This document shows, one piece after another, positions 1-64,000 of a stretch of 64,000 bases of DNA. The notes under the pieces are model-generated. The model was given only the letters and a program-made list of their open reading frames with translations. It had not been told where the DNA came from and made no database searches. Position 1 is the stretch's first letter. Every line of letters begins with the position of its first letter. The stretch spans positions 1 through 64,000 of the forward strand of contig JAKAGV010000015.1 of NCBI GenBank assembly GCA_021815405.1, in the 5' to 3' direction. The DNA is from Bacteroidota bacterium. GTDB lineage: Bacteria; Bacteroidota; Ignavibacteria; Ignavibacteriales; Ignavibacteriaceae. The translations under genes and the position numbers were made by a program.

Positions 1-110
1 TTTTAAGTGTGCATATTTTTGAAAAAAGCCCGATTTTAGAGCTTATGAATGTGCTCGATTACAAAACTAAAATACAGTATTCTGCTAACCAATTGAATTT
101 ATTCAACTAA
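1..110 (+). CDS. 3' end of an unidentified gene (partial)
   Basis: An open frame enters from the left edge (first full codon at position 3) and ends at a TAA at 108-110, giving about 35 C-terminal residues ending in NQLNLFN. The tail (HIFEKSPILELMNVLDYKT) has the feel of the last helix of a STAS or regulatory domain, but it is too short to assign. It ends 43 nt before the next start on the same strand, so the two may be co-transcribed. Confidence 0.5.
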   Translation, partial: LSVHIFEKSPILELMNVLDYKTKIQYSANQLNLFN

Positions 111-153
111 TAACCGGACAGTAGTGTAAATTTATTTTAAGAAGAAAGAAGTA

Positions 154-1299
154 ATGAAATTAAATTTACATTTAATTATGGCTGCATCGTGCCTGCTGAT
201 GCTTACACTTTTTACGAAAACTTTCGCACAGGAATCAGAAGAAGAAGAAAAAATTGTTTACTACCAGATGGAACCGTTGGACGACAGCCTTTTCATCAAA
301 ATTCAAAATGAACTTTTTATTCAGCCGCCGGATCCCAAAGCAGAAATCATTGTAGACTTACGCGATCCAAATAACCAAACTATTGCCGTTAAAGGAATAC
401 TCTATCCTTTCCTTGCCCTAAAACCTGAGACAAGAGCAAAGGTCATAACTTATCCATTTAAAATAAACCTGGAAGAGAATATTAATTTTGGAAGTGTATT
501 CACGCGAGTGTTAAGTAAAATTCGATTCAAAGATTTACTTAATCCGCCGAGCCCGTATCAAATATCTTCAACTCTCGGTTACATAAATCCATTTCTACAG
601 TTATTTGGCGGAGAGCGGTTCGGTATTCCATTAAAAAAAGATATTGGGATTTCTTTCGGTTTAGGTACTCCATATTCCGGTCCGCTGGAAACGAATTTTA
701 TAGAAGGTGATTTTCATATCTTAGGTTTTTATGGTGGTTACTATAGTTATGTTGATGCTCTTACAAACGTAAAGCGAGCCAACAACCAAAATAATCTTTA
801 TGCAACTCAGGGTCTTCAGGTCGGATATGTAATTCCATTAGGCAATTTTTTTGAAATAAGTTATTTAAAATCTTTAGTAAAACCAACTGCCGATGATCTT
901 GCATATTTCCATAAACATGATATAAACGGATATGAAGCAAAAGTAATTGATGGAGCTTATTATAACTGGGAATTCAGATATCCATTACAGATTTTAGGTT
1001 CTACAAGAGCGAAGATTTATGTTGCAAGATATTTAAATGAACTCCATGTTGGTTTTACTGGCAGAGAGCTTTCAATGGCTGGCAGTACTTTTGATTTTCG
1101 TTTCGATGGTTTGATTCGAAGCGACGTTAGGCAGCCGCAATATGTTATTGATTTAATGGTTCAGAGAATCGGTGAAAGTTGGGCATTCAGTTCCTTTGCA
1201 CTCGGTCCGTCTGTTATTCTTTCAAATGACGAACAGGGCAGGTTCGGAATAATCACTTTTTTCCTTAACATGAGATTGAAAGTCGGAACATCGTTATAA
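154..1299 (+). CDS. Secreted or outer-membrane protein of unknown function
   Basis: A 381-residue protein that I do not recognise. Residues 1-25 form a clear signal peptide (basic start, hydrophobic core, cleavage near TFAQ). A short acidic stretch (ESEEEEK) follows. The rest alternates aromatic and glycine-rich segments (for example FGGERFGIPL and GFYGGYYSYV), which suits beta strands and possibly an outer-membrane barrel, although no C-terminal aromatic signature is obvious (it ends KVGTSL). A purine-rich AAGAAAGAAG precedes the ATG. It is convergent with the DinB-family gene, with only 3 nt between stops. Confidence 0.7.
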   Translation: MKLNLHLIMAASCLLMLTLFTKTFAQESEEEEKIVYYQMEPLDDSLFIKIQNELFIQPPDPKAEIIVDLRDPNNQTIAVKGILYPFLALKPETRAKVITYPFKINLEENINFGSVFTRVLSKIRFKDLLNPPSPYQISSTLGYINPFLQLFGGERFGIPLKKDIGISFGLGTPYSGPLETNFIEGDFHILGFYGGYYSYVDALTNVKRANNQNNLYATQGLQVGYVIPLGNFFEISYLKSLVKPTADDLAYFHKHDINGYEAKVIDGAYYNWEFRYPLQILGSTRAKIYVARYLNELHVGFTGRELSMAGSTFDFRFDGLIRSDVRQPQYVIDLMVQRIGESWAFSSFALGPSVILSNDEQGRFGIITFFLNMRLKVGTSL

Positions 1300-1302
1300 A
1301 TT

Positions 1303-1782
1303 TTATAAATTAGTTCCAGGATCATCTGCAGAAGGACCATAAATAGACGGTACTTTTCCTCCAGCCATTCTGATGTAAACGGACATTTGTCCGCGATGAT
1401 GAATTTGATCAAAGAGCATCATAAGCATGAATTCATCTGCAGCAAATTTTTTACCGGCAAATTCAATCTGTTTGTTTAAATCTGATTCCGGCATTTTCTC
1501 AACTGCAGCTATAACATTCGAAGATTCATTTTCAAAATCGGATATCAGTTTTTGCAGACTATCCGGCTTCGTTGAGAATTTCGATCTGTCTAATTCCTTT
1601 CCGAAAATATATGATTGAATTAGAGCCATTTCGACTATAAATGTAGTTAAAAGCTTTCCCGCATTACTTGAACGTTCGTGCGTCGTAAAATCAAGCTTAT
1701 CCGGCGGGAATGCCCGCATTACTTTCAAGGTAGTTGCAAATTCTTTTTTGAATAGCTTCAACAAATTTTCTTTTGTAATCAT
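1303..1782 (-). CDS. DinB-family four-helix protein
   Basis: About 159 residues with the DinB/YfiT-like fold: helical throughout, with the typical C-terminal segment DQIHHRGQMSVYIRMAGG carrying the His pair that binds metal in this family. DinB-like proteins are putative metal-dependent thiol transferases or hydrolases, and in Bacteroidota many are uncharacterised. An upstream TTG would add four residues, but GGAGAG sits 4 nt before the ATG at 1782, so that start is chosen. The neighbour on the same strand is a broken SnoaL-like gene. Family call good; substrate unknown. Confidence 0.82.
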   Translation of the reverse strand: MITKENLLKLFKKEFATTLKVMRAFPPDKLDFTTHERSSNAGKLLTTFIVEMALIQSYIFGKELDRSKFSTKPDSLQKLISDFENESSNVIAAVEKMPESDLNKQIEFAGKKFAADEFMLMMLFDQIHHRGQMSVYIRMAGGKVPSIYGPSADDPGTNL

Positions 1783-1810
1783 GATACTCTCCAATAATTA
1801 AGTTGTTTGT

Positions 1811-2154
1811 TTAACTGAAAAATTGTTCAAAAATTTTTTCCCTGTTCTTTACCAGGTAGCCCCAAATCTCTTCAATGCTTCTATGAGCGAAGTTCTTAAA
1901 ATCAACTTCCATTTTAAGAATTATAGAGAAAAATTCCCGCTTACCACAGGCTCTGAAAAATTTATAGAATTTATTTTTTCAATACTATCTAGGAAACGCT
2001 GTCCCTTTGCATCCATGCCGGAAGAACCTACAGTTTTAATTCCGTCAATCTCAATACTGATGACGTTAGTATTGTAAAATTCGCGTTGGGTTTCAAGAAA
2101 TTTTCCTTCAACGCATAACTCAATTAATCTGTCGGCTGTTGCTTTGTTGGACAT
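1811..2154 (-). pseudogene. SnoaL/NTF2-like domain protein, frameshifted
   Basis: The first 77 codons from 2154 (MSNKATADRLIELCVEGKFL...) look like the N-terminal half of an NTF2/SnoaL-like small protein, with the usual EFYNTNVISIE strand region. The frame stops shortly after EPVVSGNF. One frame over, the protein continues without a break (FSIILKMEVDFKNFAHRSIE...) to a TAA at 1811-1813. The break falls in a run of five T (minus strand, near 1930), and one extra T would restore a protein of about 116 residues. The gene is therefore either freshly broken or the run was miscounted. SnoaL-like folds serve as small enzymes or binding proteins; no role is assigned. Confidence 0.72.
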
Positions 2155-2360
2155 TTGTTCAATTCTAAATAATTTTTATTTAAGATTTGGTAATGGTGCA
2201 GCAAAATAAATTAAAATTGAAAAGATAATTCGTGCGTCATAGCATCGACTTAATTCTGAAATTCTTCCTCTGAGAAAAAATTATTAAGAGGTATTCTTCT
2301 TTTCATAGATGTTTCTGACCTTCATCTTAACCAAAAAAAATTTTCCTGTTAATATTGGAA

Positions 2361-2378
2361 AAAGTTTGTATAAACTTT
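2361..2378. promoter_or_regulatory. Perfect palindrome upstream of cstA
   Basis: AAAGTTTGTATAAACTTT is an 18-bp perfect inverted repeat whose centre lies about 56 nt before the cstA start. Its size and place suit an operator for a dimeric regulator, but no regulator is known from the sequence. Confidence 0.3.
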
Positions 2379-2425
2379 ATTTTAAGTCGTACATAATAAT
2401 TCTTATTTTGTAAAGGGATACATTT

Positions 2426-4240
2426 ATGAACGCGATGCCTCTAATACTTATCGCCCTTGCCTTCTTTGCAATTGCATATCGATTTTATTACGGCTTTATA
2501 GTTGCAAAAGTTGCTGTAATAAATCCTTCCAATGAAACTCCAGCTAAAAGATTATATGACGGACAGAATTATTACCCGATGAATAGATGGGTTTTATTCG
2601 GACATCACTTTGCAGCTATAGCTGGTGCCGGTCCATTAGTCGGTCCTGTTCTCGCAACTCAATTCGGATACTTCCCCGGTTTTATGTGGATGTTGTTCGG
2701 AGCCGTATTTGCCGGTGCTATGCATGATCTTATTATTTTAGTTGCCTCCGTAAGGCATGATGGAAAATCAATTGTAGAGATTGCCAAATACGAAATCGGT
2801 AAAGTTAGCAGCGTTACCACAAGCATCGCTGTACTTATAATCTTAATAATTGCCTTAGCAGGTTTAGGATTAGTTGTTGTTAATTCTTTAGCGGAAAGTT
2901 CCTGGGGAACATTTACTATCGCAGCTACAATTCCCATTGCTGTTGTTATGGGTTTTTGGATGTTTAAAATCCGGAAAGGCAAAATAGTTGAGGCTACCAT
3001 ATTCGGAGTCGTTCTGCTTTCAGCAGCAGTAATTTTTGGAAAGGATATTCCGGGTTCTCCGTTTGCCGCTTGGTTTACTTTCGACCATCATACTTTAACA
3101 ATCCTCTTAGCTTCATATGGATTTTTAGCCTCGGTGTTACCAGTCTGGGTATTACTTTCTCCAAGAGATTATTTAAGTTCATTTATGAAGATAGGCGTTA
3201 TTGCTCTTCTTGCTGTTGGAATTATAATAGTTGCACCGGATTTAAAGATGCCTGCATTTACTAGCTTCATTCACGGCGGCGGACCTGTAATTCCCGGAAC
3301 ATTATTTCCCTATCTATTTATAACGATTGCCTGCGGCGCAATATCCGGATTCCATTCCGTGGTCAGTTCCGGCACCACTCCAAAGATGCTGATGAGCGAG
3401 TCGCATATAAAATCAATTGCAGTCGGTGCCATGCTTACGGAAGGTATTGTAAGCATACTTGCTTTAATTGCCGCTTCAAGTTTGTTCCCGTTAGATTATT
3501 TCAAAATAAATGTGCCGATAGATAAATTCCAGAGTTTACTTCCTCAATTGCACGCAATGGGATTTAATACTTCTGCATTATCAACATTATCTGCAGAGGT
3601 TGGAGAAAAGATTGCCGGACGAACCGGTGGAGCGGTTTCTCTTGCCGTTGGAATGGCTCAAATCTTTTCTGCAATTCCTGGCATGAAAGGCTTGATGTCT
3701 TACTGGTATCATTTTGCAATTATGTTTGAAGCACTTTTCATTCTAACTACAGTCGATGCCGGAACAAGAATAGCAAGATTTGTTTTACAGGAATCACTTG
3801 GAAAATTTTATAAGCCATTTGCAAGAACAGATTGGCTGCCTGGAAATATTATTGCAAGTTTGGCTGTCGTCTTTGCGTGGGGATATTTTATTTATACAGG
3901 TTCCATCTCTACAATCTGGCCGATGTTCGGTACCGCAAACCAATTGCTGGCAGGAATAGCACTCGTAATTGGTACTTCTTATTTAATTAATAACGGTAAA
4001 GCCCGTTACTCATGGGCTACTATCATACCAATGATTTTTGTCCTTGGCACAACCTTAACTGCCGGATTCGAAAACATAATTAATATTTATTATCCTCAAA
4101 CACTTAATCCGGAATTTATGGTTCAGGGAATTATAAACCTTTTGGTTACTGCAATAATAATGATTTGCGCAGTTACTATATTAATAACTGCTGCTCGTAA
4201 ATGGGCAGCAGCAGTTAGAGAACTTGAACTGGCTGTCTAA
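2426..4240 (+). CDS. cstA: CstA-family carbon starvation / peptide transporter
   Basis: A 604-residue integral membrane protein with about 16 hydrophobic segments and the CstA hallmark near residues 50-75 ([20 protein letters not shown]), followed by [14 protein letters not shown]. CstA proteins import peptides or pyruvate across the inner membrane, typically when preferred carbon runs low. The length fits the short CstA class. AAAGGGA lies 7 nt before the ATG at 2426. An 18-bp palindrome upstream may be an operator. The gene stands alone and ends near a hairpin shared with the convergent lipoprotein gene. The exact substrate cannot be read from sequence. Confidence 0.92.
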
Positions 4241-4270
4241 ATTTCTTTTAAGAATTTTTTTAATAAAAAA

Positions 4271-4291
4271 AGTCCCGCGGAATGCGGGACT
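4271..4291 (-). terminator. Rho-independent terminator
   Basis: AGTCCCGC-GGAAT-GCGGGACT forms an 8-bp GC-rich stem. On the minus strand it is followed by eight T, so it ends the lipoprotein gene at 4334. It lies between two convergent genes and may also slow read-through from cstA. Confidence 0.8.
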
Positions 4292-4333
4292 ATAATTTAG
4301 GGAGAGTGTTAGCTCGTCGTATCAGTCATCGTT

Positions 4334-5095
4334 TCATTTATGGTTCACATCGAAATGTCCATCTTCATGATCATCTTCAAAACCCTCCCTAAAAGAGTGC
4401 CTAATCTGCATATCTATCATTTCACTGTTTGCCGAGTTTGTTGGATCTAATGTCTGCCCGTTTATTGTAAACCAGGAATACGGATCAACTGTAATTGTTA
4501 CGTTAACAAAACCTGTTTTGGTTATAACAACCGGACTTTTGAAAAATACATCCTGATGCGCCGAAACTCTGGATTTATAAACAAACGGCACATTATTATA
4601 ATAACCCGTAACAACAACCGAATATGTATCTACTTCGTTATGAGTTGTGTCTATAAAAGTTGAATCCGGAACCGGCTCTCCTTCTTCCAATCTATGAATA
4701 TCAAACTTTGCCCCAATGTATGTTCCGGGTGCTACATTATCAACTGTAAACGGACTTACGTTGCCTGATAAACTTAAGTCAACCACAAAAGGTCCCATTT
4801 TTAATTCTTGTTCATCGCTTTCATCGCCGTCTCTGAAAACAATTGACGAATCATTCACTGCGACCGAATCAGCCGCTGGAATTCCTTTCAGTCTTAAATT
4901 CTTCATTAAAATTTTTGCTGAAGTAATTGCAAGACTATCTGTTGCAGTTTTAGCCATAGAATGAGTAGATTGAATGCTCATCTGAAAATTGCTTGATTGC
5001 GGAGCTACACCATTTGAACATCCATTAAATAAAATAAGCAATACTGCCACAACTGTAACTAGCAGGAAAACAAAAACTACTCTTAGGAATTTCAT
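4334..5095 (-). CDS. Lipoprotein of unknown function (DUF4382-like features)
   Basis: About 253 residues. The N-terminus is a lipoprotein signal: basic MKFLR, a long hydrophobic run, then the lipobox LFNGC. After a Ser/Thr-rich linker the body is beta-rich (MGPFVVDLSLSGNVSPF, GTYIGAKFDIHRL), reminiscent of DUF4382-type secreted lipoproteins. The tail is rich in Asp and His (EDDHEDGHFDVNH), possibly metal-binding. An upstream GTG at 5107 would overlap the AAGGAG ribosome site, so the ATG at 5095 is preferred. Function unknown; the envelope location is well supported. Confidence 0.7.
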   Translation of the reverse strand: MKFLRVVFVFLLVTVVAVLLILFNGCSNGVAPQSSNFQMSIQSTHSMAKTATDSLAITSAKILMKNLRLKGIPAADSVAVNDSSIVFRDGDESDEQELKMGPFVVDLSLSGNVSPFTVDNVAPGTYIGAKFDIHRLEEGEPVPDSTFIDTTHNEVDTYSVVVTGYYNNVPFVYKSRVSAHQDVFFKSPVVITKTGFVNVTITVDPYSWFTINGQTLDPTNSANSEMIDMQIRHSFREGFEDDHEDGHFDVNHK

Positions 5096-5335
5096 TTTGA
5101 TTGCCACTCCTTATCAACCATTGTTCTAATTAATTCTTACAAAAAAATTTTAAATTATTTAGCATATCCTGTGCCACTTGGATATAAGGATCAGTTTAAG
5201 TTTTAATTCACTTTTTGGGAATTAATTAAATATTTAAAACCGCTAATTAGGATAGAAGCGAATTAATTTTACTTCGATAGGAATTTTTTTCACATTAACG
5301 TAAAAACACCGTTAATGCGTATTGCAGGCAAAAGT

Positions 5336-7141
5336 TTATTCTACATTTTTCAGGATCTGCAGAAACTGATTTGCATCAACATAACCTGTTAACCTTTTTA
5401 CTTCTTGTCCTTTCGAGTTGACAATAATGACAGTTGGGACGCCAACAATGTCGTATTTATTTCTTAGTGCTTCGACTTCCGGCGAAAGAGATTTGGTCAT
5501 GTTCGCCTTAAATGTTAAGAAGTCTTTAGCTGTATTTATAACACTTGGATCTCTGAAAGTAGATGCATCAAGTTCTTTACATGGAATACACCAGTCGGCA
5601 TAAAAATCAATAATCATTCCTTTGCTGGTGCCAAGGCTGGCGAGAGATGTATTGGCAGTATATGGTTTCCAATTTATCTCCTGAGTTCGCGAAGGAATTA
5701 AGGAATAAATTGCAACCGCCATAATTATAATTGAAAATGCAATCTTGAAGATTCTAAATCCTCTTATCTTATTTCCAAACTTTTCAAATATTAAAAGATA
5801 GAGCCCGGTAATTATCATAAATGCCGGCAGCAGATAACCGGAAAAACTTTTTGGCAAGAGCGGAAGCAAAAAATAAATTGCCATTCCTAAAAGAATAAAT
5901 CCGAAGATATGTTTGACAGCTTCCATCCACTCGCCGGACTTCGGCAGCTTTTTAATCTTACCTGAAAATACCGCAAGCACTAAATACGGCAAGCCTAATC
6001 CAAGTGCTAAAACAAAAAACATCAAGAAACCATAATAAGGATCAGCCTTAGCAGCAACAAAAGTAACCAAGCCCAAAACAAAAGGACCGATGCATGGTGC
6101 GGCAACAATTCCCATTGTTAATCCCATAAAGAAGGCGCCGTAATATCCGTTTTTGGCTCCGCCGGCTTTTGCTACTATTGAATTTGGAAGCTGAAATTCA
6201 TAGACTCCGAACATGCTTAATGAAAGCACGACGAATACCGCTGCAATAAAAATTATTACGTAACTGTTTTGTAGCAGCGAGCCGAACACCGCACCGCTTA
6301 ATGCTGTAACAACTCCGATAACCGAATAAGTAATTGCCATTCCTACAACGAAGAAAACTCCCATCATAAAAAGTTTCTTTGTGCTTCCTTCGCTTTGCCC
6401 GCCGAAGAAACCGACTGTAATTGGAATTAAAGGATAAACACACGGCGTAAGGTTAAGTGCGAGACCGCCAAGGAAAACAAATATTAAGCTTAATAATAAT
6501 CCGCTATGCTCTAAAACCGAGGTAATTGAATTATTATTATTCTGTGTGCCGGAAATTTTTTGTTGAGTTATTCCTAAATCGATGTTCTTAAAAATATCCT
6601 GATTAATTTCTGAAATGGCTGCTGACTTCGGAACGACTTCAACTTGAAGAGTATCTTTCGCTGTTGTGGGTGCAAGGCAAGTCTGATTATTGCATGACTG
6701 ATATTCCAGCTCAACCGGAAGAGAATATTTTCCCGGAGCTAAATCTTTCGGAACTTCAACTATTCCGCCGAAATAAATTTCACCTTCCCAAACAGAAAGA
6801 GGCTTATCGGAAAAACTTAACTTAACTTCCTGGGCTTCCGGATAAACAATCTTAGACAGAATAAATCCATTCGATGAATCAATCGTCACTTTTGATGGTA
6901 TAAGAAAATCCTCATGCGGCTTATCTGAGTTTATATGCCAGCCGCTGTTTATATCCGCCTTAACAGCAAGCTTAAATTCACTTCCCGCATAAACTTGATT
7001 TAACGAGTTATACGCTTTTATTGAAACAACACTTTTAAATATTTGTGCGAAATTGGATTGTGTGAATCCGACTAATAAAAGTACTGACGCAAAAAGGATT
7101 ATTCTTTTTTTTATCATTTTATTTCTGCTGTTAAAATTCAT
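5336..7141 (-). CDS. dsbD: Thiol:disulfide interchange protein DsbD
   Basis: A 601-residue protein with the full DsbD layout. A signal peptide (to about residue 33) leads to a periplasmic alpha domain with the Cys pair SCNNQTC. An eight-segment membrane domain follows, with the two redox cysteines in LTPCVYPLIP and AAPCIGPFVLG. The C-terminal thioredoxin domain has WCIPCK near residues 517-521. DsbD carries electrons from cytoplasmic thioredoxin to periplasmic proteins such as cytochrome c maturation factors. The start is uncertain: MIKKRII nine codons in is an alternative, and neither has a strong ribosome site. All key cysteines are present. Confidence 0.94.
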   Translation of the reverse strand: MNFNSRNKMIKKRIILFASVLLLVGFTQSNFAQIFKSVVSIKAYNSLNQVYAGSEFKLAVKADINSGWHINSDKPHEDFLIPSKVTIDSSNGFILSKIVYPEAQEVKLSFSDKPLSVWEGEIYFGGIVEVPKDLAPGKYSLPVELEYQSCNNQTCLAPTTAKDTLQVEVVPKSAAISEINQDIFKNIDLGITQQKISGTQNNNNSITSVLEHSGLLLSLIFVFLGGLALNLTPCVYPLIPITVGFFGGQSEGSTKKLFMMGVFFVVGMAITYSVIGVVTALSGAVFGSLLQNSYVIIFIAAVFVVLSLSMFGVYEFQLPNSIVAKAGGAKNGYYGAFFMGLTMGIVAAPCIGPFVLGLVTFVAAKADPYYGFLMFFVLALGLGLPYLVLAVFSGKIKKLPKSGEWMEAVKHIFGFILLGMAIYFLLPLLPKSFSGYLLPAFMIITGLYLLIFEKFGNKIRGFRIFKIAFSIIIMAVAIYSLIPSRTQEINWKPYTANTSLASLGTSKGMIIDFYADWCIPCKELDASTFRDPSVINTAKDFLTFKANMTKSLSPEVEALRNKYDIVGVPTVIIVNSKGQEVKRLTGYVDANQFLQILKNVE

Positions 7142-7267
7142 CTAACTTTGCTTTATTGTTTTAAAGTTAATGTAACTCCTATAACGTAGATTCAACAGAT
7201 TATTTCAGATATCAAATCGGTGATTATCAGTGTAATCAGCCTAATCTGTGTTCCATTGATTTAATAA

Positions 7268-7422
7268 CTCACGTTACGCACATGTCATGCTGAACTTGTT
7301 TCAGCATCCCAGAAATGCTGAAAAATGAGATTCCGAATCAAATGCAGATCCCGGATCAAGTCCGGGATGACATGGTTCGGAATGACAAAGTAAATTAGAT
7401 CCTTAATTGTGCGTAACGTAAG
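7268..7422. mobile_element. MITE-like element, family 1, copy 1 (155 bp)
   Basis: Left end CTCACGTTACGCACA and right end TGTGCGTAACGTAAG are inverted repeats with one mismatch. Both sides carry the 7-bp direct repeat TTAATAA (7261-7267 and 7423-7429), a target-site duplication. The core holds hairpins around TGCTGAA...TTCAGCA and CCCGGATCAAGTCCGGG. No coding capacity. It lies 10 nt past the nadE stop. Confidence 0.88.
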
Positions 7423-7432
7423 TTAATAAAAT

Positions 7433-9070
7433 TCATTTCCTCCATGCCTGCACTATCGGATATCTTCTTCCGTACCCGAATGCTTTCTTGGAAACTCTCA
7501 GCGCCGGCGCTGCCTGCTTGCGCTTAAACTCGCTTATGTCTACCAGGCGAAGAACTTTTTTAACAATAATTTCATCGCCGATTATTTTGGAGATTTCACT
7601 CATCTCCTTGTTCTCTTCAAGATACATTCTTAAAATTTTATCGAGCAGTTCATATTCCGGAAGAGTATCCTGATCCTTCTGTCCATGCCGCAGTTCAGCA
7701 GACGGCGCTTTCGTAATAATTTCTTCTGGAATTATCTCTCCGTTTCGGTTGATGTAATTCGCAATGCGGTAAACATCCGTTTTATAAACATCGGCTATTA
7801 CCGCAAGACCTCCACTCATATCGCCGTACAACGTGCAATAACCAACTGCCATTTCTGATTTATTTCCAGTCGTCAGCAAAAGATAATTATGCTTGTTAGA
7901 CAAAGCCATCAAATATAATCCGCGGATTCTTGCCTGAATATTTTCTTCCGTTGTATCTGGCTTTTTACCATTGAAAGAACCGTTCAGCACTTCAATTGTC
8001 TTATCAAAAACCGGCTGAATTGAAATTACTTCTGATGAGATGCCAAGATTCGAAATAAGTTTCTTTGAATCAACGATGCTACCTTCGCTTGAAAACTCCG
8101 AAGGCATCAGCGCTGCATGAACATTTTCCTTCCCTGCTGCTTGGACTGCAATGTACGTAACTAAAGCCGAATCTATTCCTCCGCTTAATCCTACAAGAAC
8201 TTTTTTAAATCCAAGCTTGCTGCAGTATTCTTTCAATCCGTAGATCAAAGCTTCGAGTGTTTCCTCTTCAAAGCTTTTTTCAGATTGAAGTATCGGCATA
8301 TATTTTTTATTTGTATCAAAGATAAAATAATCTTCGTTATAAGATTTGCCTAAAAGAACAAGACTGCCCGAATTATCAAAGCACATGCTCGCGCCGTCGA
8401 AGATTAAATCCGTTTGAGCGCCAACGCTGCAAACATAAGCCAGCGGAACTTTATCCATTTTAGTTAATACCGAAAGCATTTCTTGACGGTCTTTTCTATG
8501 TCCGTAATGGTAAGGGCTGGCGGAAATGTTTATCAAAATACTTGCACCTTTGTCGATCAGCTTTTTTACCGGATCGTCACTGTATCTTCGTTTATACCAG
8601 TAGTCGGCGTCATTCCAGATATCCTCACAGATTGAAATTCCTAATTTTTCATTTTTGAATTCAAATACATTTACATCTTTTGCAGCATCAAAATATCTCA
8701 TCTCATCAAATACATCATAGTTGGGAATTAATGTCTTATGCTGAATGAATTGTATTTTTCCGTCAAAGCAAAGAAGAGCAGAGTTATGTATATCAGTGCC
8801 GATTAAATCATCGCTTTCAGTTATAGTCCCAAATATAAGTCCCGTCTTTCCGGTAACGGAAGCGATTTCTTTAGCGGCATTACTTGCGGCTTCTCTAAAT
8901 TCCTGCTTTTCAACTAAATCTTGAGGAGGATATCCGACGAGTGAAAGTTCAGAAAATATTACGAGATCAACCCCGTCATTCGCTCCTCGTTTGTATCCAT
9001 CGATTATTTTCTGCTTGTTATTTTTTATGTCGCCGATAATTGTATCTATCTGGCACAGAGCAATTTTCAT
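7433..9070 (-). CDS. nadE: Glutamine-dependent NAD+ synthetase
   Basis: A 545-residue two-domain enzyme that makes NAD+ from deamido-NAD+, ATP and glutamine-derived ammonia. Residues 1-260 are a nitrilase-type glutaminase with the triad Glu41 (FSELSLVGYPP), Lys112 (HKTLIPNYD) and Cys148 (ISICEDIW). Residues from about 270 are the synthetase with the PP-loop SGGIDS at 296-301 and the TTGNKSEMAVGY segment. Length and motifs fit the long NadE class. A TTTG/TAnnTTTG-like promoter lies just upstream (9091-9122). A MITE copy sits immediately past the stop. Confidence 0.96.
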   Translation of the reverse strand: MKIALCQIDTIIGDIKNNKQKIIDGYKRGANDGVDLVIFSELSLVGYPPQDLVEKQEFREAASNAAKEIASVTGKTGLIFGTITESDDLIGTDIHNSALLCFDGKIQFIQHKTLIPNYDVFDEMRYFDAAKDVNVFEFKNEKLGISICEDIWNDADYWYKRRYSDDPVKKLIDKGASILINISASPYHYGHRKDRQEMLSVLTKMDKVPLAYVCSVGAQTDLIFDGASMCFDNSGSLVLLGKSYNEDYFIFDTNKKYMPILQSEKSFEEETLEALIYGLKEYCSKLGFKKVLVGLSGGIDSALVTYIAVQAAGKENVHAALMPSEFSSEGSIVDSKKLISNLGISSEVISIQPVFDKTIEVLNGSFNGKKPDTTEENIQARIRGLYLMALSNKHNYLLLTTGNKSEMAVGYCTLYGDMSGGLAVIADVYKTDVYRIANYINRNGEIIPEEIITKAPSAELRHGQKDQDTLPEYELLDKILRMYLEENKEMSEISKIIGDEIIVKKVLRLVDISEFKRKQAAPALRVSKKAFGYGRRYPIVQAWRK

Positions 9071-9090
9071 ACTTTTTAAATTATTTTTCT

Positions 9091-9122
9091 CAAAAATATG
9101 AAAGCCTGCAAGATTTTACAAT
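9091..9122 (-). promoter_or_regulatory. Bacteroidota-type promoter of nadE
   Basis: On the minus strand ATTG, a 20-nt spacer and TATTTTTG match the TTTG-N20-TAnnTTTG pattern with one mismatch. Transcription would start about 14 nt before the nadE ATG. Confidence 0.4.
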
Positions 9123-9218
9123 TTAAAAAAACCTTCTGCACTTGCAGTCACGAATTTTTATAATTTAACTTTTGTAATTTGAATGTTATAATTTTGTGAT
9201 AGAATTTTTGAGAAAGCA

Positions 9219-10022
9219 ATGAAATATCTACTGATACTATCCGTCTTGTTTATTTGGGCTGCTTATGTTTTTCCGCAGGATACACTGACGATAAATGCGC
9301 AATACATTCCGCATACAGATACAACCCTGGTGTTTTATCTTAAAGATTATAACCCCGCAAAATCTTATCCGCTCTTATTCATGCTTCACGGCTGGTCAGG
9401 TAATTATGCTCAATGGAATGGTATTGTAAATCTTGACAGCGTTGCAGATAAAGATGGCTTCATCATCGCCTGCCCGGACGGCTTTTACAATTGCTGGTAC
9501 ATCAACAGCCCTGTTAAAAAGAACAGCCAGTTCGAAACTTTCTTCTTCAAAAATCTCGTTCCGGAAATTTTTCGGAAATTCAATATAGATAAGAAAAATA
9601 TTTTTATAACCGGCTTAAGCATGGGCGGTCATGGCGCAATGTATCTCTTCCTTCGCCATCCGGATTTTTTCAAAAGCGCCGGAAGCACCAGTGGCATACT
9701 CGATATTACCGCTTTTCCCAAAAACTGGCAGCTATCGGAATATCTTGGCTCCTATTCAAAGCAAAAATCTAGATGGCAAAATTATTCCGACATTTATCTT
9801 CTTAAGAATTTCAAAGAAAAAAATAAGAAGATTATTGTTGACTGCGGAACCGGAGACTTCTCTTTTAAAGTAAACCAGGCATTTGATGATAGCTGTAAAG
9901 CCGACAGAATAAACATAAGCTTCTTTACCGGACCCGGTGTGCACAATGCCGATTACTGGAGTAAATCAATCTTAAGGCATTTTGAATTTTTTAAAAACTT
10001 GGTCGGCAAAAAAGAAAATTAA
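9219..10022 (+). CDS. Secreted esterase, PF00756-like alpha/beta hydrolase
   Basis: 267 residues. A signal peptide (residues 1-20) is followed by an alpha/beta-hydrolase core: the oxyanion-hole strand LLFMLHGWSG (52-61), the nucleophile elbow GLSMGGHG with Ser134, and the catalytic His in GPGVHNADYW near the end. The shape is that of the esterase D / tributyrin or feruloyl esterase group, enzymes that release short acyl or feruloyl groups. The signal peptide places it outside the cytoplasm. The start at 9219 gives a clean signal peptide; GAGAAAG lies just upstream. A MITE follows 32 nt after the stop. Confidence 0.88.
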   Translation: MKYLLILSVLFIWAAYVFPQDTLTINAQYIPHTDTTLVFYLKDYNPAKSYPLLFMLHGWSGNYAQWNGIVNLDSVADKDGFIIACPDGFYNCWYINSPVKKNSQFETFFFKNLVPEIFRKFNIDKKNIFITGLSMGGHGAMYLFLRHPDFFKSAGSTSGILDITAFPKNWQLSEYLGSYSKQKSRWQNYSDIYLLKNFKEKNKKIIVDCGTGDFSFKVNQAFDDSCKADRINISFFTGPGVHNADYWSKSILRHFEFFKNLVGKKEN

Positions 10023-10054
10023 ATACTTGGAGTTTTAATTAAATACCTTATTAA

Positions 10055-10470
10055 CTTACGTTACGCACAATTAAGGATCTAATTTACTTTGTCATTCCGA
10101 ACCATGTCATCCCGGACTTGATCCGGGATCTGCATTTGTTTCGGAATCTCATTTTTCGAAATGTTTTTAGATGCTGAATTAAGTTCAGCATGACATATGG
10201 GGCTGTCCAAAAAGTAGAGTAGAAGTCATTGCGAGGAGTGAAACGACGAAGCAATCTTTTGTTTTTAATTCAAAATTCAGATCACTTCGCTTCACTCGTG
10301 ATGACAAAATTACTTTTTGGTCAGCCTCCAAATTAAGAGAATATTAGTTTGTCATTCCGAACCATGTCATCCCGGACTTGATCCGGGATCTGCATTTGTT
10401 TCGGAATCTCATTTTTCGAAATGTTTTTAGATGCTGAATCAAGTTCAGCATGACATGTGCGTAACGTGAG
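10055..10470. mobile_element. MITE-like element, family 1, copy 2, with internal duplication and nested element (416 bp)
   Basis: Ends CTTACGTTACGCACA and TGTGCGTAACGTGAG are inverted repeats. The flanks are TTATTAA (10048-10054 and 10471-10477), a perfect 7-bp duplication. The core is inverted relative to copy 1 and is present twice (10091-10196 and 10351-10456, 106 bp with one mismatch). A different inverted-repeat element lies between the two cores. Confidence 0.85.
10201..10326. mobile_element. Second inverted-repeat element nested in MITE copy 2 (126 bp)
   Basis: Left end GGCTGTCCAAAAAGTA and right end TACTTTTTGGTCAGCC are inverted repeats matching at 15 of 16 positions. The inside is a loose palindrome around GTCATTGCGAGGAG and no ORF is seen. 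It separates the two 106-bp core copies. No target duplication is evident. Confidence 0.7.
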
Positions 10471-10477
10471 TTATTAA

Positions 10478-10690
10478 TATAAAATTTGAAAAGGCTCACA
10501 CTTATAAAGCACGATGCTCTTCCATTATGTGCTCTACTCTTCGAACTTTGCTCATCGCGCTTCACCACTAATCAAAAGTTAAGTCCGTATTTCAAACTAA
10601 TGTACCGGCAGTAATAATAAAATATACACAAATGTCGATTTTTAATATTATTACCTCCGTAAAACAAACTCAAATTACCGGAGGTATAAA
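10478..10690. other. Intergenic stretch before the PspC-domain gene
   Basis: No gene is seen. The only structured part is the hairpin at 10652-10686 that covers the ribosome site of the next gene. Confidence 0.5.
10652..10686 (+). promoter_or_regulatory. Hairpin covering the ribosome binding site of the PspC-domain gene
   Basis: TACCTCCG (10652-10659) is an exact inverted copy of CGGAGGTA (10679-10686), which contains the strong GGAGGT site of the gene starting at 10691. The 8-bp stem with a 19-nt loop could hide the site in the mRNA, so translation may be conditional. Confidence 0.45.
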
Positions 10691-11137
10691 ATGAACAGCA
10701 GGAAATTATACCGGTCAAGAAAAGATAAGATGATCGGCGGTGTAGCAGGCGGATTAGCAGAATATTTTGACATCGATCCGACACTTGTCAGAATTCTTTT
10801 TGTTGTTACACTCTTCATAGGAGGCGGCGGATTCTTGGCATATATTATTCTTTGGATAGTTGTCCCTGAAGAACCTTATGTCATCATTACTCCAAATACT
10901 TCCTCAACACAAACAGAAGCTGGAGAAACAGCTAACCCTATTCCTCCACAGCAGCCGCCCGAATTTTACGAAGCACGTCATCAGAAACGTAGGAACATCG
11001 GAGGCGCAATCTTAATTGTTATTGGTGTTCTTTTTCTTATGGATAATTTAGTCCCACGCTTTCACTTTGGAGATTTCTGGCCTTTAATCTTAATTGCTAT
11101 CGGTGTCGGCTTATTACTTAAATCAAGAAATAATTAA
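10691..11137 (+). CDS. PspC-domain membrane protein with C-terminal LiaF-type membrane pair
   Basis: 148 residues. The N-terminus (residues 3-60) is a PspC domain: the basic KLYRSRKDKMIGGVAGGLAE segment, then FDIDPTLVRILFVVT and a membrane helix ending WIVVPEEP. A Pro/Gln-rich linker leads to two short helices (IGGAILIVIGVLFLMDNL and FWPLILIAIGVGLLL) of the kind found at the N-terminus of LiaF-like proteins. PspC proteins sense or respond to envelope stress. The next gene, 17 nt on, carries the same helix type plus a beta-rich domain, so the two form an operon. GGAGGT lies 6 nt before the ATG inside a hairpin. Confidence 0.88.
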   Translation: MNSRKLYRSRKDKMIGGVAGGLAEYFDIDPTLVRILFVVTLFIGGGGFLAYIILWIVVPEEPYVIITPNTSSTQTEAGETANPIPPQQPPEFYEARHQKRRNIGGAILIVIGVLFLMDNLVPRFHFGDFWPLILIAIGVGLLLKSRNN

Positions 11138-11154
11138 TCGATGGAGAGAGAGGA

Positions 11155-12099
11155 ATGAAAACTAAACATATTTTCTGGGGATTATTTTTTATCTCACTGG
11201 GTGTGCTGATACTTTTATATAATCTTAACGCAGCCTATTTTGATCTTTCGAACATCTGGCAATTTTGGCCCCTAGTAATTATTCTCTGGGGAATCTCCTA
11301 CTTTACCAAGAATGTTGTTTTAAAAGGATTTATTGCCGCGTTAGCTGCAATTATTTTGGCTGTTACTCTTTTTGCTGCTTTCAATTCTTCGTTTTTATTC
11401 TTTAACGATGCTTTCTCTATTCATGATTCCGATTTTAATATTACATTGAACGGCAATTCCGATACATCAAACTATTCGGAGAGCTTTGATTCTAATATCA
11501 AAAATGCACAGTTTACCTTGAAAGCTGGAGCCGGAGCCTTTTTAATCAAGGATTCTACCGATGAGCTTATCTCCGCTGTTGCTCAGGGCTATAAGAATAC
11601 TTATGAATTATCGAGAAATGATTCAGGAGAAAATACTGTTATAAATATGAAAATGCTGAAACGCAGCTTTACCTTCGGAGACGGTCATAACAAAAATAAA
11701 CTTTTATTAAAGTTTAATACTGCGCCGGTTTGGAATCTGAATTTCGATATCGGTGCTGCTTCTGCTGATTTCGATCTTTCCCCATTCAAAACTGAAAATG
11801 TTAATATTAACACCGGCGCTGCTTCATTAAAGATAAAACTTGGTGATAAAGTTGATATTTCAAATGTGAAAGTAAAAGCTGGTGCTTCAAGTATTAATAT
11901 AGAAGTTCCTGATTCAGCCGGATGCGAAATAAAAACAAGCACTGCTCTTTCATCAAGAGATTTTGACGGATTCGATAAGGTCAATTCTAATTTGTATAGA
12001 ACCGACAACTTCGACTCTGCTAAAAAGAAAATTTACCTGAAAATTGATACTGGAATTTCTTCCATTCATATAACCAGGTATGGAAGCGGTTGGGAATAG
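11155..12099 (+). CDS. LiaF-like membrane protein with beta-helical (toastrack-type) domain
   Basis: 314 residues. Three to four membrane helices (residues 7-80, including FWPLVIILWGISYF) precede a soluble part made of repeating short beta segments (FTLKAGAGAFLIKDSTDE, NINTGAASLKIKLGDK, VKVKAGASSINIEVPDS), each with an AGA/GAAS turn. That is the pattern of the LiaF C-terminal and DUF4097 'toastrack' domains. It follows the PspC-domain gene by 17 nt, with GAGAGAGG as ribosome site. The pair probably monitors envelope damage; no two-component partner is adjacent. Family good, role inferred. Confidence 0.82.
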   Translation: MKTKHIFWGLFFISLGVLILLYNLNAAYFDLSNIWQFWPLVIILWGISYFTKNVVLKGFIAALAAIILAVTLFAAFNSSFLFFNDAFSIHDSDFNITLNGNSDTSNYSESFDSNIKNAQFTLKAGAGAFLIKDSTDELISAVAQGYKNTYELSRNDSGENTVINMKMLKRSFTFGDGHNKNKLLLKFNTAPVWNLNFDIGAASADFDLSPFKTENVNINTGAASLKIKLGDKVDISNVKVKAGASSINIEVPDSAGCEIKTSTALSSRDFDGFDKVNSNLYRTDNFDSAKKKIYLKIDTGISSIHITRYGSGWE

Positions 12100-12122
12100 A
12101 TCAAGGCTGCTGTTATTTAAAA

Positions 12123-12146
12123 CCCCTTCTTGTTAAAAAGAAGGGG
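12123..12146 (-). terminator. Rho-independent terminator
   Basis: CCCCTTCTT-GTTAAA-AAGAAGGGG is a 9-bp stem. On the minus strand TTTTTAAA follows, so it would end the unknown gene at 12239; the convergent LiaF-like gene may share it. A repeat element lies between this hairpin and the minus-strand stop. Confidence 0.6.
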
Positions 12147-12158
12147 AAAAAAATGATT

Positions 12159-12227
12159 GGCAGCGTCCTAATTTGACTTTGTAATCCCGAACTTGTTTCG
12201 GGATCTAATTCAAATTAGGACACTACC
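12159..12227. repeat. Inverted-repeat element with TCCTAATTTGA ends (69 bp)
   Basis: GGCAGCGTCCTAATTTGA at the left and its inverted copy with two changes at the right (12210-12227) enclose a smaller hairpin (ATCCCGAACTTGTTTCGGGAT). It lies between two convergent genes and has no coding capacity. Confidence 0.65.
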
Positions 12228-12238
12228 GAACCTTAATT

Positions 12239-12943
12239 TTAAGCTTGCGGAGGGGTGCTTGGTTTATCCTGCTGAGGATCTTCATTATTACTGCCGTTTG
12301 TTCCCCATGGTGAATCAAATAAATGAATCTTTACGGAATCTTCGGCATAAGCCTGCCTTCCGGCATTATTAACTGCATTTACTCGGTTATATACTTTCGA
12401 TTGGGCAATATATCTTTTAACAGTGTATGATTCGTTATTCTTCTTCATATCTTCCTGTTGGTTATTCAGATCATCAAGCTCCGTAAGCAATGCAGAGCCT
12501 TCAGTGTCGAATGTCTCCGGCATTTCTTTATCAACAAGCGCTGTCTTATTTTTTACAATAATATCTATTGCGATAGGCATAATATTAATCATAATTGCCT
12601 CGCTGCTTTTTGCCGCGGCTAAATTTTGTGGGAATATTTTTGCATCTGCGGAATCAGGCTTTACAATTTTTTCATAAAATGTTTTCGCCCTTTTCATCCA
12701 GTTAAAGCATTCTTTAAGCTTTTTGTTTTTTGTTTCCGTTAATGCCGCAGCTTCTTTTTTTATCTGCTTGTCGGTTTTATAAGTCTGGACGTCAGTTAAT
12801 TCCCCCTCGAACTCGGCTAAGTATTTTGCGCCGATACCAAACTTTACAAGCTCGATATTTTCTCTCGCAATCTTTAATACATTCTTACCGATTTCAATTA
12901 ATTTTGGGAGTGTAACCGGAATTGGTGTGTCCTCTTTTTTCAT
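12239..12943 (-). CDS. Unknown helical protein
   Basis: About 234 residues that I do not recognise. It is highly helical and charged, with Lys/Glu-rich stretches around residues 60-90 (KQIKKEAAALTETKNKKLKE) that could form a coiled coil, a helix with IMINIMPIAIDIIVKNK in the middle, and a disordered Pro/Gln/Asn tail (NNEDPQQDKPSTPPQA). No signal peptide. The longer reading from 13000 lacks a ribosome site, whereas GGAG lies 7 nt before the ATG at 12943. It is a single gene between repeats. No function is proposed. Confidence 0.7.
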   Translation of the reverse strand: MKKEDTPIPVTLPKLIEIGKNVLKIARENIELVKFGIGAKYLAEFEGELTDVQTYKTDKQIKKEAAALTETKNKKLKECFNWMKRAKTFYEKIVKPDSADAKIFPQNLAAAKSSEAIMINIMPIAIDIIVKNKTALVDKEMPETFDTEGSALLTELDDLNNQQEDMKKNNESYTVKRYIAQSKVYNRVNAVNNAGRQAYAEDSVKIHLFDSPWGTNGSNNEDPQQDKPSTPPQA

Positions 12944-13326
12944 GATAGTTCTCCATTCTGCTATTAGTAAAAAGTTAATTATTTTTTCTACCGGCAGCAA
13001 TTAAATATGTCTGGAGTTGAGTGCAATAGAATCAGTATTATATTTAATTTCTGTCTAAAGCCGTTTCAAATATTTTATTTCTCAAAAACAATGTCAAGAA
13101 TTATTTAAAATATTTTATCTAAATACTATCATTTGGCAATTATTTTATACGCGCAAGCATAACATATTTCTTCACTTTACTCAAATCATCTACATCAACT
13201 TCAGCCTTTATTTATAAGGGTGAAATGCACGTGAATTCTTTCATTATTTTTTTCTCACTAATTGAAAAACATAAATAGCCACGCTGTGTAAATGATTTCA
13301 CTTTACCACGAAGTAGTTTAACGCAG
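12944..13326. other. Intergenic region without a clear gene
   Basis: AT-rich sequence with many stops in all frames. No tRNA or strong hairpin seen. It leads into the fossil GxxExxY start. Confidence 0.4.
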
Positions 13327-13400
13327 TGCATCCAATCCATTTCATTTTATCCTCCATTATCCTGACCATGATTCACAAGATTTTAAGATTACCACGATTA
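13327..13400 (-). pseudogene. Fossil start of a second GxxExxY gene
   Basis: Read on the minus strand, this stretch repeats the leader of the intact GxxExxY gene: ATCATGGT, about 10 nt, then GGAGGATAAAATGAA. The intact copy has the same words at 13891-13935. The fossil frame continues for only about 15 codons from the ATG at 13345. The upstream parts align over roughly 50 nt with perhaps three quarters identity by eye. Confidence 0.5.
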
Positions 13401-13479
13401 AAACTTCCTATTTCCTCAATAACATTATCAATTCTCAATAATCAAAAAATAATCTTTATAATCCTTTAACTCTCTGAGC

Positions 13480-13540
13480 AAATAATCCTGGTAATCCTTT
13501 AATCCTGGTAATCCTTTAATCCTGTAAATCCTGGTCCAGA
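13480..13540. repeat. Short tandem repeat (AATCCTGGTAATCCTTT)
   Basis: The word AATCCTGGTAATCCTTT is repeated about two and a half times immediately 3' of the GxxExxY gene. A related word (TAAATCCTAAAATCC, minus strand) lies 5' of it, so the gene is bracketed by similar short sequences. Confidence 0.7.
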
Positions 13541-13905
13541 CAATTATTAAATAATCTCTTAAACTCCAAGCTCTTTGCGCCAAAATTTATTAACAAACCA
13601 ACCTCCATATTATAAGCCTCAAGATAATTTTTACCTTGAGCCAAATGAACGTCTTCCAATTTTATTATTGCCTTAAGTTCAACCATAATTTTTTCTTCAA
13701 CAAAAAAGTCTACTCTTCTTGTACCTATATTATATCCTTTATAAAATATTGTCATCTCCTTTTCCCTTTCAAAAGCTAAGCCTTCAAGATTCATTTCAAT
13801 AGCTAAAGCCCTTTGATAGATTACCTCTTGAAAGCCGTTTCCTAAAATAGAATGTACCCTCATTGCGCAGCCGATGATACGTTTAGTTACGTCCTCATAC
13901 TTCAT
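13516..13905 (-). CDS. GxxExxY family protein (PF13366)
   Basis: 129 residues. It has the name-giving motif in LGNGFQEVIYQRAL (residues 21-34) and a PD-(D/E)XK-like strand set: RRVDFFVEEKIMVELKA supplies the Asp and the ExK pair of a nuclease-like core. The family is widespread in Bacteroidota and environmental bacteria, often in repeat-rich places, and its biochemical role is not established. GGAGGATAAA directly precedes the ATG. A remnant of a second copy lies about 560 nt downstream on the same strand. Confidence 0.88.
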   Translation of the reverse strand: MKYEDVTKRIIGCAMRVHSILGNGFQEVIYQRALAIEMNLEGLAFEREKEMTIFYKGYNIGTRRVDFFVEEKIMVELKAIIKLEDVHLAQGKNYLEAYNMEVGLLINFGAKSLEFKRLFNNCLDQDLQD

Positions 13906-14017
13906 TTTATCCTCCGTTGTCTAAACCATGATTTTCCGGATTTTAGGATTTACATGATGAAAAATATCTGAACCGGAATTATCAAGATTTCTATATTAAC
14001 TTGGTTAAATTTAATAA

Positions 14018-14172
14018 CTCACGTTACGCACATGTCATGCTGAACTTGATTCAGCATCCCAAAAATGCTGAAAAATGAGATCCCGAATCAAATGCAGATC
14101 CCGGATCAAGTCCGGGATGACATGGTTAGGAATGACAAAGTAAATTAGCTCCTTAATTGTGCGTAACGTAAG
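14018..14172. mobile_element. MITE-like element, family 1, copy 3 (155 bp)
   Basis: Same ends and orientation as copy 1. The left flank is TTAATAA and the right flank TGAATAG, so the 7-bp duplication has two mismatches. This is the only decayed duplication of the seven, suggesting an older insertion. It lies between divergent genes. Confidence 0.82.
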
Positions 14173-14326
14173 TGAATAGTTCAAATAAATTATATTTAAT
14201 TCTCTCCAAACTCGTTTTCAATATTCCACTCTCAACTGTGTTTTATTTTCATTTCCGACTCAATTATCTCTTTTATTATCTTCCTCACTTGCACTTTATC
14301 ATTTTATTTTTATCTTCTTTAACCCG

Positions 14327-14500
14327 TTGTGTGAATTAGAAAAGGCAATAAAGAAAACTGTTGAAACAGTTTCTAATTCAATTTTGAGCTTTCATTAATC
14401 CACGGATTAATCCGTGGGTTAACAAAAAAAAACGAAGCATTTACTAATCGTTTTACCAGTCCGTTCTTTGGCGGAACGGTTTATAATTTAATTCACACAA
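14327..14500. repeat. Multi-hairpin element with 12-bp perfect inverted ends (174 bp)
   Basis: TTGTGTGAATTA (14327-14338) and TAATTCACACAA (14489-14500) are exact inverted copies. Inside are three further hairpins: AACTGTTGAAACAGTT, CCACGGATTAATCCGTGG and CCGTTCTTTGGCGGAACGG. No ORF. It ends about 50 nt before the MFS gene and may form its 5' leader. Confidence 0.65.
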
Positions 14501-14552
14501 GAGGTTTCTTTAATAATACAATCAGCTAACTTAAAAAACGAGAGAACAAATA

Positions 14553-15839
14553 TTGAATAAGAAACTAGATTCTATTTTTAATTCGTTCGTCAAGTGGTCG
14601 GCTCCCTGGTACGGAGCTTATGCTATACTTGGCGCTGTTACCGCTGCGTTGATCCCTGTTCTGCTTCCGCTTTTGATAATGTCTTCTTCCGGTAATATTG
14701 CCGATGTAGGCTGGATAATGGGCTGCTATAATTTAGGATTGCTTTCATCACCGTTATGGGGCAGCCTTGCAGATAAAAAGCATATGCACCGTTCTATTTT
14801 TTTCAGCGGCTTTGTAGTCCTAATTATCGGAATGACTCTGCTTCCATTCTGCCGTTCGCTTATCGCTTTTATAATAATTGCAATGTTAATCGGCGCTGGT
14901 ACCGCAGCAATTGCAACTGTTGCATCATTATTCATAGTCGAATTCTTTCCTCAGTCCGAGTGGTCTAATAGAATCGGCTGGCTGCAAAGTTACAACGGCG
15001 CCGGGCAGGCTTTAGGGCTCTTCCTTGCTGCTTTCTTTTCAGGAAATAAAATGTTTAATACCGGAATGTGGTTTGGTGCCGCTTTACTTCTGCCGGCAGT
15101 TTTAATCGGTCATCTCGGGCTTCCTGTTAAAAAAGCCAAGGAGCATAAGGAAAGAATCATTCATGCTTTAGACATTCGGAAAATTGCAAGGTTCGGCAAA
15201 ACAGAATTCCTCGGCGGAGGTTTCCTGCGGCATTCTCATCACCTGAATTTAGCCGCATTAAAAAAACTGGGAAAATTACTTCCTACTGATTTCGGATATT
15301 TTATTCTTTCTTGGTTTATTTCTTCGTTCGGTGTAGCGGCTTTTTTTGCTTACTTCCCCATCCTTATGAAGTCTGCTTATTTCGTTTCGCCGGGATTAAC
15401 TTCACTTATTTATGCTATTGCCGGAGGCATTGGTATTGCATTATATACAGGCAGTACAAAACTCTCTAACCGTTTCGGCGTAAAAAAAGTTTTTCGTTAC
15501 GGTATCATGTTTAGATTGACAGGCTTTCTTTTATTGTTAATAATGATTTATACCCCCTCTTCTATTACACCGTTAATTGCTTGCGTCGGTTTTACTTTTA
15601 TCGTTTTAGCCTGGCCGGTAATTAGTGTTTCCGGTACAACTTTAACTGCAGAGTTGACTCCAGTCAGCGAAGGTGAAGCTATGGGACTCTATAATGCTTC
15701 CAGTGCAATTGCAACTGTAATTGGTACTTTTGCCGGCGGACCATTAGTTAATATAATCGGTTACAGTGCAATTTCTATTTTAGGTTCTGCCGGTTTAATA
15801 TTAGCCCTGCTCTTTACCTCGAAGATAAAACAGATTTAA
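14553..15839 (+). CDS. Major facilitator superfamily transporter
   Basis: 428 residues with 12 predicted membrane helices and the loop 2-3 motif (WGSLADKKHMHRS, around residue 67) of the MFS. A central loop near residues 190-230 is basic and His-rich (RHSHHLN). Substrate unknown; it could be a drug or sugar-type efflux or uptake carrier. The start is a TTG: an in-frame TAA at 14532 limits the frame, no ATG occurs before the first helix, and only a weak GAGAG precedes it. A MITE follows 54 nt after the stop. Confidence 0.85.
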   Translation: MNKKLDSIFNSFVKWSAPWYGAYAILGAVTAALIPVLLPLLIMSSSGNIADVGWIMGCYNLGLLSSPLWGSLADKKHMHRSIFFSGFVVLIIGMTLLPFCRSLIAFIIIAMLIGAGTAAIATVASLFIVEFFPQSEWSNRIGWLQSYNGAGQALGLFLAAFFSGNKMFNTGMWFGAALLLPAVLIGHLGLPVKKAKEHKERIIHALDIRKIARFGKTEFLGGGFLRHSHHLNLAALKKLGKLLPTDFGYFILSWFISSFGVAAFFAYFPILMKSAYFVSPGLTSLIYAIAGGIGIALYTGSTKLSNRFGVKKVFRYGIMFRLTGFLLLLIMIYTPSSITPLIACVGFTFIVLAWPVISVSGTTLTAELTPVSEGEAMGLYNASSAIATVIGTFAGGPLVNIIGYSAISILGSAGLILALLFTSKIKQI

Positions 15840-15893
15840 GCTTTATTTGCAGAATATATTTCTCAATTAGTGAATGTATTGCAGTCTTAGTAA

Positions 15894-16050
15894 CTTACGT
15901 TACGCACACATGTCATGCTGAACTTGTTTCAGCATCCCAAAAATGCTGAAATATGAGATTCCGAAACAAATGCAGATCCCGGATCAAGTCCGGGATGACA
16001 TGGTTCGGAATGACAAAATAAATCAGATCCTTAATTGTGCGTAACGTGAG
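15894..16050. mobile_element. MITE-like element, family 1, copy 4 (157 bp)
   Basis: Ends CTTACGTTACGCACA and TGTGCGTAACGTGAG. The perfect 7-bp duplication TTAGTAA lies at 15887-15893 and 16051-16057. It abuts the 21-bp array that begins near 16057, 54 nt past the MFS stop. Confidence 0.88.
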
Positions 16051-16056
16051 TTAGTA

Positions 16057-16539
16057 AGGTAAACAGAATCAAAAAGCTTCATTTTTGATCAAAATTTCGG
16101 CTTTTCTGATTCCAAAAGTGATATTTCGCAACAAAATTGTGGAATTTCAGTACTCAAAAACGGAATTTCACCTCACGAAAGTTGCTCTTTAGCAAACATC
16201 AGCAGATTTTCAGTACTCCTAAGCGGAATTTCAGTGCTCGAAAGTTGCTATTTAGCAAACATCGGCGGTACTTCAGCTCTCATTAACGGAATTTCAGTAT
16301 TCATAAATGGAATTTCACCTCACGAAAGTTGCTATTCAGCAAACATCAGCAGAATTTCAGTGTTCGAAACTTGCTATTTAGCAAACATCAGCGGTACTTC
16401 AGTACTCCTAAGCGGAGTTTCAGTACTTATAAATGGAATTTCAGTACATTAAAAAGTTGTTTCATCACACGTAAGATTTTTTTTAGAATACCCCGTTTGA
16501 AGTTTAAGTCTTATAAAAGGTCTTTCACAACTACATGAT
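16057..16539. repeat. 21-bp periodic degenerate array, locus 1
   Basis: From 16099 to about 16455 the sequence divides without a gap into 21-bp units, for example GGAATTTCAGTACTCAAAAAC at 16141, a variant ending CCTCACGAAAGT at 16162, and TGCTCTTTAGCAAACATCAG at 16183. Three unit types recur in a loose order; the TGCTATTTAGCA type is itself a small hairpin. Weaker units continue to about 16540. Frames stay open (GTG start at 16234, 72 codons of heptapeptide repeats), but that follows from the period being a multiple of three. Confidence 0.85.
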
Positions 16540-16645
16540 AAATTTGCATCACCTGCTATCGTAAAATCAAAGCAGCAGCAAATTATTTTGAAATCAAGTA
16601 AACATCACGCAGTACACAATCACGTAATTTTAAGATCTTGAATTC

Positions 16646-17026
16646 TTATTTCATCCTTCGCTTAGGCGGCTTCCACAAATATTTATCCATCTTAACGCAT
16701 CCATCCTTATCAAACTCAACTCCCTCGGAGCGAAGTAGATCAGCCATTATAAACGGATCTCCGAAATGGTGCTTGCCTGTTAAAGCGCCAAACCTGTTCA
16801 CGACGCGGTGACAAGGCAAACCGGAATCTTTAGCTCCGTTTAATGCCCAGCCTACAGTCCTTGCCGATGACCTGATTCCGCATGCTTCCGCAATGTCCCC
16901 ATAAGTAGCAACCATGCCGTATGGAATCTTCGCCACGATTTTATATACCCGGTCAAAAAAATCTTCCCTGGAATTTTTCTTTTTCGCTGAAGCTTTTTTC
17001 TCGCCCGTGCTCTTACTCTTGTTCAT
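16646..17026 (-). CDS. MGMT-family DNA-binding methyltransferase-like protein
   Basis: 126 residues equal to the C-terminal DNA-binding domain of O6-alkylguanine-DNA alkyltransferase, without the N-terminal domain. The winged-helix segment ATYGDIAEACG and arginine finger SARTVGWAL are present, and the active site reads PCHRV with Cys72. Alkyltransferase-like (ATL) proteins of this size usually have Trp in place of that Cys, so this copy may still remove alkyl groups rather than only flag lesions for excision repair. The N-terminus is Lys/Ser-rich and probably flexible. A single gene, convergent with a 21-bp array. Confidence 0.85.
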   Translation of the reverse strand: MNKSKSTGEKKASAKKKNSREDFFDRVYKIVAKIPYGMVATYGDIAEACGIRSSARTVGWALNGAKDSGLPCHRVVNRFGALTGKHHFGDPFIMADLLRSEGVEFDKDGCVKMDKYLWKPPKRRMK

Positions 17027-17107
17027 AATCTTTCATTTAGATTTATCTAAAGTTTGTCCCATACAAAAAAAATAAGACAATAAGGTAAATAATATTTGGT
17101 TAGTTAG

Positions 17108-17220
17108 TGCTACTAAGGTTGTAGAAAATGATAAGGTTTTTCTTTTTCCTTTTCTAGAGTTATAAATTTCTTAAATAAAATAAATTTGAACCTTAAAAAT
17201 TGTTTTAAACCTTAGTAGCA
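17108..17220. repeat. Inverted-repeat element with 13-bp perfect ends (113 bp)
   Basis: TGCTACTAAGGTT (17108-17120) and AACCTTAGTAGCA (17208-17220) are exact inverted copies. A weaker outer pair (AATAAGGT near 17079 and ACCTTATT near 17243) continues the symmetry. AAGGTT-type words occur three times on each arm. No ORF. Confidence 0.65.
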
Positions 17221-17270
17221 ATAAAATAAGAAAGTAAATCAAACCTTATTACATTATTTTATGTTACTTA

Positions 17271-17425
17271 CTCACGTTACGCACATGTCATGCTGAACTT
17301 GATTCAGCATCCCCAAAATGCTGAAAAATGAGATTCCGAATCAAATGCAGATCCCGGATCAAGTCCGGGATGACATGGTTCGGAATGACAAAGTAAATTA
17401 GATCCTTAATTGTGCGTAACGTAAG
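17271..17425. mobile_element. MITE-like element, family 1, copy 5 (155 bp)
   Basis: Ends CTCACGTTACGCACA and TGTGCGTAACGTAAG, with perfect 7-bp duplication TTACTTA at 17264-17270 and 17426-17432. Same orientation as copies 1 and 3. It lies about 160 nt past the prfB stop. Confidence 0.88.
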
Positions 17426-17587
17426 TTACTTATATTTCGACAATCATCTTTTAGACGATTCCTTTGAGAAAGTATAGAGATACATTCATGCTTCTAAATT
17501 TTTTTCTATTCAAAAAGCATGTGTTCGAATTCAATTACTTCTATTCTTCTCTCTCTGCGCTCTGCTCTATGCGCTTAGCCGTATGTG

Positions 17588-18689
17588 TTAGTTTTGGTTG
17601 AACTTCATCAAATACGCCTTGATAAACCTATTCAAGTCTCCGTCCATTACTCCCTGCACATCCGATGTTTCTTCCTCAGTGCGGTGGTCTTTAACCATAT
17701 TATATGGATGAAAAACATAAGATCGAATTTGACTTCCCCACTCAATTTTCATTTTACTTTTCTCAACCTCGTCCTGCGCAGCTTCCTGTTTTTCTCTTTC
17801 AATCTGGTAAAGCTTTGATTTAAGCATCTTCATTGCATTAGTTCTGTTTTGAAGTTGCGATCTTTCATTCTGGCAGGCAGCAACAACTCCGGTAGGAATA
17901 TGAGTAATACGGACTGCGGTTTCTACTTTGTTTACATTCTGTCCGCCTTTACCTCCAGAACGGTATGTATCAATTCTTAAATCCGCAGGATTTATTTCAA
18001 TCTCTATTGTGTCATCAATTTCCGGTATTACAAATACCGAAGCAAATGATGTATGCCTTCTTTTATTTGAATCGAACGGAGAAATTCTTACAAGTCTGTG
18101 TACGCCATTCTCAGCTTTCAAATAACCATAAGCAAACTCACCTTCGACCTCAATCGTAACACTTTTAATTCCGGCTGTGTCACCTTCGAGAATATCAACA
18201 ATGGACATCTTGAATCCGTTCTGCTCACCCCAGCGGAGATACATTCTCATCAGCATCTCAGCCCAGTCCTGAGCTTCCGTTCCTCCGGCACCTGAATGAA
18301 TTGTTAGTATGCAGTTTCTGCCGTCGTCCTTCCCGCTCAGCATATTTTTGAATTCTGCATTTTCAATAGCAGATTCCAGCGATTTTAATTCATTTCCAAT
18401 CTCGCCAGTAAATGAACTATCCTCTTCTAACTGAGCAAGTTGAATAAACTCTTCAAGGTTCTGTGCCTTCTTATCCAGTTCCTTCCATAAATCAACCCAA
18501 GTTTGAAAGGATTTTATCTCAAGTAAAATCTGCTGTGCTTTTATCTGGTCATCCCAGAAATTTGGCTCAGTTGTCTTATGTTGAAGGTCTATAATCTTTG
18601 CATCTTTATTATCGACGTCAAAGAAAACCTCGTAGCTTATTAATTCGTTCCTTATACGTATTTAATTGTTTTAATTCATCTTCGAACAT
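17588..18689 (-). CDS. prfB: Peptide chain release factor 2, with programmed +1 frameshift
   Basis: RF2 recognises UGA and UAA at the ribosome. The first frame (ATG at 18689) gives 23 codons, [10 protein letters not shown]...KLRGFL, and then meets TGA at 18620-18618. Skipping one T (18620) continues as [13 protein letters not shown]... to the stop at 17588, about 366 residues in all, the normal RF2 length. The site reads CTT TGA C, preceded by the Shine-Dalgarno-like CGAGG, as in known RF2 autoregulation. The catalytic GGQ is in [11 protein letters not shown] and the SPF stop-codon tripeptide in RISPFDSNK. Joined parts: 18621-18689 and 17588-18619. Confidence 0.97.
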
Positions 18690-18739
18690 TAGTACCTCTG
18701 TGTGTCTGTCTTAGTTAATTTAAAAAAGTTATTTAATAA

Positions 18740-18861
18740 CTCACGTTACGCACATGTCATGCTGAACTTGTTTCAGCATCCCAAAAATGCTGAAAAATGA
18801 GATTCCGAATCAAGTTCGGAATGACAAAGTAAATTAGATCCATAATTGTGCGTAACGTGAG
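18740..18861. mobile_element. MITE-like element, family 1, copy 6 (short form, 122 bp)
   Basis: Ends CTCACGTTACGCACA and TGTGCGTAACGTGAG. Perfect 7-bp duplication TTAATAA (18733-18739 and 18862-18868). It lacks the CCCGGATCAAGTCCGGG hairpin of the long form. It lies 50 nt before the prfB start, so it may touch that promoter. Confidence 0.87.
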
Positions 18862-18963
18862 TTAATAAATAGAGTATATGTATATCCCGGTATAATGGTA
18901 TAATGGTATAGTGGTTGCACGCAAACTTATACCTTATAACTATATACCTTATACCCATATACC

Positions 18964-19275
18964 CTATACCTCCAACTCCATCCTAAGCAGCGCTGCTGCA
19001 AGCGTCTTCCCTTGAGCGTCAAGCTTTAATGAAACTGTTCCGCCTCCGCTAAGTGTATTATGAAGTAAGAAATTCAACGCTCTTAGGTTTGGAAGCTCAT
19101 AGCGCTCTACATCTCCAAAGCAGATTCCATCAAAATGTTTTTTAACTCTTTCAACGGTTAGATGTTTCTTTATAATTTCGAAACCTTTATCATCGTAGGC
19201 AATGATTCCGATATTTGCAGCATCGCCTTTATCGCCGCTTCTGCCGTGAGCAATATCTAATAATTTAATTTTCAT
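18964..19275 (-). CDS. AtuA-like C-terminal domain protein (separate small subunit)
   Basis: 103 residues matching the small domain found at the C-terminus of acyclic terpene utilization AtuA proteins: LLDIAHGRSGDKGDAANIGI at the start, then RYELPNLRALNFLLHNTLSGGG. It is encoded 1 nt after the larger AtuA domain and ends the pcm-miaA-atuA operon. In Pseudomonas AtuA the two domains are one chain, so here they probably assemble as subunits. The reaction is not established for the family; the gene set is linked to citronellol and branched acyl-CoA breakdown. Confidence 0.85.
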   Translation of the reverse strand: MKIKLLDIAHGRSGDKGDAANIGIIAYDDKGFEIIKKHLTVERVKKHFDGICFGDVERYELPNLRALNFLLHNTLSGGGTVSLKLDAQGKTLAAALLRMELEV

Positions 19276-19276
19276 A

Positions 19277-20659
19277 TTAATTTTCCTCCGATGATAATTT
19301 AACCATTTTCACTTCCGGTTTTACTAAAGTTTTAGGAATAAGCGCAGGCCAGTAAGCTACTACCTCGCTCGGTTTAGGTCTGCCGCCTGCAAAGCCTGTT
19401 ACGCTTGGTGGACCAGTTAATATCAATGGTGCAATTTCCTTTCCAAATCTTTCTACCGAAGTATAATCATTTGAACGAACTGCAATGCGCAGCATAATTT
19501 CATTTATCTTCTCTTCATCAATCTCTGTTGAAAGCGGACCATGACAAGAGTTATAACCAACAAACTCTGTTCTAATTTCATCAAATTTTAATTGAAGATT
19601 CTCCAGTCTCTTTCTCAAAATCTTATCGGCAGCTTTAGCTTTAGTTAATGCCTGAGGATAAGAATAAGTTAAAGTTGCCACAGCGGAATATCCGCTTTCA
19701 TAAGAACAAGAAACTTTAAAAAACTCAGTTGCCTGTTTACCTTTAATATCATAAACGCGAACACGATCGCTTCCTAAATCTTCTAGTCTGATTGTCGTAA
19801 AGTCTGCAACGCAATCCGGAGTAATATAAACTTTCGGATCACCAATTTCATAAACAAGCTGTTCTGCAACAGTTTCAAACGAAACTCTTCCTCCGGTATT
19901 TGGATGCTTTGTAATTACAAACTCTCCGTTAGGATAAGCTTCTGCAATTGGAAATCCTATTTCCGCCATATTTGGTATGGACTGCCAATCGCCTAAAAAA
20001 TTTCCTCCACTTGACTGTGCACCGCACTCCAAAATATGTCCGGCAATTGTTCCGGCAGATAAAAGATTAAAATCATTTTCCTTCCAGTCAAACTCATAAA
20101 TCATTGGAGCTAAAGTTAAGCCGGTATCTGTGGTCCTTCCCGTAATTACAATATCAGCGCCTTGTCTTAATCCGTCAACAATCGGAAATGCGCCAAAGTA
20201 AACGTTAGCACTTAACAATTTTTCTTTTACCGGAATTATGGATTCGTTAGTTTCCATGTTGTTAAGCTCGCAACCTTTGAAAATAATTTCATCGATTCTA
20301 TCTTTAATATCATCTCCAAGAACCACGGCAATCTTTAAGTTTTTAAGTCCAAGATTCTTTGCAACATCAACAACAGCTTCAGCACAAGCTATTGGATTAA
20401 CACCGCCGCCATTAGTAATAATCTTAATATTTTTTTCTTTACAGATCGGAAGAATCCGCTTCATCAGCTCGGGAATATCCTTTGCATATCCGAGCTTTGG
20501 ATTTTTATTCTTCTGCTTTTGAAGAATCGACATTGTTACCTCGGCAAGATAATCCATTACAAGATAATCGATGTCGCCTTTTGTTACCTGGTGGTAAGGT
20601 GCGTCAATTAGGTCACCCCAAAATCCTTGCCCGGAAGCTATTTTAATTTTTTCTTTCAT
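19277..20659 (-). CDS. Acyclic terpene utilization AtuA family protein, main domain (DUF1446)
   Basis: 460 residues with the DUF1446 signature: IASGQGFWGDLIDAP at the N-terminus, ITNGGGVNPIACAEAV near residue 83, VITGRTTDTGLTLAPMI near 170, and the closing segment GPPSVTGFAGGRPKPSEV. Cytoplasmic. The family is needed for terpene or branched-chain acyl degradation in some bacteria, but its chemistry is unknown, and in this operon (with pcm and miaA) no other degradation genes appear. The start overlaps the miaA stop by 4 nt, showing translational coupling. Family call strong, function open. Confidence 0.88.
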   Translation of the reverse strand: MKEKIKIASGQGFWGDLIDAPYHQVTKGDIDYLVMDYLAEVTMSILQKQKNKNPKLGYAKDIPELMKRILPICKEKNIKIITNGGGVNPIACAEAVVDVAKNLGLKNLKIAVVLGDDIKDRIDEIIFKGCELNNMETNESIIPVKEKLLSANVYFGAFPIVDGLRQGADIVITGRTTDTGLTLAPMIYEFDWKENDFNLLSAGTIAGHILECGAQSSGGNFLGDWQSIPNMAEIGFPIAEAYPNGEFVITKHPNTGGRVSFETVAEQLVYEIGDPKVYITPDCVADFTTIRLEDLGSDRVRVYDIKGKQATEFFKVSCSYESGYSAVATLTYSYPQALTKAKAADKILRKRLENLQLKFDEIRTEFVGYNSCHGPLSTEIDEEKINEIMLRIAVRSNDYTSVERFGKEIAPLILTGPPSVTGFAGGRPKPSEVVAYWPALIPKTLVKPEVKMVKLSSEEN

Positions 20660-21579
20660 TGAAGATCCTCTCTGCGGATAATTTCTTCCGCAATGGTTTT
20701 TAAATCCTTGTAGGATGATACATCAAACCAGACGATTCTGTCATCTGCTCTGAACCATGTTAATTGTCTTTTTGCAAACCTTCTTGTGTTCCGTTTAATA
20801 AGTTCTATCGCGCGGTCAAGTGTAATTTCATCATTCAAGTAAGAAATAATTTCCTTGTAACCAACAGTATTCAAAGAGTTAATATTTCTTTCATATCTTT
20901 GAATCAAAGCTTTGGTTTCATCAACCAAACCTTGCTCAATCATTTCATCAACACGCTTCTCAATATTCTTATAAAGAATTTCTCTATCCCAGCGTAAACC
21001 AAATTGAACAAAATTAAATTCACTCTTTCTTTTATGGCTAAGATGATGCTCGCCAATCGGCTTGCCGGTAAGATGAAAAACTTCCAGCGCCCGCATTACT
21101 CTCTTCCAATTTTGCGGAAGCATTTTACTTGCGCTTTCCGGATCAACTTTTTTTAATTCTTCATAAAGAAATTCATTACCGAAATGTCTTTTCTTCTCCA
21201 GCAAATCTTTTCTGAAATCTTCATCAGAATCAACTGTATCAAAGATTCCATCAACCAAAGCCTTAATATATAATCCCGAACCGCCTACAACAATTGGAAC
21301 GATATTGTTTGAAATTTCTTCTCTGATTATTTCAAGAGATTCATTCTCAAATCTGCTTACATTGTAATTTTCATCTGGTTCAAGAATATCAACAAAATGA
21401 TGTTTGATCTTTGTTAAAAGAACTATGTCTGGCTTTGCAGTTCCAATATCAAGAAACTTATAAATTTGCCTGCTGTCTGCGGAGATAACATCTGAGTTTA
21501 ATTTCTCAGCAAGTAAAACTCCAAGTGAAGTCTTGCCGGAACAAGTTGGTCCAACAATTACAATTACTTTTGGCTCCAA
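20656..21579 (-). CDS. miaA: tRNA dimethylallyltransferase
   Basis: 307 residues. It transfers a dimethylallyl group to A37 of tRNAs that read codons starting with U. The P-loop GPTCSGKTSLG (residues 9-19), the substrate segment ISADSRQIYKFLDIGTAKP, the GGSGLYIKALVDG motif and the tRNA-contact segment RRFAKRQLTWFR are all present. Length typical. The start overlaps the pcm stop by 16 nt and the stop overlaps atuA by 4 nt, so all four genes are co-translated. Confidence 0.97.
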   Translation of the reverse strand: MEPKVIVIVGPTCSGKTSLGVLLAEKLNSDVISADSRQIYKFLDIGTAKPDIVLLTKIKHHFVDILEPDENYNVSRFENESLEIIREEISNNIVPIVVGGSGLYIKALVDGIFDTVDSDEDFRKDLLEKKRHFGNEFLYEELKKVDPESASKMLPQNWKRVMRALEVFHLTGKPIGEHHLSHKRKSEFNFVQFGLRWDREILYKNIEKRVDEMIEQGLVDETKALIQRYERNINSLNTVGYKEIISYLNDEITLDRAIELIKRNTRRFAKRQLTWFRADDRIVWFDVSSYKDLKTIAEEIIRREDLQ

Positions 21580-22208
21580 CCCTCTCTGCCTATTAGTGGA
21601 ACAAAAGAAAACTCAGGTACATCTTCAATATTAAAATTATCATTTTCCAATTTAGTAATTATTTTTAATGTTTGAGAGTGCTTAGTGCCAACTGGAATAA
21701 CGAGCCTTCCTCCGACTGAAAGCTGCTTCTTTAACGATTCAGGAATGGTTGGTGAACCGGCTGTTACTATTATACCATCGTAAGGTGCAAACTCTTCCCA
21801 TCCAATGGTGCCGTCACCGCATTTCGTATGTATTCGCAATCCCATATCATCAAGAAGCTTTCGTGTTTTTAGATATAAATCCATGTTTCTCTCGATGCTG
21901 AAGACATCCATTCCCATCTTATTCAATATTGCTGCCTGATATCCGGAACCGGTTCCAATTTCAAGTACCTTAGATTGTTTTTTTAACCGTAAAGCCTGAG
22001 TCATGTAAGCAACAGTGAATGGCTGTGAAATAGTTTGACCAAATCCAATCGGTAATGCGATATCTTTGTATGCATTATGTCTCATTGCAAGAGGAACAAA
22101 TTTATGCCGTTCCACTTCGCCCATAGCTTTAAGAACATAAATGTCGCTTATGCCTTTTTCCGATAATTTATCTACTAAATCTTCTCTTTCTCTTTCGTAT
22201 GTCAGCAC
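21564..22208 (-). CDS. pcm: Protein-L-isoaspartate O-methyltransferase
   Basis: 214 residues. It methylates isoaspartyl residues formed by protein ageing, starting their repair. The AdoMet-binding motif I is VLEIGTGSGYQAAIL; the family segment LPIGFGQTISQPFTVAYMTQAL is intact, as is the C-terminal region LVIPVG. First gene of the operon pcm-miaA-atuA. A TAnnTTTG promoter-like box lies at 22234-22241, about 25 nt upstream. Confidence 0.96.
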   Translation of the reverse strand: MLTYEREREDLVDKLSEKGISDIYVLKAMGEVERHKFVPLAMRHNAYKDIALPIGFGQTISQPFTVAYMTQALRLKKQSKVLEIGTGSGYQAAILNKMGMDVFSIERNMDLYLKTRKLLDDMGLRIHTKCGDGTIGWEEFAPYDGIIVTAGSPTIPESLKKQLSVGGRLVIPVGTKHSQTLKIITKLENDNFNIEDVPEFSFVPLIGREGWSQK

Positions 22209-22233
22209 AAAAATTTTTCCGTTTTTAATTAAG

Positions 22234-22265
22234 CAAAGATAAAATTATTAAAAGTAAAAGCGAAA
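22234..22265 (-). promoter_or_regulatory. Bacteroidota-type promoter of the pcm operon
   Basis: TATCTTTG (minus strand, 22241-22234) fits TAnnTTTG exactly. About 20 nt upstream is TTTC, one base away from the TTTG upstream box. Confidence 0.38.
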
Positions 22266-22331
22266 CCAGTATTAATCACTTTTCATATTAACAGGTAACT
22301 CAAATTAAAATCGGATTCATCAATGTAAAGT

Positions 22332-22520
22332 CGGAATTCTTTTTTGTTGAATTGAAATTCGATTTTTGCAGTTTTGTATTACAAAGTGGTGAACTAGAAT
22401 TCCAAAGAATTAGATTGAAATGAAAATATGAGAAGATGGAATTCCAATTCAGTTGTTTGGAATTTCAAATTACCTGATTAGAATGCAAATATATGCGAAA
22501 TAATCCTGGTACTGCATTTC
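22332..22520. repeat. 21-bp periodic degenerate array, locus 2
   Basis: Nine successive 21-bp units start at 22332, 22353, 22374, 22395, 22416, 22437, 22458, 22479 and 22500. Most begin T-(G/A)-GAAT, for example TGGAATTCCAATTCAGTTGT and TGGAATTTCAAATTACCTGA. A unit one base short precedes them, and weaker units follow to about 22620. It lies between the divergent pcm and argC genes. Confidence 0.75.
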
Positions 22521-22635
22521 TGCAAGATGTTTCAGTCAGTTTTGAGATAAATATCGATTAATGTGCATAAAATTCATATCCAGTTGTATAAAATGACCGC
22601 TAAAAGTGATTTTGTGTAATTTAATTCATTTTTTA

Positions 22636-22667
22636 TTTGACAAATAAATTCGTTTTTTTTATGTTTA
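22636..22667 (+). promoter_or_regulatory. Candidate promoter of the arginine cluster
   Basis: TTTG, a 20-nt spacer and TATGTTTA fit TTTG-N20-TAnnTTTG with one mismatch. The same bases also give a TTGACA-17-TATGTT reading. It is about 280 nt before argC, leaving a long leader with no feature recognised apart from a low-complexity run of CATTACT words near 22790-22830. Confidence 0.45.
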
Positions 22668-22949
22668 CGCCCAAGTAACAGATAATTATATACGTAAAAT
22701 TGAAAATTATTTATAAATATAGACCGGAAGCAAACAATTTATCCTATTTGGAATATTGTAATAATAGAGTAATGGGATACGATAGACTATTCCATTACTC
22801 CATTACTTCATTACTCCACTCTTCAATAGAGTTAATCAATACTAATCACTTTCCAAGTCCTTTCCGCCGCCCCCGTTTGGGGTAATCATATTCCTATCAA
22901 TGATAGTTTCAATTAATATTTTCAAAAAATTTAACTAAAGGTTTTTAAT

Positions 22950-23984
22950 ATGATTTCAATAGGCATTATCGGCGGAAGCGGATACACAGGGAAAAAGTTA
23001 ATTCAATTTTGCAGCAATCATCCTTTTGTGAATGATTATAAAGTTTACGGAAACAAAACAGCAGGGCAATCTTTAACCGATTTGTTCCCGGAGTTAGCCG
23101 GACAAATTTTAGATTCAGTTATTGAAAGCTTAGATAATATATCAAGCGTTCATGATTTATTCTTCATCGCACTGCCTCACGGTGAAGCTTTGAAGTATGT
23201 CCCTTCTTTAATAAGTGCTGGTAAAAAGGTAATCGATCTTGGTGGAGATTACAGACTCGATTCAAAAAGTGAATACGAAAAATGGTACGGCATTGAACAT
23301 ACATCTGCTGAGCTTTTAAAAGAAAAGATATACGGACTTGCTGATTATTCCGGCACACAATATTTGGACAGCGGTTTAATTGCTAACCCTGGATGCTATC
23401 CAACAGCCACTGTGCTTGGATTGATTCCATTAGTTTCAAGATTCGGAGAAGAAATAATTACAGCAAGCACAATTGCTTATTCCGGAACAAGCGGCGCAGG
23501 CAAATCTCCAAAGCAGGAATTACTGATGGCAGAGATGGATGGTGATGTTTCGGCTTACAATGTTAACAAGCACAGACATCAACCGGAAATTCTGCAGACT
23601 CTTTCCAAAGCCGGATTCAGTTCGCCTTTTTCTTTTACAACTCATCTACTTCCGGCAGCAATTGGAATTTATGCGACAACTTCTATTCATCTGAAAAAAT
23701 CTTTAAATGAAAATGCAGTTAAGGAATTCTATAAAGCGTTTTATGCAAGTTCTTCTTTTGTAAGATTGAGAGAAGTGCCGCCTCACTTAACATGGGTGGT
23801 AAATACAAATTACTGTGACATTAATGTTTCCGTAAAAGATAACGTTGCGATAATTACTTCTGCAATTGATAACTTGATTAAAGGTGCATCAGGACAGGCT
23901 TTCCAAAACATGAATAAAATGTACGGCTGGGAAGAAAGCCTCGGCATCAAAGCTGAAGGAGTGAAACATGTTTCAGTTTATTGA
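22950..23984 (+). CDS. argC: N-acetyl-gamma-glutamyl-phosphate reductase
   Basis: 344 residues. It reduces N-acetylglutamyl phosphate to the semialdehyde with NADPH, the third step of arginine synthesis. The nucleotide-binding GGSGYTG is at residues 8-14 and the nucleophile Cys149 in LIANPGCYPTA; the C-terminal SGASGQA-type segment reads KGASGQAFQNMN. First gene of the cluster, with AAAGG 8 nt before the ATG. It overlaps argJ by 17 nt. Confidence 0.97.
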   Translation: MISIGIIGGSGYTGKKLIQFCSNHPFVNDYKVYGNKTAGQSLTDLFPELAGQILDSVIESLDNISSVHDLFFIALPHGEALKYVPSLISAGKKVIDLGGDYRLDSKSEYEKWYGIEHTSAELLKEKIYGLADYSGTQYLDSGLIANPGCYPTATVLGLIPLVSRFGEEIITASTIAYSGTSGAGKSPKQELLMAEMDGDVSAYNVNKHRHQPEILQTLSKAGFSSPFSFTTHLLPAAIGIYATTSIHLKKSLNENAVKEFYKAFYASSSFVRLREVPPHLTWVVNTNYCDINVSVKDNVAIITSAIDNLIKGASGQAFQNMNKMYGWEESLGIKAEGVKHVSVY

Positions 23985-25173
23985 AAACGGCTCCGTTACT
24001 TCTGTTAAAGGGATAAAAGCCGCCGGAATTTTCAGCGGCATTAAAAGAAAAAGAAAAGACCTTGCGTTAATTTTTTCTGATTATCCATGCACTGCAGCAG
24101 GAACTTACACTTTGAATAAAGTTCAAGCGGCTCCGTTGCTTCTTACCAAAGCTACTGTTGCAAAGAATGATTTTGCAAGAGCAGTTTTGGTCAACTCAGG
24201 CAACGCAAACGCTTGCACCGGAGAAGCCGGTTACAACGATGCTCTTCAGATGCAGAAGTGGTGCGCTGAGAAATTAAATATCAAGCAGGAAGAAGTTTTG
24301 ATTGCTTCTACTGGAGTTATCGGTCAAAGACTTCCAATGGATACAATCAAAAAAGGAATAGATGAAATAGTTCCTCAGTTGTGCGTTTGCGGCGGTCTAA
24401 ATGCTGCCGAGGCAATAATGACAACTGATACAAAAATAAAATCGTATGCAGTTAATATTCAATTGAAAAATGGAACGGTAACAATCGGAGGAATCGGCAA
24501 AGGCAGCGGAATGATTATGCCGAACATGGCTACGATGCTCGGCTTTATTACAACCGATGCTGTAATTGCAAAGCCTCTTCTACATGAATTGCTTTTGAAA
24601 TCAGTTCAAAAATCCTTCAATAAAATTTCAGTCGATGGCGACACCAGTACCAACGATATGGTTGTTCTACTTGCCAACGGTGCCTCAGAAATTTCGATTG
24701 AAAAAGATACAGAAGACTACAACGTTTTTTTAGAGGCTCTGCAAGCGGTCTGCATTGAGTTGGCAAAGTCGATAGTCTCCGACGGTGAAGGCGCATCAAA
24801 GCTAGTTACCGTAAACGTAAAGAATGCAAGAACGTATGAGGAGGCAAACTTAGTCGGAAAATCAATTTCCAATTCTCCGCTTGTTAAGACTGCTATTTAC
24901 GGTGCCGATGCTAACTGGGGAAGAATCCTTAGTGCAGCCGGAAACAGCGGCGCTGATTTTGAGCCGTCAAAAGTCTCTATTCATTTTAATGATTTACCGG
25001 TACTTCTCCCAGATTACAAACTCGCTCTTGACGAGAAGAAAGCTGCAAAGATTCTTTCGCAGAAAGAATTCACAATTAACGTTGATCTTGGTGCCGGTTC
25101 AGAAAATTGTACGTGGTGGACTTGCGATTTTACAGAGGAATATATCCGAATAAATGCTGATTACCGGACTTAA
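23968..25173 (+). CDS. argJ: Glutamate N-acetyltransferase / amino-acid acetyltransferase
   Basis: 401 residues. ArgJ moves the acetyl group from acetylornithine back to glutamate, so the pathway runs as a cycle. The self-cleavage site is intact: Thr189 in PNMATMLGFITTDA becomes the N-terminal nucleophile of the beta chain. Segments VNSGNANACTG and DGDTSTNDM are typical. The start lies inside argC (17-nt overlap). Whether it also uses acetyl-CoA cannot be told from sequence; no argA is in the cluster. Confidence 0.97.
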   Translation: MFQFIENGSVTSVKGIKAAGIFSGIKRKRKDLALIFSDYPCTAAGTYTLNKVQAAPLLLTKATVAKNDFARAVLVNSGNANACTGEAGYNDALQMQKWCAEKLNIKQEEVLIASTGVIGQRLPMDTIKKGIDEIVPQLCVCGGLNAAEAIMTTDTKIKSYAVNIQLKNGTVTIGGIGKGSGMIMPNMATMLGFITTDAVIAKPLLHELLLKSVQKSFNKISVDGDTSTNDMVVLLANGASEISIEKDTEDYNVFLEALQAVCIELAKSIVSDGEGASKLVTVNVKNARTYEEANLVGKSISNSPLVKTAIYGADANWGRILSAAGNSGADFEPSKVSIHFNDLPVLLPDYKLALDEKKAAKILSQKEFTINVDLGAGSENCTWWTCDFTEEYIRINADYRT

Positions 25174-25189
25174 GCGAAAGGAAACTAAA

Positions 25190-25990
25190 ATGAAAATTGC
25201 ATTAGTTAAAGTCAGCGGAAAGACAATTTCAGAATTTTTAACGACTGAAAAGTGGATAGAAACATTCAAGAAATTGAAATTAGAATTTAGTGGCGTCGTA
25301 CTTGTTCACGGTGCCGGCAAAAGCATTACCGAATGGTCCGAGAAGCTTGGACTTGAAACGAAGTTTGTTAATGGACAGAGAGTTACAACGAAAGAACAGA
25401 TGGAAGTAGTAGCTGCTGTTCAAGCGGGTGTTCTTAACAGTCAGTTAACTGCAAAATTAAATTCATCGGGCTTCAAGGCAGTCGGACTTTCCGGAATCGA
25501 CCACGGAACTTTTGTTGCCAGCTATTTCAATAAAGAGCTTGGTTTTGTAGGCAAGCCGGAATTAGCCGGCTCGACTGAATGGATAAATGAACTTTTGGAA
25601 AATCAAGTCGTTCCAGTGTTCTCAAGCATCTGCGCAGATGCCGGCGGCAACTTGATGAACGTTAACGCAGACGTCTTTGCAGAATCTTTAGCAGCAGCAA
25701 TCGAAGCAGATACTATATTCTTCGTTTCCGATGTTGACGGCGTTAAGATTAACAAAGAAGTAAGATCAACTTTAACAGAAGAAGAAATTATAACAGGAAT
25801 CGTAAACGGCGACATAACCGACGGTATGATTCCAAAGCTTCAAAGCTGCATGGAGCTTCTTAAAAAAGGAATCAACAAAATCTGGATTGGTTCTCAAATA
25901 AATTATAATTCGAAAATTTCTATAATTAACAGCGGCACATGGATAATTAACTCGGATGAAAAACAATATGAATTACACAGGACTGCTTAA
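25190..25990 (+). CDS. argB: Acetylglutamate kinase
   Basis: 266 residues of the amino-acid kinase fold, phosphorylating N-acetylglutamate. The N-terminal glycine motif reads VKVSGKTI and the second HGAGKSIT, both looser than the usual KxGGxA and HGGGP. The later ADVFAESLAAAIEAD and FVSDVDGV segments are standard. The longer frame from 25154 lacks a ribosome site, while AAAGGAAAC lies before the ATG at 25190. Position between argJ and argD supports the call; the changed glycine loops suggest a distinct ArgB branch. Confidence 0.9.
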   Translation: MKIALVKVSGKTISEFLTTEKWIETFKKLKLEFSGVVLVHGAGKSITEWSEKLGLETKFVNGQRVTTKEQMEVVAAVQAGVLNSQLTAKLNSSGFKAVGLSGIDHGTFVASYFNKELGFVGKPELAGSTEWINELLENQVVPVFSSICADAGGNLMNVNADVFAESLAAAIEADTIFFVSDVDGVKINKEVRSTLTEEEIITGIVNGDITDGMIPKLQSCMELLKKGINKIWIGSQINYNSKISIINSGTWIINSDEKQYELHRTA

Positions 25991-27125
25991 CACTTACGCA
26001 AAATACCCAGTTGAGTTTGTCAAAGGAAACGGCTTCAATCTTTACGACAAAAACGGAAAAGAGTACACCGACTTCCTATGCGGCATAGCAGTAACAAGTT
26101 TCGGACACAACCATCCCGAAATTAAAGCTGCAGCGTTAAAACAATTTGAAAGCTACTGGCATGCTTCGAATCTTTTTGAATATTCAGGACAGGAAGAACT
26201 TGCGAAGAAGCTTGCAGAGCGGTCAGGATTGCATTTCGTTTTCTTCAGCAATACCGGCACCGAAGCAAACGAAGCTGCAATAAAGATTGCGCGGAAGTGG
26301 GGCAACGGTAAGTATGAAATCATTTCTACAATTCACGGATTTCATGGAAGAACTTATGGCGGACTTTCCGCAACAGGTCAATACAAATTCTGGGAAGGAT
26401 TTGAGCCGCTTGTTCCCGGCTTCTTACATGTTCCCTACAACGATTTGGAAGCAGTTAAAAATTCAATCACACTAAAAACAGTTGCGGTCATTGTTGAAAC
26501 AATTCAAGGCGAAGGCGGAATAAACTGCGCTTCAACCGAATATATGAAAGGCTTAAGAAATCTTTGCACCGAAAAAAATATTCTTTTGATTGTCGACGAA
26601 GTTCAAACCGGAATTGGCAGAACCGGAAAGTTTTATTCATATCAGCATCAAGGAATTGTACCGGATATTGTCACCTCAGCTAAAGCTCTTGCCAACGGCT
26701 TCCCTATCGGCGCAACTATTTGTACCAAAGAAGTCGGCAATGCAATCAAACCAGGCAACCATGGCTCAACATTCGGAGGAAATCCGGTCGCAGTTGCAGC
26801 AGCAAACAAAGTAGTTGATTTGCTGGATGAAAAGCAGCTAATGAAAATTGAAAAGCTTGGGGACTTCTTTAAGAAATCTCTACTTGAATTGAATTTGTCC
26901 GGTATTAAAGAAGTAAGAGGCAAAGGCTTAATCATTGGAGTTGAATTTGCACAAGGAATTTCTTGCAAAGAGATTGCTAAGAAATTGCTTGAGGAAGGAA
27001 TTCTTGTCGGAACTTCCGGTGATTCGGTTTTAAGGATTCTACCACCGTTCATTATATCGGAAACAGAAATTGCCAAATTCAATTCGGCATTGAAAAAGGT
27101 TGTTTCGGGAATAACCATTAAGTAA
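25956..27125 (+). CDS. argD: Acetylornithine aminotransferase
   Basis: 389 residues, class III PLP-dependent transaminase forming N-acetylornithine from the semialdehyde and glutamate. The Schiff-base Lys243 is in VTSAKALANGFPIG; the Asp in LIVDEVQTGIGRTG and the phosphate-binding SNTGTEANEAA are present. It overlaps argB by 35 nt; a second ATG at 25968 (MNYTGLL) is an equally good start. Because the substrate groups overlap in this family, a role in lysine synthesis as well is possible. Confidence 0.94.
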   Translation: MKNNMNYTGLLNTYAKYPVEFVKGNGFNLYDKNGKEYTDFLCGIAVTSFGHNHPEIKAAALKQFESYWHASNLFEYSGQEELAKKLAERSGLHFVFFSNTGTEANEAAIKIARKWGNGKYEIISTIHGFHGRTYGGLSATGQYKFWEGFEPLVPGFLHVPYNDLEAVKNSITLKTVAVIVETIQGEGGINCASTEYMKGLRNLCTEKNILLIVDEVQTGIGRTGKFYSYQHQGIVPDIVTSAKALANGFPIGATICTKEVGNAIKPGNHGSTFGGNPVAVAAANKVVDLLDEKQLMKIEKLGDFFKKSLLELNLSGIKEVRGKGLIIGVEFAQGISCKEIAKKLLEEGILVGTSGDSVLRILPPFIISETEIAKFNSALKKVVSGITIK

Positions 27126-27145
27126 AAACATTAAAAGGAAAATTT

Positions 27146-27601
27146 ATGTCTGCCAAATTAAGACGATTAAACAGAATAAAGGAGATTTTAAATGCGAAGA
27201 ATATTTCTTCACATGAAGGTTTGGTAAAAATCCTCAGCGAAGAAGGAGTCCAGGTTACTCAAGCAACATTAAGCCGCGACTTCGCGGAGCTTGGTGTTAT
27301 CAGAACTATTACTGAGCATGGACCAAGATACATTCTCGATGCACATGAATCCGGCAAGCAGATTGCAAAGCTTATCGGGTTTGAGATTTTGAGCGTAGAA
27401 CATAATGAGTGTTTGGTACTGATTAGAACACTTTCAGGTAGAGCGCAAGGCATTGCGCATTACATTGATAGGATGAACTCTCCGGAAATTCTTGGGACGG
27501 TTGGTGGAGACGATACGGTATTGGTTATTCCGAGTTCGCAAAAATATATTTCAAATTTAGTTTCGATGGTAAAAAAAATGATGACCGAGCAAGTCGGATA
27601 G
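27146..27601 (+). CDS. argR: Arginine repressor
   Basis: 151 residues. The N-terminal winged helix (residues 5-70, with the recognition stretch TQATLSRDFAELGVI) binds ARG boxes. The C-terminal domain (80-150) forms the arginine-sensing hexamer and contains the GTVGGDDTVLVI segment. It lies inside the operon it probably controls, giving feedback. AAAGGAAA precedes the ATG. I could not pick out a convincing ARG box near argC. Confidence 0.94.
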   Translation: MSAKLRRLNRIKEILNAKNISSHEGLVKILSEEGVQVTQATLSRDFAELGVIRTITEHGPRYILDAHESGKQIAKLIGFEILSVEHNECLVLIRTLSGRAQGIAHYIDRMNSPEILGTVGGDDTVLVIPSSQKYISNLVSMVKKMMTEQVG

Positions 27602-27675
27602 CCTCAATGCGGCGACCTTGAAGGTCACTTGTAGCTCAAAAATATTTAGTTAGAATTTATAAGGAGAATAATAAA

Positions 27676-28896
27676 ATGTCAAAAAGAAAAATCGTAGTTG
27701 CATATTCCGGAGGACTTGATACTTCGGTCATGGTAAAATGGTTGAGCGAAAAATATAATGCAGAAATAATTACTGCTACCGGTTTCCTTGGTCAGGTAAA
27801 AGAGATTGAAGGCGTGAAAGAAAAAGCTGCTAAAACCGGCGCAATAAAATCTCATATCTTTGATTTAAGAGAAGAGTTTATTACAAACTACGCTTGGAAA
27901 GCACTGAAAGCCGGTGCTCTTTACGAAGGCACTTATCCGATGGCAACAGCAATCGGTAGACCGCTGCTTGCAAAGATGCTTGTCGATGTTGCAATTAAGG
28001 AAGGCGCTGATTCTGTTGCTCACGGCTGTACTGGTAAAGGTAACGACCAAGTACGATTTGAAGTTGGAGTTCAATCTCTTTCGCCGCAGTTAAATGTAAT
28101 AGCTCCGCTTAGAATCTGGGAATTCAGAAGCCGAGAAGAGGAAATGGATTATGCATTAAAGCATAATATTCCGATTAAGGCAAACAAGGATAATCCATAT
28201 TCAATCGACGAAAATCTTTGGGGCTTGGCGATTGAATGCGGCGTTCTCGAAGATCCGACAGTTGCACCTCCTGAAGATGCTTACCAGATTACAGTCAATC
28301 CGAAAAATGCACCGGACGAGCCGGCGGTAATTTCTATAGGATTTGAAAAAGGAATCCCCACAACTCTTAACGGAGTTGAGTTAAGCGCTGTTGAGCTTGT
28401 CTCACAGCTTAGAGATCTTGGCGCTGCTTATGGAGTTGGTAGATTGGATATGATTGAAAATAGAGTTGTGGGAATTAAATCACGAGAGATTTACGAAGCA
28501 CCTGCCGCAATTATTCTTCATCATGCTCATTCGGAATTGGAGAGACTAATTCTTGATAAAGATACTTTCCGATTCAAGCAGGATGTTTCAAATAAAATTG
28601 CTAATTTAATATATGATGGTTTGTGGTATTCTCCGTTGTTCAAATCGCTGATGGCGTTTGTTGATTCGACTCAAGAAAATTTAACCGGTGAAGTAAAACT
28701 GGAGCTTTACAAAGGCAGTATCAAAACACTTTTGAGAAATTCTATTTTCAGCCTTTACAACAAGAATCTTGCGACTTACACAGTCGAAGACACGTTCGAC
28801 CACAAGGCTTCGGAAGGATTTATTAAGATTTACGGACTGCCGTACAAAACAATTGCTCAGATAAAAAATATTTCGAAGGAAGAGGTTTTACAATAG
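27676..28896 (+). CDS. argG: Argininosuccinate synthase
   Basis: 406 residues. It joins citrulline and aspartate using ATP. The PP-loop is [15 protein letters not shown] (residues 9-23), followed by [15 protein letters not shown] and the aspartate-binding [11 protein letters not shown] region. AAGGAG lies 9 nt before the ATG. A small hairpin (GACCTTGAAGGTC) lies in the 74-nt gap after argR. The citrulline-forming enzyme argF is not in the window. Confidence 0.97.
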
Positions 28897-30267
28897 ATGC
28901 TTTGGGGCGGAAGATTTAAAGAGAAGCTTAATGAGAAGGCGTTAAAATTTTCGTCCTCGCTCAAGTTTGATATAAATCTCCTGCAGGAAGATATTGAAGG
29001 AAGTATTGCTCATGCAGAAATGCTTTATTCAATTCGCATTCTTACCAAAGACGAAGCTGATAAAATTATCGGCGGATTAAAAAAAATTTCCGAAGATTGG
29101 CAAAATAAATCATGGCAGCCTGACGTTGAAAAATTTGAAGATGTCCATTCTGCAATCGAATCCCGACTGTACGAACTGATTGGAAAAGCGGCAGGCAAAC
29201 TTCACACAGGCAGAAGCAGAAATGACCAGATTACTCTTGATTTGATTTTATGGATAAAGAAAAGATGCACCTTAATCGTCGATTCGATAAATGAACTTCA
29301 GAAAACACTACTTGAAAAATCTTCTATACATATTGAAACATTAATTCCAGGTTACACTCATTTCCAAAGGGCGCAGCCAATCTCTTTAGCATTTCATTTC
29401 CTTGCTTATGTTGAAATGCTTGAAAGAGATAAGGCAAGATTTGAATTCATCAAAAACAATTTGTCTCAATCCCCCCTCGGTTCAGGCGCATTAGCTGGAT
29501 CTACTTTACCGCTTGATAGAAATTTAACTGCACAAAAACTTGGTTTTGAATCTCCAACCGGAAATGCTCTAGATTCGGTTTCCAACAGAGATTTTGTTTT
29601 AGATTATCTTCACGCATGTTCTGTGGGGATGATGCACTTAAGCAGACTTTCGGAAGAAATAATTATCTGGTCAACTTCTGAATGGAATTTCATTAAACTT
29701 AGTGATAGCTTTACTACCGGCTCTTCCTTAATGCCGCAGAAAAAGAATCCGGATATGGCAGAACTGATCCGCGGAAAAACCGGAAGAGTTTACGGCAATT
29801 ACATCGGCTTTGCTTCAACCATGAAATCACTACCTTTAAGTTACAACCGTGACTTGCAGGAAGACAAAGAGCCGCTGTTCGATTCGTCATTCACTTACGA
29901 AGATTCTCTTGAAATTATGAACGAAATGATTTCGACAGCAGAATTTAATAAGGATAGATTTGAAAAAGAACTTCAAGGAGACCTTTCATTAGCTACGGAT
30001 TTAGCAGATTGGCTTGTCTTAAAAGACGTTCCATTCCGTGAGGCACATAAAATTGTAGGTAATGTTGTTGCGAAGCTTGAAAGTGAAGGTAAGAATTTTA
30101 GTTCGGCAAGCTTAGATGATTTGAAATCTATCTCTGAAATTTTTGATGAATCGGCGTTGAAGTGTTTTGATATGCAATCTTCACTTGAAAATAAAAAAAC
30201 ATTTGGCTCTCCCAATCTGCAAATCGTAAAAGAAAGAATTAATTTCTTGAAACAGAAATTATTTTAA
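28897..30267 (+). CDS. argH: Argininosuccinate lyase
   Basis: 456 residues, fumarase superfamily, releasing arginine and fumarate in the last step. The signature GSSLMPQKKNPDMAELIRG is intact, as are TGRSRNDQ and the catalytic HFQRAQPISLAFH segment. The ATG follows the argG TAG directly (TAGATG), with the ribosome site GGAAGAGG inside argG, so the two are tightly coupled. Last gene of the cluster; no terminator hairpin is seen after it. Confidence 0.97.
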   Translation: MLWGGRFKEKLNEKALKFSSSLKFDINLLQEDIEGSIAHAEMLYSIRILTKDEADKIIGGLKKISEDWQNKSWQPDVEKFEDVHSAIESRLYELIGKAAGKLHTGRSRNDQITLDLILWIKKRCTLIVDSINELQKTLLEKSSIHIETLIPGYTHFQRAQPISLAFHFLAYVEMLERDKARFEFIKNNLSQSPLGSGALAGSTLPLDRNLTAQKLGFESPTGNALDSVSNRDFVLDYLHACSVGMMHLSRLSEEIIIWSTSEWNFIKLSDSFTTGSSLMPQKKNPDMAELIRGKTGRVYGNYIGFASTMKSLPLSYNRDLQEDKEPLFDSSFTYEDSLEIMNEMISTAEFNKDRFEKELQGDLSLATDLADWLVLKDVPFREAHKIVGNVVAKLESEGKNFSSASLDDLKSISEIFDESALKCFDMQSSLENKKTFGSPNLQIVKERINFLKQKLF

Positions 30268-30280
30268 AAAACTACTTTAG

Positions 30281-30481
30281 TTAGAAATCTTTTTCTTCCA
30301 GGACATAAGAATTATAGATGATGTAATATTCCTGTTCCCACTCATTCTCTTCAGAAATCCTTTCAAGAATAGTTCTATCCAAATTTGGGACAATCTTACT
30401 ATTATGAATTTCTAGCCCAAGTCTTTGTCTTTGGTGATTCATCAATAAGTTTTGTCTTTTTATATCGATTCTCGTTTCCAT
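30281..30481 (-). CDS. Small hypothetical protein
   Basis: A 66-codon frame (METRIDIKRQNLL...) with ATG start and good charge balance, but only a weak AAGTAAG upstream. It is rich in Glu, Arg and Asn, with no signal or membrane segment. It lies in the gap between argH and the tRNA cluster. Could be a real small protein or a chance frame. Confidence 0.35.
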   Translation of the reverse strand: METRIDIKRQNLLMNHQRQRLGLEIHNSKIVPNLDRTILERISEENEWEQEYYIIYNSYVLEEKDF

Positions 30482-30642
30482 TATAACTTACTTATAATTA
30501 ATTAAACATTAATCTTAATTACAATATCGAAAACTTTCAGAAAAGTTTAATAGATATTCAACACAAAAAGATAAGATTTTAATGTTAAGAAATCATTAAG
30601 TGATTATTAAATTTTCTTTATAAATAATAGGATGGAAAAATC
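30482..30642. other. Intergenic stretch, nothing seen
   Basis: AT-rich, stops in all frames, no repeat or RNA recognised before the tRNA terminator. Confidence 0.4.
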
Positions 30643-30672
30643 AGAAGCCTCGTAAATAATTACGAGGCTTCT
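30643..30672 (-). terminator. Terminator of the tRNA cluster
   Basis: A 13-bp perfect stem (AGAAGCCTCGTAA and its inverted copy, 4-nt loop) starts 5 nt past the 3' end of tRNA-Glu. On the minus strand it is followed by GATTTTTCC. Confidence 0.82.
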
Positions 30673-30676
30673 TTTG

Positions 30677-30748
30677 TGACCCCAACGGGATTCGAACCCA
30701 TATTACCGCCGTGAAAGGGCGATGTCCTAACCATTAGACGATGGGGCC
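30677..30748 (-). tRNA. tRNA-Glu (anticodon TTC)
   Basis: Cloverleaf from GGCCCCATCGTCTAATGG to the acceptor 3' strand TGGGGTC; anticodon loop CTTTCAC with anticodon TTC; T-arm GGTTCGAATCC. CCA is not encoded. Last of four tRNAs on this strand. Confidence 0.95.
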
Positions 30749-30766
30749 AATAAATTTCAATTTCAT

Positions 30767-30843
30767 TGGGGTGGGCAGTGGGATTTGAACCCACGACCCT
30801 CAGGGCCACAACCTGATACTCTAACCAACTGAGCTATGCCCAC
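30767..30843 (-). tRNA. tRNA-His (anticodon GTG)
   Basis: Acceptor GTGGGCA/TGCCCAC, D-arm AGCTCAGTTGG, anticodon loop TTGTGGC with GTG, T-arm GGTTCAAATCC. The CCA end is encoded after discriminator C. The base before the 5' end is G, as needed for tRNA-His G-1. Confidence 0.95.
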
Positions 30844-30914
30844 CATGAAAGAACAATTAAAAATGCAAAATTAAAAATTTATGTATCTCAATTTCCAATT
30901 TTTAATTGAATCTG

Positions 30915-30988
30915 TACGCCCAGGTGGACTCGAACCACCAACCTACAGCTTAGAAGGCTGTTGCTCTATCCAGTTGAGCTATGGGCGC
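30915..30988 (-). tRNA. tRNA-Arg (anticodon TCT)
   Basis: Acceptor GCGCCCA/TGGGCGT, D-arm AGCTCAACTGG, anticodon loop CTTCTAA with TCT, T-arm GGTTCGAGTCC. Reads AGA/AGG. CCA not encoded. Confidence 0.95.
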
Positions 30989-31010
30989 TTGTTTTAAAAG
31001 AACTCTTTTG

Positions 31011-31086
31011 TCGGGGCGGCAGGATTCGAACCTGCGACCTCCTGCTCCCAAAGCAGGCGCGATGAACCGGGCTACGCTACGCCCCG
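31011..31086 (-). tRNA. tRNA-Pro (anticodon TGG)
   Basis: Acceptor CGGGGCG/CGCCCCG, anticodon stem CCTGC/GCAGG around TTTGGGA with TGG, T-arm GGTTCGAATCC. First tRNA of the cluster, about 50 nt after a promoter. Confidence 0.95.
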
Positions 31087-31140
31087 ATTTTTTTTATGAA
31101 GCTATATCAATAAATGAAAAACTTATTTCAATTCGGGCAT

Positions 31141-31172
31141 CAAATATACTTTATAACCCGAAAAAAAACAAA
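31141..31172 (-). promoter_or_regulatory. Bacteroidota-type promoter of the tRNA cluster
   Basis: On the minus strand TTTG (31172-31169), a 20-nt spacer, then TATATTTG (31148-31141) match TTTG-N20-TAnnTTTG at every position. The start of transcription would be near 31134, a leader of about 48 nt before tRNA-Pro. Confidence 0.65.
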
Positions 31173-31294
31173 AGAATTACACCTCTATTTTAATTTTTTA
31201 CTCAATTTATTTCGAGTAAATACCTAAAAGTATATGATTTTCATGTAACTTTATTCTTAATTAAATTTACAAATAAAAAAAGTTTTCACTACAA

Positions 31295-32518
31295 ATGTCC
31301 TTTTCATTTTATATCTCAAAACGCTATATCTTTTCAAAAAAGGACTCGAAATTTATTTCATTCATTTCTACTATATCCATTACCGGTATTGCCTTAGGCG
31401 TAGCAACGTTGATAATAGCTTTGAGCATCCTAAACGGATTTGAAAGAACAATAACTAACAAGGTTATGGATTTTGATTCACATATCCAAATATCTTCTTA
31501 TACGGGAATACTGCCGGATTATCATTACGCCCTTCCGATTTTAAAAGAAAAGCTACAACCTTATGCAACAAGTATAAATCCGTTTGTTTCTGATCTGGCA
31601 ATCATCAGTAGTAAAACAATTAAAGATGGTGTTAGCATAAAAGGTATCCGTTCAGAAGATTATTGGAAAGGGGTTAAAGAAGATATCGTCAAAGGAAAAT
31701 TCAAATTGTACGATGACGAAAATCTTCCTTCAATTATAATCGGTCAGAAACTTGCTGATAAATTGATGGTCAAGGTTGGCGATAAGGTAACTGTATTTGC
31801 TTTGAACAAAGATAAAATTCCTACCCCGCAAAACCCTCCGAACATTCAGAGATTTATTATAACTGGAATTTTTGAAAGCGGGATGGCTGCATTTGATGAC
31901 CTCGTAGCTTATGTTGATATAAAGACTGCTCAAAGGCTATTCAATATCGGAAATGAAATAAGCGGATATGATATTCGAGTAAACAATATTTCTAAAATAG
32001 ATAGTTTAACAAATTATCTATCTGAGCATTTAAGCTATCCATATGCGACGAGATCGATCTATCAAATTCACAGAAACATTTTTACCTGGATTTCACTTCA
32101 GAAAAAACCGATCCCGATAATTTTGGGTTTAATTATAATCGTAGCAGTCTTTAATATAGTGGGTACACTCTTGATGATTGTGCTTGAAAAGACAAATGCA
32201 ATTGGTACATTAAAATCTCTCGGCGCAAATAGGCGGCAGCTTATTTCTGTTTTTATTTATCAAGGAATATATCTTGCAATCACAGGTATCATCATTGGAA
32301 ATCTTATTGCATTTGTACTTACATATCTTCAATTTAGATATAAGATAATCTCAATTCCATCTTCTGTTTATTTTATGTCGACTGTTCCGATTCTGCTTTC
32401 ATATCAGAATTTTATTGGCGTTTCAATACTGACTTTTCTATTGTGCATTGCAGCTTCGTTTATCCCCAGTTATATTGCATCCAAGATTCAGCCTGTTTCA
32501 TCATTGAGGTTTAGCTGA
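31295..32518 (+). CDS. Lipoprotein-releasing ABC transporter permease (LolC/LolE type)
   Basis: 407 residues with the FtsX/MacB-like layout: one N-terminal helix (residues 25-50, ISITGIALGVATLIIALSIL), a large periplasmic domain, and three C-terminal helices (about 270-400) ending ASKIQPVSSLRFS. LolC/E permeases extract outer-membrane lipoproteins from the inner membrane and hand them to LolA. The next gene is a paralogue sharing the TGATG stop-start, and a LolD ATPase follows, which completes the complex. C versus E cannot be assigned. Confidence 0.9.
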   Translation: MSFSFYISKRYIFSKKDSKFISFISTISITGIALGVATLIIALSILNGFERTITNKVMDFDSHIQISSYTGILPDYHYALPILKEKLQPYATSINPFVSDLAIISSKTIKDGVSIKGIRSEDYWKGVKEDIVKGKFKLYDDENLPSIIIGQKLADKLMVKVGDKVTVFALNKDKIPTPQNPPNIQRFIITGIFESGMAAFDDLVAYVDIKTAQRLFNIGNEISGYDIRVNNISKIDSLTNYLSEHLSYPYATRSIYQIHRNIFTWISLQKKPIPIILGLIIIVAVFNIVGTLLMIVLEKTNAIGTLKSLGANRRQLISVFIYQGIYLAITGIIIGNLIAFVLTYLQFRYKIISIPSSVYFMSTVPILLSYQNFIGVSILTFLLCIAASFIPSYIASKIQPVSSLRFS

Positions 32519-33750
32519 TGAAGTTTGAATCTTTCATATCAAAAAGATATTTAATATCAAAGCACAAGATAAATTTCATTACGATAATTTCTTTAATTTC
32601 AGTTCTGGGAATCACCATCGGTGTTGCTGCATTGATTGTTGTTCTTTCTGTTTTCAATGGTTTCGGAAGTTTGGTTACTTCATTCTTAATAAATTTTGAT
32701 CCGCATGTACGTATAGAAATAATTTCACCTGAAGGATTCAATAAGCGAAATGAAATTATTAAATCGCTTGAATCAATTCCTGATGTTCAAAAGTTTGCAC
32801 CTTATGTTTCCGGAAAAGTACTAGCATATAATGCCGGATTAACACAAGTTATTAACTTAAAAGGTATAAAAGAAAAATCCGGTAATGATATTTATGGAAT
32901 AAAAAAGAGTATGCTGTTTGGGAATTATGATATTTCTTTTCATAACGGATTACCGCGAATGATTTTGGGATTAACACTTGCAGACAGGCTTCAATCCGTT
33001 GTCGGAGATACCATAACAATAATCTCTCCAGTAGGGATTGAAAATGTCATCACTCAAATGGCACAACCGAAGACGCAGAAATTTGTTGTCGCCGGAATTT
33101 ACAGCTCAAACAACAACGATTATGATGAATCTTATATTTTTACTAACCTAGAAACTGCACAAGACCTGCTTGGATATGGAAATAATGTTCAAGGCTACGA
33201 TGTCCGGTTAAATAATTTGGACGAGGCTGGAGGTGTAAAAACTCAGCTTCAAAAAAAGTTAGATAATAATTTATTCAGCATTAACACCTGGTATGATTTT
33301 CACAAAGAACTATACATAGTAATGAAAATTGAAAGATGGACTGCTTACGTCGTTTTATGTTTGATTGTTGCGGTTGCAACTTTCAATATACTTGGTTCTC
33401 TTTCTATGTCTGTAATCGAGAAGAAGCGAGATATCGGGATTTTAAGATCAATGGGTGCAGGAGAAAAATCAATTTTGAAAATATTTATGTACGAAGGTTT
33501 ATTTATTGGAGTAATTGGCACAGTTGCAGGATTACTGCTGGGATATTTTATCTGCTTCCTTCAACTAAAATATAAAATCTATCCTTTGGATCCGACGCAA
33601 TATAAAATTGATGCTCTGCCGCTTCAACTAAAAATTTCAGATTTCTTTTTTGTATCCGGTGCTGCAATGTTGCTATCCTTTCTTGCATCTTTAATTCCTG
33701 CAAGACGCGCAGCAAAAGTTGATCCTCTTGAAGCAATAAAATGGGAATGA
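32518..33750 (+). CDS. Lipoprotein-releasing ABC transporter permease, second subunit (LolC/LolE type)
   Basis: 410 residues, same topology as the preceding gene and similar at the start (FISKRYLISKHKINFITIIS). The C-terminal permease part has the SVIEKKRDIGILRSMGA loop that contacts the ATPase. The ATG overlaps the upstream TGA by one base, so the two permeases are made in step and probably form the LolCE heterodimer. The tail RRAAKVDPLEAIKWE is typical of the family. Confidence 0.92.
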   Translation: MKFESFISKRYLISKHKINFITIISLISVLGITIGVAALIVVLSVFNGFGSLVTSFLINFDPHVRIEIISPEGFNKRNEIIKSLESIPDVQKFAPYVSGKVLAYNAGLTQVINLKGIKEKSGNDIYGIKKSMLFGNYDISFHNGLPRMILGLTLADRLQSVVGDTITIISPVGIENVITQMAQPKTQKFVVAGIYSSNNNDYDESYIFTNLETAQDLLGYGNNVQGYDVRLNNLDEAGGVKTQLQKKLDNNLFSINTWYDFHKELYIVMKIERWTAYVVLCLIVAVATFNILGSLSMSVIEKKRDIGILRSMGAGEKSILKIFMYEGLFIGVIGTVAGLLLGYFICFLQLKYKIYPLDPTQYKIDALPLQLKISDFFFVSGAAMLLSFLASLIPARRAAKVDPLEAIKWE

Positions 33751-33872
33751 GGAATAGCATGGATGCCTATTTATATGACTGCATGATTATTAGCTTAGAA
33801 GTTTCCATGCAGACATGCGTTTTTGCAATCTTGCAAAAGAGTAATTGATAAATAAAACATAAAGTAATTGGA
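33751..33872. repeat. GCATGGATGC-type repeat before lolD
   Basis: The gap contains GCATGGATGC and CATGCAGACATGC, related to the stretch right after lolD (34549-34612: GCATGGATGC, ATGCAAACATGC). So lolD is bracketed by similar ATGCA-rich sequences. Confidence 0.45.
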
Positions 33873-34556
33873 ATGATACTCGAAGCAAAAAACTTGATTA
33901 AGACATATCAAAACAATCAGAAACTTAGACTTGAAGTACTAAAATCTGTTTCGCTTGAGATTGAAGAGAAAAAGATTTCAGTTATTGTCGGAGCTTCCGG
34001 TGCAGGTAAAAGCACTTTACTTCATCTTCTTGGAGGATTGGATAGACCTTACAGCGGTTCTGTATTTTATGATAACCAGGATATCTATAAGTTATCTGAT
34101 GATAAACTTACAAAGTTTAGAAATAGAAATATTGGCTTCGTATTCCAGTTCCATCATCTGTTGCCGGAATTTACTGCCGTTGAAAATGTAGCTATCCCGC
34201 AAATGATTCATGGAGTATCATTAGAAAAAGCAATAAAGAAAGCACATGAACTTTTAAATTCAGTTGGACTTTCAGACAGAGCGAACCATAAGCCTGCAGA
34301 GCTTTCCGGCGGCGAGCAGCAGAGAATAGCCGTTGCCAGAGCGCTTGCGAACGACCCTGCAATTATCTTTGCCGATGAGCCAACCGGAAATCTTGATTCA
34401 GCAAACAGTGAAATCATTCATCAAATTATTGTCAAGTTGAGAGATGAACTTGGAAAGACTTTCGTAATAGTAACACACAATCCCGAGCTGGTAAAGCTAG
34501 CTGATACTGTTTTCGAAATTAAAGACGGAAAAATAAATCAACGCATGGATGCATAA
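33873..34556 (+). CDS. lolD: Lipoprotein-releasing system ATP-binding protein
   Basis: 227 residues, ABC ATPase driving LolCE. Walker A GASGAGKS (residues 42-49), Q-loop FVFQFHHLLPEF, signature LSGGEQQRIAVARAL, Walker B AIIFADEPTGNLD and switch His in VTHNPE are all intact. It follows the two permease genes after a 122-nt gap of ATGCA-rich repeats. Its last codons (CGC ATG GAT GCA) overlap a copy of the same repeat, so the C-terminus ending QRMDA may have been changed by it. Confidence 0.93.
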   Translation: MILEAKNLIKTYQNNQKLRLEVLKSVSLEIEEKKISVIVGASGAGKSTLLHLLGGLDRPYSGSVFYDNQDIYKLSDDKLTKFRNRNIGFVFQFHHLLPEFTAVENVAIPQMIHGVSLEKAIKKAHELLNSVGLSDRANHKPAELSGGEQQRIAVARALANDPAIIFADEPTGNLDSANSEIIHQIIVKLRDELGKTFVIVTHNPELVKLADTVFEIKDGKINQRMDA

Positions 34557-34614
34557 CTGTATGGATGCAGGGTTTTACATAACTTCATGCAAACATGCTT
34601 TAATGCAGTCATAT

Positions 34615-36120
34615 TTATCTTGTTAGATTTTCCAGATACTCAAATAACAGCCTAACACCAAATCCGGTCATATACTTCTTTGTGTAATTGTTAAAATCAT
34701 TTGCCATCGCTGGACCGGCGATATCGAGATGAGCCCACGGAATTTTTTTATCCACAAAATTTTCCAGAAACTTTGCGGCAGTAATTGCGCCTCCCCACCG
34801 GCTTCCTAAATTCTTTACATCAGCAACGTCGGTCTTTATCAGATAATTATAATCATCCCACAAAGGAAGCCGCCAGAGTCTATCAAACGTCTGTTGACCT
34901 GCTTTATAAAGATCCTCAGCTAGTTTGTCATCTTTAGTAAACAAACCACTTACAAACTCTCCAAGCGCAACTACGCATGCCCCGGTCAAGGTTGCTAAAT
35001 CAATTATAACATCCGGTTTTTCTTTAGAGGCATAATCGAGTGCATCAGATAGAATTACTCTGCCTTCAGCATCGGTATCAATCACTTCAATGCTTTTCCC
35101 TGATGCAGTAACGATAATATCTCCTGGTTTAAAAGATTTTCCTGAAGGCATGTTCTCGACAGAAGGAATAACGCCTAACAATTTAACCGGTAGTTTTGAT
35201 TTCGCCGCCGCTAATATTGTCCCAGCAACTACAGCCGCGCCGGACATATCTGCCTTCATTTCACCCATATTTGATGAGGGTTTAATTGAAATACCGCCGG
35301 AATCGAAAGTAACTCCCTTACCAACCAGCGCGATATGCTTTGCTTTATTCTTTTTAGTCAAGCCGTTATATTCTAAAACAATAAATCTTGGAGGATTATT
35401 ACTTCCGCTCCCTACCGCAAGCACACCTCCCATTTTTCTTTTCTTGATTTCTTTCTCATCAAATACTTTAACTTTTACTCCAGCCGATTTTAATTCAGTT
35501 GAAATTCTTTCAGCAAGAATAGATGGTACAAGTGCATTCGATGGTTCATTCTGCAAATCTTTTGTAAAGTTTACGCTTTCCATCAGATTTAGGGATTTAG
35601 CAATCGCTGAACTCAACTTCTTAACATCATCAGCATAGAAAAATACATCAAGCAGCTTTTCAGACTTTTTATCTTTCTTATATTTATCGAAAGAGTAATT
35701 ACCCAAAATCAATCCTTCCATAAAGGAACGATAAAAATATTCTTCACTTGAAAAGTATTTTTTGAAGTGTTCGAACTTCGGAATTGAAACATGCAGATAC
35801 TTTGCTTCTTCACCTTCAATCTTCTGTATAAAACCGGCAAGGTAATTTCTAAAATAATCGGGAGAAAATTTTTCATCGATTTTTATTTTTGAAATGAACA
35901 TCTCATCTGGTTTTCCGTCGTGTTTCGATATTCTAATTTCATTACCTTCCTTGGAAAGGAAGCTTTTTTTCTGAAGCTCTGATAACTTGACGTTTGAAAC
36001 CTTTATAACATTTTCAAGCGTCTGCTTTAAATTCTTTTCATCTATTAAGAATTTAATACTTATACTTAATGGCTTATAAGATATTTTCTTATCGCCGGAT
36101 TTTATTTCCAATTTGAACAT
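34615..36120 (-). CDS. pepA: Leucyl aminopeptidase, M17 family
   Basis: 501 residues. The N-terminal domain is variable and Lys-rich; the C-terminal catalytic domain binds two metals. Metal and catalytic segments GKGVTFDSGGISIKPS and VIDTDAEGRVILSDALDYA (the family signature NTDAEGR with Asp in place of Asn) are present, with GAAVVAGTI between them. It releases N-terminal residues in the cytoplasm. Upstream are nrnA and the toxin-antitoxin pair on the same strand with a 35-nt gap, so co-transcription is likely. Confidence 0.94.
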   Translation of the reverse strand: MFKLEIKSGDKKISYKPLSISIKFLIDEKNLKQTLENVIKVSNVKLSELQKKSFLSKEGNEIRISKHDGKPDEMFISKIKIDEKFSPDYFRNYLAGFIQKIEGEEAKYLHVSIPKFEHFKKYFSSEEYFYRSFMEGLILGNYSFDKYKKDKKSEKLLDVFFYADDVKKLSSAIAKSLNLMESVNFTKDLQNEPSNALVPSILAERISTELKSAGVKVKVFDEKEIKKRKMGGVLAVGSGSNNPPRFIVLEYNGLTKKNKAKHIALVGKGVTFDSGGISIKPSSNMGEMKADMSGAAVVAGTILAAAKSKLPVKLLGVIPSVENMPSGKSFKPGDIIVTASGKSIEVIDTDAEGRVILSDALDYASKEKPDVIIDLATLTGACVVALGEFVSGLFTKDDKLAEDLYKAGQQTFDRLWRLPLWDDYNYLIKTDVADVKNLGSRWGGAITAAKFLENFVDKKIPWAHLDIAGPAMANDFNNYTKKYMTGFGVRLLFEYLENLTR

Positions 36121-36155
36121 TGCTTTCCCTAATTTTTTATTTTTTTTATAAGCCT

Positions 36156-37145
36156 TTAACTGAGAATATATTCTTCTGTCTTATTTAATATTTTTGAAAT
36201 AAATTCATCAAGTTTCCCGTCGCGGATTCTCGCACCTGCAGCATTGATATGACCACCGCCGCCAAATTCATTAGCGAGTTTATTCATCGGTATTGTACCC
36301 TTTGAGCGGAAGCTGACCTTGAATCCTTCTTTTAGCTCGATAAACAGCAGTCCGATTACAACTCCTTCTACAGATAAGTTGTAATTTACAAAGTTCTCAG
36401 TATCAGATTCTACCGCATCAAGCTTTTTAAGAGTTTCCTGTTTAATTACCATGTAAGATATTTTTTTATCCTTGCCGAAAAGCTGCATGGTTTCAAGCGC
36501 AGCACCGAGCAATCTTATTTTGCTGAATTTACTTTGATCATAGATTCTGTCATACACTTCACCGGGTACAACTCCGTGTTCGATTAAATCCGCAGCAATA
36601 AAATGAATTTCGGGGGTTGTTCTTTCGAATCGGAATGAGCCGGTGTCGGTCATAATTGCGGCATAAATCGGATATGAAGTTTCATAATTTAATTTTACGA
36701 TTCCGGTCTTCTTAATAAAATCATAAATGATTTGTCCGGTAGCGGCATAATTTGTATCGATAAAGAAATGGTCGACAAACTTTTCTTCATCCTGGTGATG
36801 GTCAATGCAGATTTTTAATTTCTTGGATTCGTTAAATCTATTCTGCATACTAACAACACGGTCCGAGCGGTTAAAATCAAGTGCGACAAGCATGTCAACT
36901 TCATTAAATATTTTCGAATGTTTCTGCTCATCATATTTTTCGATAACTTTATCTTTATCGAGGAATTCAAGATTATAAGGAGTCTCGCTATGGTTGATGA
37001 TAAAAACCTTTTTGCCTAATTCTTTCAAGATAAAATAGAACGCTATCTCCGAGCCAATTGCATCAGCATCAGGATTAACGTGAGTTGTTAAGAGAAAGGA
37101 ATTGTTATTCTCTATTATTTTTTTAAGTGTTAAAAAGTCAATCAT
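36156..37145 (-). CDS. nrnA: Bifunctional oligoribonuclease / PAP phosphatase NrnA
   Basis: About 329 residues, DHH-DHHA1 family. The first Mn motif is THVNPDADAIGSE, then ALDFNRSD, the DHH box CIDHHQDEE, and the C-terminal GGGGHINAAGAR that binds the RNA 3' end. It degrades nano-RNAs and dephosphorylates pAp. A TTG at 37193 would extend into the toxin gene; the ATG at 37145, 4 nt after the toxin stop, is preferred although GAAGG abuts it. Confidence 0.92.
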   Translation of the reverse strand: MIDFLTLKKIIENNNSFLLTTHVNPDADAIGSEIAFYFILKELGKKVFIINHSETPYNLEFLDKDKVIEKYDEQKHSKIFNEVDMLVALDFNRSDRVVSMQNRFNESKKLKICIDHHQDEEKFVDHFFIDTNYAATGQIIYDFIKKTGIVKLNYETSYPIYAAIMTDTGSFRFERTTPEIHFIAADLIEHGVVPGEVYDRIYDQSKFSKIRLLGAALETMQLFGKDKKISYMVIKQETLKKLDAVESDTENFVNYNLSVEGVVIGLLFIELKEGFKVSFRSKGTIPMNKLANEFGGGGHINAAGARIRDGKLDEFISKILNKTEEYILS

Positions 37146-37149
37146 CCTT

Positions 37150-37440
37150 CTATCTATTTTTCCAGTAATATGGTTTACGTTTGTGATTAGCAATTGCTAG
37201 GACAAATATTTTTCCTTTCTCAACACGATAAAGAATTGAATAAGGAAATTTCTTTATTACTGCTTTGCGTATATTTTTACGAATAACCGGGTAAGCTAAA
37301 GGATTAGATTTAATGATTTCTAAATGTCTCTCAATTTCAAAAATAAAAGTTTTACCTAGTCCATAGACTAAATCGTCGTAATAGTCTCTAACTGCAAAGA
37401 ACTCATTCTTAGCGGCTTGATGAAATTTTATTTTACTCAT
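37150..37440 (-). CDS. ParE/RelE-type toxin
   Basis: 96 residues with the RelE/ParE fold: AAKNEFFAVRDYYDDLVYGLG at the N-terminus, the VIRKNIRKAVIKKFPYSILYRV core and a basic tail ending KPYYWKNR. Such toxins poison gyrase or cut mRNA on the ribosome. It shares a 4-nt ATGA overlap with the antitoxin gene upstream, the usual order for this antitoxin class, and is followed closely by nrnA. Confidence 0.92.
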   Translation of the reverse strand: MSKIKFHQAAKNEFFAVRDYYDDLVYGLGKTFIFEIERHLEIIKSNPLAYPVIRKNIRKAVIKKFPYSILYRVEKGKIFVLAIANHKRKPYYWKNR

Positions 37441-37661
37441 TTATACTTTGATTTAGCTTCCTTCAAAACCAAATCGCTATCAGTTAAAAGTTTTTCATTT
37501 ACTTTTATCTGTTCATACCTTTCAGCAGCCTCATCAATCCACGAATCGATAATTTCATTTGATTCACTGCTTTCGAGCTCTTTTAGAAGCTTATATGCAA
37601 TTATCGCTTTCTCTTTCGGCGATAATTTCATCAGTTCGGATTCTAATAATTTCAAATCCAT
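37437..37661 (-). CDS. Antitoxin, addiction-module family PF09720
   Basis: 74 residues, helical and acidic, with the family patterns LSPKEKAIIAYKLLKELE and IDSWIDEAAERYEQ. Antitoxins of this group pair with RelE/ParE toxins and are proteolytically unstable. It overlaps the toxin gene by 4 nt. The pair probably autoregulates, but no operator palindrome was picked out. Confidence 0.9.
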   Translation of the reverse strand: MDLKLLESELMKLSPKEKAIIAYKLLKELESSESNEIIDSWIDEAAERYEQIKVNEKLLTDSDLVLKEAKSKYK

Positions 37662-37742
37662 CTTACATTCACATGATTTTATTTATTCTTGATTGAAACA
37701 TAAAAATTTTCATACCAAAAGAAAAGGAACTGTGGTAATTTA

Positions 37743-38786
37743 TTAATTCACTTCCCACATGTTTCCGCTAAACAGAAGTTTCTTCAGATCGCCGGTACCT
37801 TTTTGTTTTTTAACATCTTCAATTTGTTCATGGAAATCTTGATCGTATGTCGGTTTAGAAATTCTTCTAATTACACCGATCGGAAGCGGCAATCCTTCCC
37901 TCTCAGAAAATTGAGAAAGAATAAATGCACGCGCCGGATTTTCATCAGTCTCGTTATGAACCCAAACATCGTTTATGGAATATTTGCCGTTTGATAAATC
38001 TATTACTTCAGGTTCCAATCCGTTCAGCCTGATTCCTTTATCGTTGTTCGCTCCGAATATCATCGGCTTGTTATGCTCTAGAACGACAACATTATCAGCT
38101 TTAGTTTCTTTATCCGTGAAGAGTGAAAAAGCTCCGTCGTTAAAAATATTGCAGTTCTGAAACACTTCGATGAACGCCGTGCCTTTATGTTCACCGGCTT
38201 TCTTAATCATTTCCTGAAGATGTTTTGGATCTCTATCAAGACTTCTGGCGACAAAAGTAGCTTCAGCGCCGAGAGCCAAGCCAACCGGATTAAATGGAAA
38301 ATCAACACTGCCGAAAGGAGTACTCTTAGTCTTCTTTCCTTTTTCGGATGTCGGTGAATATTGTCCTTTCGTCAATCCGTAAATTCTGTTGTTGAACAGA
38401 ATAATTTTTAAATCGACATTGCGTCTGCAGGCATGAATGAAATGATTTCCGCCGATGCTCAGCAGATCGCCGTCGCCGGTAGCGACCCAAACGGAAAGTT
38501 TAGGATTGTTCAACTTAACGCCGGTAGCAATTGCCGGAGCTCTGCCGTGAATGCCGTGGAAGCCGAAAGTATTCATGTAGTACGGAAAGCGCGATGAGCA
38601 TCCGATTCCCGAAACCCAAACTACGTTTTCTTTTTCAACTAATATTTCCGGTGAAGTTCTTTGCACCTGCGCCAATATTGAATAATCACCGCATCCCGGA
38701 CACCATCTTACGTCTTGCGACGAGGTAAAATCCTTTGATGTATATTTTGGATGCTCTACTTTTCCAACATTAACTTCTTCCTTCAT
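37743..38786 (-). CDS. korB: 2-oxoacid:ferredoxin oxidoreductase beta subunit, copy 2
   Basis: 347 residues, the thiamine-diphosphate-binding chain. [18 protein letters not shown] at the start carries the conserved Cys pair, [20 protein letters not shown] is the TPP-Mg motif, and [19 protein letters not shown] follows. It works with the alpha-gamma chain just upstream (4-nt overlap), interconverting 2-oxoglutarate (or another 2-oxoacid) plus CoA with the acyl-CoA, CO2 and reduced ferredoxin. A close paralogue lies at 40992-42032. Confidence 0.93.
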
Positions 38787-40618
38787 ACCAATTCTCCAAT
38801 CACTGATAAAATCTTGTTTTCAATTTCTGTTGTCTTAAACGGAATTCCTTGAATCTTTGTGAACGAATCGACCTCAACAAGGAACTCACTTCTTAAAATT
38901 CGTGCAAGTTGTCCCATATTTAGCTCAGGACAAATTATCCTTTTATATTTTTTTAGTATCGCACCGGTATTCTTTGGGAAAGGATTTAGATATTTGAAAT
39001 GCGCTTGTGCTATCTTGATTCCTTTCTGGTGAAGCCTGGTTACCGCTTCGGTTATTGAGCCGTAAGTTCCACCCCAGCCAAGGACAAGAATGCTGGCATC
39101 AGCGTCTCCTATTACTTCAAGATTCGGAATATCGTTCTCGATGTTCTTAACTTTCTGCGCTCTCAGTCGAACCATAAACTCATGGTTTTCAGGTTCATAG
39201 TTTACATTTCCGGTTATGTTGGATTTTTCTAATCCGCCAATCCGGTGCTCAAGTCCGGGAGTCCCCGGTATAGCCCAAGGACGTGCAAAGTTTTCATCTC
39301 TTGAATATGGAGCGAATCCTTCTTTCTCTTTTCTAAAATTTATTTTGATTTCCGGAAGGCTGTCCGGATCCGGTATACGCCAGGGCTCTGATCCGTTAGC
39401 AATGTAACCATCAGACAAAAGAATTACCGGCACCATATATTTTGTTGCAATCCTAGAAGCTTCAATTGCCATGTAAAAACAATCTGCAGGAGTTGATGCA
39501 GCAATAACAGCAACCGGAGCTTCGCCGTTTCTTCCAAATATTGCCTGCTGCAAATCCGACTGCTCTGTTTTTGTCGGAAGCCCTGTACTTGGTCCGCCAC
39601 GCTGCACATCAATTATTACAAGAGGCAGCTCAGTCATAACTGCAAGTCCTATGGCTTCGGTTTTTAACGCAACGCCAGGACCGCTTGTAGTTGTAATAGC
39701 AAGTGCGCCGCTGAATGATGCGCCAATAGCTGAGGTAATTGCTGCTATTTCATCTTCCGCTTGAAAAGTGCGCACATTAAAGTTTTTGTGCTTGCTTAAC
39801 TCATGAAGAATATCAGATGCCGGAGTTATCGGATAAGAACCGAGAAATAACGGCAATCCGGTTTTCACAGATGCAGTGATAAATCCAAGCGCGATTGCTT
39901 CATTGCCTGAAATATTTCTGTAAATTCCTTTTGGAAGCTTTGCCGGCTCAACATGATATCTTACCGTGAAGAGCTCAGTGTTGTCGCCGTAATAATATCC
40001 TGCAAGAAGAGCTTTTTCGTTTGCAGATTCAATAAGAGGCTCATCTTTAAATTTGCTTTTTATCCACTTAAGGGTCGGCTCAACCGGACGGCTGTATAAC
40101 CAGTACATTAAACCAAGTGCAAAAAAGTTTTTACACCGAGAAATCTCTTTTGCAGATAAGCCGCTTCCTTCAAGCGCCGTAGTCGTCAGTTTTGATAAAG
40201 GCACTTGAACAACTTCAAATCCTTCGAGCGAATCATCTTCAAGCGGATTATTTTCATATCCAGCAAGCTTCATATTCTTTGCATCGAAAGAATTTATGTT
40301 GATGATTATGGTGGCACCGTGCTTCAAATCTTTTAGGTTAACTTTTAACGCGGCAGGATTCATAGCCACAAGTACATCCGGTGAATCGCCTGGTGTTTGA
40401 ATATCGCTATTGCTGAAGTGAAGCTGGAATCCGCTGACACCGTATGTTGTACCGGCAGGCGCGCGGATTTCAGCAGGATAATCAGGCAAAGTACTCAAAT
40501 CATTTCCAACTAATGCAGTAGTATTTGTAAATTGTGTTCCGGTTAGCTGCATTCCGTCACCGGAATCTCCGGCAAACCTAATCGTAACGTCGTTTAATCC
40601 TAATATTTCTTTACTCAT
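38783..40618 (-). CDS. korA: 2-oxoacid:ferredoxin oxidoreductase fused gamma-alpha subunit, copy 2
   Basis: 611 residues. The N-terminal gamma domain (to about 200) starts [19 protein letters not shown]. The alpha domain carries [14 protein letters not shown], the YPITP motif of this superfamily, and [19 protein letters not shown] longer frame from 40699 would add an Arg/Leu repeat peptide that comes from a low-complexity leader; the ATG at 40618 is chosen by alignment with the paralogue. Substrate likely 2-oxoglutarate by family, not proven. Confidence 0.92.
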
Positions 40619-40654
40619 AAATTTTATTATCTTATGCTCTTCATTAATAATTAA

Positions 40655-40725
40655 CATTCTTAATCGTAATCTTAATCTTTCTCTTAATCGATTTAACATC
40701 AGATTAAGATTATGAGTAAGATTTC
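40655..40725. repeat. Low-complexity leader with CTTAATC words
   Basis: CTTAATC-type words recur four to five times, then the inverse GATTAAGATT appears, so the leader of korA copy 2 can fold on itself. It generates the artificial Leu/Arg repeat in the extended frame. Confidence 0.55.
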
Positions 40726-40739
40726 CACCTAAGGCGGAT

Positions 40740-40928
40740 CAGCCTTTAGCAGAAAGAGCACGAATTATTAATAATTCTATTTGAATCAATATATTATTTT
40801 CCAAGAGATGTTCCGCAAGCTCTTGAATTGATGGTGTAAAGTTATAAAAAAAATGGAATTAAATGTTGTAGCAGAAAGCAACTGGTAGTTATTTGATTTT
40901 AATGTTCAATACATTTCACTTATAAATA
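40740..40928. other. Gap between the two kor operons, nothing else seen
   Basis: AT-rich, no ORF on either strand beyond short shadows. It probably holds the promoter of copy 2. Confidence 0.4.
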
Positions 40929-40956
40929 AAAAAGGACCCGCATGTGCAAGTCCTTT
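40929..40956 (-). terminator. Terminator of kor operon copy 1
   Basis: AAAGGAC...GTCCTTT stem around CCGCATGTGCAA; on the minus strand seven T follow. It lies 36 nt past the korB copy-1 stop and separates the two operons. Confidence 0.78.
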
Positions 40957-40991
40957 TACATAGAGGTAAGTAAGGATGAATACTTAGACCG

Positions 40992-42032
40992 TTAATTAAC
41001 AGACCAAGTATTTCCGTTGAACAATACTTTTTCGAGTTCGCCTTCACCTTTCATCTTCTTTACTTGGTTAATCTGCGCTTCGATCTCTCCATCAATAGTT
41101 GGTCTGCTAACTTGTCTGAACACTCCAACCGGAGTCGGCATATTTGGATTATCAGTCATGTGAGCAAGCATAGTAGCAATCATAAAGCTTTCATCGTGTT
41201 CGTCATGAACAATGAGATCCTCGATACGATGTTTGCCTTCGCCAATTTCAACTACTTCCGGCTTGCCGTTGTTTAGGACTATTCCTTTATTTTTATTTGT
41301 TCCGAAGATCATCGGTTTACCGTGTTCGAGATAAAGGACATTATCATCTCTGGTTTTCTTATCTGTTAGTTTATCAAAAGCACCATCGTTAAAGATAACG
41401 CAGTTCTGGAAGATCTCAAGAAATGCTGCACCTTTATGCTCAGCAACTCTCTTAATCATTGCTTGAAGATGTTTTGCATCGCCATCCAGAGCTCTTCCAA
41501 CAAATGTCGCATCCGAACCTAGTGCAAGTGCTGCCGGATTAAATGGATTGTCAACACTTCCGTAAGGAGTTGTCTTCGTCTTCTTTCCCTTTTCGGAAGT
41601 CGGCGAATATTGTCCCTTCGTTAATCCATAAATTCTATTATTAAAGAGAAGAATTTTTAGATCAACATTTTTTCTGCATGCATGGATAAAATGGTTTCCA
41701 CCGATACTGAGCAAATCGCCGTCGCCTGCAGCAACCCATACAGAAAGATCGGGTCTGGAAACTTTAACACCGGTTGCAATTGCAGGTGCCCTTCCGTGAA
41801 TTGTATGGTAACCATAGGTGTTCATATAATAAGGAAAGCGTGAGGAGCAGCCGATACCTGAAATCCAAACGATATTTTCCTTCGGCACTCCAATCATATC
41901 CGGAAAGGATCTTTGAACCTGAGCGAGTATTGAATAATCGCCGCAGCCCGGACACCATCTTACATCTTGATCACTTGCAAAATCTTTTGCTGTTAATTTT
42001 ATTTCTTTTATCTCTAATCCGTTATCGCCCAT
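40992..42032 (-). CDS. korB: 2-oxoacid:ferredoxin oxidoreductase beta subunit, copy 1
   Basis: 346 residues, with the same motifs as copy 2: [38 protein letters not shown] and [19 protein letters not shown]. It differs mainly in the C-terminal third (HDESFMIATMLAHMTDNPN...). The ATG overlaps the korA stop by one base. The two tandem copies probably have different 2-oxoacid preference or expression. Followed by a clear terminator. Confidence 0.93.
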   Translation of the reverse strand: MGDNGLEIKEIKLTAKDFASDQDVRWCPGCGDYSILAQVQRSFPDMIGVPKENIVWISGIGCSSRFPYYMNTYGYHTIHGRAPAIATGVKVSRPDLSVWVAAGDGDLLSIGGNHFIHACRKNVDLKILLFNNRIYGLTKGQYSPTSEKGKKTKTTPYGSVDNPFNPAALALGSDATFVGRALDGDAKHLQAMIKRVAEHKGAAFLEIFQNCVIFNDGAFDKLTDKKTRDDNVLYLEHGKPMIFGTNKNKGIVLNNGKPEVVEIGEGKHRIEDLIVHDEHDESFMIATMLAHMTDNPNMPTPVGVFRQVSRPTIDGEIEAQINQVKKMKGEGELEKVLFNGNTWSVN

Positions 42033-43873
42033 TACTTATTTCCTCCAAGCATTTCAATTATTTTATTTTCAAGATCGGATACTCTAAATGGCAATCCTCT
42101 TACAACATTAAATTGCTCAACCGGAACTAAGAACTCGCTCCTTATCAGCTTTGCAAGCTGACCAAGGTTTATTTCCGGTATTAAAACTTTCTTAAATGAT
42201 TTAAGAACCTTTTCTGTATTGGATGGGAAAGGATTTAAATATTTTAGATGAGCTTGAGAAACTTTATATCCAGCTTCTCTTGCTTTTATTACTGCTTCTT
42301 TAATTGCACCGTAAGTTCCGCCCCAGCCGAGGACCAATAATTCACCAGACTGATCACCATCAACTTGAAGCAAAGGAATATCGTTTGCAATTCCTTTAAC
42401 TTTTTTCTCTCTTAATTTGATCATCAAGTCATGGTTGTCCGGATCATAACTTACATTGCCTGTAATATTTGCTTTTTCAAGACCGCCGACTCTGTGTTCC
42501 AATCCAGGTGTTCCGGGTTTTACCCACGGACGCGCAAGATTTTCATCTCTTAAGTAAGGTGCAAATCCTTCCTTCTCCGTTCTAAACTTAACCGGAATTT
42601 CAGGAAGATCTTTTACATGAGGAACATTCCACGGCTCTGAACCGTTGCCGAGATAGCCATCGGTTAAAAGAATAACCGGCGTCATAAATTTAATTGCAAT
42701 CCTTGCAGCTTCAAGCGCCATATTAAAGCAATCGCTTGGAGTAGAAGCGGCAATTACCGCAACCGGAGATTCTCCGTTCCTTCCGTAAACTGCCTGAAGC
42801 AAATCTGCTTGTTCGGTTTTTGTTGGAAGTCCTGTGCTTGGTCCACCGCGCTGAACATCAACAATTACCAAAGGAAGCTCGGTCATAACAGCAAGTCCAA
42901 CCGCTTCGGTCTTCAATGCAAGACCGGGACCACTTGTGGTGGTAAGCGCAAGATTGCCGGCATAAGCAGCACCAATTGCCGAGGTAATTCCTGCAATCTC
43001 ATCTTCTGCTTGAAAAGTCTTTACACCGAAATTTTTATAATAGCTTAGGTATTGAAGAATTTCCGAAGCAGGCGTAATAGGATAAGAGCCTAAGAAAAGA
43101 GGAAGTCCGCTCTTTACAGAAGCAGCTAAAAAGCCGAGAGCAGTTGCCTCGTTACCGGAAATACTTCTGTAAATTCCTTTAGGAAGTTTTGCCGGTTCAA
43201 CATGATATCTAATAGTAAAAATTTCAGTATTCTCACCGTAGTTGTATCCGGCATTTAGTGCTTTAGAGTTTGCATCGATATACTCCGGCTTATTCTTAAA
43301 TTTATCCTGAATCCATTTCATTGTCGGCTCAACGGGTCTATTATAAAGCCAGTACATTAAACCGAGAGCGAAGAAATTTTTGCAGCGTGATACATCTTTC
43401 GGAGAAAGCTTTGTTCCTTCAAGTGCCTTTGATGTTAGATGAGTAATCGGGACCTGATAAACTTCATAACCTTTCAACGTGTTATCTTCTAGCGGATTGG
43501 TTTCATACTTTGCTAACTGTAAATTCTTTTTGTCAAAAGAATCTACGTTTGCAATTATGATTGCACCCGGTTTTAATTCTGCTAAGTTCTTTTTAATTGC
43601 GGCTGGATTCATTGCGACTAAAACATCCGGCCTATCACCCGGGGTATGAATATCTGCGCTGCTGAAATGGAGTTGATATCCGCTTACTCCATAAACTGTT
43701 CCCGAAGGAGCTCTGATTTCTGCCGGATAATCCGGAAGAGTGCTTAAATCATTTCCGAAAATTGCAGTAGTTTCGCTGAACTGGCTGCCGGTAAGCTGCA
43801 TTCCATCACCTGAATCACCGGCAAATCGCACCGTCACTTCGGTTACTTGCTGAACCTCTTTTTCTTTAATCAT
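42032..43873 (-). CDS. korA: 2-oxoacid:ferredoxin oxidoreductase fused gamma-alpha subunit, copy 1
   Basis: 613 residues. Gamma domain at residues 12-200 ([19 protein letters not shown]), alpha domain after that, with [11 protein letters not shown] (YPITP at 264-268), TTTSGPGLALKTEAVGLAV and [19 protein letters not shown]. Very similar to copy 2 throughout, so the pair of operons arose by tandem duplication. A role in a reductive TCA step or anaerobic 2-oxoglutarate oxidation is the usual one for the family. GAGATAGG lies close before the ATG. Confidence 0.93.
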   Translation of the reverse strand: MIKEKEVQQVTEVTVRFAGDSGDGMQLTGSQFSETTAIFGNDLSTLPDYPAEIRAPSGTVYGVSGYQLHFSSADIHTPGDRPDVLVAMNPAAIKKNLAELKPGAIIIANVDSFDKKNLQLAKYETNPLEDNTLKGYEVYQVPITHLTSKALEGTKLSPKDVSRCKNFFALGLMYWLYNRPVEPTMKWIQDKFKNKPEYIDANSKALNAGYNYGENTEIFTIRYHVEPAKLPKGIYRSISGNEATALGFLAASVKSGLPLFLGSYPITPASEILQYLSYYKNFGVKTFQAEDEIAGITSAIGAAYAGNLALTTTSGPGLALKTEAVGLAVMTELPLVIVDVQRGGPSTGLPTKTEQADLLQAVYGRNGESPVAVIAASTPSDCFNMALEAARIAIKFMTPVILLTDGYLGNGSEPWNVPHVKDLPEIPVKFRTEKEGFAPYLRDENLARPWVKPGTPGLEHRVGGLEKANITGNVSYDPDNHDLMIKLREKKVKGIANDIPLLQVDGDQSGELLVLGWGGTYGAIKEAVIKAREAGYKVSQAHLKYLNPFPSNTEKVLKSFKKVLIPEINLGQLAKLIRSEFLVPVEQFNVVRGLPFRVSDLENKIIEMLGGNK

Positions 43874-44009
43874 TTTGCCTATCTCTTTAAATTAAAATTG
43901 AAAAACCGAGAATTGCAAATCCACAAAGCGTGCCATTTTGAAAAGTAGATTTATAATTATAGTTTGGACTATCGGAAAGAAAAATTGTGAATTTAATCTA
44001 TAAAATGAT

Positions 44010-44097
44010 ATTTCCCGTTCCCAAATGTGGGAATGGACTTAATATTCGTAACGGGGTATTTTACACCCCCTTGTGCGAGAGTCTAACTCTCGCACAA
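44010..44097. repeat. Cluster of three hairpins
   Basis: TTCCCAAATGTGGGAA (44015-44030), GGGGTATTTTACACCCC (about 44053-44069) and the 11-bp perfect stem TTGTGCGAGAG/CTCTCGCACAA (44071-44097) follow each other within 90 bp, downstream of the peptidase gene and upstream of korA copy 1. The last could end the peptidase transcript, though it lacks a T run. Confidence 0.55.
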
Positions 44098-44148
44098 AAT
44101 CTCTTTCAACAGTTTACTTGTCAAAAACTTAGTTCAAAAAAAATCCTT

Positions 44149-46281
44149 TTACTCTTTAAGTTTTAGCCCAAGTTCATGTGCAAAGAAAGTAAAGGCAGCA
44201 GCAGTATTTCCAACTCGCTGACTAAAAGAAGCGGTAACTCCATGTCCGCCCTGCATTCTTGTTAAAAGTAAAATCGGATTATCTGATGTACTTGCAGCCT
44301 GAAGAGCAGCGGCAAATTTTCTTGACTGCCATGGCGCAACACGCGGATCGTTAACCGCAGTCTCAAGTAAAACTGCCGGATAATCAGTATTTGGCTTAAT
44401 ATTATAATATGGAGAATATGCATATAGCCATTTAAAATCTGGCTCTTTTGTTGAAGTTCCATACTCGCTGATGTTATACTGACCATTCGGGAAAAGTTCG
44501 TTGCGAAGCATATCATAGATGCCAACAAAACTAACAACCGCTTTGAATGCATCCGGATGCTGGGTTAATTCTGCACCCATCAATAAGCCGCCATTTGAGC
44601 CGCCTTCAATTCCGAGATGTTCTTTATCTGTCCAATTATTTTTGACTAAGGCTTCGGCTGCCGCATACATATCATCAAAAACATTTTGCTTTTTATCCAG
44701 CATTCCGTCAGCGTGCCATGCTTCGCCAAATTCATTTCCGCCGCGGATGTTTGCAAATGCAAAAACTCCGCCATTCTCTAACCAGACAAGATCAGGTCCA
44801 ATAAATCCGGGTTGAATTGGAATATCAAATCCGCCGTAACTATAAAGAATAGTCGGACGTTTTCCGTTCGGAGTAATATTATCCATCGATAAAATAGTAA
44901 CTGGAATTTTTGTACCGTCTTTAGAAGTACCTTCGATAATCTGGAATTTTACTCTCGAATAATCAGCAGAAGGTTTTACAGAAAAGATGTTTTTGAATTC
45001 TCCATTAGTTGTATTGTACTGAATCCATGTTTCAGGTATAGTCCAACCGGAATATGTTATCAATGCTTGATCTGATTCACTGGACGAAGCAATTCCACCG
45101 ATGCTAATCCCTGAATCGGGCAGCCCGACAGTTCTTATAAACTTTCCTTGGGTATCATATTGATCAATTCTCCAATTAGGTCCATTAACTTTTGTAATTA
45201 ACATTCCGTCTTTTATCGTTGCAACTGAATTTAAAGCCCAATCACCGGGCTTAAGAATAACTTTTGATTTTCCATTCTGTGCAATTGAAAGCAGTTCGCC
45301 CTTAGATTCTCCTTGATAAGAGATTACTAAAAGATTATCTCCATCCCAAGCTGCGCCGCCGTTTACCTCGGAAGCAACCCGCACGTTAGCATCCGGTCCG
45401 AGAACTTGTTTCCATGTGCCGTTTCCTTCACGCAAATAAACATATGCCGGATTACCATCTCCGTAATGAATAAACATTGCCGCATGAGCCGCACCGTTTG
45501 AAGGAATGAAAGTATATTCAGCTACTTTGGATAAATCTTTTCCAAATTCCAATTTATCTTTGCTAACTGGTTCACCAAGTGTATGATGATAGAGTGCAGC
45601 ATAAAACTGTAAATCATCATCAGGAACAGTTCCGGGCAGCGGAAGACGTACATAAGTAAGACCTTTTTCATTGGAATCCCATACTACGCCTTGTGGTGTA
45701 GTTCCTCCGCCGGCATAAGGCATCGTTTCGGGTAAATCCTTTCCAGTCTTAACATCCATTATATGAATTGTTGTTGCCTCGTTGCCGCCAACTGCAGTTC
45801 CATAAGCGACATAATTTCCTTTTGGAGAAATCCAATAACCCGTCACAGCAGTGTTTTCTATTTTATTCGGATCGATGAGGACTTTTGTTTCTCCATCCGG
45901 CCAGGTTTTATATGCAACAACTGGCTGAGCCTGAGGCGGAGTGTACTGCATAAAGAAAAGCTTTCCATTAACTATTCGCGGAGAATATTTTTGTACTGAG
46001 GTTGTTGATAATTCCTCAACACGTTTCTCAATCGCCTTCCCTTCTGAAAAGCTTGATAATACTTTATCCGTGTATTTGTTCTGTTCCTTAATCCAGCTTT
46101 TAACTTTAGCTGAATTTCCGTCTTCAAGCCAGCGGTAAGGGTCATGAACAACAGTTCCGAAATAATTTTCTGTAACTGTGTCTTTAGTTGTCTTTGGCAT
46201 ATCTGCATTTGGTTTTGAACTGCATCCGGCTATTAAAATTAATCCGAATGGAATTGTTAGTAATCCTAATTTTAGTTTCAT
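44149..46281 (-). CDS. Prolyl oligopeptidase family lipoprotein (S9A)
   Basis: 710 residues. The lipobox LILIAGCSS (Cys20) anchors it to a membrane. The N-terminal part is the seven-bladed propeller (HDPYRWLEDGNSAKVKSWI is typical), and the C-terminal hydrolase has the nucleophile in GIEGGSNGGLLMGAEL, Asp in AVNDPRVAPWQS and His in MQGGHGVTA. It cleaves short proline-containing peptides. GGGAG lies before the ATG. The lipid anchor, less usual for the family, places it in the periplasm or at the surface. Confidence 0.95.
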   Translation of the reverse strand: MKLKLGLLTIPFGLILIAGCSSKPNADMPKTTKDTVTENYFGTVVHDPYRWLEDGNSAKVKSWIKEQNKYTDKVLSSFSEGKAIEKRVEELSTTSVQKYSPRIVNGKLFFMQYTPPQAQPVVAYKTWPDGETKVLIDPNKIENTAVTGYWISPKGNYVAYGTAVGGNEATTIHIMDVKTGKDLPETMPYAGGGTTPQGVVWDSNEKGLTYVRLPLPGTVPDDDLQFYAALYHHTLGEPVSKDKLEFGKDLSKVAEYTFIPSNGAAHAAMFIHYGDGNPAYVYLREGNGTWKQVLGPDANVRVASEVNGGAAWDGDNLLVISYQGESKGELLSIAQNGKSKVILKPGDWALNSVATIKDGMLITKVNGPNWRIDQYDTQGKFIRTVGLPDSGISIGGIASSSESDQALITYSGWTIPETWIQYNTTNGEFKNIFSVKPSADYSRVKFQIIEGTSKDGTKIPVTILSMDNITPNGKRPTILYSYGGFDIPIQPGFIGPDLVWLENGGVFAFANIRGGNEFGEAWHADGMLDKKQNVFDDMYAAAEALVKNNWTDKEHLGIEGGSNGGLLMGAELTQHPDAFKAVVSFVGIYDMLRNELFPNGQYNISEYGTSTKEPDFKWLYAYSPYYNIKPNTDYPAVLLETAVNDPRVAPWQSRKFAAALQAASTSDNPILLLTRMQGGHGVTASFSQRVGNTAAAFTFFAHELGLKLKE

Positions 46282-46403
46282 AGCACACTCCCAAAAATAA
46301 TTTTGTTAATGAATTTTATTGTTAAACCATCACATTGTTTTTTGATAAATAGACGATTTAACAATTATTATGTTTTGTCTTAGAACTTTTGCTTAATAAT
46401 ATT

Positions 46404-47177
46404 TCAAATAACCTTTTCAATTCCAATCGGGCAGTGATCCGAACCCATTACTTCCGTCAGAATAAATGCATCTATAATATCTTTCTTCATATTTTCAGAA
46501 ACAAAGAAATAATCAATCCGCCAGCCGACATTTCTTTCTCGCGCTCGTGTTACCATGTCCCACCAGGTATAATTATTCGGCTCCTGGTTGAACATTCGAA
46601 AAGTATCAACGTAACCGTAACTAAGAAATTTATCTAACCAGGCTCTCTCTTCCGGTAGAAAGCCGGAGACGGTAGAATTTTCTTTGGGTCGGGCAATATC
46701 AATTTCTTTATGCGCTGTATTTACATCGCCGCAGACGATTATTTTTTTATTCTTCTTCTTCAGCTTTTCAGCATATTCAAGAAAGGTATCATAGAATTCC
46801 ATTTTAAATTTTAATCTTTCCGGGCTTGCTTTGCCGTTTGGGAAATAAATATTAAAAAGATGAAAATCCGGATACTCTGCAATTAAGATTCTTCCTTCAC
46901 TATCGAACTTCTTATTGCCGAAGCCCTTCTTAATACTTACCGGCTTTTCTTTAGAATAGATCGCAACACCGCTGTACCCTTTCCTTTCTCCAGAACAGAA
47001 GTAAGGAGTGTAGTTGTCGATCTTTAATAATTCGTCGGGCAATTGTTCTTCATGGGCTTTCGTTTCCTGAATGCAAAGGATATCCGGTTTTTCTTTTGCA
47101 AACCAATCGAGAAATCCTTTTTTATGAATGGCTCTTATTCCGTTAACGTTCCAGGAAAGTATCCTAATCTTTTTCAT
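46404..47177 (-). CDS. xth: Exodeoxyribonuclease III
   Basis: 257 residues, Mg-dependent AP endonuclease and 3'-5' exonuclease of base-excision repair. Motifs in order: [30 protein letters not shown] (metal Glu), [27 protein letters not shown] and the catalytic SDHCPIGIE at the end. Length normal. Single gene. Confidence 0.96.
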
Positions 47178-47366
47178 TTAAATATTCAGCAATATAAATA
47201 CGAGTTTATAAATAGGAAGTAAATTTTACTTTATTTGAATTAAGAGCCTGTGAGGAAATTCATACAATGAGTTCTCTAATGAAAAGAATCTGAGGTTTTT
47301 TGGATTTCTGAATATTCAACGACGGCAATATCTTTTATAGATAAGCAAAATAGCGCTATAATAATT

Positions 47367-47729
47367 TTATTCATCTCTGTGCACAGTATCAGGCGAGAAT
47401 GCCGGTAAACAGACAGCAATATATTCAGCGCCGCCTTCTTCAGGCGAACTGTATTGTACCCATTCCCCTTTCGGAATTAATACTGCCTGCTGTGCATGTA
47501 CATCCATATATCCGTTATTTGAAGTAACTCTTAAAGTACCTTTTAGAACTACTGTGTATTCATCAAACTCTGGAGTTTGTCCGGGTTCTACCCATCCTTG
47601 CGGACTCTGCATCCTTGCAACACTAACTGCTTCTGTTTTCGAATTTACCCTTCCGAAATATTCTTCAATTATTTTTGGTTTATTGCCGGCTGCTTTTATT
47701 ATACTCGGTTGTTTAATTATAACTGGCAT
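47367..47729 (-). CDS. Cupin-domain protein
   Basis: 120 residues forming one cupin barrel. The first motif is only partly conserved (EPGQTPEFDEYTVVLKG, with Glu and Asp in place of the His pair), and the second reads VLIPKGEWVQYSSP, so metal binding may be lost or changed. Small cupins serve as isomerases, dioxygenases or sugar-binding proteins; no substrate is suggested. Confidence 0.82.
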   Translation of the reverse strand: MPVIIKQPSIIKAAGNKPKIIEEYFGRVNSKTEAVSVARMQSPQGWVEPGQTPEFDEYTVVLKGTLRVTSNNGYMDVHAQQAVLIPKGEWVQYSSPEEGGAEYIAVCLPAFSPDTVHRDE

Positions 47730-47819
47730 GCTATTTCACCTACATTTTTTATTAAATTAATTTTCACAGCTAAGATAAAATATTTCAGTTTAAAGCGGAA
47801 AAGTCGATTACATTATTTT

Positions 47820-48008
47820 TTATTTTTTGAAAATTTGTTTTCCCATTACTTTAGCTTCATCTCCGGATAAGAATAAACTTATTCCAATGCCCAGAAGTAT
47901 TCTCATTAAGATAGAAATAATTCTTGATGCTTTTGTGAATATAATTATTAACAAAGCAGATAAGATTAATAACATTCCAAAAATTTTAATCCAATTGTTT
48001 TTTGACAT
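47820..48008 (-). CDS. Small two-helix membrane protein
   Basis: 62 residues with two hydrophobic segments (IFGMLLILSALLIIIF and ISILMRILLGIGISLFL) and a basic tail (GKQIFKK). AGGGA lies 8 nt before the ATG. No family recognised. It follows the 21-bp array of locus 3 on the same strand. Confidence 0.5.
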   Translation of the reverse strand: MSKNNWIKIFGMLLILSALLIIIFTKASRIISILMRILLGIGISLFLSGDEAKVMGKQIFKK

Positions 48009-48138
48009 AATTTTTTTCCCTATTTAAGTAACAAATGAAATGCAGCATTAAAAATTAAATTAAACCATAAGTTCCTTCTTATCAAAAATAATATCAACTA
48101 GATAATTTGATAATTCAATCCTTACCTACAAAAACAAA

Positions 48139-48369
48139 ACTGTAATGCCTCTCGAAACTTGCTGTTTAGCAAACATCAGAGGAATCCCGGCTCTACTAAG
48201 CTCAATCCCGGTGCACAATAATGAAGCCCCATTTCTCCTAAAATTTATTCTCTCAGAACTAATCCGTACTTCTTCCTTACTAAGCTTTATCTTCGATTCA
48301 ACATTCTGAACTTTGAATGAAAGCGAATGACTCTTGAATGAAACTGCTTTGCTTTTAATTCTCCGACAA
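48139..48369. repeat. 21-bp periodic degenerate array, locus 3
   Basis: Units of 21 bp start at 48139, 48160 (TGCTGTTTAGCAAACATCAG), 48181 (GGAATCCCGGCTCTACTAAG), 48202 and on to about 48349. The TGCTNTTTAGCAAACATCAG unit and the ACTAAGC unit ends are the same words as in locus 1, 32 kb away. No ORF of note. Confidence 0.75.
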
Positions 48370-48456
48370 TACAGATTTACAGTAAGCTCCGCCCTCCTCA
48401 GATAATCTTAAAATTCTTTTACCACCATTGCCTCTTAACTATTTACTTTTCTCTTT

Positions 48457-49953
48457 TTACTTATGCCTTCTCACAATCATAACCGGCTTGCTTTCATTAT
48501 TCATTCTATCCAATGCAGTGACTGCATAAGTGTAATTCGCTTTATCATCATCAGCAGTCGTATCAATAAAATCAGTTTCATCCGCATTCTGGATCTTTAA
48601 TATATGCCATGCATCGTCAATGTTTACTTGTGCAGGATTATTGAATCGATAAATAACATATTTATATGCAGTATCTCCGTCAGATGCCATGCCGGGTTTA
48701 TTCCATTGAAGAACAATAGAAGAATCTTTCATTGATGCTTTTAAATCATCCGGCGGCAAAGGTGGAATAGAATCTTTCCATGTCATTGCAGGGATCAATG
48801 CAGGATATTTATAATAGACCTTAAGCGAATCCGCAAAGTGAGAATAATTATCTGCAATAGATTTTGCGCTGAAGAACGCAGTGCCGTAAGTTCTGATCAT
48901 CTGCCTACTCAATCTTATCTCTCTTTCAAGCTCATCCGGCGAGCCTTTGTAATCCGGTGCCGCCATCTTTGAAGAAAATATTCCCACATATACTTGTCTT
49001 GAACCGGCAGAATTAGCCCACCACGGAAGCAGACTGCCATAATCAGCAGCTTTATTTCCAATCGCCCAGTAAAGCTGCGGAAGTATATAATCTACAGTTT
49101 TATCTTTAAGCCATGTAACCGGATCGCAGTATAAAGTTTTGTATGCTTCAAAGCCATGAGTTAATGCAAATTTATTCTCTACAATACCAAATGGACTAAT
49201 ACCAAACTTTACCCGTGGATTTATTGCTTGTATGGTATCATAAACTTCAGCTACCATCATATTGATATTATTTCTCCGCCAGTTATCTATGTTTGTAAAC
49301 TTGCCTCTGTATTTTCTAAAAGTCGCAGCATCTTCATTTGTAATTTTAGGAGAGTACGGATAGAAATAATCGTCGAAATGAATTCCATCTACATCATATC
49401 TTCTTACAATATCTGAAACAATTTTTGCGATATAATCACTAACAGCAGGTATGCCCGGATTCAATATCTTCTGCGTTTTAAATTTTAGAATCCAGTGAGG
49501 ATGTGTAACGGAAATATGTTGCGGTGAAATCTTGTATTCGCCGATTGTCTTTACTGCTCTGTAAGGATTAAGCCACGCATGCAGTTCCATTCCTCTCTCA
49601 TGGGCTTCTTTAATTGCAAATTTAAGAGGATCATAAAAAGGACTTGGTGCTTTGCCTTGCGTTCCAGTAAGCCAATAAGACCACGGCTCGTACGTCGATT
49701 TATAAAGTGCGTCGCATTCCGTTCTTACCTGGAAAAATACCGTGTTGATACCTGCTGCTTTTAATTTATCCAGCATTGTTATTAAAGCAGCCTTTTGCTG
49801 CTGTGTAGTCTCGTTTTTATTCGGCCAGTCAATATCTGCAACGGTTGCAATCCATGCGCCTCTCATTTCCCTCTTCGGATAAACGTACTGTGAATATGTT
49901 ATACAAGGCAAAAATGTAATTGAAATAATTACAGTCAGCAATAAGGATTTCAT
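48457..49953 (-). CDS. Secreted GH10-like glycosyl hydrolase (DUF187/YngK type) with fibronectin-III tail
   Basis: 498 residues. A signal peptide (1-21) leads to a TIM-barrel of the GHL10 / DUF187 group: REMRGAWIATVADIDWPNK at the start, INTVFFQVRTECDALY, ELHAWLNPYRA and DGIHFDDYFYPY (acid pair typical of the catalytic site). Residues from about 395 form a fibronectin-III-like domain (PPDDLKASMKDSSIVLQWN). The group is thought to cut glycosidic bonds in polysaccharides or peptidoglycan; the substrate is unknown. Confidence 0.9.
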   Translation of the reverse strand: MKSLLLTVIISITFLPCITYSQYVYPKREMRGAWIATVADIDWPNKNETTQQQKAALITMLDKLKAAGINTVFFQVRTECDALYKSTYEPWSYWLTGTQGKAPSPFYDPLKFAIKEAHERGMELHAWLNPYRAVKTIGEYKISPQHISVTHPHWILKFKTQKILNPGIPAVSDYIAKIVSDIVRRYDVDGIHFDDYFYPYSPKITNEDAATFRKYRGKFTNIDNWRRNNINMMVAEVYDTIQAINPRVKFGISPFGIVENKFALTHGFEAYKTLYCDPVTWLKDKTVDYILPQLYWAIGNKAADYGSLLPWWANSAGSRQVYVGIFSSKMAAPDYKGSPDELEREIRLSRQMIRTYGTAFFSAKSIADNYSHFADSLKVYYKYPALIPAMTWKDSIPPLPPDDLKASMKDSSIVLQWNKPGMASDGDTAYKYVIYRFNNPAQVNIDDAWHILKIQNADETDFIDTTADDDKANYTYAVTALDRMNNESKPVMIVRRHK

Positions 49954-50001
49954 TTTATCTCAATTTTGTTCGTGGAAAATCTTTATTTTTGCAAATTATT
50001 T

Positions 50002-50126
50002 ATTGAAGTTACGCAAAATAAATAAAATGGTTCAATTGTCATTCCGAACTTGTTTCGGGATCTTTATTTATAGGCTGTTTTGTAGATGCTTAAATAAGTT
50101 CAGCATGACAATTGCATAACTTCAAT
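50002..50126. repeat. Inverted-repeat element, family 2, copy 1 (125 bp)
   Basis: ATTGAAGTTACGCAA (50002-50016) and TTGCATAACTTCAAT (50112-50126) are inverted copies with one mismatch. The core has GTCATTCCGAACTTG and a TTCAGCATGACA end as in family 1. The GTTACGCA part is shared with family 1 ends. No target duplication seen. Confidence 0.68.
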
Positions 50127-50169
50127 CATTTATTAATTGAAAACAAACTTACGAAAAACTAAAACTATA

Positions 50170-50649
50170 ATGGATAATAAAAAGATATTATTTGTATGCC
50201 TTGGAAACATCTGCCGTTCGCCTGCGGCAGAAGGAATAATGAAATCTCTTGTAAATAAAAATGGATTAAATAAATCAATCACGGTTGATTCAGCAGGAAC
50301 GATTGGTTATCACACCGGAGATACTCCTGATCCAAGAATGATTTCTCACGCTGCTAAAAGAGGCTATCAGCTTAATCATAAAGCGAGAAAGTTTGATCCA
50401 CTAAAAGACTTTGATAAATTTGATTACATCATTACAATGGATGATTCAAATTTCAGTGATATAAATGCTTTAGACAAAGGCAGCAAACATAAGCAGAAGA
50501 TTTATAAGATGGTTAATTTCGCTAAGAATTATGATGTTGATGAAGTACCTGATCCATACTATCTTGGTCCGGAAGGATTTGAAAATGTACTTGATGTTCT
50601 TGAAGACGGCTGCAATGGATTGCTTGAACACGTAACTAATGGAAGTTAA
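50170..50649 (+). CDS. Low-molecular-weight phosphatase (LMW-PTP fold)
   Basis: About 159 residues. The P-loop CLGNICRSPAAEG puts the nucleophile at Cys10 and the Arg at 16, and the general acid Asp lies in EVPDPYYLG. The longer frame from 50137 needs a TTG in repeat-like sequence; the ATG at 50170 gives the normal family length. Its neighbour is a fructosamine-kinase-family gene; in other bacteria this pair repairs ribulosamine-5-phosphate adducts on proteins, the LMW-PTP homologue removing the 5-phosphate. That role is inferred here from context. Confidence 0.9.
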   Translation: MDNKKILFVCLGNICRSPAAEGIMKSLVNKNGLNKSITVDSAGTIGYHTGDTPDPRMISHAAKRGYQLNHKARKFDPLKDFDKFDYIITMDDSNFSDINALDKGSKHKQKIYKMVNFAKNYDVDEVPDPYYLGPEGFENVLDVLEDGCNGLLEHVTNGS

Positions 50650-50654
50650 ACAGA

Positions 50655-50763
50655 ATAATGTTTTATCATTCCGAACTTGTTTCGGAATCTTTATTTTTAA
50701 GATATGACCCAGATAGGTGTCAGATAAACTAGGTTGGTGTAACACCCCGACATAAAACATTAT
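50655..50763. repeat. Inverted-repeat element with 12-bp perfect ends (109 bp)
   Basis: ATAATGTTTTAT (50655-50666) and ATAAAACATTAT (50752-50763) are exact inverted copies. The core starts CATTCCGAACTTGTTTCGGAAT, a hairpin. It begins 6 nt after the phosphatase stop. Confidence 0.65.
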
Positions 50764-50769
50764 ACGTGT

Positions 50770-50832
50770 GAATAATAACTCTGAAAGAGTGAGAAATAAG
50801 GTTCTTATTATTTTACTCTTTCTGAGTAAAAA
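50770..50832. repeat. Imperfect inverted repeat before the fructosamine-kinase gene
   Basis: ACTCTGAAAGAGTGAG and the later ACTCTTTCTGAGT form a long imperfect stem through AAATAAG/CTTATTATT. The rest of the gap to 51017 shows no gene. It could end the phosphatase transcript or lead the next gene. Confidence 0.45.
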
Positions 50833-51017
50833 CTGTATTCCTTGTTTTTTTGCCTTGGGTGTTTACCTAGAGCTAATATATTTTTCCTCTTCGAGGAAAT
50901 GCGAGTATTTCTAAAACATATGCTCGTTAAGTTGACGCACTTGCGAAAGCTTTCAGAACAGTATTATAATTGCATAGCTCCAGATATCTTATATAAAATC
51001 GATAATTAATTCTTATT

Positions 51018-51887
51018 ATGAACCTTAATCTTGAAATAAAATCAAGCATTGAAAAGGCTGCTGGAGAAGAAATCATATCAATGACTTCTCTTTCCGGCGG
51101 ATGCATAAGCGATGCATATAAACTTGAAATTCGTTCAGGTAAAAAATTATTTTTAAAGATGAACTCTTCAGGTGACATGTTCACCAAAGAAGCACACGGA
51201 TTAAATGAGCTCCGTAAGCCGGATACTATTAGAATCCCTGAAGTAATTTTATTTGATAAAACATTCATACTAACAGAATTTATTTCTCAAGGCAGTAAAT
51301 CAATAAATTTCTTCGAGAACTTCGGTAGGAAGTTTGCTGAGCTTCATAAATACAAAAGCAAAGAATTCGGCTTTTACGAAGACAACTATATCGGCTCCAA
51401 TATTCAATTAAATATTGCTGATGGAATTGAAAAGACAGACTGGTGTCAATTCTATTTTAATAAACGGTTATTATTCCAATTTAAACTTGCAGAAACAAAC
51501 GGTTATGTAGATTCAGAAATTAGAAAAGGATTTTCTTCTCTTGAAAATAGAATTGAAAAAATATTAGAAGGAAGTCAGGAAGAACCATCTCTTCTCCATG
51601 GCGATTTATGGGGTGGGAATTATATGGTTGATGAAAACGGCGAAGCCTGCTTAATTGATCCGGCGGTTTATTACGGGCACCGTGAAGCCGATCTTGCAAT
51701 GACAAAACTCTTCGGCGGCTTCAGCTATGAGTTTTACAAAGCATATAATGAATGCTATCCGCTTCCAGAAGGATATGATTACCGCGAGGGAATCTATAAA
51801 TTATACCATGTACTAAATCATCTTAATCTTTTCGGGAGAGGATATTTCTCTCAGACAATTTCAATAATTCACAGCTATATAAGATAA
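51018..51887 (+). CDS. Fructosamine/ribulosamine 3-kinase family protein
   Basis: 289 residues, protein-kinase-like fold of the fructosamine kinase family (PF03881). The lysine strand KKLFLKMN, FTKEAHGLNEL, WCQFYFNKRLLFQFKLA, the catalytic loop LLHGDLWGGNYMV and metal Asp in CLIDPAVYYGHREADLAM are all present. It phosphorylates sugar amines on glycated proteins so that they fall apart. The LMW-PTP gene upstream on the same strand and an M15 peptidase 4 nt downstream form its neighbourhood. Ribulosamine rather than fructosamine is the likelier substrate in bacteria. Confidence 0.92.
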   Translation: MNLNLEIKSSIEKAAGEEIISMTSLSGGCISDAYKLEIRSGKKLFLKMNSSGDMFTKEAHGLNELRKPDTIRIPEVILFDKTFILTEFISQGSKSINFFENFGRKFAELHKYKSKEFGFYEDNYIGSNIQLNIADGIEKTDWCQFYFNKRLLFQFKLAETNGYVDSEIRKGFSSLENRIEKILEGSQEEPSLLHGDLWGGNYMVDENGEACLIDPAVYYGHREADLAMTKLFGGFSYEFYKAYNECYPLPEGYDYREGIYKLYHVLNHLNLFGRGYFSQTISIIHSYIR

Positions 51888-51891
51888 CAAA

Positions 51892-52524
51892 ATGAAAAGA
51901 CTATTTGTTTTTATTCTATTATCTACTTTCATTTCTATCAATATTTACAGTTCAAGTATTGCACTTCTACAGAAAAACGGAAAGAAGATAATTATTGATT
52001 GTCATTATACTTTATCCGAAGCTCTTGCCGGCATACAGATTCCTGCTGAAATCGAAAATAATTTAAGGCTGGTTAATGTTCAGTATTATTCGTTTGATGG
52101 CAAGCTGCATGAAGGACAGCTTGTAATTGATAAAGATTTGGTTAAGGATATCAAAGCAATCTTTGGCGAAATTCAAGAGAGAAAATTCCCTATTCAAAAA
52201 GTTATTCCTATAGTAAAATATGGTTGGTCAGATGATTCTTCCATGAAAGATAATAATTCGTCGGCGTTCAATTACCGTGTAATCGCTGGTACGCATACAC
52301 TTTCCGAACACGCCTACGGTAGAGCAATCGATTTAAATCCCTTGTTAAATCCGCAATTTAAAGGAGCGAAATTAATTTCGGAAGGTTTTGGTTATAATCC
52401 CATGGAACCCGGAACGATTACTAAGAATTCTTTTATTGTAAAAGCATTCTTAAAGAGAGGATGGGCATGGGGCGGTAACTGGCATTCTACCAAAGATTAT
52501 CAGCATTTTGAAAAAAGGAGATAG
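51892..52524 (+). CDS. Secreted M15-family peptidase
   Basis: 210 residues. A signal peptide (1-20) precedes an M15 domain of the D-Ala-D-Ala carboxypeptidase/endolysin type: zinc ligands His and Asp in LSEHAYGRAIDLNP and the final His in DYQHFEKRR, with WAWGGNWHSTKD between. It probably trims peptidoglycan peptides in the periplasm. It starts 4 nt after the kinase stop, so they are one transcript, although the two activities have no known link. Confidence 0.9.
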   Translation: MKRLFVFILLSTFISINIYSSSIALLQKNGKKIIIDCHYTLSEALAGIQIPAEIENNLRLVNVQYYSFDGKLHEGQLVIDKDLVKDIKAIFGEIQERKFPIQKVIPIVKYGWSDDSSMKDNNSSAFNYRVIAGTHTLSEHAYGRAIDLNPLLNPQFKGAKLISEGFGYNPMEPGTITKNSFIVKAFLKRGWAWGGNWHSTKDYQHFEKRR

Positions 52525-52588
52525 TAACTTAAATCCGAATTAAATATAACTTAATCTTCCATCTGGTGAATTAGGTCTTCTAAAAAAA

Positions 52589-53308
52589 TTAACCCTTCAA
52601 CAATTTAGAAAAATCAAACTCAATTTTTTCTTCGGAAAAGAAAGGCTCGCCGTAATGCCTTCCTATCTGGAAACCGTAGAACTTGGCACGGGATTCAATA
52701 TAATTTATAAATTCAGGTCTGCTGATAAAAGTTTCCGGCTCAGTACTTTTAGGATTATGGAACTGCGATGAATACGCCTTAACAGCTTTCATTTTCATCT
52801 CGAAGTTTTCTGTAACATCAACAATGAAAGTAGGCTCGAATGTGTAAGTCTGCATATAATAAAAAAGCTTTTGCGGTCTATAAGCTTCCTGCGCAACTTC
52901 TTTATCAAATGTTTTGATCTTTGTTAAACCAGTTGAAAACATAGCACGCTTAACTAAGTTAGCAGTATCGCCATGGTCTGGATGGCGATCGTGAAAATAA
53001 GGAGCAAAAATTATTTTAGGTCGATATTTTCTAATCGACATTACAACCTTTAAAAAATTTTCCTTATTATTCTGAATATCCCCATCCGGAATCTGGAGAT
53101 TTTCTCTAACTGCAGCCTTCAAAATAATTGCAGCTTGAAAGGCTTCTTTCTGCCTCGTCTCGGCGGTTCCTCTTGTTCCCAATTCGCCTCGGGTCAGATC
53201 GATCAGTCCGACTTTAAAATTTCCATTGGTTAATTTTGCTATTGTTCCTCCCATCGAAAGTTCCGCATCATCCGGATGGGCGCCAAAAATAAGTACGTCA
53301 AGATTCAT
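52589..53308 (-). CDS. bshB1: Bacillithiol biosynthesis deacetylase BshB1
   Basis: 239 residues, PIG-L/LmbE zinc deacetylase. Metal sites GAHPDDAELSMGG and DRHPDHGDTANLV are intact, and DLTRGELGTRGTAETRQKEA is diagnostic of BshB1 within the family. It removes acetyl from N-acetylglucosaminyl-malate on the way to bacillithiol. No other bsh gene is in the window, as is common. Convergent with the M15 gene; divergent from the amidohydrolase. Confidence 0.94.
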   Translation of the reverse strand: MNLDVLIFGAHPDDAELSMGGTIAKLTNGNFKVGLIDLTRGELGTRGTAETRQKEAFQAAIILKAAVRENLQIPDGDIQNNKENFLKVVMSIRKYRPKIIFAPYFHDRHPDHGDTANLVKRAMFSTGLTKIKTFDKEVAQEAYRPQKLFYYMQTYTFEPTFIVDVTENFEMKMKAVKAYSSQFHNPKSTEPETFISRPEFINYIESRAKFYGFQIGRHYGEPFFSEEKIEFDFSKLLKG

Positions 53309-53397
53309 AAAATAGAAAAATGTCTTAGTTAATTTTTTATTTGATGATGTTAAACATAATGATTTTTTCTTTCTGATTCTAACTTATATTTTTAGAA

Positions 53398-55041
53398 ATG
53401 TTAAATTTTATCTCTAGAATTGAAATGATAGAAAATCCAGCATATCCATCTCGAAAAAAAGCTTTTGTTAATGGGAAAATATATACCGTAAATGAAAATC
53501 AACCGTACGCTGAATCTGTTGTAGTTTATCAGAACAAAATTATTTTTGTCGGAAACAATGATGAGACAAAATATATTATTGATAGAAGTACTGAAGTTAT
53601 AGATCTCAAAGGGAAATTAATGCTTCCGGGATTTATTGATTGCCATACTCACTTTATTAACGGAGGTTTTCATCTTACTGGTTTAGATCTTAGTAAGACG
53701 AAATCAACCGCGGAGTTTATATCAATATTAAAATTATTTGTTGAGAGCCATAAAGGTAAATGGATAACTGGAGGTAACTGGAATCATGAAGCCTGGGAAA
53801 CGAAGGCTCTTCCGTTTAAAGAAATGATTGACGACTTTACAAAAGAGACACCGGTTTTTATTGAAAGACTAGACAAGCATATGGGGCTTGCAAATTCTTT
53901 AGCTTTAAAGTTTGCAGGAATTACCAAAGATACTCCCGACCCCGAAGGAGGATTGATTGAAAGACATCCTGTTACTGGTTTACCTACCGGAATAATAAAA
54001 GACAATGCTATGCCTTTAATTTATTCTAAGATTCCACCACCTTCTGAAGATGAAATGTATAATGCAGGTTTGGCTGCATTAAATGAAGCTCGCCGGAACG
54101 GTATTACAAGTATCCAGGATATTACCTATCCAAAAGATTTTTTTACTTACCAAATGCTAGAAAAAAATAACCAACTCACTTGCCGGATTTATACACGGCT
54201 GCCAATTGCATCTTATAAAAATCTTGTTGATGCAGGAATTCGTTTCAACTTTGGAAGTGATAAAATTAAAGTAGGTTCATTAAAAGCATTTTCAGATGGA
54301 TCACTTGGCGCAGGTACCGCATGGTTTTTTGATCCATATCTTGATGATAATAATAATTTTGGATTGCCGAACGATATTTTAATCGACGGCAGACTTGAAC
54401 AATGGGCGCTTGATGCAGATAGAAATAAATTGCAGCTTAGTATTCATGCAATAGGTGATAAAGCCAACGCCGCTATAATTGATCTCGTTTATAAAATTGA
54501 AAGATTAAATCCAAAGTGGGACCGTAGGTTTAGAATTGAACATGCTCAACATTTAAGACGAGAAGACATCCTGCGTCTTGCAGAATTAAATGTTATTGTT
54601 TCTGCTCAGCCTTATCATTTAGTTGATGACGGTACTTGGGCTGAAAAGAAAATCGGTACTGAACGTATCAAAGAAGCATATTCATTTAAATCATTTCTTG
54701 ATGCTGGAGTTAAATTGTGCTTTGGAAGCGATTGGACTGTAGCCCCTCTGAATGCAATACTTGGAATCCATGCTGCTGTTACAAGAGAAACTATAGATGG
54801 GAAAAATCAAAACGGTTGGATTCCCGAACAAAAGATAAGCGTTGAAGAAGCAATCAAAGGTTATACTATTAACGGTGCTTATGCAGCTTTTGAAGAAAAT
54901 ATAAAAGGCACAATCGAATCGGGAAAACTTGCTGATCTAGTAGTTCTAAGCGATGATATTCTATCAATTGAAGCAGAAAAAATAAAAGATGTTAAAGTTG
55001 AGATGACAGTATTTGATGGAGAAATTAATTACCGTGCTTAA
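53398..55041 (+). CDS. Amidohydrolase (YtcJ-like, amidohydrolase_3)
   Basis: 547 residues, metal-dependent hydrolase. MLPGFIDCHTHFINGG gives the HxH metal pair, SDGSLGAGTAWFFDPY is the YtcJ-type mid segment, then SIHAIGDKANA, IEHAQHLRRED and LCFGSDWTVAPLN (final Asp). The closing ESGKLADLVVLSDD is typical. No signal peptide. Substrate unknown; relatives act on cyclic amides or formamides. The ATG at 53398 has a poor ribosome site and MIENPAY at 53425 is an alternative. The stop overlaps the convergent sensor kinase stop by 4 nt. Confidence 0.92.
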   Translation: MLNFISRIEMIENPAYPSRKKAFVNGKIYTVNENQPYAESVVVYQNKIIFVGNNDETKYIIDRSTEVIDLKGKLMLPGFIDCHTHFINGGFHLTGLDLSKTKSTAEFISILKLFVESHKGKWITGGNWNHEAWETKALPFKEMIDDFTKETPVFIERLDKHMGLANSLALKFAGITKDTPDPEGGLIERHPVTGLPTGIIKDNAMPLIYSKIPPPSEDEMYNAGLAALNEARRNGITSIQDITYPKDFFTYQMLEKNNQLTCRIYTRLPIASYKNLVDAGIRFNFGSDKIKVGSLKAFSDGSLGAGTAWFFDPYLDDNNNFGLPNDILIDGRLEQWALDADRNKLQLSIHAIGDKANAAIIDLVYKIERLNPKWDRRFRIEHAQHLRREDILRLAELNVIVSAQPYHLVDDGTWAEKKIGTERIKEAYSFKSFLDAGVKLCFGSDWTVAPLNAILGIHAAVTRETIDGKNQNGWIPEQKISVEEAIKGYTINGAYAAFEENIKGTIESGKLADLVVLSDDILSIEAEKIKDVKVEMTVFDGEINYRA

Positions 55042-58000
55042 TTATCTTTTGGTTTCGGCAAAGTAAATGAGACTAAAGTGCCTTCCCCAGCTTTACTTTC
55101 AATCCTTATATTACCTCCCTGTTTAGATATTAATTCTTTGCAAAGATTTAGACCTAATCCCGTACCGGTTTCATCGCTGGTTCCTTTAGTCGTAATTCGT
55201 GAGTCCGAATTAAGTAAACGTGAAAGTATTTCTTCTTTCATCCCAATTCCATTATCGCGGATACTTACTTCAATTACGTCATCATAACTTCTAGAAAATA
55301 TTTCAACTTCCCCTCCGGGTGGTGTAAACTTTATCGCATTTGAAACCAGATTTCTAAAAATAATATCGAGCATATCTTTATCTGCCCAAACGTTTACGTT
55401 CTTCTCAATACTTGTTTTTAACAAAATAGACTTTTGTTCGGCATTCATCCTAAGCAAATGGATCACATCATTCACACATTGAAGAAGATTTTCAACGGAA
55501 GGTGAATATTTAATTTTCCCAGCCTGTACTAATGACCATTCAAGAAGATTATTTAAAAGTTTAAATAAATTATTAGCAGCAACGTTAATATTCTTGGCAG
55601 ATTGCTTGACGTCTTCTCTCTCCAGTTGATCTATTTCGTTTGCAAGCAAATCAGTGTAACCCAGCAATCCGTTAAACGGACTTCGTAAATCATGTGCAAG
55701 AACGGATATAATTTTATCTTTGTGCAGATTGAGTTCTTTTAATTCTATCTCTGATTTAGTAAGCTTATCCAATAGCCCGGCTTGTTTATAATTCACTTCC
55801 TCCAATTCTTCCTTCTTGGAATTTAATTCCTTTGTCCTATCGGAAACTAAAGTCTCAAGTTTTTTATTTCTTAATTCAATAGTCCTTAATCTGAGCTTGA
55901 ATATAAAAAATATAATAGAAATCAGGGAAACAAAAAGAATTGCTCGAAACCACCATGTCTCCCAGAACGGCGGCAGAATAATAATCTTTAAAGAAGCAAT
56001 ATGACTACTCCAAATTCCGTCATTGTTAGTACCTTTTACAAGAAGTGTATATTTACCTGGAGAAAGATTTGTAAAAGTAACTACATTGTTGGTACCATTA
56101 TCAATCCAATTACTATTCAATCCTTTAAGTAAGTAAGCAAATTTATTTCTCTCCGGTTCATTATAACTTAATGCTGCAAAACTAAATGCCACTATATTGT
56201 CTTTATAGCTTAGTGTTATTTGATTTGTCCTCCAGATTGAGTTTTTCAATTTTTTAAGATCGTTGTAATCTTTAAATGATGTGAAGACAATTTTAGGGTT
56301 AAAGGGATTACTTTTAATGGCATTCGGGAAAAAAGCATTTATCCCGTTATTACCTCCAAAATACATCTTACCATCTTTACTCTGAAAAAACGCTCCCTGG
56401 TTAAATTCATTACTTTGCAAACCGTCGCTTTGATCATAATTATGGAAAGTTCCACTCTTAATATTAAATTTGGAAATACCATCATTTGTGCTCATCCAAA
56501 GATTTCCCTTTTTATCACTACCAATGCCGTATATTACATTATTAGCTAAACCGTTTTCTTCAGAATAATTGATGAACTTATTTGTTTTAGTATTTAACAT
56601 ACTCAAACCGCCGCCTGATGTACCAATCCATATTGTTCCCGACTTATCTCCAGGACATTGGAATAAATATAATATAAAATTATTGGCTAAACTATTTTGT
56701 TCCTTACCATCATGCAAATAATGACGGAATTTTCCAGTACTTATATCAAGTTTGTCCACACCATTACCGTCTGTTCCGATCCAAAGCATTCCATTATTAT
56801 CGAACATTAATGCATTCACATTATTACTACTTAAGCTATTCGAATTGCCGGGTTCATGTTTGTAATGAGTAAACTTATTTGACAATGGATCAAACATATC
56901 TACTCCGCCGTCTACAAGTCCCAACCATAGATTTCCCGACTTATCCTCTATTATAGTGTTTATATTGTTAGAACCAACGCTATTAATATTGTTTGGATTA
57001 TGCTTAAAATAGGAAAATTTATTTGTCTTAGGATCCAGTCTATCTAACCCTGCTGATGTGCCAATCCAAATAAAGCCTTTTTTATCAGCATAAATTACAT
57101 TGATGAAATTTTGTGAGATGCTGTTCAAAGATGAATTATGCATGTAACGCATAATCTTTCCGGTTTTTTTGTAAAGCTTTATTACGCCGTCATAAAAAGT
57201 ACCTATCCAAAGATTATTTTGATTGTCTAAACATATTGCGCTAATATCATTTTCTTCTTTAATGTTCTGGAATGGTTCTTCAATTCTGATTAAACCGAAT
57301 GATCTTTCTGTTCTATCGTATTTAGCTGCACCCGAAGTAAAAGTACCTATCCACAGCAGACCCTCTTTATCTTGCATCAATGAAGTTACATGGTTGGCGC
57401 TTACTTCCGGAGTATTAAGAACAGAATTTTCAAAATTTTTAAAGGTATTATCAGCAGGATTAAAATAATCTAGTCCATTATTGTTCGTGCCAATCCATAT
57501 AATACCTTTATTATCCACGTAAATTACATTTATGGAATCCGAACTAATGCTGCCGGAATTTGAAGCTGAATGCTTGTAAAGAGTAAAGGTATTTGAATCA
57601 AAAGAAAATTTTCCTAATCCATGATAAGTTCCAATCCATAAATTTCCGGTTTTATCTTCTGCCAGACTTGTAATACTGTGCCCGGCTAATAAATAGTTGT
57701 TGACAGTTTTGGAAATATGCTGAAATGTTTTTGTTCGAGGATTAAATAAATCTAAACCTGCGTAAGTACCTACCCAAAGTCTTCCCCGGGAGTCATAAAA
57801 TGTCGAATAGACCTCATTATTTGATAAACTTAGATCATTTTCTCTGTTGTGTAGGTAGCGTGTAAATTGATTTTTGCTCTTATTAAAAAAATTTAGACCG
57901 TTGGAAGTACCAATCCAGAGATTTCCATTTTTATCTTCAGATATAGAAGTAATATAATTTGAGGAAATGCTGTGTACGTCGTTCGGGTTATATTCAAATG

Positions 58001-58454
58001 CTTTAAATTTATCAGTAAAAGAATTATATACATTAAGACCATTGTCTGTTCCAACCCACATCAATCCGGATTTGTCTACGTATAAACAACTAATATAAGT
58101 ATCTGAAATTGCGGATGAGTCATTCTGTTTAGGTCTGTATATAACAAAGTCATAGCCGTCATATCTGTCTAAACCATCTTGTGTACCAAACCATAAAAAT
58201 CCGGTACTATCTTGAGCCATACAATTAATAGTACTTTGAGAAAGCCCCTGTTCAATTGTTAAATGCTCTAACCTTATATTTTTTACTTGTGCATAACAAT
58301 AGAATGCATTTAAAATGAATATTGCAGCATAAAATATTTTGGAGCGTAAAATTCCCTGTTTATAAATCAAGTTTTTATATACGGTTATCTTTATCATTAA
58401 AGTATCAAAATTACAATGAAAAGGTTGAATTTCCTTTTCAACAGAGTAATCCAT
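55038..58454 (-). CDS. Two-propeller sensor histidine kinase (no receiver domain)
   Basis: 1138 residues. After a signal-type N-terminus (ending YCYAQ) come 14 Reg_prop repeats of the form DxxGxLWIGTxxGL, enough for two seven-bladed propellers (about 60-730). A Y_Y_Y domain (TNLSPGKYTLLVKGTNNDG), one membrane helix (WWFRAILFVSLISIIFFIF), a coiled coil and the kinase follow. The phospho-acceptor is His921 in LAHDLRSPFNG; the ATP lid has NLVSNAIKFTPPGGE, DNGIGMKEE and GTGLGLNLC. Unlike most Bacteroides relatives there is no receiver or HTH domain, and no response regulator is adjacent. The propellers probably sense a polysaccharide or surface signal. Confidence 0.95.
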   Translation of the reverse strand: MDYSVEKEIQPFHCNFDTLMIKITVYKNLIYKQGILRSKIFYAAIFILNAFYCYAQVKNIRLEHLTIEQGLSQSTINCMAQDSTGFLWFGTQDGLDRYDGYDFVIYRPKQNDSSAISDTYISCLYVDKSGLMWVGTDNGLNVYNSFTDKFKAFEYNPNDVHSISSNYITSISEDKNGNLWIGTSNGLNFFNKSKNQFTRYLHNRENDLSLSNNEVYSTFYDSRGRLWVGTYAGLDLFNPRTKTFQHISKTVNNYLLAGHSITSLAEDKTGNLWIGTYHGLGKFSFDSNTFTLYKHSASNSGSISSDSINVIYVDNKGIIWIGTNNNGLDYFNPADNTFKNFENSVLNTPEVSANHVTSLMQDKEGLLWIGTFTSGAAKYDRTERSFGLIRIEEPFQNIKEENDISAICLDNQNNLWIGTFYDGVIKLYKKTGKIMRYMHNSSLNSISQNFINVIYADKKGFIWIGTSAGLDRLDPKTNKFSYFKHNPNNINSVGSNNINTIIEDKSGNLWLGLVDGGVDMFDPLSNKFTHYKHEPGNSNSLSSNNVNALMFDNNGMLWIGTDGNGVDKLDISTGKFRHYLHDGKEQNSLANNFILYLFQCPGDKSGTIWIGTSGGGLSMLNTKTNKFINYSEENGLANNVIYGIGSDKKGNLWMSTNDGISKFNIKSGTFHNYDQSDGLQSNEFNQGAFFQSKDGKMYFGGNNGINAFFPNAIKSNPFNPKIVFTSFKDYNDLKKLKNSIWRTNQITLSYKDNIVAFSFAALSYNEPERNKFAYLLKGLNSNWIDNGTNNVVTFTNLSPGKYTLLVKGTNNDGIWSSHIASLKIIILPPFWETWWFRAILFVSLISIIFFIFKLRLRTIELRNKKLETLVSDRTKELNSKKEELEEVNYKQAGLLDKLTKSEIELKELNLHKDKIISVLAHDLRSPFNGLLGYTDLLANEIDQLEREDVKQSAKNINVAANNLFKLLNNLLEWSLVQAGKIKYSPSVENLLQCVNDVIHLLRMNAEQKSILLKTSIEKNVNVWADKDMLDIIFRNLVSNAIKFTPPGGEVEIFSRSYDDVIEVSIRDNGIGMKEEILSRLLNSDSRITTKGTSDETGTGLGLNLCKELISKQGGNIRIESKAGEGTLVSFTLPKPKDN

Positions 58455-58584
58455 ATATATTATCGAAAAAAGAATATAATAGTTTAGAGGTAAAAATCGT
58501 TAGTCATTCCCTTCAAAAACTATATGATCAATAAATTCAATAATAATCTTCTGAACGCTATTTTATTCTTATATTTTGATTATT

Positions 58585-58707
58585 AACTGAAGTAACTTAA
58601 AAACATTAAAATGCCATGCTGAACTTGTTTCAGTATATAAAACAGGGCAAAAAAGGATTTCGAAACAAGTTTGGAATGACAAAAACATTATTTTACGTAA
58701 CTTCAGT
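58585..58707. repeat. Inverted-repeat element, family 2, copy 2 (123 bp)
   Basis: AACTGAAGTAACTTA (58585-58599) and TACGTAACTTCAGTT (58693-58707) are inverted copies, 13 of 15. The core has ATGCTGAACTTGTTTCAG as in family 1. Its right end supplies the TGA stop of the SGNH gene (58703-58705). Confidence 0.7.
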
Positions 58708-59386
58708 TCTTCTTTACTCTAACCGGATATTTTTTAATTGCATTATAAACAATCTGAGCCATTATAAAAGCACCTTTCCCATCTGGATGAATCCCATCGA
58801 AAAACATACTGCTGTCTTTCTTCATTTTACTGTAAAAGTCTATAAGTTTAGTGTGTGTTTCACTTCTTACTGAATCAATTAAAGGAATTATTTGATAATG
58901 AATAACAGAATCTGAAATGCTGTATTTATGACTAAATGCAGGCGGACAATCACAAACAAATATTTCCGGCTTTCCCTCTTTTCTAAATGCTTTAACCATT
59001 GAAGTATAATCGGAATAAAATTCATTTCCGTATTTCCAGTTCCATGGTTTGCTGTCATTTGTACCAAGACAGATAATTACTATTTGTGGCTTGAATGCAA
59101 GTGCATCTTTAAATGCATTTTCTTTCCAATAAGGATAATCTCCTTTTTTCAGCATCGTCCTGCCGTTTACGCCGAAATTCTTTACTAAATAATTTATCCC
59201 TAAAAGTTTTCCAAGCTGATACGGATATTTTTGTGTGCTATCTTTTATTCCAAAGCCGTAGGTGATGCTGTTGCCAATACAAGCAACTCTAATTTGATTT
59301 TTCTGGGCAAAGAGAGAAACAGTAAAAAGAAAAATGACAAGTGCAAAAAACTTCAATAAGAATTGAGACTTCATAGCTTTTTCCAT
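58703..59386 (-). CDS. Secreted SGNH/GDSL-type esterase
   Basis: 227 residues. A signal peptide (to LFAQ) leads to the SGNH hydrolase blocks: block I CIGNSITYGFG (nucleophile Ser), block II Gly in NFGVNGRTM, block III GTNDSKPWNW (Asn) and block V DGIHPDGKG (Asp-His). It likely removes acetyl groups from sugars outside the cytoplasm. A second ATG four codons in (59374) has a better ribosome site. The stop codon lies inside a repeat element, so the last residues (VRVKKN) may have been reshaped. Confidence 0.9.
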   Translation of the reverse strand: MEKAMKSQFLLKFFALVIFLFTVSLFAQKNQIRVACIGNSITYGFGIKDSTQKYPYQLGKLLGINYLVKNFGVNGRTMLKKGDYPYWKENAFKDALAFKPQIVIICLGTNDSKPWNWKYGNEFYSDYTSMVKAFRKEGKPEIFVCDCPPAFSHKYSISDSVIHYQIIPLIDSVRSETHTKLIDFYSKMKKDSSMFFDGIHPDGKGAFIMAQIVYNAIKKYPVRVKKN

Positions 59387-59408
59387 ATAAATATTTTAAA
59401 AAAATTTT

Positions 59409-59531
59409 TGAGTCCACTCTAAAAAGCTAAACAAGACGAAATGTCATTCCCACGAAAGTAGGAATCTATTCTATAATCTAAACTTTTTAGATTCCAGTTT
59501 TCATGGGAATTACCTTTTTAGAGCGAGCTCA
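59409..59531. repeat. Inverted-repeat element with CTCTAAAAAG ends (123 bp)
   Basis: TGAGTCCACTCTAAAAAG (59409-59426) and CTTTTTAGAGCGAGCTCA (59514-59531) are inverted copies at 15 of 18 positions. The core holds TTCCCACGAAAGTAGGAATC and a loose inverted match. It lies just before the SGNH gene's 5' end. Confidence 0.62.
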
Positions 59532-59552
59532 TTCTTATATATTACTCCGTAA

Positions 59553-59674
59553 CTCACGTTACGCACATGTCATGCTGAACTTGATTCAGCATCCCAAAAA
59601 TGCTGAAAAATGAGATTCCGAATCAAGTTCGGAATGACAAAGTAAATTAGATCCTTAATTGTGCGTAACGTAAG
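59553..59674. mobile_element. MITE-like element, family 1, copy 7 (short form, 122 bp)
   Basis: Ends CTCACGTTACGCACA and TGTGCGTAACGTAAG. Perfect 7-bp duplication TCCGTAA at 59546-59552 and 59675-59681, clearly different from the other sites, which fixes the element boundary. Same short form as copy 6. It lies 21 nt past the sugar porter stop. Confidence 0.9.
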
Positions 59675-59695
59675 TCCGTAATTCAAATTATTATT

Positions 59696-61024
59696 TTATC
59701 TTTCTGATAGAACGACTCTTTCCAATTCTTCAAGTGACTTTCCTTTGGTTTCCGGCATTACTTTCCAGACAAAGAAGAAAAACGGAATCATCATTATAGC
59801 AAAAAACATAAATACATTTCCACCGCCAAATGCCGTTAATGCAATTGGAAAGACCAAGCCGATAATTGCATTCATAATCCAGTGAGTAAAAGAACCAAGC
59901 GCTTGTCCTTTTGAGCGGATTTTGTTCGGGAATATTTCCGCAAGAAATACCCAGATAACTGCACCTTGGGAAAATGCAAAGAACGCAATAAATCCAACTA
60001 TGAAAACAACAACACCGTAACTGCCGAAAAGAGTTTCATCATAGTAATGGAATGCTGCGCCTGCAAGGGAAAAGAACATTCCAACCGCGCCAATAAGAAG
60101 AAGTGTCTTCCTTCCGAACTTATCTATAAAAAACATTGCAATTATTGTGAATAACATATTTGTAACGCCAACCGCAACTGCTTGAAGCATCGCAGAATTT
60201 GTGCTCGAACCTGCTTTCTCAAATATCATCGGGGCATAATACATAATTACGTTGATTCCGGATAGCTGATTGAAAATTGCAAGGAGAACAGCGCACATAA
60301 TAACAAAATTATATTTTTTCTGGAATAGCTTTGTTGTTCCTAATCCGGCTTCTTCTTTAAGTGAATTTACAATATCACCTAATTCAGCTTCAACATTTTC
60401 AGCACCAACAGACTGAAGCACTGATTTTGCCTCATCAACTCTTTGCTTCTTTACAAGCCATCTAGGACTTTCCGGTACGAGAAATAAAAGTATAAAAAAT
60501 ATTAACGCCGGTATTGCCATTACACCAAACATCCAGCGCCAGTTATCCGGACCAAGACCAACAAGTAGATAATTTGAAAAGAATGCAACCAAAATTCCAA
60601 GTACGATATTGAATTGAGCTACTGCAACAAGCCTTCCTCTTAATCTCGCCGGAGAAATTTCAGCAATGTACATCGGTGCCATTACAGAGGCTGCACCAAT
60701 TGCAATGCCTCCAAAGAACCTTGATATTAAAAGTACATACCAGCCATTCGCAAGAGCGCATCCGATAGCCGAAAGAAAATATAATCCTCCGCATAAGAAA
60801 AGCATGAAACGCCTTCCGTAAGTATCACCGGGTTTGCCGACAACTATGGAACCCAAGACCGTTCCCCAAAGAGCGATTGAAACTGTCATTCCAAGAGTAG
60901 CATCGCTTAAATTAAAAAATTCCGAAATAAATTTTGTTGTACCTGAAATGACCGCAGTATCAAATCCAAATAGGAAACTGCCGAGTGCAGAAACTATTGT
61001 GGCGAAAAGTAGTTTTTTGTTCAT
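59696..61024 (-). CDS. Sugar porter family MFS transporter
   Basis: 442 residues, 12 helices. Hallmarks of the sugar porter family: GDTYGRRFMLFLCGG (loop 2-3), the PESPRWLVKKQR segment at the central loop, QLSGINVIMYYAPMIF in helix 7, and PETKGKSLEELE at the C-terminus. It probably takes up a hexose or pentose with protons. A TTG at 61039 would add five residues; the ATG at 61024 is preferred. No sugar enzymes are adjacent, so the substrate stays open. Confidence 0.93.
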   Translation of the reverse strand: MNKKLLFATIVSALGSFLFGFDTAVISGTTKFISEFFNLSDATLGMTVSIALWGTVLGSIVVGKPGDTYGRRFMLFLCGGLYFLSAIGCALANGWYVLLISRFFGGIAIGAASVMAPMYIAEISPARLRGRLVAVAQFNIVLGILVAFFSNYLLVGLGPDNWRWMFGVMAIPALIFFILLFLVPESPRWLVKKQRVDEAKSVLQSVGAENVEAELGDIVNSLKEEAGLGTTKLFQKKYNFVIMCAVLLAIFNQLSGINVIMYYAPMIFEKAGSSTNSAMLQAVAVGVTNMLFTIIAMFFIDKFGRKTLLLIGAVGMFFSLAGAAFHYYDETLFGSYGVVVFIVGFIAFFAFSQGAVIWVFLAEIFPNKIRSKGQALGSFTHWIMNAIIGLVFPIALTAFGGGNVFMFFAIMMIPFFFFVWKVMPETKGKSLEELERVVLSER

Positions 61025-61155
61025 CAATTTTGACAGCAATATTTACGAAATAATAATTATGCTAAAATATAGATTAAAAATTCTCTTTCATAAATATAAA
61101 AGGATATTTTGATAAAACTTTAATTGAAAAATAATTTTCTCCATTCTATAAAATA

Positions 61156-61178
61156 AAGGGATGCACAGAGCATCCCTT
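61156..61178 (-). terminator. Rho-independent terminator
   Basis: AAGGGATGC-ACAGA-GCATCCCTT, a 9-bp stem; on the minus strand TTTATTTTAT follows. It ends the large repeat protein gene whose stop is at 61256. Confidence 0.8.
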
Positions 61179-61255
61179 ATTGATGTAAAAATATGCTTGA
61201 ATTCTCAAGTCCAATTAAAACAGCTCGCTTCAAAGCATTGTTTGTTTTGACGAAA

Positions 61256-64000
61256 CTACCTCAAACTGATTTTCTCACCCGCAAATAAAATAGGCAGATT
61301 GCTGGACGAGGCGCTGCTGTTGAACTGGGCAATATTTTTTCCGAGCAGTTCATTGAACCTGTCGATGTACCCGTTAAGCTGGTTCTCAAGTTCACTCATT
61401 TGATTCGTCAGCATTTCAGAAGGTGCTTTATCATATTCACCGGCAACAGAGTAATATAAATTTCCAAACCAATCATGCAGCCGGGTTAGATAATGAATAT
61501 CATCTTCGCCAACTCCTTTTTGAGATTTGGTTTCAAGTACTGTATCCTTTAAGCACGTTAGAACCGAATCAATATACTTTGCATTTGCAACCAGAGGTTG
61601 ATAAGCGGCAATGCTGTCGGGCATTTTGCCGGTAACTGCTTTAACGGACGAATTTAGATTTTGTATCTGTTCGTGGATTGCATCGATTCGATTTAGCATT
61701 GAATTCATTGCAGAGATATCATCAAATATTTTTTTCTCGGCATCAAATTGCTGCTTAGCAGCCGCGAAATTATAATGCGTCTTTGGATCTGCAAATACTT
61801 CAACATTATGAGATTGAGTTTCACCGTCGGCAGTGATTGATATTTTATAAGTGCCGGGTAAAACTCCTGGTCCGTTATGCAAACCATATTTCTTTCCATG
61901 AGTTGTATCTTCCGCTAACGGTACGCCACTTTTATAATGAAGATTCCATTCTATCCGGTTGACACCTTCTTTTGTTGTTCCGTGAAGAGTATCGATTACG
62001 CTTCCATCAATATTTGAAATTGTAATCAGCACGGGAACCTCCTTATTATTCTTCTTTACATTAGAAGGCTTAATTGCTGTCTTCAAATAATAATCAATTA
62101 CCGCACCTGAGGGAGGATTCGGCGCAGCATATTTACCTGCTCCTCCAAATCCGCCTTTCCACCATCCGTGGAGCTGATAAACTGGCATCATCTTAAAGAA
62201 AGTAAAATTATTTTCTTCAACTTTTTTATCTAACCCTTCAAGAGGCGTAATATTATCAAGAATAAAAATTCCTCTGCCGTGAGTGGCTATCGCAATATCA
62301 TGATTGCGCTTTACAAATTTCAAATCCCACACAGGAACATTTGGGAAATTGCTTTTCAAATTTGTCCAGTTAGCGCCATCGTCAGTTGAAAAATATAAAC
62401 CGGTTTCAGTACCTAAGAATAGGAAACCTTTTTTATTCGGATCTTCTCTTACAACATGGCAAGGTTCATCTTTCGGAAGACCATTAGTTATCAGCGTCCA
62501 GCTTTTTCCATAATTATCGGTTTTGTAGACGAAAGGAGTTCTATCGTCCATCATGTGCCTGTCATCGATGATATAACAAGTTGATGGTGAGAAAGGTGAA
62601 ACATCAAGTTGATATACTCTTCCCCACTCCGGAAGTCCGGGAATATTTTTAGTTACATTTGTCCAATGGCTTCCACCGTCGGTTGTATATTGAACCTGAC
62701 CGTCATCAGTTCCAATCCAGATAACATTTGAATCTTGAGGTGATAGACTGATTGACATGATTGTGCAATAAGTTTCCGCACCGCTTATATCATGATTTAT
62801 CGGACCGCCGCTTATTACTTCCTTACTTTTATCATCGCGAGTTAAGTCCGGGCTTATCACTTTCCAGGTATTTCCGCCATCCATTGATTTGAATAAAACA
62901 TTTGCGCCGAGATAAACTTCATTTGCATTATGATAGCTTACGGCAATCGGAGTTGTCCAGTTAAACCTGTATTTAAGCGCTGATGGTTTTTTATCGCTTA
63001 CATCAAAAAAATACGGACGTATCTCGTGTCTGATACCTGTCTTCAGATCCAATCTGTTTAAAAATCCGTCTTGAGCTTCGGAGTAAATTATATTAGGATT
63101 GCTTGGAGCCGGAACAACATATTCTCCATCCCCGCCGGCAACAGGAAACCAATTTGAACCATCGACACTGCCTCCGTGAAGATTCCTCGAAGGACCATAC
63201 CAGGCGTTATTATCCTGAAGTCCGCCGCCGAGATTATATGCAATATTCGTATCGGTCGCGACTTGATAATATTCTTCTATCGGAATATTATCAAAGTACC
63301 GCCAGTCTTTACCGCCATTCAAAGATTGATAAACTCCGCCGTCGTTTCCTTCAATAATTCTATCAGGATTTTTGGGATCAATCCAAATTGCATGATGATC
63401 TACGTGAATCTGGTTATTAATTGATTTGACGGTTTTACCACCGTCGTTTGAGACTGAAATTAAGAATGAAAGAAAATAAACCTTCTCATCGTTATTCGGA
63501 GCTACAGCCATTTTAGAAAAATAAAAAGGTCGCACATTTAGTGTATGATTGTTGGAAACTAAATTCCAATTGTCTCCAAAGTTATGGCTGTCCCAAAGAG
63601 TTCCATGGTTAGATTCGATTAGAGCATAGACATGCTGCGGATTGCTTAATGAAGTTGCAAACGAAATTCTTCCAAGCAAACCTTTTGGCAATCCCTTAGA
63701 TAATTTTTTCCAGGTTTCTCCGCCATCTTTCGATTGGTAAACTCCGCTCCCTTTTCCTCCGTCTATTAAACGCCACGGACGCCTGATAACCTGCCATGCA
63801 CCAGCAAGCATTATTTGTGGATTACCAGGTTCGATTACAACATCGCTGATGCCTGTAGAATCATTAATGAACAAAACTTTTTTCCAGTTTTTTCCGCCGT
63901 CGATAGTTTTGAACAAGCCTCGTTCATTATTGGGACCCCAAGGATGTCCTAGTGCCGCAACGAAAACAATATTTGGATTGTCAGGATCAATGACAATTTG
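61256..64000 (-). CDS. BNR/VPS10-like repeat protein, partial at the window end
   Basis: At least 914 residues; the frame is open through the right edge, so the N-terminus is missing. The first 560 or so residues are BNR/sortilin-type propeller blades, each with S/TxDGGxxW (TIDGGKNWKK, SKDGGETWKK, SMDGGNTWKV, TTDGGSHWTN, STDDGANWTN). They include HVDHHAIWIDPKNPDRIIEGNDGG, typical of the large secreted 'glycosyl hydrolase' or VPS10-like proteins of Bacteroidota. The C-terminal 200 residues are helical with a beta-sandwich before them (GVLPGTYKISITADG). Likely secreted; catalytic activity is not shown. Confidence 0.88.
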   Translation of the reverse strand, partial: QIVIDPDNPNIVFVAALGHPWGPNNERGLFKTIDGGKNWKKVLFINDSTGISDVVIEPGNPQIMLAGAWQVIRRPWRLIDGGKGSGVYQSKDGGETWKKLSKGLPKGLLGRISFATSLSNPQHVYALIESNHGTLWDSHNFGDNWNLVSNNHTLNVRPFYFSKMAVAPNNDEKVYFLSFLISVSNDGGKTVKSINNQIHVDHHAIWIDPKNPDRIIEGNDGGVYQSLNGGKDWRYFDNIPIEEYYQVATDTNIAYNLGGGLQDNNAWYGPSRNLHGGSVDGSNWFPVAGGDGEYVVPAPSNPNIIYSEAQDGFLNRLDLKTGIRHEIRPYFFDVSDKKPSALKYRFNWTTPIAVSYHNANEVYLGANVLFKSMDGGNTWKVISPDLTRDDKSKEVISGGPINHDISGAETYCTIMSISLSPQDSNVIWIGTDDGQVQYTTDGGSHWTNVTKNIPGLPEWGRVYQLDVSPFSPSTCYIIDDRHMMDDRTPFVYKTDNYGKSWTLITNGLPKDEPCHVVREDPNKKGFLFLGTETGLYFSTDDGANWTNLKSNFPNVPVWDLKFVKRNHDIAIATHGRGIFILDNITPLEGLDKKVEENNFTFFKMMPVYQLHGWWKGGFGGAGKYAAPNPPSGAVIDYYLKTAIKPSNVKKNNKEVPVLITISNIDGSVIDTLHGTTKEGVNRIEWNLHYKSGVPLAEDTTHGKKYGLHNGPGVLPGTYKISITADGETQSHNVEVFADPKTHYNFAAAKQQFDAEKKIFDDISAMNSMLNRIDAIHEQIQNLNSSVKAVTGKMPDSIAAYQPLVANAKYIDSVLTCLKDTVLETKSQKGVGEDDIHYLTRLHDWFGNLYYSVAGEYDKAPSEMLTNQMSELENQLNGYIDRFNELLGKNIAQFNSSASSSNLPILFAGEKISLR

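Follow-up and report, generated by a model that had tools for sequence, protein, structure and literature searches.

The array described here, from an uncultured Ignavibacteriales-type bacterium, lies in a gap between two convergent open reading frames (ORFs) of the window, i.e., the whole analysed stretch of 64,000 nucleotides. To its left is a gene for an MFS transporter (14553-15839, + strand), and to its right is an MGMT-type gene with a DNA-binding domain (16646-17026, − strand), beyond which a release factor gene is located (PCRF/RF-1; 17588-18343, − strand). Pfam searches with six neighbour proteins identified MFS, the MGMT-type DNA-binding domain, PDDEXK_3, PCRF/RF-1, and an AtuA-type ferredoxin domain, and one protein gave no hit. 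A dispersed MITE-like element, about 173 bp long and with inverted ends of 23 nt, occupies 15886-16058, outside the array. The same element was found at 7261-7429, 10044-10199, 10344-10477, 14011-14173, 17264-17428, 18733-18868, and 59549-59681, and 22 matches of at least 120 bp were present in 1,164,297 bp of this genome, with the first 20 kb of the window accounting for seven.

The main array (16141-16455; no strand assigned) consists of 15 contiguous, gapless units of 21 bp, amounting to 315 bp. This length and the unit types A, C, B, and G agreed with the preliminary description. The unit order is A C B A E B G A C B E B G A A, where E denotes an A-like unit with a GAAAGT or GAAACT ending. 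The first type B unit, TGCTCTTTAGCAAACATCAGC, is located at 16183-16203, and the others start at 16246, 16330, and 16372. The extent given in the preliminary description was real but too short, as decayed units continue in phase on both sides. On the left (16099-16140), the unit at 16099, 40 bp from the MITE-like element, is clear and that at 16120 is weak, with profile scores of 9.0 and −4.4 bits; the fractions of window positions elsewhere scoring as high were 0.0001 and 0.021, respectively. On the right (16456-16539), the unit at 16456 is clear (10.7 bits), those at 16498 and 16519 are weak (1.6 and 1.1 bits), and that at 16477 is the weakest (−5.1 bits). The units at 16099 and 16456 outscored about 99.99% of the other window positions, indicating that the array extends past 16141-16455.

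Unit order and internal block duplication

The order of the units in the main array is modestly beyond chance. The diagonal correlation, which relates the similarity of units i,j to that of units i+1,j+1, was 0.347, compared with a permuted mean of −0.012; this value was reached by 46 of 20,000 permutations, and a repeat with 5,000 permutations gave a p value of 0.0028. The non-random order is due to an internal duplication, which was directly observed by self-alignment: 16141-16317 aligned to 16288-16443 at 79% over 177 columns, with the second copy one 21-bp unit shorter (156 vs 177 bp). The copies are offset by 147 bp (7 units) at their left ends and by 126 bp (6 units) at their right ends. 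Consistent with this, units 1-4 paired with units 8-11 (offset 7) and units 6-8 with units 12-14 (offset 6) in the unit similarity matrix. The mean unit identity was 11.4/21 at a unit lag of 1, 15.1 at lag 6, and 14.8 at lag 7; the blocks are more alike than neighbouring units, as in higher-order repeats. A block of about seven units is thus duplicated in the main array, and one unit has been lost or gained.

According to the preliminary description, type B always follows a unit ending in GAAAGT or GAAACT, and G follows two of the B units. Both statements held: the four B units follow the four units with such endings (units 2, 5, 9, and 11), for which the chance is 7.3e-4 under random unit order, and G-type units starting at 16267 and 16393 follow two of the four B units. 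Because unit borders are arbitrary, the former rule is equivalent to one longer two-unit composite being kept. This syntax had been attributed either to growth by copying of multi-unit blocks or to selection on pairs of units. Block copying is backed by the self-alignment described above, and also by an 84-bp duplication of four 21-bp units at another locus of the genome (L022; 91%), by a repeated block, recognised by eye, in an array of another species (L192b, G008), and by the comparison of sister arrays between species described below. Selection on unit pairs is not needed to account for the order and gained no positive support: the column conservation of the main array did not deviate from a tree-aware neutral simulation (p 0.42), and within-unit pairing was not above that of column-permuted controls (210/300 and 130/300 as high). 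The hairpin ascribed to type B is possible, with a 5-bp stem and a 4-nt loop, but weak. Folded as DNA in five B contexts, it gave −2.9 to −5.5 kcal/mol (z −0.26 to −2.00), and 6 to 72 of 200 shuffles folded at least as well.

A profile scan of the window placed the best blocks outside the main array at 48139-48285, which we read from its unit sequences as a putative relic array of the same family. It contains a GAAACT-ending unit, a well-kept B unit at 48160-48180, and diverged, in-phase A-like units at 48181, 48202, 48223, and 48265 (10.0, 1.5, 3.5, and 0.5 bits, respectively), while the unit at 48244 does not score. The stretch 48152-48182 showed 94% identity to the B region of the main array by BLASTN, and the B unit is identical at 19/21 positions to B units 3 and 12. 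The C-B-G order had been said to recur at a third locus, which we take to be 48152-48182. The GAAACT-ending unit and B are indeed present there, but neither G nor C can be assigned: the unit at 48181 has 13/21 matches both to G unit 13 and to A-like unit 4 and starts with GGAAT like A, and the unit preceding B agrees with C units 2 and 9 at no more than 11/21 positions. Between the two loci, B is far better kept than the units after it. This preservation beside drifted neighbours is not expected from block copying and later drift, and would point to recent conversion or constraint of B.

Period-21 arrays in the genome and its relatives

A lag scan (lags 10 to 60) of 1,164,297 bp of this genome (G000), comprising 57 stretches including the window, revealed a period of 21 or 42 at 13 loci: the window, L015, L021, L024, L027, L029, L051, L052, L066, L075, L076, L077, and L080. 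Other lags were found in L047 (A-rich, many periods), L053 (11), and L055 (24), in addition to an off-by-one 41 in L015, and 21/42 was the only period found at more than one locus. L015 is not strictly periodic at 21, with phase drift and periods of 62 and 83, and was excluded from the unit-based tests for this reason. Non-coding DNA other than the 13 arrays showed slightly raised lags of 11 and 22 (4 and 5 places, respectively). With Tandem Repeats Finder, the window, L015, L021, L022, L027, L050, L051, L052, L075, L076, and L077 had periods of 42, 62-63, or 83-84; those of 83-84 (L022 and L050, the latter with 83) are beyond the range of the lag scan. The count of 13 is subject to a sampling bias, as contigs 3 and 25 were chosen for known arrays; the 783,297 bp taken without prior knowledge of arrays (L043-L082) contained seven of them. 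Each of the 13 arrays sits between longer ORFs. Their unit sequences mostly differ, and BLAST of their 500-bp flanks found no flank common to all, with 7/13 having a flank that matches dispersed repeats. Dispersed repeats of about 125-145 bp were also noted in L066 (16871-17016) and L027 (about 6553-6677) of this genome, the latter also being widespread in G003. Short arrays of 11 or 22 bp occurred in two species, at 10919-10964 of L017, 17384-17428 of L056, 7369-7506 of L053, and 1315-1369 of L120 (G009); those of L017, L056, and L120 share the core ACGTTTTC.

A test of unit order against random order, which covers part of the check proposed in the preliminary description, was applied to 12 of the 13 period-21/42 arrays and gave p < 0.05 in seven (window, L021, L027, L051, L066, L075, and L080; Fisher 1e-9), while L024, L029, L052, L076, and L077 did not reach this level. 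Among eight further arrays, L142, L144, and L192b had p < 0.05 (Fisher 2.0e-5; 8.6e-5 without L144), and L135, L167, L169, L182, and L192a did not. The test also reacts to edge decay, and several arrays, including L169 and L182, were found by lag 42, which favours dimer order in it.

BLASTN of the main array against 97 genomes gave matches in three, its own included; the matches in the other two (L009 and L010) appeared chance-like on inspection and were rejected. An exact pattern scan of named genomes returned 0 matches, and the plasmid and phage collections contained no match to the array. Of 13 genomes of the genus, the one with the main array included, 12 yielded the MGMT gene; in the 11 besides this genome, the release factor gene always accompanies it. 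No period-21/42 array was present beside the MGMT gene in these 11 stretches, ten of which reach at least 637 bp past the gene on the array side and one (L038) only 161 bp. G007 carries a counterpart of the contig-25 array at the corresponding place, past the same gene (gene DNA identity, 86%). The order of the right-hand units is kept in both arrays except for the gain or loss of one unit, and the left-hand part in G007 consists of alternating units not seen in G000. Turnover between species was thus directly observed in a sister array. A second strain of the species, in which copy number could be compared as for VNTR-type arrays, was not found. Beyond the same gene, nine other stretches of the genus (L145-L152 and L154) contained no array, and L153 ends 36 bp beyond it. 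Relatives of this gene were encoded at nine loci of named records, which are Bacteroidetes bacterium or Ignavibacteriales bacterium assemblies. One of them, JAJYIL010000345.1, carries the G007 array letter for letter, and the other eight contain no array.

Samples of three members of the genus, G007 (115,308 bp), G008 (93,204 bp), and G012 (99,854 bp), also contained period-21/42 arrays. None was detected in the samples of G004 (128,885 bp), G006 (81,333 bp), G003 (177,011 bp), G009 (200,000 bp), and G013 (200,000 bp), and in that of G018 (200,000 bp), lags 21 and 42 arise within 7-bp arrays. In this family-level relative, heptanucleotide arrays (ACAATTC, ATAATTC) were observed at 11790-12334 and 15207-15297 of L094. 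Other lags in the samples of relatives were 12 (G003), 22 (G009), 10-12 (G013), 57 (G008), and 14, 22, 28, and 53 (G018). A literature search, which had most subscription papers outside its reach, found no title on 21-bp arrays in Ignavibacteria.

Coding potential, structure, and column conservation

Since 21 bp corresponds to seven codons, the main array could be imagined as a repeat of seven residues in a small gene or in the remnant of one. From 16063 to 16449, one frame runs across the array without a stop, and the matching frame is likewise free of stops in the first units of the relic at 48 kb. However, the differences among the 15 units were distributed over the codon positions as 293/324/260, showing no codon-position bias, and the openness of the frame was that expected under column permutation (P 0.62). 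The only listed ORF of at least 70 aa begins inside the array (16234, 72 aa); the start codon before the repeat and the codon-position bias expected of a heptapeptide-repeat gene were not found. In 7/12 arrays, every frame contains at least one stop, and the fewest stops in any frame were no fewer than in column-permuted sequences in any of the 12 (P 0.28-0.98). Five arrays (window, L027, L051, L052, and L066) contain small ORFs of 72-91 aa. A coding repeat was rejected for the main array on the even codon positions and on stops no fewer than in permuted columns; the array looks non-coding, and a gene origin is highly improbable. In the related 21-bp arrays L022 (17456-17720) and L024 (13580-13810; contig 25), a corresponding frame is free of stops in both and its residues look similar by eye, which runs counter to a non-coding reading, and no start-codon ORF of at least 75 aa covers either array.

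A structured RNA at the main array was likewise rejected. Rfam gave no match there, the + strand folded better than 100 of 100 shuffles (z −2.75), a score of the kind that repeats inflate, and the − strand was unremarkable, with 27/100 shuffles folding as well. Predicted promoters and terminators were at or below the shuffled level. Curved DNA was discarded as a candidate, as base composition contained no 10.5-bp component. Quasi-palindromic units beyond 300 column permutations were detected in L021, L066, L075, and L076, and L077 was marginal (11/300 with 7-bp arms, 125/300 with 5-bp arms). Palindromic units are not a general feature, being absent in the other 7/12 arrays tested, the main array included.

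Column conservation bears on whether the arrays serve a DNA-binding protein or nucleoid factor as clustered binding sites, with a core and a variable linker in each unit and a unit of two helical turns placing all sites on the same DNA face. In all of these tests, units matching the consensus at fewer than 11 positions were dropped, and L080 was excluded from the 10.5-bp and tree-aware tests because it has fewer than eight units. Conservation was uneven among columns in 15/20 arrays under a naive null (at most 16 of 2000 as uneven), and 6/19 arrays (L024, L029, L066, L144, L167, and L192a) had p < 0.05 in the tree-aware neutral simulation (Fisher 2.7e-5); the clearest kept core, with about six free positions, was that of L167 (G012). 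These results are only suggestive of constraint in a subset of arrays, because fewer changes arose in the simulation than in the real arrays and the 19 arrays include two related pairs (L027/L144 and L052/L167). The conservation profiles were enriched at 21 and 10.5 bp compared with column permutation (0/2000 each), which, together with the sole recurrent period of 21/42 and the quasi-palindromic units of four arrays, would suit a binding-site cluster. The 10.5-bp excess, however, is indistinguishable from mere contiguity of conserved columns: 34 to 77 of 500 random profiles of similar smoothness reached it, and there was no autocorrelation peak at lag 10, so that a helical footprint was rejected. 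The excess was also absent in the six arrays of other species taken alone (126/2000). Furthermore, base composition carries no helical component, one sequence-reading protein would not suit arrays that differ in sequence, and the main array has neither core constraint nor palindromes. We therefore consider binding-site clusters an unlikely explanation. A broader proposal seems quite unlikely: bacteria of an Ignavibacteriales-type lineage would maintain tens of intergenic arrays in which the unit length stays fixed at two helical turns, with sequence free between loci and a constrained core in each. If true, it would amount to a chromosomal system of fixed spacing and flexible sequence, such as one in which a nucleoid or looping protein recognises its sites by phase more than by sequence.

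Origin of the arrays and of their period

With its head-to-tail units in the 10-60 bp range and its position in a non-coding gap, the main array falls among bacterial intergenic minisatellites. It is probably a non-coding, satellite-like minisatellite that evolves by copying of multi-unit blocks. Blocks would be copied or lost through slipped-strand replication or unequal recombination between in-register units, so that the register stays while the units drift apart, and the surviving order would be a record of past block copies. The occurrence of B after GAAAGT or GAAACT would then be a linkage inherited inside a copied block and not a grammar read by some machinery, and copying of small blocks between loci would account for the 48-kb relic. 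We infer this enzymology, as well as the source of the fixed period discussed below, from the arrangement of the units. The main array would need no function, and some sister arrays may have gained constrained cores. Several points stand against this explanation: some arrays may be non-neutral, as suggested by the six that went beyond the neutral simulation; the B unit of the relic is much better kept than the units after it; no significant order was detected in 5/12 and 5/8 arrays; slippage does not explain the recurrence of the same period; and five arrays contain small ORFs, with a corresponding open frame in L022 and L024.

For the period, the reason that we prefer, and one compatible with block copying, is that all or most arrays descend from a single ancestral 21-bp family scattered by small-block copying, the period being inherited and not imposed; we put the chance of this slightly below even. 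Units are related between some loci, with 15/231 pairs above z 3. Related loci included the window and the 48-kb relic, L029 and L142, L015, L133, and L066, the window and L142, L052 and L167 (the latter from another species), and L024 and L022 (71% over 233 columns). The other 216/231 pairs do not exceed z 3, and a few of the 15 may be due to chance because the null is skewed. Two of the top four pairs (L027-L144 and L052-L167) are between species and are silent on dispersal within a genome, and a consensus and one single unit, rather than profiles, represented L015 and L133 in the comparison. This one genome harbours many satellite-like arrays that have the same period but different sequences, with block-wise unit order and some sharing between species. 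How bacterial minisatellites gain and lose blocks, and why the period is 21, is thereby directly testable by comparison of species and by population long reads.

Several known systems resemble these arrays in part. In eukaryotic higher-order satellites, e.g., alpha satellite, multi-unit blocks of diverged monomers are amplified together. The main array likewise contains blocks of diverged monomers, whereas the monomer here is 21 bp, the arrays comprise about 10-20 units, and they lie between bacterial genes. Plasmid iterons and partition-site arrays are direct repeats of about 20-22 bp in register. The arrays described here share the in-register direct repeats but occur as many different arrays in one genome, and no rep or par gene was found among the six neighbour proteins of the main array. 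In a viral collection searched for ATTTCA at 21-bp spacing, two of the three viewed among the matches listed resembled coding repeats by eye, and the search was uninformative because the stretches had been chosen for that spacing. One viral record (L273, 1-126) has six perfect, iteron-like 21-bp direct repeats at a contig end.

BrickBuilt of Porphyromonas gingivalis is an intergenic minisatellite with a 23-nt unit repeated head to tail without spacers at many loci per genome, and forms one sequence family inside a MITE with leader and tail parts (PMC4596501). The arrays of this study share with it the intergenic position, a unit of about two helical turns, the spacerless head-to-tail arrangement, and the many loci (PMC4596501). 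They differ from BrickBuilt as described there in their period of 21 and in unit sequences that mostly differ by locus, and the main array lies outside the inverted ends of the neighbouring MITE-like element (PMC4596501). Archaeal Borg elements are described as carrying perfect tandem repeats of several unit lengths, among them 18, 20, and 21 nt (PMC9879509). Like the repeats described there, the arrays occur in many places with differing units, some of them intergenic, and turn over fast between relatives; unlike them, they are decayed and nearly all of one unit length (PMC9879509).
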